The position numbers were made by a program, and so were the translations under genes. Shown one piece after another: positions 1-33,307 of a stretch of 33,307 nt of DNA. This DNA comes from Paludibacteraceae bacterium (lineage in GTDB: Bacteria > Bacteroidota > Bacteroidia > Bacteroidales > Paludibacteraceae), in assembly GCA_017557345.1 (NCBI GenBank), contig JAFYZR010000129.1, forward strand, positions 1-33,307, read 5' to 3'. The notes beneath the pieces were generated by a model. The model made no database searches, was not told where the DNA came from, and saw only the letters and a list, made by a program, of their open reading frames with translations. Position 1 is the stretch's first letter; each line of letters begins with the position of its first letter.

Positions 1-58
1 CCATAGTTTAGAAGAGTTTAATTATTACCTATATATAGTTTACAAATAATCTATAAAT

Positions 59-100
59 AACCTACTAATAACCTACAAATCACCTACTAATCACCTACTC
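59..100. repeat. Imperfect 11-bp tandem repeat
   Basis: Four imperfect copies of an 11-bp unit (AACCTACTAAT and variants, the last one short) lie at 59-69, 70-80, 81-91 and 92-100. More degenerate copies seem to extend toward position 30. The array sits just downstream, on the minus strand, of a promoter at 119-150, so it would be transcribed as the 5' leader of whatever lies left of the window. There is no spacer structure, so it is not a CRISPR array. Confidence 0.7.
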
Positions 101-118
101 AAATAGTTATTTTTGATG

Positions 119-150
119 CAAAGGTACAACAAAAAAATGGAATGTGCAAA
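119..150 (-). promoter_or_regulatory. Bacteroidetes-type promoter firing leftward out of the window
   Basis: On the minus strand TTTG (147-150) is followed after exactly 20 bp by TACCTTTG (119-126), a full match to TTTG/TAnnTTTG. The -33 box is extended as TTTGCACAT, as in other promoters of this window. Transcription would start near 111 and run through the 11-bp repeats to a gene outside the window. Confidence 0.7.
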
Positions 151-201
151 TTTTAGAGGGATTTTAGTGAGTTTTTGATAAATTTTCTGGTTTTGATATG
201 T

Positions 202-231
202 AAAAAACCGCCACGCGGTGAGGCATGGCGG
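202..231 (-). terminator. Rho-independent terminator of the three-gene minus unit
   Basis: Read on the minus strand, the stem CCGCCA/TGGCGG (226-231 with 208-213) has further GC pairing inside and is followed by six T (207-202). It lies about 140 bp past the stop of the lipoprotein gene at 369-1283 and closes that transcription unit. Confidence 0.85.
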
Positions 232-256
232 GATGAGAATAATGTGATTTAATCCC

Positions 257-358
257 TTATACAAAGAAATAAATGAGCAGACCTATTAAAGCGATGACAC
301 CTATAATTAGTTCAATTTTCTCAATTATAGATGCTTTTACATTCTCTGCTAATTCTAT
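257..358 (-). other. Possible 33-residue single-TM micropeptide frame without an ATG
   Basis: An open frame downstream of the lipoprotein stop would encode 33 residues: a charged helix-like start (ENVKASIIEKIE) and a hydrophobic tail (LIIGVIALIGLLIYFFV) ending at TAA. It looks protein-like and lies before the operon terminator. However, it opens with ATA straight after an in-frame TAG and has no ATG, GTG or TTG, so it may be a gene remnant, use a non-standard start, or be chance. Confidence 0.2.
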
Positions 359-368
359 CTATTGTATA

Positions 369-1283
369 TCAATTACCCATTGCTGCTTTTCGTAAGGAAT
401 ACTTTCCGTCTTCATCATAACTGATAATATCATCTACGTACCAATTATTATTTTCGTAAACCATTGGCATATCAACCTTTTTGTTATCGCCATTTTCTGG
501 ATAATGCAATATAATATGTGCTATGGCCTTTACTTCAGATATAACTTCGACTTTTACAGATGCTAATTCCGCGTATGCTCCTTGAGTGCACTCCCAATAA
601 TCCCAATCCGGCCATCCAAGTTCGCTATCATCTGCCTGTTGGGCTTTGCTAAAAATAGAATAAAATGCTTTTGACATGATTTTATTATCGGGCATACGGC
701 TCTCGTATTGTGCTTCAATTCTTTGTTTGATAGCGTCTTCAATATCATCCTCATCAAGAGTTGATGTTCCGCCTCCCAAAGTAGCAGCTATATTTTCAAA
801 ATATGCCACTAAAGTTTCTTCGTCCAAATCCAAATCCCACTCTAACATGGAATTGTTTTTAAAGGTCACCTTGACACCGGAGTTTTCCTCTGTCGCAGTC
901 CAAATCGAGAAACCATCTTCCTTAGGTTGTTTAGCCCATTTGGAAAACTTCACTTCTAATTTGTTATACCCATCTAAGATGTCAGCCGCCATTTCATCCT
1001 CTTTAGCCATTTTTTCCAGTGCTATTTTGAATTTTGGACAATCACCATCAAGGATATCGCTTTCATCATTCGCTTTTTCTGCCTCTGCATCCAATTTCTC
1101 TGCAAAAGCGTCAACAGACTTTTCGTCGTACACGGCGTAACCGAAAGCTAATGCGACCTGAGTACGATACGAGTCCTCAATTTCTACCGCCCAACTATCC
1201 GGATCTTCAAGAGCTCCGCACGAAGGTAATAATACTGATAACGCAAGGGCAATGATGCCCACAAATAATGTTTTTGTTTTCAT
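369..1283 (-). CDS. Putative lipoprotein, unknown function
   Basis: This encodes 304 residues. A type II signal peptide ends in LLPSC, with Cys22 as the expected lipidation site, so the product should be anchored in the cell envelope. The mature part is acidic and mostly hydrophilic, with a helical middle (about 60-200). Its C-terminal part, about 240-300, includes VYENNNWYVDDI, which resembles the late strands of small DUF4878/NTF2-like bacterial lipoproteins; that comparison is only an impression. It is the last gene of a minus-strand unit, 21 bp after the DUF4234-like gene, and is followed by a terminator at 202-231. I do not recognise a function. Confidence 0.8.
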   Translation of the reverse strand: MKTKTLFVGIIALALSVLLPSCGALEDPDSWAVEIEDSYRTQVALAFGYAVYDEKSVDAFAEKLDAEAEKANDESDILDGDCPKFKIALEKMAKEDEMAADILDGYNKLEVKFSKWAKQPKEDGFSIWTATEENSGVKVTFKNNSMLEWDLDLDEETLVAYFENIAATLGGGTSTLDEDDIEDAIKQRIEAQYESRMPDNKIMSKAFYSIFSKAQQADDSELGWPDWDYWECTQGAYAELASVKVEVISEVKAIAHIILHYPENGDNKKVDMPMVYENNNWYVDDIISYDEDGKYSLRKAAMGN

Positions 1284-1304
1284 AATAATTTTTTTAAAAA
1301 AATG

Positions 1305-1889
1305 TTACCCTTTTTGATTATAATCTGCATTTATCAAATTCATTGCTTTCATTCGCTTGTGAATGTAAATGAATGGGCCAACAAGAATGAGAGATCCTAT
1401 TATACCCCACAGCCAGAAATCTCCGGCTCCAAAATCATAAGCAATGTTCCGACGGCGTAACTCAAAGTTCATTCGGTCAGATGTACGATGAAACCATACA
1501 ATAAGAGCAATACCCAAAGTGAGCCATGAAAAGATAAAGAATATCCAACCAAATCGCATTGTGCGGCGAGCATCATAACGAGTTACAAGCATATTCAACT
1601 CATCCGAAATGTGATCTTCAACCACAATCTGGTATATGCCAAATGTAATTAGATTTAAAAGGAGTATCTTTAGTAATCCCCTATTTGTCCTCAACATACC
1701 TTGACCAGTTGGCACATTTTGCGAATTGTTATTCGCATTATTTTGCGTTAAATTAATGTTAACAACTGGAGTTTGGTTATTAGATTCCTTATGCTCATTT
1801 TGGGGAGGTTCAGGAGTTTTTTCTACTACTTTTTCATTTGCTGCAGCGTCTACTACTGCGGGCATTTTCTTTTGTTTTTCCTTTTCCAT
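1305..1889 (-). CDS. DUF4234-like membrane protein
   Basis: This encodes 194 residues. The N-terminal 65 are low-complexity and rich in Asn, Gln, Pro and Glu. The rest has three hydrophobic segments at about 72-90, 112-132 and 157-175. The first carries LLLNLITFGIYQIV, close to the TxGIY signature of DUF4234-type small membrane proteins, and EDHISDELNML and KRMKAMN fit the polar parts of such proteins. No catalytic residues are apparent. It lies between the 20-residue-repeat protein upstream and the lipoprotein downstream on one strand, with gaps of 63 and 21 bp, so the three are probably cotranscribed. The family assignment is by eye; the function is unknown. Confidence 0.75.
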   Translation of the reverse strand: MEKEKQKKMPAVVDAAANEKVVEKTPEPPQNEHKESNNQTPVVNINLTQNNANNNSQNVPTGQGMLRTNRGLLKILLLNLITFGIYQIVVEDHISDELNMLVTRYDARRTMRFGWIFFIFSWLTLGIALIVWFHRTSDRMNFELRRRNIAYDFGAGDFWLWGIIGSLILVGPFIYIHKRMKAMNLINADYNQKG

Positions 1890-1952
1890 AAATCTTAGAT
1901 TATTTATTAGTTTCGCCTACTCTTTATAGGATTTTCGGCATTCTCCATTAAA

Positions 1953-2456
1953 TTATAATATTGTTATAATTATCGGAATAGGGATTTTACCATTTGTGGA
2001 GGAAATAATATCTCGTTTGTATGTCGTGTTTCCTTTGTATATATGGTTCCCATCGTACGTGTATACAATATCTCTTTTATATGTTGACTTTCCGACAAAT
2101 AAAGTTTTTCCATCCCACGTGTACATAATATCTTTTTTATATGTAGAATTTCCCCGAAAAAAATATTTGCCATTCCATGTGTACAAGATATCTTTTTTAT
2201 AGGTAGAACAACCATTATATACGTGCTTTCCATCCCAAGTATACAAAATATCACGTTTATATGTAGATTTCCCAAGATATAGATATTGCCCATCCCAAGT
2301 ATACAGAATATCCCGATTATAATTATTTTGGCCTTGATAATAGTACGTTTGGGCTGTTAGTAGTAAAGAAAAAAGCACACAACAAAAGACAGAAAAATAT
2401 CTCAATCGAAAGTGTAATATGGTATTAAATACGCCCATGTTATATAATATTGACAT
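1953..2456 (-). CDS. Secreted protein with six tandem 20-residue repeats
   Basis: This encodes 167 residues, or 161 if the ATG at 2438 is used; the AT-rich sequence before 2438 makes that start attractive. An N-terminal signal peptide (FSVFCCVLFSLLLTA, then Q) precedes six tandem copies of a 20-residue unit, consensus STYKRDILYTWDGK plus about six variable residues ending in G(K/N). The period is exactly 60 bp. The alternation of Tyr/Trp-rich strands and DG turns suggests a beta-solenoid or beta-sheet repeat outside the cytoplasm, which is inference. The last copy degenerates into an Ile/Pro-rich tail. It is the first gene of a minus-strand unit driven from 2650-2681. I know no named family for it. 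Confidence 0.7.
   Translation of the reverse strand: MSILYNMGVFNTILHFRLRYFSVFCCVLFSLLLTAQTYYYQGQNNYNRDILYTWDGQYLYLGKSTYKRDILYTWDGKHVYNGCSTYKKDILYTWNGKYFFRGNSTYKKDIMYTWDGKTLFVGKSTYKRDIVYTYDGNHIYKGNTTYKRDIISSTNGKIPIPIIITIL
1990..2349 (-). repeat. 60-bp tandem repeats coding 20-residue units
   Basis: Six imperfect 60-bp units correspond to the repeated STYKRDILYTWDGK-type module of the secreted protein. Because the period is a multiple of three, gain or loss of units would keep the frame. The most constant part encodes RDILYTWDG; the positions after DGK vary. Outer limits are approximate. Confidence 0.65.
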
Positions 2457-2482
2457 ACAAAAAGACCACTTTTACTTATCGG

Positions 2483-2595
2483 CAGGTAGGCTCTGGAAAG
2501 GCCTGTAGTCAAATAAGCAAAAGCAGTCTACACCATACGGCGGACTGTTTCAACTTATCACCCCTGACTACAGATAGATTTTCCAGATTTACCTG
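2483..2595 (-). ncRNA. Long nested inverted repeat: candidate structured leader RNA
   Basis: Five nested stems pair perfectly: 2483-2488 with 2590-2595 (CAGGTA/TACCTG), 2492-2499 with 2580-2587 (TCTGGAAA/TTTCCAGA), 2503-2511 with 2565-2573 (CTGTAGTCA/TGACTACAG), 2513-2517 with 2554-2558 (ATAAG/CTTAT) and 2524-2528 with 2543-2547 (CAGTC/GACTG). That is 33 Watson-Crick pairs in 113 nt, separated by small asymmetric internal loops. It lies between the promoter at 2650-2681 and the repeat-protein start, so the minus-strand RNA is the likely form. I recognise no known riboswitch. A hairpin-type MITE is the main alternative. Confidence 0.5.
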
Positions 2596-2649
2596 TCAAG
2601 TTGATACGTTGATACGTCTCAAAATATGTCTGTCTTCTAAAAGACAGCG

Positions 2650-2681
2650 CAAAGATACGAAAAATATTTGACTTATGCAAA
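2650..2681 (-). promoter_or_regulatory. Promoter of the repeat-protein/DUF4234-like/lipoprotein unit
   Basis: On the minus strand TTTG (2678-2681), exactly 20 bp, then TATCTTTG (2650-2657). The extended form TTTGCATAAGTCAAA matches the longer -33 motif seen at other promoters here. The predicted leader to the start at 2456 is about 185 nt and contains the nested hairpin. Confidence 0.75.
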
Positions 2682-2762
2682 TATAATTGTAAATTTTCGT
2701 ATTTTTTCAATATAATGTAGACCACTTCTGCTTAGAGCGCACAAAGGTACAACTATTTTTTG

Positions 2763-2817
2763 AGCCAAATCGTGCCAAAAGAAATCTTTTCATGCCAAAT
2801 GCCATTTTGTGCCAAAA
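2763..2817 (+). promoter_or_regulatory. Cluster of four TGCCAAA-type boxes, candidate operator
   Basis: AGCCAAAT (2763), TGCCAAAA (2773), TGCCAAAT (2793) and TGCCAAAA (2810) start 10, 20 and 17 bp apart in the same orientation. The last is part of an inverted repeat ATTTTG-TGC-CAAAAT (2804-2818). They lie immediately upstream of the RhuM-Fic promoter. Binding by the RhuM domain or by the next gene's product is an inference. Confidence 0.4.
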
Positions 2818-2851
2818 TATACCAATTTATCCTCATTTTTCCATCCATTTA

Positions 2852-2883
2852 TTTGCATATGTCATAATTTTTTAGTACCTTTG
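2852..2883 (+). promoter_or_regulatory. Promoter of the RhuM-Fic/regulator/kinase operon
   Basis: TTTG (2852-2855), 20 bp, then TACCTTTG (2876-2883). The ATG at 2902 is only 18 bp past the box, so the leader is about 10 nt. The sequence from -33 onward (TTTGCATATGTCATAA) nearly duplicates that of the lipoprotein promoter at 32484. Confidence 0.8.
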
Positions 2884-2901
2884 CAGCGTAATTGAAATAC
2901 T

Positions 2902-3909
2902 ATGGAAGAGAATAGAAGTTACAATCAACAATTAGGTATCGAGATCTACACAGCTCCCGATAATAGTATACAACTCCAAGTTAAAGTGCAAGAAGAAACG
3001 GTGTGGCTAACGCAAAAGCAATTAGCCGACCTGTTTGGAGTTAAAAAAGCGGCTATTTCTAAGCACGTCACAAACATCTTCAACCAAGGGGAATTAAGCC
3101 CCGACTCAACAGTTTCCAAAATGGAAACAGTTCAAATAGAGGGGAAACGTACTATTGTACGTTCTATGGATTATTATAATCTAGACATGATCCTTTCCGT
3201 CGGCTATCGCGTAAATTCGAAGAACGCTATCGCTTTCCGTCAGTGGGCGAATCGTGTTCTAAAGGACTATTTGATCAAAGGCTATGCCATTAATGAGAAA
3301 TTGCGTAGAGAGCAGTTGGCGGACTTGCGACAGTTGGTGCAGATTGTTGGAAGAACCGTGCAGAGTAAAGCCATCGAAAGTACCGACGAGACGCAAGCCA
3401 TATTCGATGTTGTAGTGGATTACACGTACGCGCTGGACACGCTGGATAACTATGATTATGAGCGGCTTGCCGTAAAAGAGACTACTCCGGAGGTGCGTTT
3501 CCATGCCACGTACGAGAATGCCAGGCAAACTATAAATGCACTACGTAAGAAGTTCGGTGGAAGTACATTGTTCGGCAATGAGAAAGATGACTCATTCAAA
3601 AGTAGTATAGGTCAGATTTATCAGACTTTTGGCGGTCAAGATCTCTATCCGAGTGTGGAGGAAAAGGCCGCTATGCTGTTGTACCTCGTGACAAAAAACC
3701 ATTCTTTCTCTGATGGCAACAAACGCATTGCTGCTACTTTATTCTTATGGTTCCTCAATAATAACGGCATTCTCTATCGCGAGGATGGCACAAAGCGCAT
3801 AGCAGATAATACACTGGTAGCACTTACGCTGATGATAGCCGAAAGCCGTACAGAGGAGAAAGACACGATGGTTAAGGTTGTTGTGAACCTAATCAATCAA
3901 AAGAACTAA
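2902..3909 (+). CDS. rhuM: RhuM-family protein with C-terminal Fic/Doc domain
   Basis: This encodes 335 residues. Residues 1-130 match the RhuM (virulence RhuM) family: TVWLTQKQLADLFGV is an HTH-like stretch, followed by LDMILSVGYRVNSKNAIAFRQWA. Residues from about 200 to 330 form a Fic/Doc fold with the active-site motif H267-S-F-S-D-G-N-K-R275, keeping the His, Asp, Asn and Arg expected of a live enzyme. Fic enzymes transfer AMP or other nucleotides to proteins; Doc phosphorylates EF-Tu. The Asp-Gly-Asn-Lys form is between the two classes, so the reaction is uncertain. No inhibitory (S/T)xxxE(G/N) helix was identified. The stop is one base before the next gene. The length is normal for Bacteroides RhuM proteins of this architecture. 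Confidence 0.9.
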   Translation: MEENRSYNQQLGIEIYTAPDNSIQLQVKVQEETVWLTQKQLADLFGVKKAAISKHVTNIFNQGELSPDSTVSKMETVQIEGKRTIVRSMDYYNLDMILSVGYRVNSKNAIAFRQWANRVLKDYLIKGYAINEKLRREQLADLRQLVQIVGRTVQSKAIESTDETQAIFDVVVDYTYALDTLDNYDYERLAVKETTPEVRFHATYENARQTINALRKKFGGSTLFGNEKDDSFKSSIGQIYQTFGGQDLYPSVEEKAAMLLYLVTKNHSFSDGNKRIAATLFLWFLNNNGILYREDGTKRIADNTLVALTLMIAESRTEEKDTMVKVVVNLINQKN

Positions 3910-3910
3910 C

Positions 3911-4459
3911 ATGCAACACCTCAAAGAAATAGTTATCCGCCAATTAGGTCGGACATTGGAATCACCGGCAGATTTTGAGTATTTATGCGAGCAAATACAA
4001 AAATCAACGGGTGAATATTTAAGTCCGACAACATTAAAACGCTTATTTGGAGTTATTCCTTACGAAGGACAAGTTCGGCCGGCTACCTTATCTATACTCG
4101 CGCGCTATGCCGGATATAACGGTTGGCAAGACTATCTAGACAAGCAGCATGTAGAATCGGGTTTTATAAATGCGAAGCGCATAATGACGAAAGAGTTGCA
4201 GAAGGGTAGTAAGGTATTGATGTTATGGAATCCAAATCGTGAATGTTTGATAGAATATATAGGCGAGGAACGATTTGTTGTGTTGCATTCTCAAAATAGC
4301 AAACTACAAATAGGCGATCAATTTAATGCAAATCAATTTATTCTTGGTCAACCATTAACTGTCACAAATGTTGTAAGTATACGAGAATCGGAACGACATG
4401 ATGTTTATGTTGCGGGAGCCAAAACAGGATTAACCAAAATTGAGATTTTGAATGTTTGA
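3911..4459 (+). CDS. Regulator-like protein with N-terminal HTH-like domain
   Basis: This encodes 182 residues. Residues 1-80 match a Bacteroidetes-type N-terminal domain with LSPTTLKRLFGV and RPATLSILARYAGYNGWQDY, found on many regulator-like proteins of the phylum and probably DNA-binding. After a linker (about 82-98), residues 98-182 are beta-rich (KVLMLWNPNRECLIEYIGEERFVVL) with no catalytic signature; a ligand- or protein-binding role is possible. It starts one base after rhuM and overlaps the kinase start by 8 bp, so the three genes look translationally coupled. It could regulate the operon, perhaps through the TGCCAAA boxes, or be the kinase substrate. These roles are inferred from position only. 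Confidence 0.75.
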   Translation: MQHLKEIVIRQLGRTLESPADFEYLCEQIQKSTGEYLSPTTLKRLFGVIPYEGQVRPATLSILARYAGYNGWQDYLDKQHVESGFINAKRIMTKELQKGSKVLMLWNPNRECLIEYIGEERFVVLHSQNSKLQIGDQFNANQFILGQPLTVTNVVSIRESERHDVYVAGAKTGLTKIEILNV

Positions 4460-5486
4460 CGCAGAAGTCAATTCGGGTTTTACCAAAGGCGGAGATATAA
4501 ATATTTCCAACCATTTTACAGAGATAACCTTGCTGCATACATCCAGTAATGGCTATTCCGAAGTATACAAAGCGAAACGTTATGGCCAATGGCATGTGCT
4601 GAAATGCCTAACCAAAGACGTTTCCAACGATGTTCAATATCAAACATTGCTGGAAAAGGAATTTCGTATCGCATATCCTCTATCACATCCTAATATTGTA
4701 CGTACACTTGGCTTGGAAGAAGTTCCGGGAATAGGGATTTGTATTATTCAAGAATACATAGAAGGTACTCCTATCACAACTATATCTCGCAGTCAAGCGA
4801 TAGAGTTATGTCAAGCCGTAGCGTATCTTCATCATTCGGGTGTAATTCATCGAGATATTAAGCCGGAAAATGTACTTGTGAGAAAAGATACCGGACATAT
4901 CGTGCTGATTGATTTCGGGTTGGCAGATAAAGCGAGTTTCAGTATTCTAAAAGGAGGTGCAGGTACAAGCGGATATGCAGCACCTGAACAATGGAAGGGC
5001 GAGATATTACCAGCTATCGATATTTACGGAATAGGCGGAGTGCTTGCGCTGAACAAGAAGTTAAGGCGTTTTGCTGACAAATGTAGGAGAGAAAATCCGC
5101 AAAAACGCTATCGTTCCGTTGTTGATTTAGAAAAAAGAATCGCTCGAAAGTATCCTTGGAGTATACTATGTATATGCATCCTTTTTGTACTATTAGGCAA
5201 TTTGGTTGTGTTTATATTTCAATACAGATCACAAGCGAATAAGCAAGCGGAAATACAAATGCAACAAATGGAAGAGTTACAATCTAACCACGCAGCAAAT
5301 ATCAATGCTATGATTAGAGAAAACGATTCTCTTCGAAATCGCTTGATAATCATAGAAACTCAAGAAAAACAAATGAATGAAGATTTAGAAAGAATGCGAA
5401 ATGCTTATATCCGTTCGCAACAGGAAAGTAATTCTTTCTATAACTCTTATGGCCGCGATAATAGTGCTGATTCGCAGAGATATTAG
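4452..5486 (+). CDS. Membrane-tethered Ser/Thr protein kinase (Hanks type)
   Basis: This encodes 344 residues. The kinase domain spans about 27-230: ATP lysine K51, a helix-C Glu near E70, catalytic loop HRDIKPEN with D135 and N140, DFG at 154-156, APE at 177-179, the subdomain IX Asp in AIDIYGIG, and a final Arg in NPQKRY. The segment between subdomains IX and XI is unusually short, so the C-lobe is compact. One transmembrane helix follows (about 236-257), then a Gln/Glu/Met-rich coiled coil to the end that would be periplasmic. The nucleotide loop (SSNGYSEVYKAK) is a weak GxGxxG. It overlaps the previous gene by 8 bp. Key residues are present, so it is probably active. A sensor kinase is a reasonable guess. 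Confidence 0.88.
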   Translation: MFDAEVNSGFTKGGDINISNHFTEITLLHTSSNGYSEVYKAKRYGQWHVLKCLTKDVSNDVQYQTLLEKEFRIAYPLSHPNIVRTLGLEEVPGIGICIIQEYIEGTPITTISRSQAIELCQAVAYLHHSGVIHRDIKPENVLVRKDTGHIVLIDFGLADKASFSILKGGAGTSGYAAPEQWKGEILPAIDIYGIGGVLALNKKLRRFADKCRRENPQKRYRSVVDLEKRIARKYPWSILCICILFVLLGNLVVFIFQYRSQANKQAEIQMQQMEELQSNHAANINAMIRENDSLRNRLIIIETQEKQMNEDLERMRNAYIRSQQESNSFYNSYGRDNSADSQRY

Positions 5487-5566
5487 AGACCTTATCACTT
5501 GGTATGATGAAATAATACTCAAAAATATTCATTTATGCCGACATAATACATTTTTTTGCCAATTTA

Positions 5567-5598
5567 TTTGGTACTTCAAATTTTTTGTAGTAATTTTG
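5567..5598 (+). promoter_or_regulatory. Promoter of udk
   Basis: TTTG (5567-5570), 20 bp, TAATTTTG (5591-5598). It precedes the uridine kinase start by 50 bp. The leader contains the AATCGNA heptamer array. I see no terminator between the kinase stop at 5486 and this promoter. Confidence 0.75.
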
Positions 5599-5610
5599 CA
5601 CTCCGAATAG

Positions 5611-5639
5611 AATCGTAAATCGAAAATCGCTAATTCGTA
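5611..5639. repeat. Imperfect 7-bp tandem array in the udk leader
   Basis: Successive units AATCGTA, AATCGAA, AATCGCT and AATTCGTA fill the space between the promoter and the start codon of udk. It is one of several 7/8-bp arrays at gene boundaries in this window, each of different sequence. Confidence 0.55.
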
Positions 5640-5648
5640 AATAGGTTT

Positions 5649-6266
5649 ATGTTTATCATCGGCATTGCGGGCGGTACCGGCTCGGGTAAAACAACGGTAG
5701 TCAGAAAACTCATCGAGCGCTTGCCAAAAGGCGAGGTGGTCGTTATCCCTCAAGACTCGTATTACAAAGACAGTAGTGACGTGCCCGTGGAAGAGCGTCA
5801 GAATATTAACTTTGACCATCCGGACGCCTTCGATTGGGAATTGCTGAGCAAGCACATCAAAATGCTCAAAGAAGGCAAGTCCATCGAGCAACCTATCTAC
5901 TCCTATATCACCTGTACTCGTTCCAAAGAGACGATCCACATAGAGCCTCGCGAAGTGATAGTCGTCGAGGGAATTATGGCTCTTCGCGAACCCAGGATGC
6001 GTGCTCAAATGGATTTGAAGATCTTCGTAGATGCCGATGCTGATGACCGTCTTATGCGTGTTATGAAGCGCGACGTACTCGAAAGAGGACGTACGGCCGA
6101 GCAAGTGATTGAGCGTTACCAACGCGTGCTCAAACCGATGCATGAGCAGTTCATCGAGCCTTGCAAACGGTTTGCAGATGTCATCGTTCCACAAGGCGGA
6201 CATAACAACGCGGCCATCAACATGCTGGCTAAGTTCGTTAAGCAGCAATTGAAAGAGCAGGATTAA
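5649..6266 (+). CDS. udk: Uridine kinase
   Basis: This encodes 205 residues, the usual length of bacterial Udk. It phosphorylates uridine and cytidine to UMP and CMP with ATP or GTP in pyrimidine salvage, in the cytoplasm. The P-loop is GGTGSGKTT at 8-16. Typical family stretches follow: IPQDSYYKD, NFDHPDAFDWELL (nucleoside-binding region), PIYSYITCTR and VVEGIMAL, and the lid has RVMKRDVLERGRT. It has its own promoter, and its stop is followed directly by an 8-bp repeat array and the chromate transporter genes. Confidence 0.96.
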   Translation: MFIIGIAGGTGSGKTTVVRKLIERLPKGEVVVIPQDSYYKDSSDVPVEERQNINFDHPDAFDWELLSKHIKMLKEGKSIEQPIYSYITCTRSKETIHIEPREVIVVEGIMALREPRMRAQMDLKIFVDADADDRLMRVMKRDVLERGRTAEQVIERYQRVLKPMHEQFIEPCKRFADVIVPQGGHNNAAINMLAKFVKQQLKEQD

Positions 6267-6306
6267 CGAGTTAGGGAGTTAGCGAATTAGTGAGTTAGGG
6301 AGTTGT
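6267..6306. repeat. 8-bp tandem array (GGAGTTAG-type) between udk and chrA
   Basis: Five octamers in perfect register: CGAGTTAG, GGAGTTAG, CGAATTAG, TGAGTTAG and GGAGTTGT. The array begins at the base after the udk stop, and its fifth unit contains the TTG start of the first chromate transporter gene. Confidence 0.8.
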
Positions 6307-6842
6307 TTCTCCAATTATTTTGGACATATTTAAAGATTGGCACCTTCACGCTCGGTGGAGGTTATGCCATGTTGCCGCTTATCCAACGCGAAGTGGTGGA
6401 GCGCAAGAAATGGATTAGCGAGGAGGAATTCCTTAATATGATTGCGCTCGCGCAGGCTGCTCCGGGACTGATAGCTGTCAACTCCGCCATCTTCATCGGC
6501 TGGCGTATAGGCGGATGGAAAGGTGTTTGTGGGGCCGTCTTAGGGGCCGTTCTTCCATCGTTTCTCATCATTCTGACGATTGCTATGCTCTTCCGGGAAT
6601 GGAAAGAACTGCCAGCCGTGGAAGCCGTTTTCAAAGGTGTGCGTCCGGCTGTGGTGGCACTTATTGCTGCTCCGCTCTTCAAACTGGCCAAGTCCGCTAA
6701 GATCAGCTGGCTCACAGCTATCATTCCTATAGCCGCAGCGCTTTTGATTTGGTTGTTGCATGTCAATCCCGTTTGGGTCATTCTTGCGACGATAGTACTC
6801 ACGCTTGCCTCTGTGGCAATATACGAAAGGAGGCATCCATGA
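6303..6842 (+). CDS. chrA: Chromate transporter, first half (short-chain CHR)
   Basis: This encodes 179 residues, one CHR domain. The N-terminal signature FTLGGGYAMLPLIQREVVERKKW and LAQAAPGLIAVNSAIFIG are typical of ChrA, with four to six hydrophobic segments after it. Short-chain CHR proteins work as pairs of half-size subunits of opposite topology, so this gene and the next (ATGA overlap) should form one transporter; chromate efflux is the family name, and the real substrate is not shown. The only possible start is TTG at 6303, because an in-frame TGA lies at 6291; the TTG is inside the 8-bp repeat array. LFLQLFWTYLKIG matches the expected family N-terminus. Confidence 0.9.
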   Translation: MFLQLFWTYLKIGTFTLGGGYAMLPLIQREVVERKKWISEEEFLNMIALAQAAPGLIAVNSAIFIGWRIGGWKGVCGAVLGAVLPSFLIILTIAMLFREWKELPAVEAVFKGVRPAVVALIAAPLFKLAKSAKISWLTAIIPIAAALLIWLLHVNPVWVILATIVLTLASVAIYERRHP

Positions 6843-7408
6843 TTTACCTGCAACTCTTCCTTTCGTTCTTCAAGATCGGTCTCTTCGGTTTCGGCGGTGG
6901 TCTGGCTATCTTATCGCTCATCCAGATGGAAGTAGAGCAATACGGCTGGATGACCCAGCAGGAATTTGTAGATATCGTTGCCGTGAGTCAGGTAACGCCC
7001 GGCCCGATAGGCATCAACTGTGCCACATACGTGGGTTATACTACAGCCGGCATCTGGGGAAGCGTTCTGGCTACTTCAGCCATCATCCTGCCGAGCCTGA
7101 TTATCATGCTCAGTATTTGCAAGGCTTATTTCTGGCTCAATAAGAAATTTCAAGGCAATCCGTATTTCGAGCAGACACTCCGAATGCTGCGCTTTACCGT
7201 CATCGGCCTGATTGCCTCGGCTGCCTTGATGCTTATGAAACCGACCACATTTATCGATCCAATCAGTTGGATTATCTTCGCCGTCGTAGCATTCTTCACC
7301 ATTCTGCCGGAATTGGCAAAAAACAAGGTGACTACATTTATTAGTCACCCTATTCTGTTAATCATTCTTGCCGGAATAGCCGGATATCTCATATACGCTC
7401 CAGCTTAG
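6839..7408 (+). CDS. chrA: Chromate transporter, second half (short-chain CHR)
   Basis: This encodes 189 residues, a second CHR domain. FGFGGGLAILSLIQMEVEQYGWM and VSQVTPGPIGINCATYVGY are the paired signature motifs, followed by hydrophobic helices. The start ATG at 6839 overlaps the TGA of the first half as ATGA, so the halves are translationally coupled. A longer in-frame extension from 6749 is rejected because it lies inside the first gene and MIYLQLFLSFFKIG is the expected N-terminus. The 3' end overlaps the convergent helicase gene by 20 bp. Confidence 0.92.
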   Translation: MIYLQLFLSFFKIGLFGFGGGLAILSLIQMEVEQYGWMTQQEFVDIVAVSQVTPGPIGINCATYVGYTTAGIWGSVLATSAIILPSLIIMLSICKAYFWLNKKFQGNPYFEQTLRMLRFTVIGLIASAALMLMKPTTFIDPISWIIFAVVAFFTILPELAKNKVTTFISHPILLIILAGIAGYLIYAPA

Positions 7409-9620
7409 CGTGCGTGAGTAGCAAGGTTTTGATGCCTTGCGTATCGAAATTGATTTCTATCTTATCGTTTTCTGTTACCTCATCGCGATAAACGCGCACC
7501 ACCGTTCCTGCACCAAAGGCACGATGACTCACGCGGTCACCCGATTGCCATGACGAAGAAGCAACCGTACTGGTGGCTTTGCCAACCGGAGTAACCGGTC
7601 GCGAAATCTCTGTCTCACGAGGCTGGAATTGGAAAAAGCCAAAGGATGGCTTCGGAGTAGCCGCCGGTTTGCGATTAACATCGATAAATTGCTTGTCGAT
7701 ATCGTTGAGGAACCGACTTGGCGAAGCGAAATTGATAGACCCATTCTTGAACCGTTGCCGCGCAAAACTGAGGTAACATTGCTCCATCGCACGCGTGATA
7801 GCCACATACAACAAGCGACGCTCCTCCTCTACTTCCTGCGGCTTGACGGCAAACTGGGAAGGGAATAAGTTCTCTTCCAGACCCACAATGAAAACTACCG
7901 GGAACTCCAGTCCTTTTGCCGCATGAACGGTCATAAGCGTCACGCGTTCGGTGGTGTCCGTCAAGTTCTCATCCTGGTCCGTCTGAAGGCTTACCTCGCT
8001 CAAGAAATCCGTAATAGGCGTGAAGTCGATGCCTTCCTCTGTACGCTGCTCTACAAACTCATGAATAGCATTGAGCAACTCTTGCACGTTTTGAGCCCGA
8101 TCGATGCCTTCTGGTGTTCTGTCCAATGCCAAAGCCGTCATCACACCGGATGTGCGGAGAGCCATTTCCGCAAAGCGGAAAGCATCCATCGTCTCGCTCT
8201 GCTCACGCAGGCCATCGATATAGGCAGCAAACTGGCTGATCTTCTTTATCGTCGCCGCTCCTACATCCAGTCCTGTCGCTTCCGGTTCACGCATCACATC
8301 CAGATACGAACGATGGTGCTCGATGGCATTCGTGGATACTTTCTTCATCGTAGTATCGCCTATTCCGCGTCCCGGGAAGCCCACTATTCGAAGCAAAGCT
8401 TCGTTATCGCGAGGATTGACGGCCAAACGAAGATAACCGAGTGCATCTTTTATCTCTTTTCGTTGGTAGAACGACGTTCCGCCATATATTCGATAGGGAA
8501 TGTTGAGTTTGCGAAGTTCCCCTTCAATCACTCGCGACTGGGCATTCGTACGATACAAAACGGCTATCGAATCATACCCTTTGTACTTCAATTTATGGAT
8601 TTTAGACGCTACGCCTAAGGCCTCTGTCCGGTCATCCATATAGGGTTGAAGATTAAGAAGCTGACCCTCTTCTTTCTCCGAATAGACGGTTTTTTCTATC
8701 TGATGTATATTCTTGTGTATCAGCGAGTTAGCAGCATTGACAATAGTCTGTGTTGAGCGATAGTTACGCTCTAACTTGAACAATCGGGCGGTTGGATATT
8801 CGCGTTGGAAATTGAGAATATTACGGATATCTGCCCCGCGGAAAGAATAGATGGATTGTGCATCATCGCCTACCACGCAGATATTATTCTGCGGCTCGGC
8901 CAACCGGTGAACCAAAAGGAACTGAATATAGTTGGTGTCCTGGTATTCGTCCACAAGAATATATTGGAACTGCTCCTGGATGCGTTTGCGTACCTCAGGG
9001 AAAGTGTTGATTAGCAACAAGGCATTTATCAGCAAATCGTCAAAATCCATGGCGTTAGCTGCCCTCAGACGCACTTGGTACTGCTCGTAAATCGTTGCCA
9101 TTTCATACATCCGCATCTCCCGGTCTTCGCGCAACAATTGGGTGCTTTGAGCATATTGAGCAGGACTAATACCGCAGTTTTTAGCCATCGAAATACGGGC
9201 TTGAACGGTACTTGGCTTGTATATTTTCTCGTCCAGCCCACGCTCCTTGCAGATACCTTTGATGACCGATTTCATATCGGGCGTATCGTATATCGTGAAG
9301 TCACGCGTAAAGCCTAATTTCTCCGCCTCCGGGCGTAATAATTTCGTGCAAACATGATGAAATGTACCCATCCAAAGATAACGGGCATCATTGGCAGAGA
9401 CAAGCCGTTCTATACGTTCCCGCATCTCACGAGCCGCCTTGTTAGTAAAGGTCAAAGCCATTATTCGGCTTGCAGGAACACCTTGCCGGAGCAAGTAAGC
9501 TATCCGATAGGTCAGCACACGCGTCTTGCCCGACCCTGCGCCTGCTACGACTAAGGATGGGCCTTCCGTATAGGTAACTGCCTCACGTTGAACGTCATTT
9601 AATTGGTCTAAAAAATCCAT
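7389..9620 (-). CDS. pcrA: UvrD/PcrA-type superfamily 1 DNA helicase
   Basis: This encodes 743 residues from ATG 9620. It is an ATP-dependent 3'-5' helicase for nucleotide excision and mismatch repair and for clearing replication obstacles. Walker A is AGAGSGKT (26-33), motif Ia is ALTFTNKAAREM, and the Walker B box is DEYQDTN. GDDAQSIYSFRGAD, LERNYRS, YRTNAQSR, TVHAAKGLEFPVVF and LLYVAITRA cover the remaining SF1 motifs. The C-terminal domain (GDRVSHRAFGAGTV) is the Tudor-like PcrA tail. The longer frame starting at 9641 is rejected because that codon overlaps the -7 box at 9639-9646. It is divergent from the rsmF-like gene. UvrD, PcrA or Rep naming is not settled by sequence alone. Confidence 0.95.
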   Translation of the reverse strand: MDFLDQLNDVQREAVTYTEGPSLVVAGAGSGKTRVLTYRIAYLLRQGVPASRIMALTFTNKAAREMRERIERLVSANDARYLWMGTFHHVCTKLLRPEAEKLGFTRDFTIYDTPDMKSVIKGICKERGLDEKIYKPSTVQARISMAKNCGISPAQYAQSTQLLREDREMRMYEMATIYEQYQVRLRAANAMDFDDLLINALLLINTFPEVRKRIQEQFQYILVDEYQDTNYIQFLLVHRLAEPQNNICVVGDDAQSIYSFRGADIRNILNFQREYPTARLFKLERNYRSTQTIVNAANSLIHKNIHQIEKTVYSEKEEGQLLNLQPYMDDRTEALGVASKIHKLKYKGYDSIAVLYRTNAQSRVIEGELRKLNIPYRIYGGTSFYQRKEIKDALGYLRLAVNPRDNEALLRIVGFPGRGIGDTTMKKVSTNAIEHHRSYLDVMREPEATGLDVGAATIKKISQFAAYIDGLREQSETMDAFRFAEMALRTSGVMTALALDRTPEGIDRAQNVQELLNAIHEFVEQRTEEGIDFTPITDFLSEVSLQTDQDENLTDTTERVTLMTVHAAKGLEFPVVFIVGLEENLFPSQFAVKPQEVEEERRLLYVAITRAMEQCYLSFARQRFKNGSINFASPSRFLNDIDKQFIDVNRKPAATPKPSFGFFQFQPRETEISRPVTPVGKATSTVASSSWQSGDRVSHRAFGAGTVVRVYRDEVTENDKIEINFDTQGIKTLLLTHAKLERI

Positions 9621-9638
9621 ATTTACCAAAAAAGCACG

Positions 9639-9670
9639 CAAAGGTACGTTTTTTTTTGCACATATACAAA
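9639..9670 (-). promoter_or_regulatory. Promoter of the helicase gene
   Basis: On the minus strand TTTG (9667-9670), 20 bp, TACCTTTG (9639-9646). It overlaps the plus-strand promoter at 9655-9686 by 16 bp. It sets the helicase start at 9620 with a leader of about 12 nt. Confidence 0.8.
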
Positions 9671-9686
9671 TTTTTTTGTAATTTTG
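9655..9686 (+). promoter_or_regulatory. Promoter of the rsmF-like gene
   Basis: TTTG (9655-9658), 20 bp, TAATTTTG (9679-9686). The two -33 boxes of this divergent pair lie between the two -7 boxes, 8 bp apart. The start ATG at 9698 is 11 bp past the -7 box, so the mRNA is nearly leaderless. Confidence 0.8.
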
Positions 9687-9697
9687 CAGCCGATTTG

Positions 9698-11041
9698 ATG
9701 CTACCTGTCGATTTCATAGAAAAGATGCATCAGCAAATGGGTGCGGAAGCGAACCAGCTGATCAGGGCTTTGGAAACGGAGCCTGTTACTTCTATTCGTC
9801 TGAATACGAAGCTGGATGTGCTCACATTCGATTGCGATACAGACGAGGTGCCTTGGCATATCGACGGCTATTATCTGAGTGAGCGTCCTTCCTTCACGCT
9901 TGACCCGCTTTTCCATGCCGGCTGCTACTATGTGCAGGAAGCCAGTTCCATGTTCATCCAGCAGGCGTTGGAGCAGTATGTAGACACATCTTCAATCATT
10001 CTCGACCTTTGTGCCGCTCCTGGCGGGAAGAGTACGCTTATCAGCGAATATCTCGGCCGTGACGGACTGCTGGTCAGCAATGAAGTGGTGCGCCAAAGGG
10101 TTTTCATCCTTAGCGAGAATATTCAGAAATGGGGCAACGGCAATACGGTCGTTACGCATAACACGGCTGAGGAGTTTGGCGAGAAATGCAAACACCTGTT
10201 CGATTGTATATTGGTTGATGCACCTTGTTCCGGCGAAGGCATGTTCCGCAAAGATGAGCAGGCGCGAAGCGAATGGAGCCTACGGGCTGTCAAACAATGC
10301 GCCGAACGGCAAAGAAGTATCCTGATGGATGTATGGGATGCCCTCAAACCAGGAGGTATACTGCTCTACTCCACTTGCACCTTCAACGAAGAGGAAAATG
10401 AGAAAAATGTAGAGTGGTTAGCAGAAACGCTGGGAGCTGATGTCTTACCGCTTGATTATGACCCGGACTGGGGCATTGTAGAAGGTTCGTGCGGATACCA
10501 TTTCTACCCACATAAAGTGAAAGGCGAAGGGTTCTATCTCTGTGTCTTGCGTAAGCGTGATGACGAAATGCTCGACCAAGCGAAGATAAAAGCGCCCAAG
10601 AAAGATACCCCGATGCAACACCCTGAGTATCTGCCTGTTATGCGCAGTTGGCTGCAACACCCGGACGATTGGGCTATCCGTTATTCCGACCGGTTTGCTA
10701 CGGCTTATCCGATGAAGTTCAAGGAGATAATCGACTGGTTCTCAACGCAACTCACGTGTATCTCTACGGGCTTTGGTTTGGGAGAAGAACGCGGCCGTGG
10801 AATTGCTCCGCAACATAGCCTGTGTATGACAAAAGATTTTCGTCCGGAAGCTTTTCCGACTGTTGCGCTTACCTATGATCAAGCCCTTGCGTATCTTAGG
10901 ACTGAGGCTTTGGCCCTCGCAAATGTCCCCCTCGGGCTTGTCCTTTTGACTTATGAGGGTGTCCCACTCGGTTTCGCGAAGAATGTCGGGAACCGTTTGA
11001 ATAACCTTTACCCGAATGAGTGGCGGATTCGTCACCTTTAA
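9698..11041 (+). CDS. rsmF: rRNA cytosine-C5 methyltransferase, RsmF/RsmB-NOP family
   Basis: This encodes 447 residues from ATG 9698; the frame runs further back, but the earlier TTG at 9656 lies inside the promoter. It is an SAM-dependent m5C methyltransferase of the NOL1/NOP2/sun family, probably acting on 16S rRNA. Motif I is DLCAAPGGK (103-111), DAPCSGEGMF has Cys177, and the catalytic motif STCTFN has Cys227. The C-terminal domain ends in a conserved RsmF-like stretch (GVPLGFAKNVGNRLNNLYPNEWRI cut by positions 424-447). Its last 146 bp are antisense to the 3' end of the DEAD-box gene. The exact target nucleotide cannot be read from the sequence. Confidence 0.93.
   Translation: MLPVDFIEKMHQQMGAEANQLIRALETEPVTSIRLNTKLDVLTFDCDTDEVPWHIDGYYLSERPSFTLDPLFHAGCYYVQEASSMFIQQALEQYVDTSSIILDLCAAPGGKSTLISEYLGRDGLLVSNEVVRQRVFILSENIQKWGNGNTVVTHNTAEEFGEKCKHLFDCILVDAPCSGEGMFRKDEQARSEWSLRAVKQCAERQRSILMDVWDALKPGGILLYSTCTFNEEENEKNVEWLAETLGADVLPLDYDPDWGIVEGSCGYHFYPHKVKGEGFYLCVLRKRDDEMLDQAKIKAPKKDTPMQHPEYLPVMRSWLQHPDDWAIRYSDRFATAYPMKFKEIIDWFSTQLTCISTGFGLGEERGRGIAPQHSLCMTKDFRPEAFPTVALTYDQALAYLRTEALALANVPLGLVLLTYEGVPLGFAKNVGNRLNNLYPNEWRIRHL
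10896..11041. other. 146-bp convergent coding overlap
   Basis: The RsmF-like gene (+) and the DEAD-box gene (-) both stay open through these bases and stop on opposite sides. The plus strand encodes a conserved C-terminal motif and the minus strand a low-complexity basic tail. No terminator for either gene is visible here. Confidence 0.8.
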
Positions 11042-12131
11042 GAAATCTTTCGATTTTTTTCCAGTAATGTACATCGTCAGGCGAGATAAGCGTCATCGCC
11101 TCTCCGCTGTTTTCTGCCCGAGCTGTACGGCCGATACGATGCACATAATCTTCAGCCGCATGCGGCACATCATAATTGATGACAAGCGGAATATCCGTCA
11201 CGTCAATACCTCGCGACACCACATCCGTTGCCACCAGCACATCAATCTTGCCGTTCTTGAAATCCAGCATTACCTGGTCACGTTCGGTTTGCTCCAGATC
11301 TGAATGCATGGCACGGGCATCCAACTGCAAAGAACGCAAGGTACGAGCCAATTCTTTCACACGCTGTTTCTTGCCGGCAAAGATAATCACTTTCTTCAGG
11401 CCTCTTCCCTCTAAGAGCTCCACCACTTTAGCAGGTTTGTCCGCTTCGTTGATGTATTCGTGCATCTGTTTGATGGTCTCAGGAGGACGCGAAACGGCTA
11501 TCTGGATTTCTACAGGATTGCGTAAGATAGAACGCGCCAACTGACGAATCTTAGGAGGCATTGTGGCAGAGAAAAGCAAGGTCTGACGCTCTTTGGGAAG
11601 CTTACGGACGATGGTCATGATATCATCATAAAAACCCATATCGAGCATTCGATCTGCCTCGTCGAGAATGAAGTATTTCACTCCGGAAAAATCAACGTTG
11701 TAGATGTTCATCTGGCTCAGTAATCGTCCGGGTGTGGCAATTACTATATCCGCGCCGCGTTGCAATCCATTCACCTGGTTTCCCCATGAACCGTTGGTAT
11801 CCTTACCGCCATAGATAGGCACGGATGAGAAAGGCACGTAATAGCCAAAACCCTCCATCTGCTGGTCAATCTGCTGCGCCAACTCGCGCGTCGGAGCCAT
11901 GATGATAGCGTTCAGTTTGTTCGGATCGTGATTATCGAAAGCAAGATTCGTGAGCAAAGGCAGAATATATGCTGCCGTCTTACCTGTTCCGGTCTGGGCA
12001 CACGAGATAACATCGTGACCTTCTAAGATCACGGGAATCGTCTTCTCTTGCACCGGGGTACACTCATCAAAATGCATGTCCCATAATGCATCTAACACTT
12101 CATCCGATAACGCTAACTCGTCAAAATACAT
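10896..12131 (-). CDS. rhlE: DEAD-box ATP-dependent RNA helicase (RhlE type)
   Basis: This encodes 411 residues from ATG 12131. Q motif CTPVQEKTIP, motif I AQTGTGKT (45-52), PTRELAQQ, TPGRLL, LDEADRMLDMGF, SAT, VATDVVSRGID and HRIGRTAR are all present, so it should be an active SF2 RNA helicase in RNA folding, ribosome assembly or decay. The last 47 residues are a basic Gly/Ser/His/Arg/Lys tail of the kind used for RNA contact, and they are encoded opposite the conserved C-terminus of the RsmF-like protein. An upstream in-frame start at 12164 lies beyond the -7 box and is rejected. Confidence 0.94.
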   Translation of the reverse strand: MYFDELALSDEVLDALWDMHFDECTPVQEKTIPVILEGHDVISCAQTGTGKTAAYILPLLTNLAFDNHDPNKLNAIIMAPTRELAQQIDQQMEGFGYYVPFSSVPIYGGKDTNGSWGNQVNGLQRGADIVIATPGRLLSQMNIYNVDFSGVKYFILDEADRMLDMGFYDDIMTIVRKLPKERQTLLFSATMPPKIRQLARSILRNPVEIQIAVSRPPETIKQMHEYINEADKPAKVVELLEGRGLKKVIIFAGKKQRVKELARTLRSLQLDARAMHSDLEQTERDQVMLDFKNGKIDVLVATDVVSRGIDVTDIPLVINYDVPHAAEDYVHRIGRTARAENSGEAMTLISPDDVHYWKKIERFLKGDESATHSGKGYSNGSRHSSRNRVGHPHKSKGQARGGHLRGPKPQS

Positions 12132-12141
12132 AAATCGACCG

Positions 12142-12172
12142 CAAAGGTACGAAAAAATTTGCACATATCAAA
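12142..12172 (-). promoter_or_regulatory. Promoter of the DEAD-box gene
   Basis: On the minus strand TTTG (12169-12172), 19 bp, TACCTTTG (12142-12149). The ATG at 12131 is only 10 bp past the box, giving an almost leaderless mRNA. It overlaps the plus promoter at 12158-12189. Confidence 0.78.
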
Positions 12173-12189
12173 ATAATTTTGTACTTTTG
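12158..12189 (+). promoter_or_regulatory. Promoter of the GNAT/Fur/zinc-peptidase unit
   Basis: TTTG (12158-12161), 20 bp, TACTTTTG (12182-12189). Together with the minus promoter it nearly repeats the arrangement and sequence at 9639-9686, including the shared TTTGCACATAT core. Confidence 0.8.
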
Positions 12190-12213
12190 CAGGCGATTTT
12201 GGAAAAATCAAAC

Positions 12214-13353
12214 ATGGCAGTAGAAATACGCGAGATACAAACAAAGCGTGAATTACGGAAATTCATTCAATTCGCGAACGATTTATATGCGGATTGCCCA
12301 TACTATTGTCCGCCGTTGTTCTTTGACGAGATGAACTGTTTCGATTCGGAAAAGAACCCGGCATTAGAAGTATGTGAATTCCAGTTATGGATGGCTTATC
12401 GTGATAGCAAACCCGTGGGTCGTATTGCCGGAATCATCAACCATAAGGCAAATGAGAAATGGGGCTATAAGCATGTGCGTTTCGGATGGTTTGACTTTAT
12501 TGATGACCTTGAGGTAAGCAAGATACTTCTGGATACGGTAGCTGCTTGGGGAAAAGCGCGTGGGATGGAAGCGCTAAACGGTCCTGTCGGTTTTACGGAT
12601 TTTGACCATGAAGGTCTGCTTCTGATGGGTTACGAATACCTCGCTCCGATGGCATCGCTCTATAATTATCCGTATTATGTGAAGCATATGGAAGCGTATG
12701 GCCTGACCAAAGAAGCGGATTGGCTGGAATATCAGGTTTATCCGCCGAAGGATGGTTGTCCAGAACGCCTGGAACGTATAGCAGAGATCGTCAAACAGCG
12801 TTCTCATGTGCATGTGGACAAGGTGAAGAATTCTCGCGAGCTGGTCCGCAAATATGGCATTGAGTACATGGACGTTATCGATACGGCATACCAGAAGCTA
12901 TATAACTTCCAGCCGATGACGGATAGGCAGAAAAAGTATTACATGAAGATGTATTTCCCTATCCTCAACTTTGATTTCGTAACGGTTGTTGTGAACGAAC
13001 AGAATGAGATAGTGGGTGTTGGCCTCGGGATGCCGGATATATCACAAGCTTTGCGCAAATGTGGCGGTAGATTGTTCCCCTTCGGTTGGTTCTACCTTCT
13101 CAAAGCGCTCAAAGCAAAACATATGGACGCCTTCAATTTCCTGCTAATTGCCGTTCGGCCGGATTATCAAGACAAAGGTATCAACGCGCTCTTCTTCCAA
13201 GATCAGATACCTTATATCCTCAAATACGGCATCAAGCGTTTGGAGACGACAGCCATCCTAGAGACGAACACCAAGAACCAGGCCAACTTCACGCAGTTTG
13301 ACCATAAGCAACATAAACGCCGTAGAGCATATCTCAAAGCAATAAACGATTAG
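12214..13353 (+). CDS. GNAT-like acyltransferase of unknown substrate
   Basis: This encodes 379 residues from ATG 12214; a longer frame from 12076 crosses both promoters and is rejected. The N-terminal part has PCYYCPPLFFDE-like residues (about 25-33) and QLWMAYRDSKPVGRIAGIIN, and the C-terminal part has VAVRPDYQDKGI-like sequence (LIAVRPDYQDKGINALFF) and ETNTKNQ, which resemble acetyl-CoA-binding GNAT motifs. Proteins of this length and pattern are common in Bacteroidetes and resemble E. coli YghO. No substrate is known. It leads a unit whose next gene, a Fur-like regulator, starts 3 bp after its stop. Confidence 0.8.
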   Translation: MAVEIREIQTKRELRKFIQFANDLYADCPYYCPPLFFDEMNCFDSEKNPALEVCEFQLWMAYRDSKPVGRIAGIINHKANEKWGYKHVRFGWFDFIDDLEVSKILLDTVAAWGKARGMEALNGPVGFTDFDHEGLLLMGYEYLAPMASLYNYPYYVKHMEAYGLTKEADWLEYQVYPPKDGCPERLERIAEIVKQRSHVHVDKVKNSRELVRKYGIEYMDVIDTAYQKLYNFQPMTDRQKKYYMKMYFPILNFDFVTVVVNEQNEIVGVGLGMPDISQALRKCGGRLFPFGWFYLLKALKAKHMDAFNFLLIAVRPDYQDKGINALFFQDQIPYILKYGIKRLETTAILETNTKNQANFTQFDHKQHKRRRAYLKAIND

Positions 13354-13355
13354 AC

Positions 13356-13811
13356 GTGAAAAAAGAACGTATATATGCCAATGCGTTAGGCCGGCTGTAC
13401 AGATATGCAAAAACGCACAATTTACGGCCAGCTGCTATTCGGAAGATAGTGTTGGAACAGACATGTTATCTACACCAACCTTTCGTAGCAGAGCAGCTGA
13501 TAGAAGCATGCAAACAGGAACGTATATCCACAGCCACGATATATAACTCGCTGCGTATCTTTGTGAAGGCCGGCATCCTTCGTGAATCAAAACGTCATCT
13601 CGGTCAACCCGTTACGGAATATGAATTGATAAGTGATAATGTCAAGCATATGCAACTTATCTGCAAAACTTGCGGAAGGGTCACAGATTTTAGCGACCGA
13701 GCCATAGGACGATTGATAGAAGAACGCAAATATCCGAATTTTAATATGCAACATTATTCGCTTATTGTGTATGGCGAATGTAAAATCTGCAGAAGCAAAA
13801 AAATAGAATGA
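13356..13811 (+). CDS. Fur-family transcriptional regulator
   Basis: This encodes 151 residues from a GTG start, two bases after the stop of the GNAT-like gene. The N-terminal winged helix has the family recognition region STATIYNSLRIFVKAGILRE. Two CxxC pairs (Cys103/Cys106 and Cys142/Cys145) give the structural zinc site. The His-rich regulatory region that precedes the first CxxC in Fur and Zur (HHHDH-like) is reduced to a single His98, so the sensed metal or signal is unclear. It overlaps the zinc-peptidase start as ATGA. Confidence 0.85.
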   Translation: MKKERIYANALGRLYRYAKTHNLRPAAIRKIVLEQTCYLHQPFVAEQLIEACKQERISTATIYNSLRIFVKAGILRESKRHLGQPVTEYELISDNVKHMQLICKTCGRVTDFSDRAIGRLIEERKYPNFNMQHYSLIVYGECKICRSKKIE

Positions 13812-14494
13812 CAGCAACTACATTATATTGGATCTTATTTATCGGCGTGGCGCTCGCCAGTTGGATTGTATCCTTCTCTCTGGAGCGTAAGTTCAAACGC
13901 TTCTCCAAAGTGGGACTGGGTATGACCGGTCGCGAAGTAGCGGAGATGATGCTCCATGACCATGGTATTTATGACGTGCAGATCACCTGCATCGAAGGAC
14001 AGTTAACCGACCATTATAACCCCGATACAAAGACAGTCAACTTATCCGAGAGTGTGTATAACGGAGCCAATGTAGCCGCAGCAGCTGTAGCAGCCCATGA
14101 ATGCGGACATGCTGTGCAACATGCCGCAGAATACGCCCCCCTTAAGATGCGCTCGGCTTTGGTTCCTGTAGTATCATTCAGCAGCAAATGGATGACGTGG
14201 ATACTTCTGATAGGCATGTTCACCCTTCATATCTTCCCCCAATTGCTTCTGATTGGTATTTGCCTCTTTGCGACCACCACCCTTTTTTCATTTATCACCC
14301 TTCCTGTAGAAGTGAATGCCAGCCAACGAGCCGTGAGTTGGTTACGCGAAGCGGGTATTACAGATAACGAGACAACAGAGATGGCAAGCGATGCTCTCCA
14401 TAGCGCAGCCTATACATACGTTGTAGCTGCATTATCATCGCTCGCTACGCTGATATACTATATTTTGATATTTTTAGGCGGAAGCAGAAGATAA
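13808..14494 (+). CDS. Membrane zinc metallopeptidase, YugP-like (Zn_peptidase_2)
   Basis: This encodes 228 residues. An N-terminal transmembrane helix (about 5-23), the active-site motif H97-E-C-G-H101 in AAHECGHAVQH, and two to three more hydrophobic segments (about 132-165 and 208-224) fit the YugP family of neutral zinc peptidases. A later Glu in LPVEVNASQRA (about 176) is the likely third zinc ligand region. It is translationally coupled to the Fur-like gene by ATGA. The tRNA-Arg gene begins 16 bp after its stop. The substrate is unknown. Confidence 0.9.
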   Translation: MTATTLYWILFIGVALASWIVSFSLERKFKRFSKVGLGMTGREVAEMMLHDHGIYDVQITCIEGQLTDHYNPDTKTVNLSESVYNGANVAAAAVAAHECGHAVQHAAEYAPLKMRSALVPVVSFSSKWMTWILLIGMFTLHIFPQLLLIGICLFATTTLFSFITLPVEVNASQRAVSWLREAGITDNETTEMASDALHSAAYTYVVAALSSLATLIYYILIFLGGSRR

Positions 14495-14510
14495 ATCACC
14501 CTTTCGCAAC

Positions 14511-14584
14511 GGCCCCGTAGCTCAATTGAATAGAGTGTCAGATTCCGGTTCTGAAGGTTCTGGGTTTGAGCCCCAGCGGGGTCA
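14511..14584 (+). tRNA. tRNA-Arg (anticodon CCG)
   Basis: A complete cloverleaf is visible. The acceptor is GGCCCCG/CGGGGTC with discriminator A, the D stem GCTC/GAGT, the anticodon stem TCAGA/TCTGA with loop TTCCGGT (CCG at 14545-14547), and the T stem CTGGG/CCCAG with loop TTTGAGC. CCA is not encoded. No promoter box of its own is seen, and it lies 16 bp after the zinc-peptidase stop, so cotranscription with the upstream genes is likely. Confidence 0.95.
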
Positions 14585-14585
14585 C

Positions 14586-14618
14586 AAAAATGCCACGATT
14601 CGTTGTCGTGGCATTTTT
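14586..14618. terminator. Bidirectional terminator after tRNA-Arg and the nuclease gene
   Basis: AAAAATGCCACGA, a 7-nt loop, then TCGTGGCATTTTT: an 8-bp GC-containing stem (14591-14598 with 14606-14613) flanked by A- and T-runs on both sides. It can end the tRNA-Arg unit (+) and the nuclease gene (-, stop at 14640). Confidence 0.88.
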
Positions 14619-14620
14619 AT

Positions 14621-14648
14621 ATTTGTGGTTTGTGATTTGTTATTTGAG
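14621..14648. repeat. Imperfect 7-bp tandem array (ATTTGTG-type)
   Basis: ATTTGTG, GTTTGTG, ATTTGTT and ATTTGAG occupy 28 bases and overlap the last codons and the stop of the nuclease gene on the minus strand. Same style as the other 7/8-bp boundary arrays. Confidence 0.55.
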
Positions 14649-15929
14649 TTTCAAATCCACTATGATTGGATCGTGATCGGAGTAACGATGGTAGGTCTTG
14701 TCCTTCATCTTATACGCTCCATGCTGGTAGTACCAATCAGCATTTATATGCCACGGACGCACGCGCATGACTTGTTCTGCCATAGATGGATTAGCAAAAC
14801 AACGATCCAGATAGCCCGACTCACCTTTGTAATTATAGGAATAATCTTTCACATTCCCGTGAGGTAGCATATCCTGATATCCAGCCCGAACAATTTTCTG
14901 AATCGGCTGTTCCTGCGTATAGCAGTTATAATCCCCCAGAAGCAACAAATCCGAATCGCCATAAAGCGTAACGGCTTGCGGGATAACGGCTAAGAGCGAA
15001 TCTGCATTCTCCACACGCTTCTCATTCGTATTATATCCTCCTCGTCCTGCTCTTTTAGACTTGAAATGGCTGAGGCTAATGATAAAACGCTGTCCCTCCG
15101 GATCTCCTTTTGCGCCTATCGTCTCAAAACCTTGCAACGCAATGCGCGCACAATAATGACTGGAAGTGTCTTTATATGCCGTCAACCATTCTCCGCACGT
15201 GCGCACGCGTTCTGTATTGTATATAAATGCACCACCTATTCGGTCTTTATCCGCCAAGCCCATCGAGACATATGCATATTTCGGACCTTTTTTATTTAAT
15301 GCCTCCAAGAGCATCTTTGGTGCTTTATCTCCCACTTGCATCTCACAAAAAGCGAACACATCCGCATGCATAGCACGAAGGCCTTTGACCAATTTGACCG
15401 TCTGCAACTCTTGCTGAGCAGGTGTCGTTTTACGATGAGCATAACCTCCTAAATCTGCGAAATAGTTTTCGATATTCGCTCCTACCACACGCAATTCTCC
15501 TTTCTTTGGCTTTGGCAGTTTATCCGTAGGCATATGCCGAGTTGTAATAGACTGACCCGTTAACAGATGTCCTTGAGAAGTCACACGTGCCTTTACATTG
15601 CGGACAATGTCTCCCGAACGGACTTTATAATATTGATTACGGCATTTGAGAATAACGCGTGTAGCCTGGTTTTGCTCCGCCAGCTGATAATACATCGTAC
15701 TATCGCCATCGGCCAAACCAATCGCACACTCTTCCGGACAGAAAATACGCTGTGGCGCAAGGATAAGCGAATCGTAGAAACTGCCACAAACAACCAATGG
15801 GGTTGTGATTGTAACGATCTGGTTGTTATACTTGCCCCAATCGGCTTGAAGCTGCTCTAACGAAACACGCTCCACCGCAGAAACGGAGAGCGTGCTAATG
15901 AACAAGAAAAATAAAATGTGTTTTTTCAT
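14640..15929 (-). CDS. Secreted endonuclease/exonuclease/phosphatase-family nuclease (ExeM/NucH-like)
   Basis: This encodes 429 residues from ATG 15929. The signal peptide is about 18 residues (MKKHILFFLFISTLSVSA). Residues about 20-140 look like an OB-fold accessory region, as in ExeM/NucH extracellular nucleases. The EEP domain follows: VGANIENYF, FCEMQ (metal-binding Glu), IGGAFIYN, HFKSKR, LLLGDYNCYTQE and YSDHDPI are the metal and phosphate motifs. It probably degrades extracellular DNA or RNA in the periplasm or outside. The frame extends 46 codons upstream through the tRNA-Met gene; that part is rejected. The start lies 5 nt after the tRNA, so both probably share one transcript. Confidence 0.9.
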   Translation of the reverse strand: MKKHILFFLFISTLSVSAVERVSLEQLQADWGKYNNQIVTITTPLVVCGSFYDSLILAPQRIFCPEECAIGLADGDSTMYYQLAEQNQATRVILKCRNQYYKVRSGDIVRNVKARVTSQGHLLTGQSITTRHMPTDKLPKPKKGELRVVGANIENYFADLGGYAHRKTTPAQQELQTVKLVKGLRAMHADVFAFCEMQVGDKAPKMLLEALNKKGPKYAYVSMGLADKDRIGGAFIYNTERVRTCGEWLTAYKDTSSHYCARIALQGFETIGAKGDPEGQRFIISLSHFKSKRAGRGGYNTNEKRVENADSLLAVIPQAVTLYGDSDLLLLGDYNCYTQEQPIQKIVRAGYQDMLPHGNVKDYSYNYKGESGYLDRCFANPSMAEQVMRVRPWHINADWYYQHGAYKMKDKTYHRYSDHDPIIVDLKLK

Positions 15930-15934
15930 ACTAG

Positions 15935-16006
<72 letters not shown>

Positions 16007-16036
16007 ATACAACACCGTTCTTTTCAAACGGGACTG

Positions 16037-16068
16037 CAAAAGTACTGCTTTTTTTTGGAATATACAAA
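16037..16068 (-). promoter_or_regulatory. Promoter of tRNA-fMet and the nuclease gene
   Basis: On the minus strand TTTG (16065-16068), 20 bp, TACTTTTG (16037-16044). Transcription would begin about 25 nt before the tRNA and continue into the nuclease gene, which has no separate promoter. Confidence 0.75.
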
Positions 16069-16078
16069 TTTTAGCGAT

Positions 16079-16106
16079 AAAAAATGCAAAAATTTTTCAT
16101 TTTGCA
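16079..16106 (-). terminator. Probable terminator after cotH
   Basis: On the minus strand TGCAAAA, an 8-nt loop, TTTTGCA and six T follow the CotH stop (16122). The stem is AT-rich, but its position between the cotH stop and the tRNA promoter supports it. Confidence 0.6.
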
Positions 16107-16121
16107 CGCTTAATTGCCTAT

Positions 16122-17822
16122 TTATAAGCGTTGTCCTGTGATGGTATAGACCTTATCGCCACGGATAATAAGGAGTTGGCCGTCACGGAGAATAAGCTTA
16201 CCTTGCTTCTCTTCAGGATCGGATGAACAAACTACATCGTTATTCTCCATAGATGTTGCATCAAAGCCCAGTTTTTTATCCATCCATTGGATACGTTTGG
16301 TCAAGAAACTCCGTACATTTTCTACTTCTGCCTGGTATGAACCGCGCACACGCGGGTTCATATGTACATACTCGTTCATTATCGGCCAACGAAGGAAATT
16401 AAGGCGTTGGGATTGGTCCAATATAGCTGCTTGCTCATCAATATATTGACTCACGAAATCTTCCGTCAGTCCCGCTCTTCTGGTATTTGCCCAAATTGTA
16501 GCAAGCTGTTGTTTGGCATCATTATCATTTATCACAATCTTATCTACCAAGGTTCTCAAATAGCCCGTTGTGCTACCGCCCGAACGATAGATATAATCGC
16601 TTTTGTCATTCACATGATAAGTGCGATAGTCATTATCGAAAGCGATATCAAAATCCCATACAGGTCCGACAAATAGCGTATCGTTCGCGCGTTGCTTATA
16701 CAGATAAAGACTCCAATAAGTATCTGTATTTCCGGACAATTCGCCTACTAAGAAATGGCGCAGGAAAGTATTCAGATCCAGATTGCTTTTCCAATTGCTC
16801 TCCATTTGATCGTATTGTCCCTTAATATACGCGGCCTGCTGGGGTGTAATGATATCATCATCCGGCGACTTAATCGTGACCGGAGTTCCTTTCGCTGACC
16901 AAAACATAGACGGTTCATTTCCCGCATACGCATCGGCTTCTATCAGATATCCACCAGTCAGAGCTTCGCCACTATTATCTTTGTCCGTCATCTCTTTCAC
17001 ATCCACCCGTTTAGACCGAACTTCTATCTGATCGCACAGTTGATAGCATCCCTGATAATTGCCGTTTAAAAGCACATCCACATACGCGCAGAAAGGCGTA
17101 TAAGGCATTTGGAAACGACGACTTAATTCGAAGGCCAATTGATTGCGCATCAAGGTCTTATCGCCATAGTTATTGATTAAAGTCCATTTCTTTGCATTTG
17201 CCGGAGCCCCTAAGACCTGATGCTTCTTTGCAAACTTGATACGATACGGTTTTTTAGGAAACTCCGTTGATGCATTTCCCCGCAAACGAATGGTGGCACT
17301 ATCCGTCAGGAGCGTTTTGCCATTATTTGAGATGATGGAAATAAGGCAAACTATCTCATGTTCTTTGTCATAAGGCCGCTCGTCGTTTTTTGTATGGATG
17401 GCTACCGTCGGGATATTGGTTAACTGTGCTAACTGCGAATTATTTCCTGCTCCTTCATCGCCCCAAAATTCCAAAGTCGGTATGATATTCTGTTTTCCTT
17501 CGGGCGCGACGTAACGAACATATCGGAATCCGCGCGAACAATTCACATTCGCATAATTCATCTGACCGGCAAAAGAATTGCCCGAAATAATCATTAGAGG
17601 AATCGCATCCATGAAATCAGGGCTATTCGCACCTTCAAAAACTCCCAACAGCACATCAATCGCATTCGGGGGATTCCAGCCAACAATCGTAATCACATGC
17701 TGTTTGCCCAAATCCAATCCGGTCCAACCGTTAGAACTGATTTTTGTTCCGGTTAGCACATTATCGGCAAAACATGTTCCTATTGCCGTCAGACATAATA
17801 TGAAAAGTATCGCGCGTTTCAT
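16122..17822 (-). CDS. CotH-family protein, secreted
   Basis: This encodes 566 residues. The signal peptide ends near GTCFA (about residue 19). Residues about 30-125 look like a beta-rich accessory domain. The CotH domain spans about 140-500: RLRGNASTEFPKKPYRIKF, NNYGDKTLMRNQLAFELSRR, GGYLIEADAYAG and the acidic site GPVWDFDIAFDND, related to the atypical kinase fold of spore-coat CotH. Outer-surface CotH proteins are common in Bacteroidetes, and the substrate is unknown. The C-terminus (LILRDGQLLIIRGDKVYTI) resembles the short C-terminal tail repeated on many secreted Bacteroidales proteins. It follows the exonuclease gene by 9 bp and precedes a weak terminator. Confidence 0.88.
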   Translation of the reverse strand: MKRAILFILCLTAIGTCFADNVLTGTKISSNGWTGLDLGKQHVITIVGWNPPNAIDVLLGVFEGANSPDFMDAIPLMIISGNSFAGQMNYANVNCSRGFRYVRYVAPEGKQNIIPTLEFWGDEGAGNNSQLAQLTNIPTVAIHTKNDERPYDKEHEIVCLISIISNNGKTLLTDSATIRLRGNASTEFPKKPYRIKFAKKHQVLGAPANAKKWTLINNYGDKTLMRNQLAFELSRRFQMPYTPFCAYVDVLLNGNYQGCYQLCDQIEVRSKRVDVKEMTDKDNSGEALTGGYLIEADAYAGNEPSMFWSAKGTPVTIKSPDDDIITPQQAAYIKGQYDQMESNWKSNLDLNTFLRHFLVGELSGNTDTYWSLYLYKQRANDTLFVGPVWDFDIAFDNDYRTYHVNDKSDYIYRSGGSTTGYLRTLVDKIVINDNDAKQQLATIWANTRRAGLTEDFVSQYIDEQAAILDQSQRLNFLRWPIMNEYVHMNPRVRGSYQAEVENVRSFLTKRIQWMDKKLGFDATSMENNDVVCSSDPEEKQGKLILRDGQLLIIRGDKVYTITGQRL

Positions 17823-17831
17823 TAAATTCCA

Positions 17832-18716
17832 TTAAAACAAGCTCAAATCGGCCTCAGTAATCGTTCCTTTCGGGCGTTTTTTGCCACGGGAAGAAGGAAG
17901 CGTTTTGGCTGAAGTTTGTGAGGCAATTGGCATCGTTGGAGATACATAACGTCCCAAATACGGTTCAATAATCGCTTTTGTCTGCGGATCGGTCCATTGG
18001 CATTTATCGACAATCCATTCAAGGTATGAACGGTCGATGAGAAGCATCGACTCTATGGAGTCGCCTTTATGTCCGCCTTGGTTGAGATAGTAATAATCGC
18101 CTCGACGGATAAGCCAACGATCGTAAGAGATAAAACCAAACTCATCTCGTTGCGCCCAATCCCAGCCATGATTCCGGACTTGCGCCTTGAAAACTTCAAT
18201 TGTTGCCATCACATCATCTAAAGCGTTATGTGCGCCTTCAAACGGATGGCCGTAATAGCGGGTATAAGCGGCTGTAAGATTATTATGCACTTTTTCGCCC
18301 GTTTCGGGATCTACCATTCCTTCTGTGTGGATTCGCTCCAACACCAAAGCATCGTACCACGTTCTATTATCGAAATCGAAAGTCAGTCCGTTGCGTTTCA
18401 GATTATAGTACAAAATAGGTGCATCATATCCGTTTCCATTGTAGGACAACATATCACAACCATCGGTAAAAGCGATAAATTCATCATAAATGCTACGCAA
18501 CGACACTCCATTTTCCTGCAAAAACTGCTTGGAGATATGATGAACCGCTTCCGCTTCTGCCGGAATAGTAAACGGCACTTCGGGCAAGATATACCAATCT
18601 CTCTGATCGATAACTTGCCAATCTTCTGTGTCGACTTTCACTAACGAGAGTTGGATGATATGCTCTTTCTGCACATCCAAGCCCGTGGTCTCTGTATCAA
18701 AACAAACTAAATGCAT
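17832..18716 (-). CDS. DEDDh 3'-5' exonuclease (DnaQ-like)
   Basis: This encodes 294 residues. ExoI is D7-T-E9 in FDTETTGLD, ExoII contains D98 in SYNGNGYDAP, and ExoIII is H163-N-A-L-D-D168, so all five DEDDh residues are present. The N-terminal 185 residues form the exonuclease domain; the C-terminal 100 include DEFGFISYDRWLIRRGDYYYLNQGGHKG, a conserved feature of Bacteroidetes exonucleases of this kind, and a basic tail. It may proofread or act in repair or RNA maturation; the substrate is not shown. It starts one base after the RlmI gene stop, so the two are translationally linked. Confidence 0.9.
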   Translation of the reverse strand: MHLVCFDTETTGLDVQKEHIIQLSLVKVDTEDWQVIDQRDWYILPEVPFTIPAEAEAVHHISKQFLQENGVSLRSIYDEFIAFTDGCDMLSYNGNGYDAPILYYNLKRNGLTFDFDNRTWYDALVLERIHTEGMVDPETGEKVHNNLTAAYTRYYGHPFEGAHNALDDVMATIEVFKAQVRNHGWDWAQRDEFGFISYDRWLIRRGDYYYLNQGGHKGDSIESMLLIDRSYLEWIVDKCQWTDPQTKAIIEPYLGRYVSPTMPIASQTSAKTLPSSRGKKRPKGTITEADLSLF

Positions 18717-18717
18717 A

Positions 18718-19935
18718 TTATTCTACGTATAGTACCAATCCTTTCAGATATTCCCCTTCCGGATGATAGATATTTATCGGATGATCTTGCGGCTGATGCA
18801 ACTGATGCAAAATGCGCACTTTTCTTCCCACTTGTGCGGCAGCAGAAAAGACAGCGAGACGGAAAGCCTCTTTATCCACGGCTTGCGAGCACGAGAAAGT
18901 AAAGAGAATGCCGCCCGGACGAATCATTTCAATTGCCTTAGCGTTAATCCGCTGGTAGCCACGGAGTGCATTTTTAATCGCGTCACGATGCTTGGCGAAA
19001 GCCGGCGGATCAAGAATAATCAGATCATAGGTTCTGTTTTGCGCTTTTTGAGCGGTCAGGTATTCAAAAGCATCCGCAGCTACAGCCGTATGGTTTTTGG
19101 CTTTCGGGAAATTACGTGCCACATTGATATTTACCAGATCAATCGCTTTTTGGCTTACATCCACGGAATCTACGCTTTTCGCGCCTCCGCGCAAAGCATA
19201 TAAGGAGAATCCACCCGTGTAACAAAACATATTCAGCACATCCTTATTTGCGGCATACCGCTCAACGAGCGCACGATTTTCCCGCTGGTCGATAAAAAAG
19301 CCCGTTTTTTGTCCGCGCAACCAGTCTATTCTGAATTGCAGTCCATTTTCGAGCGACCAAAAGTCGTCCGTTTTTTCGCCTTCCTTTTGTATCAGATAAC
19401 CTATTTTCTCTCCTTCGATATTTGCCTTGAAAGGCAAGGTATCATCGGATTTATAATAGACATTTTGGATTTGCGGAATTTCGTCTATTAATGCTTGCGC
19501 AATCGTTTTTCGCGCGAGGTGCATTCCTATGGAATGTGCTTGTACAACCGCCGTGTCTGCATAAACATCCACAATCAATCCCGGCAGGAAATCGCCTTCT
19601 CCATGAATCAAACGGAACGTATTATTATCCGTTGTGAAGAGTCCGATAGCTTCACGCACTTTGTAAGCCGCTTTAATTCGCTCATTCCAGAAATTTTCAG
19701 GTAATTCGGCTATGCCGAAAGCGAGAATACGCACAGCAATTGAGCCAATCTGCCAATGCCCGATACCTAAAACCTCATTAGCCGCACTTTTGACGCAAAC
19801 CAATTCGCCTTCCTCCGGTTCCGAAGTTTTATGCTCGGCATCCAAAACTATACGAGCAATTGCTCCGGAAAAGACCCAAGGATGAAAGCGTTTGAGCGAT
19901 TCCTCTTTATGCGATTTTAAAAAGATTTCGGTCAT
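18718..19935 (-). CDS. rlmI: 23S rRNA m5C methyltransferase RlmI-like
   Basis: This encodes 405 residues, normal for RlmI/RlmK-type PUA-containing methyltransferases. The PUA region is about 1-75; an RFM-type middle domain has FRLIHGEGDFLPGLIVD and GQKTGFFIDQRENR; the SAM site is NMFCYTGGFSLYAL (235-249 region), with DPPAF at 309-313 and the likely catalytic Cys349 in SCS. It methylates C1962 of 23S rRNA in E. coli. It sits in a minus-strand unit with the nucleosidase (10-bp gap) and the exonuclease (1-bp gap). Confidence 0.93.
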   Translation of the reverse strand: MTEIFLKSHKEESLKRFHPWVFSGAIARIVLDAEHKTSEPEEGELVCVKSAANEVLGIGHWQIGSIAVRILAFGIAELPENFWNERIKAAYKVREAIGLFTTDNNTFRLIHGEGDFLPGLIVDVYADTAVVQAHSIGMHLARKTIAQALIDEIPQIQNVYYKSDDTLPFKANIEGEKIGYLIQKEGEKTDDFWSLENGLQFRIDWLRGQKTGFFIDQRENRALVERYAANKDVLNMFCYTGGFSLYALRGGAKSVDSVDVSQKAIDLVNINVARNFPKAKNHTAVAADAFEYLTAQKAQNRTYDLIILDPPAFAKHRDAIKNALRGYQRINAKAIEMIRPGGILFTFSCSQAVDKEAFRLAVFSAAAQVGRKVRILHQLHQPQDHPINIYHPEGEYLKGLVLYVE

Positions 19936-19945
19936 TTGCGGTCAA

Positions 19946-20455
19946 TTATTCTACTCCGTGCGTTAAGTCATGATAGGCATGAAGCGACAAATTATCGCTT
20001 ACATATTTGAGGCTATGCAGTTTGTTGAAACCAAGTGCTGCAATAAACGCCAATTCCATATCAAAGACACAGTCTTTGTAATCCGAAGCCAAGACAAAAT
20101 CGCAATTGGTATAGCAGATTGCCCTTTTCGTTTCCTGCTCCAGCGGCAGCTCTACGCCTAAATTCTCGTCAACAAGCATCAATCGCGGTTCGGGATAAGT
20201 CACATTCGGATGATTGAGCCGCACTTCCGTCACTTCCACCCATGTTCCCAAATCGAAATTAGCGCTACCGGCATAGCCGATATTAAACAATTCGGCATCG
20301 CGGTCAAGATTACTCAGCGAACGAATGATATTTATCGCTCCAACGCCCGTGAAGATAAGCTCTGCATCGTTTAAATCGAGACCTAACTGCTCACGCGCTT
20401 TTTCCAGCAAAACCAGTTCGCCTTCTTCCGCCATTATGATATATTTCTTTGCCAT
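19946..20455 (-). CDS. Nucleoside phosphorylase-family protein (MTA/SAH nucleosidase or futalosine hydrolase-like)
   Basis: This encodes 169 residues, shorter than Pfs (about 230). FTGVGAINIIRSL, FNIGYAGS, VFDMELAFIAALG and VSDNL match the PNP_UDP_1 fold positions for ribose contact, the oxyanion region, the MExE-like base site and the catalytic Asp. It probably cleaves an N-glycosidic bond, perhaps of methylthioadenosine, S-adenosylhomocysteine or futalosine. The short size means parts of the phosphorylase fold are missing, so activity needs testing. It is the first gene of a minus-strand unit starting near 20470. Confidence 0.8.
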   Translation of the reverse strand: MAKKYIIMAEEGELVLLEKAREQLGLDLNDAELIFTGVGAINIIRSLSNLDRDAELFNIGYAGSANFDLGTWVEVTEVRLNHPNVTYPEPRLMLVDENLGVELPLEQETKRAICYTNCDFVLASDYKDCVFDMELAFIAALGFNKLHSLKYVSDNLSLHAYHDLTHGVE

Positions 20456-20474
20456 AAAAAATCCAATTTGGGTG

Positions 20475-20506
20475 CAAAGGTACTACAAAAATTGCATATA
20501 TGCAAG
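20475..20506 (-). promoter_or_regulatory. Promoter of the nucleosidase/rlmI/exonuclease/cotH unit
   Basis: On the minus strand the -7 box is TACCTTTG (20475-20482) and the -33 position reads CTTG (20503-20506) instead of TTTG, with 20 bp between. Start codon 20455 lies about 20 bp after the box. Confidence 0.65.
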
Positions 20507-20526
20507 AAAATTTAAACAAATTTTCA

Positions 20527-20554
20527 GTTGAAAGTTGAAAGTGGGAAGTTGAAA
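20527..20554. repeat. 7-bp tandem array (GTTGAAA)
   Basis: GTTGAAA, GTTGAAA, GTGGGAA and GTTGAAA are in register over 28 bases between two promoters. Another member of the boundary-array group. Confidence 0.75.
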
Positions 20555-20757
20555 GGGCGAAAGGAACGTCGGAAAAATAGAACATTTTGGGATGAAATTC
20601 AGGGGTTTTTCATAGCACAAAACCTCGACATAATACCGAGCAAACACCGAGAGGTGGTAAAATTGAACATTTTTCAAATTTAGAGGTCAAAATTATGTGT
20701 ATTTTGAGTGCAAAGAAAAGCAAAAACACTTATTTTTTGCAAAAAAAGCGCGAATTG

Positions 20758-20789
20758 TTTGCATAATTGAAAAAAAAGTAGTAATTTTG
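20758..20789 (+). promoter_or_regulatory. Promoter of the OmpA/TPR lipoprotein gene
   Basis: TTTG (20758-20761), 20 bp, TAATTTTG (20782-20789). It gives a leader of about 75 nt with a small 5-bp hairpin near its start. Confidence 0.8.
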
Positions 20790-20870
20790 TCGCCGAATTG
20801 TGCGGATAAGCGTCCGCGCAAGGATAAAAAGGTGTAATTAACATCATTAAACAAATAATTATTAACGAAC

Positions 20871-22559
20871 ATGAAGAAAGGTTTATTCTTTGCACTTATT
20901 GCAGCTGCAGTAGTGCTGGCATCTTGCAACAACACGTTGCCTCAACCGGAACAAGTTTCAGTTAACCCGAGCCCACTGGAGAAAGTAGGCAGCAAAGTTA
21001 ATGCGAAAATCACCGGAACATTCCCACAAAAGAAATTCGCGAAGAAAGGTATTCTCATCGTTACTCCGGTATTGAAGTACGGTGACGGTCAAGAAGAACT
21101 CGGCGAACCAATTACCTACGTAGGCGAGAAAGTAAAAGAGAACGGTAAAACCGTTAATTTCAAAGAAGGTGGCAAGTATTCACAAAGTTTTGCATGTGCA
21201 TACAAGCCGGAAATGCGTAAGTGTGAGTTGTATCTCCGCTTCCAAGCCAAAGTTGGCAAGAAAGACATTGAGATTCCTGACCTGAAAGTAGCAGACGGTA
21301 TGGTTGCAACTTCTGAATTGGCAGAAGCAAAAGACAACAAGACCGCAACGACTCCGGACAAATTCCAACGCGTTATTCAAGAGTTGACCGAGGCTGACAT
21401 CAAGTTCCTCATCCAAAGTGCAGAACTTCGTTCTTCCGAGTCCAAATCTGAGCAAGTTAAGAATTTGCAAGCAGCTATCAAGGACGCTAACGATGCAGAG
21501 CGCAAAGAGATCAATAAGATTGAGGTTGCAGGTTACGCATCTCCTGATGGTGCTCAAGACTTGAATGAGAGACTGGCTCAAAACCGTCAGAAAGCCGCTG
21601 CTAACTTCTTGAAGAAGGGCATGAAGAAAGACAAAGTATCGAGCGAGATTCAATCGAACATCACCGCAGAGGACTGGGAAGGCTTCCAGAAAGCAATGGA
21701 GAACAGCAACATGCAGGATAAAGACCTCGTACTCCGCGTTCTGTCCATGTATAGCGATCCAGAAGAGCGTGAGGCTCAAATCAAGAACTTGAGTTCCGTA
21801 TATGGCACTATTGCAGACGAGATTCTTCCGGCTCTCCGTCGCAGCCGTCTGATCTTGACGACCGACCTGATCGGTAAGAGCGATGACGAAATCCGCGAAT
21901 TCATGGCCAATGATCCTTCACAACTGAATGTTGAGGAAATGCTGTATGCCGCTACTCTGACCCAAGATCCTGACGAGAAACTGGCTATCTATCAGAAAGC
22001 AGCTGAGCAATTCAACGACTTCCGTGCATGGAACGGCCAAGGCCAAATCTATTTCGATAAGGGAGAGATTGCAGAAGCTCGCCGTTGCTTCGCAAAAGCA
22101 TTGGAAATTGAGCCGAATGATCCTGACGTAAACTACAACGCAGGTATCGCAGCAATGGCTGACGGTGACTTGGACAAAGCAGAAGAGCATCTTGGCAAAG
22201 CAGCAGGCACAAAGGGTAACCTGAATGCCGCTCTTGGAACACTCTACACACAGAAGGGTGACTATGCAGCAGCTAAGAACGCTTACGGTGACACTCCGTC
22301 CAACAACGCAGCTGTTCAACAAATCCTGAACGAGGACTATGCAGGCGCAGCTAAGACTTTGGATGCAGTTAAAGAGCCGAATGCAACAACCGCTTATCTG
22401 AAAGCCGTTGTAGGCGCTCGTACGAACGACAAAGACGCTGTATATGCAAACCTCAAATCGGCAATTGAGCAAGATGGCAAGCTGAAAGCACGTGCTGCAG
22501 AGGACATCGAGTTCGCTAAGTTTGCTGAAGAGGAAGAGTTCAAAGCAATCGTTAAATAA
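20871..22559 (+). CDS. OmpA-family/TPR lipoprotein
   Basis: This encodes 562 residues. A type II signal peptide ends in VLASC, Cys19 lipidated. Residues about 30-150 are a beta-rich Bacteroidetes-specific region. An OmpA-like peptidoglycan-associated segment follows (VAGYASPDGAQDLNERLAQNR, about 217-240), then helical repeats with two or more TPR-like units at about 378-470 (FRAWNGQGQIYFDKGEIAEARRCFAKALEIEPND split across two helices). It probably links the outer membrane to the cell wall. Codon choice is uniform and biased, as in a highly expressed gene (impression only). The stop TAA shares its last A with the next gene's ATG. Confidence 0.88.
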   Translation: MKKGLFFALIAAAVVLASCNNTLPQPEQVSVNPSPLEKVGSKVNAKITGTFPQKKFAKKGILIVTPVLKYGDGQEELGEPITYVGEKVKENGKTVNFKEGGKYSQSFACAYKPEMRKCELYLRFQAKVGKKDIEIPDLKVADGMVATSELAEAKDNKTATTPDKFQRVIQELTEADIKFLIQSAELRSSESKSEQVKNLQAAIKDANDAERKEINKIEVAGYASPDGAQDLNERLAQNRQKAAANFLKKGMKKDKVSSEIQSNITAEDWEGFQKAMENSNMQDKDLVLRVLSMYSDPEEREAQIKNLSSVYGTIADEILPALRRSRLILTTDLIGKSDDEIREFMANDPSQLNVEEMLYAATLTQDPDEKLAIYQKAAEQFNDFRAWNGQGQIYFDKGEIAEARRCFAKALEIEPNDPDVNYNAGIAAMADGDLDKAEEHLGKAAGTKGNLNAALGTLYTQKGDYAAAKNAYGDTPSNNAAVQQILNEDYAGAAKTLDAVKEPNATTAYLKAVVGARTNDKDAVYANLKSAIEQDGKLKARAAEDIEFAKFAEEEEFKAIVK

Positions 22560-22795
22560 TGTCCGTACTTTTTCCAAAAGTACCGAAACCCCGTGAGTGG
22601 GACTACCGCCCCATTTACTTTGACCAAGATAAGGAGGCGCGCAAGGATAAAAAACTTGCGCGTCTTCGTCGGGGGGCTTTTCGCGAGGAACATGAGAAAA
22701 ACATGACCGAACTGCGCAAAAAGAAACAATCCAAACTGGTGTTATGGCTGGTTTTGCTGGGATTGCTTGTTTTGGCATTTTATGTGTTCCTCTAA
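22559..22795 (+). CDS. Small conserved membrane protein
   Basis: This encodes 78 residues. A basic cytoplasmic N-terminal part starts with a pattern seen in Bacteroidetes (FPKVPKPREWDYRPIYFD), a charged stretch follows, and one C-terminal transmembrane helix (about 60-77) ends the protein. The start overlaps the OmpA/TPR stop (TAATG), and mutL begins 15 bp after its stop, so it is coupled to both. I recognise it only as a conserved hypothetical membrane protein. Confidence 0.8.
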   Translation: MSVLFPKVPKPREWDYRPIYFDQDKEARKDKKLARLRRGAFREEHEKNMTELRKKKQSKLVLWLVLLGLLVLAFYVFL

Positions 22796-22810
22796 ATTCT
22801 CTCTTTCAAC

Positions 22811-24616
22811 GTGGATATCATTCATTTATTACCGGATAGTGTTGCCAATCAAATAGCGGCAGGCGAGGTTATTCAACGCCCGGCGTCGTGTTTGAAAGAA
22901 TTGGTAGAGAACAGTTTGGATGCGGGTGCTACTCGCGTTCAGGTGCTGGTTCGTGATGCCGGTCGCACCCTATTACAAGTAATAGATGATGGTTTCGGAA
23001 TGAGCGAGATGGATGCTCGTCTGGCATTTGAACGGCATGCGACGAGTAAGATTCGCGAAGCGCAGGATTTATTTTCTTTGCGCACGATGGGTTTCCGCGG
23101 CGAAGCGCTTGCCAGTATTTGCGCTGTAGCACAGGTAGAGATGACTACCCGCAGAGCGGAAGATGAGACAGGCACGCTGATAGAGATTCACGGTTCGGAT
23201 GTGATTCGTCAAGAGCCTTGCAGTTGCCCGGTAGGCACAAACATCAAAGTAAGCAACTTGTTTTTCAATGTGCCTGTGCGACGGAAATTCCTAAAGACAG
23301 ACCAGACCGAATTGCGCAACCTTCTCACGGAATTCTATCATATTGTACTGGTTTATCCCAAAGTCAGTTTCACGTTCGTTCATAACGACGAGATTCTGCT
23401 GGAACTGCCGGCAGGAACGGAGAAACAACGCATTGAGGCGGTATTCGGAAATCCGAAACGTAATGTTTATACTTCGGCATTCGTGGATATCAACACAGAG
23501 ACGGAAATCGTTTCCATTCATGGATTTGTTGTAAAACCGGAAAATGCGACGCGTAAGGCTGAGCAGTATTTCTTTGTCAACGGCCGCTTTATGCGTCATC
23601 CGTATTTCCTGAAAGCCGTTCAGACGGCCTATTCGGGCATGCTGACAAACGATTATCAGCCTTCCTTCTTCATTTATTTTGATATCGCGCCAGAAGCCAT
23701 TGACGTTAATATTCACCCGACAAAAACGGAGATTAAGTTTGCCGACGAACAAACGATTTTCCAGATTCTGATGGCTTCTGTACGCGAAGCGTTAGGTAAG
23801 TTCTCTCTTGCTCCAACCATCGATTTTGATACAAACGGAAGTATCGATATTCCGTTGCCGCAAGACCATCAGTCCGTTCAGCGTCCGCAAGTGGCGATTG
23901 ACCCTAATTACAATCCATTCCATTCGCGAGGAGCTATTTATCCGGATAAAGCGCCGAAGAATTGGGAGAGTTTGTATGAAGGGCTGCCCAAAACGGGCTA
24001 TACATTGCCAACTGATTTGCCCGGAGAACAAAGGATATTGCGGACGGAAGATGTGGAATCGTGTCCGTTGTGGCAATATGACGGGAGATATATTCTGCTT
24101 CCGAGTGCTAACGGCATTGTTCTAATTCATCAGCGCCGTGCCCATATAGCCATTCTGCGAGCACAGTTTATCGAGCAATTAGGTCTCGATCAAGGTGCTA
24201 TGCAACAGCTGCTTTTCCCGGAAGTCCTGGAGTTGCCACAAGATGAAATGGTTCTCCTTTCACAACTTTTGCCAGATTTGCGGGCCATCGGTTTTGATAT
24301 GGAGCAACTCACACCGAATAGTTATTCTATTCAAGGTATTCCGGCACAACTGGCAAATCAATCGCCTATTCCGACACTGCAGCATATTCTGGCGCAAGTG
24401 CGCGAACGAGGCGCTAATACGCAACTCGAATGGCGCGAACAGATTGCGCAGAGTTTGGCCGAGAGTGCCGCTATTCCTTCCGGGAAATCGCTTTCAGAAG
24501 AAGAGATGCGGGATTTGGTTTTGCGATTGGTACAACTGCCTTCTTATCGCCGTACGGCGGATGGAAAAGTGATTGTATCGCTTCTCTCTGACGAAGAGAT
24601 CAATAAACGATTCTAA
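22811..24616 (+). CDS. mutL: DNA mismatch repair protein MutL
   Basis: This encodes 601 residues from a GTG start. The N-terminal GHKL ATPase domain has ELVENSLDAGATRV, IDDGFGM and TMGFRGEALASI, and the lid sequence GTNIKVSNLFFNVPVRRKFL; the transducer domain follows to about 330. The C-terminal dimerisation domain begins near 400. Where most Bacteroidetes MutL proteins have a DQHRAH-like metal-binding motif, this one reads H440-Q-R-R-A-H445, so the Asp and second His of the endonuclease signature are missing. It may lack nicking activity. It follows the small membrane protein and precedes the nucleotidase lipoprotein by 4 bp. Confidence 0.95.
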   Translation: MDIIHLLPDSVANQIAAGEVIQRPASCLKELVENSLDAGATRVQVLVRDAGRTLLQVIDDGFGMSEMDARLAFERHATSKIREAQDLFSLRTMGFRGEALASICAVAQVEMTTRRAEDETGTLIEIHGSDVIRQEPCSCPVGTNIKVSNLFFNVPVRRKFLKTDQTELRNLLTEFYHIVLVYPKVSFTFVHNDEILLELPAGTEKQRIEAVFGNPKRNVYTSAFVDINTETEIVSIHGFVVKPENATRKAEQYFFVNGRFMRHPYFLKAVQTAYSGMLTNDYQPSFFIYFDIAPEAIDVNIHPTKTEIKFADEQTIFQILMASVREALGKFSLAPTIDFDTNGSIDIPLPQDHQSVQRPQVAIDPNYNPFHSRGAIYPDKAPKNWESLYEGLPKTGYTLPTDLPGEQRILRTEDVESCPLWQYDGRYILLPSANGIVLIHQRRAHIAILRAQFIEQLGLDQGAMQQLLFPEVLELPQDEMVLLSQLLPDLRAIGFDMEQLTPNSYSIQGIPAQLANQSPIPTLQHILAQVRERGANTQLEWREQIAQSLAESAAIPSGKSLSEEEMRDLVLRLVQLPSYRRTADGKVIVSLLSDEEINKRF

Positions 24617-24620
24617 TAGT

Positions 24621-25445
24621 ATGAAACACCTTTTTTTCTATTGTTTCGTGGCCGTATTGGCTCTATCTTGCACGCAGCAAGACCATCTAACCATTCTGCA
24701 CACTAACGATACGCACTCGCAAGTAGAACCCAAATCAAACGGTTTGGGCGGTTATGCCCGGCGAATGGGATTGATTGAACAAGAGCGTAAAGCGGATAAA
24801 TATCTTCTGCTGGCAGATGCCGGCGATTTCTGTCAAGGGACACCCTATTTCAATGTCTATCACGGTCGCATAGAAATAGATGCTATGAACCGCATGCGAT
24901 ATGATGTTGCCACATTGGGAAACCATGAGTTTGACAATGGACTTGACACCTTGGCTAAAGTTCTGCAAACGGCTCGTTTTCAAGTAGTTTGCGCCAATTA
25001 TGACTTTAGCGGAACCGTATTGGAGGATATTATTAAACCTTTCACCATCATTCGTAAGGGCGGGTTAAAGATTGGCGTTTTCGGTTTAGGTTGCGACCCG
25101 AAAGGATTGATTACGGACAAGAATTTCAGTCCGGCGCAATATCTTGAACCTTATCCGATTGCGCAAGCAATGGCGGATACTTTACGCGCACAAAACTGCG
25201 ATATAGTGATTTGTTTGAGCCATCTTGGTACCTTTGGCAAAACGCCTGAAGATGTATGCGATTCAGCATTGGTTGCCAACACGCGCGGCATCGATGTGGT
25301 TATCGGAGGACATACCCACAGATTATACGATAATCTGCGTGTAGCGAACCTGGACGGAAAATCCATTCCAGTGTGTCAAAGTGGCAAGAGCGGAGAGAAT
25401 TTAGGCAAAATAGTGCTATATTTGGGTGACAAAATCGAAAAATAA
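24621..25445 (+). CDS. 5'-nucleotidase/metallophosphatase-domain lipoprotein
   Basis: This encodes 274 residues from ATG 24621; the in-frame TTG-type extension inside mutL is rejected. A lipoprotein signal ends LALSC (Cys17). The metallophosphatase domain has HTNDTHSQ, ADAGDFCQG, LGNHEFDNG, CLSHLG and GGHTH, the five metal-binding motifs of UshA/5'-nucleotidases. The C-terminal substrate-binding domain of UshA is absent, and no gene for it follows here. It probably hydrolyses nucleotides or other phosphate esters in the envelope. It starts 4 bp after the mutL stop. Confidence 0.9.
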   Translation: MKHLFFYCFVAVLALSCTQQDHLTILHTNDTHSQVEPKSNGLGGYARRMGLIEQERKADKYLLLADAGDFCQGTPYFNVYHGRIEIDAMNRMRYDVATLGNHEFDNGLDTLAKVLQTARFQVVCANYDFSGTVLEDIIKPFTIIRKGGLKIGVFGLGCDPKGLITDKNFSPAQYLEPYPIAQAMADTLRAQNCDIVICLSHLGTFGKTPEDVCDSALVANTRGIDVVIGGHTHRLYDNLRVANLDGKSIPVCQSGKSGENLGKIVLYLGDKIEK

Positions 25446-25454
25446 TTAAAATTA

Positions 25455-25486
25455 TTTGCACATGTCAAAAAAAAGCAGTAATTTTG
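25455..25486 (+). promoter_or_regulatory. Promoter of acpP
   Basis: TTTG (25455-25458), 20 bp, TAATTTTG (25479-25486), extended as TTTGCACATGTCA. The acpP leader is about 75 nt. It lies directly after the nucleotidase gene, with no terminator between. Confidence 0.8.
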
Positions 25487-25568
25487 CACGCTTTTTACAA
25501 AAGAGGTTGTAAAAATAGTTTGAAAATTCATTGAAAACACATAAATAGTAACTAAAAGATTTAGTATT

Positions 25569-25805
25569 ATGGCAGAAATTGAAGCAAAAGTAAAAGCAAT
25601 CATCGTTGATAAGCTTGGCGTAGAGGAGTCTCAAGTAACAAACGAGGCTAATTTCCAAACCGATCTGGGTGCAGACTCTCTGGACACCGTAGAGATGATC
25701 ATGGAGTTTGAGAAAGAATTCGGAATCTCTATTCCTGATGAGGATACCCAGAAGATTTCTACCGTAGGCGATGCAATTGCTTACGTTGAGGAAGCAACGA
25801 AATAA
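25569..25805 (+). CDS. acpP: Acyl carrier protein
   Basis: This encodes 78 residues, acidic, normal length. The phosphopantetheine attachment site is in [10 protein letters not shown]. It carries acyl intermediates in type II fatty acid synthesis. A 12-bp-stem terminator (25824-25865) follows, so fabF downstream is probably made from read-through, giving more ACP than FabF. Confidence 0.97.
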
Positions 25806-25823
25806 TCTGTATCCACAGATGAA

Positions 25824-25865
25824 ATACGAGTTTACGGAAAAACACTGTAAACTCGTATGCTTTTT
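25824..25865 (+). terminator. Strong hairpin terminator/attenuator between acpP and fabF
   Basis: A perfect 12-bp stem (25824-25835 with 25847-25858, ATACGAGTTTAC/GTAAACTCGTAT), an 11-nt loop, then GC and five T. No promoter box is seen between it and fabF. Confidence 0.85.
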
Positions 25866-25883
25866 ATCTATTGTATAACATTT

Positions 25884-27143
25884 ATGCAGTTAAGACGAGT
25901 TGTAATAACGGGTCTAGGGGCCTTGACGCCACTTGGCAATTCCGCCCCGGAAACATGGCAGGCGTTAATCAATGGTGTGAGCGGGATTGCTCCCATCACA
26001 TCCTTTGACGCTACTAATTTCAAGACCCGTTTTGCGGGGGAAGTGAAGGGATTTGATCCTGAGCGATTGATTGACCGTAAAGAGGCACGTAAGATGGATC
26101 GTTACGCGCATTTCTCTGTGTGCGTGGCAGATGAGGCGCTACGTGACAGCCAATTGGATTTGGATCAAGAGGATCGGAGCCGTGTCGGCGTTATCTGGGG
26201 AAGCGGATTTGGCGGTTTGCAAACCATGGAAGAAGAGTTGTATAACTTTGCTGAAGGAGATGGTGTTCCGCGTTTTAATCCGTTCATGATTCCCAAAGCC
26301 ATTCCAAGTATCGCAGCCGGCCATATATCCATCCGTTTCGGATTAGGCGGTCCCAGTTTCTCTGTAAGTACCGCTTGTTCGTCTTCTTCTCATGCCGTAG
26401 CCTCAGCATTTGACCAGATTCGTTTGGGTCATGCGGATGTATTGCTCACGGGCGGTGCAGATGCGGATGTGACGCAAGCAGGCGTAGGCGGATTCAACTC
26501 GCTGCATGCATTATCCACCAATAATGATTCTCCTGAAACGGCAAGCCGTCCTTTCTCTAAATCCCGTGACGGATTTGTTTTAGGCGAAGGAGCCGCTTGT
26601 CTTGTGATGGAAGAATATGAGCATGCAAAAGCCCGCGGGGCAAAGATTTATGCGGAGATTATCGGTGAAGGCATGACATCTGACGCTTATCATATGACCG
26701 CTCCCGATCCGGAAGGAAAAGGTGCAGAACGCGTGATGCGACAAGCTCTCAAGGATGCAGGTGTTCAACCGGAAGATATTGATTATATCAATACACACGG
26801 CACTTCCACTCCATTGGGCGATATCACGGAACTCAAGGCCATTCAGCGTGTTTTCGGAGAACATGTCTATGAGATGAATCTCGATTCCACCAAATCGATG
26901 ACCGGCCATTTGATTGGCGCAACAGGCGCTGTTGAAGCAATGGCATGTGTGATGGCGCTCAAAGAAGGAATTATTCCGCCTACTATCAATCATGATCCGG
27001 ATGATATTGACGAGAATATCGACTATCGCATCAATTTCACCTTTGATAAGGCTCAGAAACGCGATATCCGTTATGCGCTAAGCAATACATTCGGTTTCGG
27101 CGGACACAATGCATGTCTGGTATTTAAGAAATGGGAAGAGTGA
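25884..27143 (+). CDS. fabF: 3-oxoacyl-ACP synthase II
   Basis: This encodes 419 residues from ATG 25884 (MQLRRVVITGLG); an earlier in-frame ATG at 25857 lies inside the terminator. The catalytic triad is Cys165 (in ACSSSSHA), His305 (THGTSTPLGD) and His342 (KSMTGHLIGATGAVEA). It condenses malonyl-ACP with acyl-ACP in chain elongation. It follows acpP after an attenuator-like hairpin, a common fab gene order. Confidence 0.97.
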   Translation: MQLRRVVITGLGALTPLGNSAPETWQALINGVSGIAPITSFDATNFKTRFAGEVKGFDPERLIDRKEARKMDRYAHFSVCVADEALRDSQLDLDQEDRSRVGVIWGSGFGGLQTMEEELYNFAEGDGVPRFNPFMIPKAIPSIAAGHISIRFGLGGPSFSVSTACSSSSHAVASAFDQIRLGHADVLLTGGADADVTQAGVGGFNSLHALSTNNDSPETASRPFSKSRDGFVLGEGAACLVMEEYEHAKARGAKIYAEIIGEGMTSDAYHMTAPDPEGKGAERVMRQALKDAGVQPEDIDYINTHGTSTPLGDITELKAIQRVFGEHVYEMNLDSTKSMTGHLIGATGAVEAMACVMALKEGIIPPTINHDPDDIDENIDYRINFTFDKAQKRDIRYALSNTFGFGGHNACLVFKKWEE

Positions 27144-27188
27144 CCCATAAAATTCACTCGTATTAGTCACAAAATTATTTAAGGTATT

Positions 27189-27383
27189 ATGATTTCTAAA
27201 ATTGGCGAAAATGCAGGCCTCGTATGGGGTGCGCTGCAGAATGGTGCTCAGGGACTGAAAGCCCTCAAGAAAGCAACCAAGTTGAAAAATGAGGACTTGT
27301 TCTTGGCACTTGGCTGGCTGGCTCGCGAAGGCAAATTGACTTTCACAGAGGCAGAGGCAGACACCATTGTAGCTTTAGCTTAA
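27189..27383 (+). CDS. DUF2582-type winged helix protein
   Basis: This encodes 64 residues, consistent with the DUF2582 winged helix family: [41 protein letters not shown]. This small family is widespread in Bacteroidetes, and its role is unknown. It lies 45 bp after fabF and 2 bp before asd, so it is part of the same unit. Confidence 0.85.
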
Positions 27384-27385
27384 TT

Positions 27386-28384
27386 ATGGTAATCGCTATC
27401 GTAGGCGCCTCTGGCGCCGTCGGACAGGAGTTGCTTGCTGTTCTCGAACAGCGGCAATTCCCCGTCTCCGAACTACGCTTATTCGGTTCCGAACGGAGTG
27501 CCGGCACAAAATACCTTTTCCGCGGCAAAGAACATACGGTTCAGCTGCTACAACATGACGACGCCTTTCGGGGTGTCGATATTGCTTTTGTTTCCGCGGG
27601 CGCGAGCGTATCGCGTGCGTATGCAGAAGATATCACTCGTTTCGGGACTATCATGATTGATAACTCATCCGCTTTCCGTATGGATGAGGATGTGCCATTG
27701 GTAGTACCGGAAGTGAATGCAGCCGATGCCTTGAACAGACCGCGAAACATCATCGCCAATCCGAATTGCACAACCATTCAGATGGTAGTTGCTTTGCAAG
27801 CCATCGAACAAGTCAGTCATATCAAGCGCGTGCATGTAGCTACGTATCAGGCAGCTTCCGGAGCAGGCGCTCAAGCGATGAAAGAACTGGAGACGCAATA
27901 TCGTCAAGTGCTGAATGGCGAAGAAGTGACGGTGAATAAGTTTGCCTATCAATTGGCATACAATCTGATTCCGCATATCGATGTGTTTACCGAAAACGGC
28001 TACACCAAAGAGGAGATGAAGATGTACAACGAGACACGCAAAATCATGCATTCGGATGTCAAAGTGAGTGCAACTTGCGTGCGCGTGCCATCGCTTCGTG
28101 CGCATAGCGAGAGTATCTGGGTGGAGACCGAACGTCCTATCAGCGTAGAGGAAGCGAAAACGGCATTCCAGACAGCGCAAGGATGTGTTTTGATGGATGA
28201 TCCGGAGAAAAAGATTTATCCGATGCCGTTATTCCTAAGCGGAAAGGATGAAGTGTTTATCGGACGAATCCGCAAAGATTTGAGTGACGAGTGCGGTTTG
28301 AGTTTCTGGTGCGTAAGTGACCAGATCCGCAAAGGAGCAGCATTAAATGCCGTGCAAATAGCCGAGTATTTGCTGGAAAAATAG
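27386..28384 (+). CDS. asd: Aspartate-semialdehyde dehydrogenase
   Basis: This encodes 332 residues. The NADP-binding motif is [10 protein letters not shown] near the start, the catalytic Cys128 lies in [10 protein letters not shown], and the catalytic His240 in SLRAHSESI. It reduces aspartyl phosphate to aspartate semialdehyde for lysine/DAP, threonine and methionine synthesis. It starts two bases after the DUF2582 stop. Confidence 0.97.
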
Positions 28385-28395
28385 AACATTTTTGT

Positions 28396-29634
28396 ATGGC
28401 AGAGCAAATTGAAATAATGGCGCCCGTAGGTTGTTGGGAATCGTTGGCAGCAGCAATCCAAGCCGGTGCTACGAGCGTATATTTCGGTATCGAGCATCTG
28501 AATATGCGCGCTCGGAGTTCTGTCAATTTTACCACAGACGATATGTCCACCATCGTGGCAACTTGCCGCGAAGCGGGTGTAAAAACCTATCTGACGGTCA
28601 ATACAGTAATGTATCCGGAAGATTTGCCTTTGATGCGCGAGATCGTAGATAAAGCTCACGCCGTAGGCGTGGATGCCATTATTGCCAGCGATATCGCCGT
28701 GATGCAATATGCCAATTCCATCGGTCAGGAAGTGCATCTTTCCACGCAACTGAATATCGCCAATACCGAGGCGCTGAAGTTCTATGCGCAGTTTGCGGAT
28801 GTCGTTGTTTTGGCGCGTGAACTGAATCTCGATCAAGTGGCATCCATCTATCGTGACATACAAGAACAGCATATCTGCGGCCATAACGGGCAACCGATTC
28901 GTATTGAGATGTTCTGCCATGGCGCGCTTTGTATGGCTGTTAGCGGGAAATGCTATCTGAGTCTGAACAACTACGGCCTTTCGGCTAATCGCGGCGCATG
29001 CGTGCAAGTCTGCCGTCGCGGCTATACCGTCAAAGACAAGTCATCGGATCTGGAGCTGGACATCGATAATCAATATATTATGTCTCCGAAGGATTTGAAA
29101 ACCATTCATTTCCTAAACAAGATGCTGGATGCGGGTGTTCGCGTGCTGAAGATAGAAGGCCGTGCCCGTGGCGCAGAATATGTATCCACAGTCGTTTCAT
29201 GTTACCGCGAAGCAGTAGAAGCATGGCAAAACGGCAGTTATGATGACGCTAAAATAGCCGATTGGGATGAACGATTGAGTCGTGTTTTCAACCGCGGTTT
29301 CTGGGATGGCTATTATCTCGGACAACGGCTTGGCGAATGGACTCATTCCTACGGAAACAAAGCGACGCGCAAGAAAGTTTATGCCGCCAAATGCACCAAT
29401 TTCTTCAAGAATCTGAGTGTGGCGGAGTTTTTGGTAGAAGCCGTCGAATCGATTGAAGAAGGACAAGATTGCCTGATTCTCGGCGAGACGACAGGCGTTA
29501 TAGAGACATGTTTGACGGGTATGCGTGATACAAACGGCAAACCTGCCACCAAAATACAACAAGGACTGTATTTCTCGCTCAAGACGGATACCATCATCCG
29601 TCGAGGCGACAAACTCTATCTATGGACGGAATAG
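28396..29634 (+). CDS. U32 peptidase-family protein (TrhP-like, tRNA hydroxylation)
   Basis: This encodes 412 residues. The U32 signature EMFCHGALCMAVSGKCYLS matches exactly, with Cys at 174, 179, 186, 202 and 206, enough for a 4Fe-4S cluster. The N-terminal half is a TIM-barrel-like region (APVGCWESLAAAIQAGATSVYFG). Current knowledge of this family points to prephenate-dependent tRNA U34 hydroxylation (TrhP) rather than protease action. The DUF4271 gene start overlaps its end by 13 bp. Confidence 0.9.
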   Translation: MAEQIEIMAPVGCWESLAAAIQAGATSVYFGIEHLNMRARSSVNFTTDDMSTIVATCREAGVKTYLTVNTVMYPEDLPLMREIVDKAHAVGVDAIIASDIAVMQYANSIGQEVHLSTQLNIANTEALKFYAQFADVVVLARELNLDQVASIYRDIQEQHICGHNGQPIRIEMFCHGALCMAVSGKCYLSLNNYGLSANRGACVQVCRRGYTVKDKSSDLELDIDNQYIMSPKDLKTIHFLNKMLDAGVRVLKIEGRARGAEYVSTVVSCYREAVEAWQNGSYDDAKIADWDERLSRVFNRGFWDGYYLGQRLGEWTHSYGNKATRKKVYAAKCTNFFKNLSVAEFLVEAVESIEEGQDCLILGETTGVIETCLTGMRDTNGKPATKIQQGLYFSLKTDTIIRRGDKLYLWTE

Positions 29635-30275
29635 CACACATATTTTCTTCCGTTAATGCACCTTGGTGCGCATGGACCATGTTCGGACTGCTGCTCTGCG
29701 TCATTCTGAGCGAATGGTTCCAGCCGGGTGTGGTTAGTCAGGCGCATTTATCGCTTGTTGTTCGGAATGACCGTTTATACAAAGAGGCGCCAGCAAATTT
29801 CATGGGTCAGTTCCTTGTTTCGCTTTTCCGTATCGGCACTTTAGCATTAGCGCTGTGTCTATGCTGGGCGCCTGAGAATCAGTTTTCTTTCGGTGCTTTT
29901 GGCGTTATTAGCGGATTGATTATCGCAGTATGTCTGGTCAAAATGCTTTGTAACACGATTGTCGATTATACATTTACGCTCTCGCGTCGTTTTGGTGCGC
30001 CCTATGAGCATTACGGCAACCTGTTTACCCTTGTAGCCTTGGTGCTTTATCCGGTATTACTGTTGCTGCTGCGTTTTGCTTCGCCACTTGCGGCACGCTG
30101 GTGCTTAGGCATCATCATGAGCATCTTCCTTCTCCTATGGATTTATCGGACGATGCGCACATATATCACTACTCCGGTAGCGATGCTTTATGTGCTTGTT
30201 TATATTTGTACTCTCGAAATATTGCCCTTTGTCGGGCTGGCTTATTTATCTGCAAAAACGATATCTATCCTATGA
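29622..30275 (+). CDS. DUF4271 membrane protein
   Basis: This encodes 217 residues with about six hydrophobic segments, two of them close together after residue 130. It matches the DUF4271 family, which in Bacteroidetes usually lies next to hemD, as here (ATGA overlap). It begins 13 bp before the U32 gene ends. The function is unknown. Confidence 0.88.
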   Translation: MDGIAHIFSSVNAPWCAWTMFGLLLCVILSEWFQPGVVSQAHLSLVVRNDRLYKEAPANFMGQFLVSLFRIGTLALALCLCWAPENQFSFGAFGVISGLIIAVCLVKMLCNTIVDYTFTLSRRFGAPYEHYGNLFTLVALVLYPVLLLLLRFASPLAARWCLGIIMSIFLLLWIYRTMRTYITTPVAMLYVLVYICTLEILPFVGLAYLSAKTISIL

Positions 30276-31027
30276 TAAAAATTCTATTCTCTCAACCTCA
30301 TCCTGAGACGGCGCACAATCCATACTCGCGTCTGGAGGAACAATTCGATGTGAAATGTGATTTTCATCAGTTCATTCATATCGAGGGATTGGAAGCTCGC
30401 GAATTCCGTCAGCAGCGTATTAATCCGTTGGATTACTCGGCAGTTATCCTCAATTCCAAATTAGGTGCTGAGCATTATTTCCGTATGTGCGAGGAAATGC
30501 GTCTGCAGGTGCCTGATTCGATGCATTATTATTGCAACTCCGAACAGGTAGGTCTGTATTTGCAGAAGTTTATCAACTATCGCAAGCGTAAAGTGTTCTT
30601 CCCGGAAACGGGCAGCAACAAATTCGAAGATCTTCTGCCGGCAATGCATCGTCGTCCGAACGAGAAATATCTGATGGTGGTTTCCAATATCCATTCGCAA
30701 GACCAGATAAACATGTTCGCCGAGAATGGCATTGAAGTGACTCCTGCAATCATGTATCGTACTGTTTCGACGCCTTGGCCGGCAGACAAACCGTTTGATT
30801 ACGATATAATCGCACTTTTCACGCCAGCCGGTGTGACATCGTTGTGCGAGAATTTCCCGAATTGGAAACAGGGAAAGGTTCTGCTTGCCGCTTTTGGTGA
30901 AGGCACTATCCGTGCTATGGAAGATGCAGGCTTCAGAGTCGATATCGAAGCAGGTCCGGGCAAACCGTTCGCGTCCTTGCCAATGGCTATTGCGGACTAT
31001 TTGGAAAAGAATGAGTTAGTGGATTAA
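30272..31027 (+). CDS. hemD: Uroporphyrinogen-III synthase
   Basis: This encodes 251 residues from ATG 30272, overlapping the DUF4271 stop as ATGA; the longer in-frame extension lies inside that gene. HemD proteins have little conserved sequence. AVILNSKLGAEHYF and IIALFTPAGVTSLCENFPNW fit the two half-domains, and AFGEGTIRAMEDAGF is the typical C-terminal segment. It closes the linear tetrapyrrole hydroxymethylbilane to uroporphyrinogen III. The order DUF4271-hemD-rnpA-yidD is typical of Bacteroidetes. Confidence 0.88.
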   Translation: MIKILFSQPHPETAHNPYSRLEEQFDVKCDFHQFIHIEGLEAREFRQQRINPLDYSAVILNSKLGAEHYFRMCEEMRLQVPDSMHYYCNSEQVGLYLQKFINYRKRKVFFPETGSNKFEDLLPAMHRRPNEKYLMVVSNIHSQDQINMFAENGIEVTPAIMYRTVSTPWPADKPFDYDIIALFTPAGVTSLCENFPNWKQGKVLLAAFGEGTIRAMEDAGFRVDIEAGPGKPFASLPMAIADYLEKNELVD

Positions 31028-31033
31028 GGTATA

Positions 31034-31378
31034 GTGAGATACGTGTTTCCAAAACAGAATAGGCTATGCGGGCAGTTGCGTATTGAGCAATTGTACAAAG
31101 ACGGTCAGCGTTTCGTAGCATGGCCGTTGCGGGTAACGTATCAGCCGACAGAAACGGAAACGCAAATCCTTGTCTGGGCACCCAAATCGCTCTTCAAACA
31201 TGCCGTGCAACGCAATCATCTGCGTCGGCTGATGAGAGAAGCCTATCGGCTGCATCAGGATTTATTAGGGGATAATCATTATCTGATTGCCTTCAATTAT
31301 ATGGATAAGGAAGAGCAATCCTACGAGACAATAGAGAAAGCCATATGCAAAGCGCTGAAGAAAATAAGTGGAAAATAA
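31034..31378 (+). CDS. rnpA: Ribonuclease P protein component
   Basis: This encodes 114 residues from GTG 31034. The RNA-binding motif [18 protein letters not shown] is clear. It cooperates with the RNase P RNA in 5' tRNA processing. The end overlaps the yidD start by 34 bp, a common arrangement. Confidence 0.95.
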
Positions 31379-31590
31379 TTGTGCGCAAAGCGTTCCTGCT
31401 GCCCGTTTATTTCTACCGTGTGTTTATCTCGCCACTCACGCCTCCTTCGTGCCGTTTTACGCCCACTTGCAGCCAATATATGGTCGAAGCGGTTCTCAAA
31501 CATGGAATTTTCAAAGGCGGTTGGCTGGGCATTAAGCGTATCTTGCGTTGCCATCCGTGGGGTGGTTCCGGCTATGATCCCGTACCATAA
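31345..31590 (+). CDS. yidD: Membrane protein insertion efficiency factor
   Basis: This encodes 81 residues. Signature [21 protein letters not shown] and [15 protein letters not shown] match YidD, with its conserved Cys residues. It is thought to assist YidC-dependent membrane insertion. No yidC lies in the window. Confidence 0.95.
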
Positions 31591-31603
31591 AGAATAAAGA
31601 ACA

Positions 31604-32278
31604 ATGCGAATCGACATCATCACAGCTTGCCCGGAATTATTGGAGTCGCCGCTCAATCATTCCATCATCCAGCGCGCAAAGGACAAAGGCCTTTGTGAGA
31701 TCTACGTGCATAACCTGCGTGATTGGACGCTCGATAAACATCGTAAAGTGGATGACTATGCGTTCGGTTTTGGTGCCGGAATGGTTCTTCAGATTGAGCC
31801 TATTGACCGCTGTATCAGCCATTTGACTTCCGAACGGCATTATGATGAGATCATCTTCACGGCGCCGGATGGAGAGCGGTTCGACCAGAAAGCGGCTAAT
31901 GAACTGTCGCTCAAAGAGAATATCATCATCCTTTGCGGTCATTATAAAGGTGTGGATCAACGCGTGCGCGAACATCTTATTACGCGCGAGTATAGCATCG
32001 GCGATTTTGTGCTGACCGGAGGCGAGATGCCTGCGGCTATGATGACGGATGCTATCGTCCGCTTGTTGCCCGGAGCGCTGGGAGACGTAGAATCGGCTCT
32101 TAACGACTCGTTCCAGGATGGACTACTCGAAGCAGGAGTCTATACGCGTCCTGCGGAATATAAAGGATGGAAAGTGCCGGAGATACTGCTATCAGGCCAT
32201 CAGGCTAAGATTGAAGAATGGCTCTACGAGCAATCGCTGGAGCACACAAAGAAACGCAGACCGGATCTTTTAGATTAA
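31604..32278 (+). CDS. trmD: tRNA (guanine-37-N1)-methyltransferase
   Basis: This encodes 224 residues. [48 protein letters not shown] and [14 protein letters not shown] are the knotted SPOUT-fold SAM motifs; the first glycine loop reads FGFGAGM where GGGxGM is usual. It methylates G37 of tRNAs to prevent frameshifting. A terminator starts one base after the stop. Confidence 0.96.
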
Positions 32279-32312
32279 ATTGCAAACTCAAATTTGCAAT
32301 TTTTTCTTTTTT
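32279..32312 (+). terminator. Terminator after trmD
   Basis: ATTGCAAA, a 6-nt loop, TTTGCAAT and a T-rich run: a perfect 8-bp stem (32279-32286 with 32293-32300) that begins right after the TAA. Confidence 0.85.
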
Positions 32313-32332
32313 GACGCTTTTTTAGTAAATTA

Positions 32333-32364
32333 TTTGGCAGATTCGTACAAAAGCAGTACTTTTG
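32333..32364 (+). promoter_or_regulatory. Promoter of the candidate small RNA
   Basis: TTTG (32333-32336), 20 bp, TACTTTTG (32357-32364). Its transcript would begin near 32371 and meet a terminator only about 70 nt later, before any gene. Confidence 0.75.
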
Positions 32365-32370
32365 CACCGT

Positions 32371-32440
32371 GTTTTTCATGGTATTAGATTTAAGGTTAAG
32401 TAAAAAGATTGGGTTGTCGGGAGACAACCTTCTTTGTTTT
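32371..32440 (+). ncRNA. Candidate small RNA or attenuated leader
   Basis: The segment is bounded by a full promoter on one side and an intrinsic terminator on the other (GGTTGTC, GGGA, GACAACC at 32412-32429, then a T-rich tail to 32440). The body, with GGTATTAGATTTAAGGTTAA near 32380-32399, resembles promoter-terminator-bounded RNAs I recall from Bacteroidales genomes (compare the Bacteroidales-1 family); this was not checked. No start codon leads a sensible peptide. It may act as a small RNA or as a leader of the lipoprotein gene at 32538, although that has its own promoter. Confidence 0.55.
32412..32440 (+). terminator. Intrinsic terminator of the candidate small RNA
   Basis: Seven-bp stem GGTTGTC/GACAACC with GGGA loop, followed by TTCTTTGTTTT. 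Confidence 0.75.
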
Positions 32441-32483
32441 ATATAGGTTTTCTGCATTTTTTGCCATCAAAACATAGTTTTCA

Positions 32484-32515
32484 TTTGCGTATGTCATAAA
32501 TTTTCACTACCTTTG
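32484..32515 (+). promoter_or_regulatory. Promoter of the right-end lipoprotein gene
   Basis: TTTG (32484-32487), 20 bp, TACCTTTG (32508-32515). It nearly repeats the promoter of the RhuM-Fic operon (TTTGCGTATGTCATAA against TTTGCATATGTCATAA). ATG 32538 is 22 bp past the -7 box. Confidence 0.78.
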
Positions 32516-32537
32516 CGCTCACAAAAATGAGATAGTT

Positions 32538-33125
32538 ATGAAACGCATTTGTTATTTCATTGTATCTGTTTGCCTCATAGCCCTTTTGCCATCGTGCGAA
32601 TCCACCGAACCGGAGGCAACTTCGCAGGATATCTATTTGAGTCGTTCGTTTAAGTGGGAAATAGATTATGTTGTAGAAGATGGAATGTCCTATTCTAAAG
32701 GTATCGTTGTAGGTAAAGATACTCTTATTAATAACAGGACATATCGATTAGTAGACGATTACTATCCGATGCGACAAACCAAAAACCGCATCTATTTATA
32801 CGATTATAAATCTAAAAAAGAAGTACTTTTATACGACTTTTCGTTAAAAGTGGGAGATTATATTGAGCAATTGGAAGATCCATTTAGTGGAATTCCTAAG
32901 CGTAAAGCCAAAGTGATAAAAACAGAAACAATCACATTGGCGGATGGCAGAAAAGCGCGGCGTATTGAATATGAACAAACGTATCCTGCTCCGAGAGATC
33001 CCGATATCGAATTTGTAGGAAGTGAGCAACGTGGCATACTCGGTCCATTGGATAATTCTATCAGTGAGAGTTCTCTTGTGGCATTTTATGAAGATGGTAA
33101 TTTGCTTTATCCTATAAAAGAATAA
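32538..33125 (+). CDS. Putative lipoprotein, unknown function
   Basis: This encodes 195 residues. A type II signal peptide ends LLPSC (Cys20). The mature part is beta-rich with repeated Tyr and Lys (RIYLYDYKSKKEVLLYDFSLKVGDYI), a pattern of small Bacteroidetes lipoproteins with no known role. It has its own promoter and no downstream gene in the window. Confidence 0.82.
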   Translation: MKRICYFIVSVCLIALLPSCESTEPEATSQDIYLSRSFKWEIDYVVEDGMSYSKGIVVGKDTLINNRTYRLVDDYYPMRQTKNRIYLYDYKSKKEVLLYDFSLKVGDYIEQLEDPFSGIPKRKAKVIKTETITLADGRKARRIEYEQTYPAPRDPDIEFVGSEQRGILGPLDNSISESSLVAFYEDGNLLYPIKE

Positions 33126-33199
33126 AATCCGACTGTATATATTGAGCGTCTTTTGCAGATTATACTGATATAACGCCCAAGGACAGCGGGTGCAATAAA

Positions 33200-33266
33200 C
33201 CATACACCATACACCACTCCATACACCCTACACCATACACCCTACTCCGTACACTATACACGACAC
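33200..33266. repeat. Degenerate 7-bp array (CCATACA-type)
   Basis: About eight or nine imperfect copies of CCATACA (with CCCTACA and CCGTACA variants) lie after the lipoprotein gene. There are no spacers. Confidence 0.7.
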
Positions 33267-33280
33267 ACCATCCCATTGCC

Positions 33281-33301
33281 AATCTACAATCTACAATCTA
33301 C
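33281..33301. repeat. Perfect 7-bp triplicate (AATCTAC)
   Basis: AATCTAC is repeated three times without change, only 14 bp after the CCATACA array and with an unrelated sequence. It continues to the window edge, so its full length is unknown. Confidence 0.75.
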
Positions 33302-33307
33302 ACTTTA

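Follow-up and report, generated by a model that had tools for sequence, protein, structure and literature searches.

A multi-copy structured leader RNA of Bacteroidota with the predicted layout of a bistable attenuator

Introduction

What is a long nested inverted repeat doing in the intergenic DNA ahead of a gene in a Paludibacteraceae bacterium? The repeat lies within a stretch of 33,307 nucleotides (assembly GCA_017557345.1, contig JAFYZR010000129.1), which was analyzed as a whole and is referred to here as the window. A first-pass annotation, made from the letters alone, placed the repeat in the leader of a repeat-protein operon and offered a cis-regulatory RNA, a small RNA, or a hairpin-type MITE as explanations. 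The comparisons described below identify a large structured RNA family that is multi-copy, Bacteroidota-wide, and without a match in Rfam 15. They also add three elements that the first-pass annotation did not contain: a second pairing partner followed by a U-run, a complementary element further upstream, and the spread of the RNA across the phylum.

Structure of the leader in the window

In a computed fold, the minus strand of positions 2483-2595 forms a single long hairpin with a minimum free energy (MFE) of -47.3 kcal/mol, compared with -26.7 +/- 3.3 kcal/mol for 200 dinucleotide shuffles (z -6.24), and as no shuffle equals it, the earlier view that the pairing exceeds chance holds. The nested stems noted in this interval are present, with lengths slightly different from those first given (6, 8, 9, 5, and 5 bp); the base-pair runs in the MFE fold are 6, 8, 10, 7, 3, 5, and 4. 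Thermodynamic folding of the complete minus-strand leader (197 nt), proposed at the outset as a check, gives a z of -4.7, and the minus-strand promoter claimed upstream is borne out by TTTGC and TATCTTTG boxes. The inverted repeat forms the main stem of a ~190-nt leader RNA read from this promoter and is only part of the conserved unit, in which the promoter is followed by two small 5' hairpins, the long hairpin, a tail, and a U-run (Table 1).

The first gene behind the leader starts 2 nt past the U-run, or 20 nt past it if the second possible ATG, 18 nt further in, is used. Two other RNAs were observed in the window: a DUF805b RNA at 1914-1948 (-), ahead of a DUF4234 gene that is the second gene behind the leader, and a FopS-family small RNA (RF04319, 73.5 bits) at 32369-32443 (+).

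Table 1. Features of the leader locus, in positions of the window
Feature	Position	Strand	Basis
TTTGGC direct repeats next to promoter-like box P2	2762-2779		sequence
Second promoter-like box P2 (TACCTTTGTGCGC)	2737..2749	-	sequence
Element U (25 nt), able to pair, G-U included, with C and the apical loop	2710..2734	-	z 10.3 vs shuffles
Promoter P1 of leader, TTTGC - 19 nt - TATCTTTG	2650..2681	-	sequence
Boxes of promoter P1: TTTGC; TATCTTTG	2677-2681; 2650-2657	-	sequence, Bacteroidetes-type
First small 5' hairpin (GTCTTTTAGAAGAC)	2632..2645	-	fold, close-copy comparison
Second small 5' hairpin	2601..2622	-	fold, close copies, alignment
Long hairpin containing the inverted repeat	2481..2601	-	fold, close copies, alignment, sequence
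P1 stem arms (long hairpin)	2590-2601 / 2481-2488	-	as for the long hairpin
Conserved core arms (long hairpin)	2581-2589 / 2489-2498	-	as for the long hairpin
P2 stem arms (long hairpin); the apical stem is B/C	2565-2573 / 2503-2510	-	as for the long hairpin
Strand B, 5' side of apical stem; partner of C in the default fold	2543..2559	-	folds, sequence
Strand C, 3' arm of apical stem; can pair with B, E, or U	2510..2528	-	duplex and fold calculations, sequence
Strand E, can pair with C; 3' arm of proposed terminator	2464..2480	-	duplex and fold calculations, sequence
U-run (five U) immediately 3' of E	2459..2463	-	sequence
First gene 3' of leader, 167 aa, 6-fold beta flower protein (Bflower_3)	1953..2456	-	

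Close copies and distribution of the RNA

Searching by DNA similarity recovers one copy in the genome of origin and one copy each in 3 of 60 relatives, while a 26-base loop pattern finds five contigs in the genome collection, comprising three loci already known and two new ones (L036 and L038). These close copies come from metagenome assemblies of Paludibacteraceae, Bacteroidales, or Bacteroidia, several of them from ruminant or pig gut. The unit is kept from promoter to U-run in all six distinct loci (L036 ends at a contig edge inside the promoter), always with the same order of promoter, hairpin, and tail. The stems carry compensatory changes (e.g., GUAGUC/GACUAC, GUAACC/GGUUAC, and GUGUUC/GAACAC), with double changes in 9 of 66 predicted pairs among only six sequences and a U-A to C-G change in the first small 5' hairpin of two of the six; the apical loop is nearly invariant. 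Apart from those of G011 and G025, which look related, the close copies are followed by different genes, and a specific tie of the leader to the repeat-protein operon is rejected on this ground.

A longer DNA query produces weak matches in 101 of 393 genomes (own genome included); among the matches listed, most align to the AT-rich promoter part and some to the hairpin or the U end, and G310 C104 and G243 C9, at the least, are parts of copies later found with a model. Phage and plasmid records contain no DNA match at E <= 1e-5, and the loop patterns gave no match in IMG/VR. The core pattern selects six IMG/VR contigs, one of which (L138) holds a copy according to a covariance model (R1, below) at 7403-7591 (-), with 45.3 bits; because of this copy, a mobile element may carry the RNA.

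The building and scanning of a covariance model of homologous leaders, as the first-pass annotation had suggested, extends the family considerably. At E <= 1, model R1, built from the six close-copy sequences, matches 10 of 46 genomes, four of which are those that hold close copies; at E <= 0.01 it matches 40 of 393 genomes of Bacteroidales, the genome of origin among them. Model R2, built from 39 of 60 copies that were picked without large apical inserts and kept below 400 columns, finds copies in 30 of 41 genomes, including all 25 genomes searched from the same genus, with 23 places in one other genome. In the host genome, DNA similarity gives one copy and the structure model seven places. 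In a sample of the phylum, R2 finds the RNA in 58 of 395 genomes and 31 of 171 genera, including genomes outside the class of the window. The genome samples for both models were drawn within Bacteroidota. The counts depend on the sample, and they are lower bounds because only some candidates per genome were scored (six in the 393- and 395-genome scans); the E-values of the models are rough owing to a short calibration. When applied to 105 kb of loci at E <= 0.001, R2 yields 33 matches, comprising 20 known copies, 2 tandem copies, and 11 matches on the opposite strand.

An alignment of 61 rows (A5) has 90.8% of its cells paired and changes on both sides in 59 of 61 pairs, figures that lean towards structure because the rows were fitted to the model and are related, and because one row lies on the opposite strand (L063 +). 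Its covariation score is 0.560, compared with 0.153 in shuffles, and sliding the 3' partners as a control lowers the pairing to 37-42%. The sets contain near-identical copies (e.g., L088/L091, L096/L102, and L099/L116), which means that fewer cases are independent than the counts suggest. One copy (L070) is mis-anchored; it was left out of the MFE-fold, U-element, and U-run counts reported below, and L153 in the second set of copies is the same place. Across the phylum, the sequence of the conserved core (AAUCUGGNA / UNCCAGANCC) is kept while the stems vary. The small 5' hairpins, of which there are two in close copies, are often AGCGUUUAGCU-like in distant ones. Two loci (L096 and L102) have tandem copies of the RNA ahead of a single secreted-protein gene, as in tandem riboswitches.

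A shared strand and a predicted terminator

Strand C in the apical stem is complementary both to strand B and to strand E in the tail, and both pairings take mostly the same C bases. When the tail of each copy was exchanged for those of other copies, the native C:E duplex proved more stable than the average over 20 exchanged tails in 58 of 61 cases, with a mean energy of -29.5 kcal/mol for own tails and -21.4 kcal/mol for tails of other copies; the three failures are L096, L102, and the mis-anchored L070. The second set behaves in the same way (own duplex stronger in 51 of 54, with three failures). Thus, C and E vary in concert. In 46 of 60 copies a U-run follows the 3' end of the best ungapped C:E helix, as against 64 of 632 background windows. 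In the second set a U-run was present in 48 of 54 copies and absent from 6 by the pattern used, the pattern of the fold analysis being a loose one that accepts UUCUU.

The computed folds favor the upstream partner. Among 60 MFE folds, 1115 of the 1313 C bases belonging to the C:E duplex pair upstream and none pairs with E, and forcing the C:E helix costs 2.9-24.3 kcal/mol over the MFE (median 13). The loop between C and E is long (26-84 nt, median 51.5), which is unusual for an intrinsic terminator. As E lies directly 3' of the basal stem, the geometry suggests that intact basal stems would keep it away from C, so the two states would exclude each other. In T-box and similar attenuators and riboswitches, a strand is shared by mutually exclusive helices, one of which is followed by a U-run; by sequence and energy, the RNA described here is built in the same way, with B:C and C:E as the competing helices and the U-run behind C:E.

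It is probable that this ~190-nt cis-acting leader is a bistable attenuator with read-through as its default, a predicted C:E terminator, and a stop of transcription that is triggered by a factor. The C:E helix with its U-run would act as an intrinsic terminator, and the B:C stem together with the basal stems would act as the antiterminator. Read-through would be the default state because transcription completes the hairpin ahead of E and because the hairpin is also the more stable fold, and the OFF state would need an additional factor because all 60 MFE folds favor the B:C hairpin. Such a factor (protein, small molecule, or RNA) could hold the 5' strand or the conserved core, freeing C for E and stopping transcription; candidates are a protein or RNA bound to the 5' strand or a ligand bound to the core. 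Pairing of a small 5' hairpin with E plus the U-run looks possible in some copies and not in others.

A ligand-binding riboswitch would be a special case of this attenuator, with the conserved core and its A-rich internal loops as the aptamer and B/C/E as the expression platform. The strand-exchange layout fits such a design, as does a core that keeps its sequence over the phylum while its stems change. Nevertheless, the downstream genes share no pathway and point to no common metabolite, and no Rfam riboswitch lies over the RNA in the 80 loci tested, so a ligand-binding aptamer is possible yet unlikely.

Position between promoter and gene

Of 60 copies, 51 carry a TAnnTTTG box in an interval of 125 nt upstream of the core, where shuffled sequence would give 5.4 +/- 2.1; between the end of the RNA and the ATG, the box occurs in only 2 of 51 (L063 and L094). 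The upstream interval tested exceeds the mean gap behind the RNA, which is 89 nt. In the second set, 39 of 54 copies have the upstream box. Model R1 favors promoter-bearing hits a little, because it begins in the UUUG of the promoter. The presence of a promoter box upstream of the RNA, and its rarity before the ATG, argue for a gene leader. Judged from sequence comparison, the RNA is a cis-regulatory leader that lies between a promoter box and a co-oriented gene, and of the three explanations first offered this one is well supported, by conservation and covariation as well as by the placement of the promoter box.

The co-oriented open reading frame (ORF) chosen for each copy, i.e., the longest one starting within 450 nt and sometimes not the first, begins 50-130 nt past the RNA in 35 of 57 copies, with 4 of the 61 copies having no ORF in the retrieved sequence. 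Signal-peptide-like starts are found in 32 of the 57 downstream ORFs versus 25 of 111 other ORFs from the same loci, by a home-made rule and with a control that may include spurious ORFs. No common function of the downstream genes was found in the ORFs and domain matches inspected, and the leaders precede secreted, SusC-like, and DNA-modification genes, among others. Four of eight downstream proteins pass the Pfam cut-off, with BspA-type leucine-rich repeat, CsgG, phage-collar, and DNA-methylase domains, and the downstream genes include matches to type II, IIG, and III methyltransferases. Ten copies from a single genus of the phylum sample are followed, after a gap of 229-317 nt that exceeds the usual one, by genes that resemble SusC/RagA receptors by eye; the one receptor checked, a 160-aa fragment, matches TIGR04056 at 8.4e-29, below the whole-protein cut-off. 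In the genome of origin, a co-oriented ORF follows each of the six copies found by structure model, and the genes behind the seven copies are the beta-flower gene, a leucine-rich-repeat gene, a BspA-like gene (by eye), a type II methyltransferase gene, a 253-aa ORF resembling a GIY-YIG protein by eye, and two other ORFs. The third gene past the leader in L036 (2914-4260, +) has a weak match to SIR2-type defense models (Aga_SIR2, 5.7e-9).

The position of the RNA also bears on the second choice among the first explanations, a family of trans-acting small-RNA genes with their own promoter and terminator, in which the gene behind is incidental or reached by read-through only and a terminated product of ~190 nt would be expected. 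The upstream promoter box and the U-run at the 3' end suit a small-RNA gene, and the near-invariance of the apical loop in the six close copies, the tandem copies in L096 and L102, and the copy in an IMG/VR contig are compatible with one. Against it stand the promoter box between the RNA and the ATG in only 2 of 51 loci, the short distance to a co-oriented ORF in 35 of 57 copies, and, with the reservations given, the excess of signal-peptide-like starts. A family of small-RNA genes is accordingly judged improbable.

An upstream element and a second promoter box

The window and four close copies have, upstream of P1, an element U of 22-25 nt that is complementary to C as well as to the apical loop (z 8.6 to 13.6). 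Across 59 copies, the match exceeds z 5 in seven and z 3 in nine, and most copies have no recognizable U. In L068 and L118 the C sequences differ and U changes accordingly. Five of the nine copies with z > 3 have a TAnnTTTG box whose start lies 7-19 nt before U (15 nt in the window, counted from the start of the P2 -7 box; 16 in L064, 15 in L068, 19 in L038, and 7 in L118), and four do not, including L061, in which the box is degenerate. The P2 layout of the window is also recognizable by eye in L064 and L038. Short matches are present 13 and 12 nt past such a box in L088 and L111, which are not significant alone (z 2.2 and 1.0). If a P2-type box is in use, U would lie near the start of a second transcript and place a competitor for C at its 5' end, and where U occupies C, the choice of promoter could set the outcome. 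Direct TTTGGCA-like repeats, a possible operator, extend over 2755-2830, between P2 and the promoter of a divergent RhuM-Fic gene, and similar repeats are seen by eye in L061, L064, and L038.

U and C thus form inverted repeats on either side of P1 in the window and the close copies, an arrangement that an invertible promoter would have. Together with the many copies and their varied neighbors, it could point to a DNA element (a MITE, an integron-like attC hairpin, or a promoter inverted between U and C). Against this, all six close copies share a single orientation and one order of promoter, hairpin, and tail, none being inverted, and the stems vary through compensatory changes. The host genome has one copy by DNA similarity, the other six being found by structure models only, which leaves the hairpin-type MITE first considered unsupported; it was rejected as the main reading, and a DNA element of any of these kinds is highly improbable. 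Least probable of all is ribosome-mediated attenuation by a leader peptide covering the 5' strand, as the strand competition is of the classical attenuator type but no ATG is seen by eye before the stem in the window leader, single-base indels shift the frames between close copies, and no conserved leader-peptide frame was seen by eye; long frames from TTG or ATG do, however, cross the RNA in L038 and L004.

Genomic neighbors and possible significance

Divergent genes at 2902-5486 (+) of the window encode a RhuM-Fic protein, which matches the candidate phage-defense family PDC-S23 of PADLOC at 4e-140, a 182-aa protein that we label HTH-like and for which Pfam and NCBIfam give no match, and a Ser/Thr kinase. 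In the genus, relatives of the latter two are again found beside the RNA. At least 11 of 21 loci with the HTH-like gene have an RNA copy within 5 kb, compared with an expectation of ~0.02 each that assumes 4.6 copies per 2.05 Mb, and the pair is also present, by eye, at L097 in another genus. The link between the RNA and the HTH-like and kinase genes is real in the genus and is not general. Other neighbors observed by eye include transposase-like ORFs just upstream of the RNA in L091 and L094 and, in L078 (G044 C4), genes resembling a histidine kinase and a response regulator ahead of copy L067, near integrase-like ORFs.

A phylum-wide, RNA-switched regulon, in which accessory operons carry the same bistable leader and answer to one trans-acting factor, possibly with RNA-RNA coupling, is a speculative and rather doubtful extension of these results. 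Such a regulon would cover SusC/RagA-like receptors, BspA-like surface proteins, lipoproteins, and restriction-modification genes. In many copies, strands B, C, and E retain much the same GCUCACG/CGUGGGC sequence; because of this similarity, terminated leaders or U-type 5' ends of transcripts from the second promoter may pair with C elsewhere, and contacts of this kind would couple loci. A leader present in 25 of 25 genomes of one (apparently gut) genus and without an Rfam 15 match would mean a substantial additional level of gene regulation in Bacteroidota, and the genes behind it (surface receptors, adhesin-like proteins, and DNA-modification enzymes) bear on colonization and contact with phages. 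The shared core could serve as bait for finding the factor, and the B/C/E layout is open to mutation and compensation.

Comparison with known RNAs

The first-pass annotation recognized no known riboswitch, and at the gathering score no Rfam 15 family overlaps the RNA, either in the window or in any of 80 other loci, which represent 79 distinct places; positions 2400-2900 of the window give no Rfam match even at E <= 5. The DUF805 and DUF805b RNAs (RF03081 and RF02914), which are likewise cis-regulatory (Rfam type Cis-reg), occur on the same transcripts, 14-48 nt past the new RNA in 6 of the 80 loci (L087, L090, L088, L091, L064, and L157). They span 35-68 model positions of separate sequence and do not overlap the new RNA.

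The Flavo-1 RNA reportedly goes back to Weinberg (2010; PMC2864571). In the available portion of PMC9723704, which lists 64 structured 5' regions, Flavo-1 is described as a repeated structured motif of Flavobacteriaceae with several matches in 5' transcribed regions and with matches in either sense. Copies of the new RNA, in contrast, mostly point at a gene, and Rfam families overlap none of those tested. Fremin and Bhatt 2021 (PMC8040213), as far as the available text extends, report palindromic Bacteroidetes candidates with predicted terminators, among them HMP2_4205, a candidate of 132 bp commonly near TPR genes; the new RNA resembles these candidates by their description. No published account of the family was found by literature search or in Rfam, and the supplements of PMC8040213 and PMC9723704 may hold copies.

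With respect to T-box-like attenuators, the new RNA agrees in having a shared strand that enters mutually exclusive helices, one of which is followed by a U-run, and differs in the placement of that strand, which lies near the tip of a long hairpin and 26-84 nt from its predicted terminator partner.
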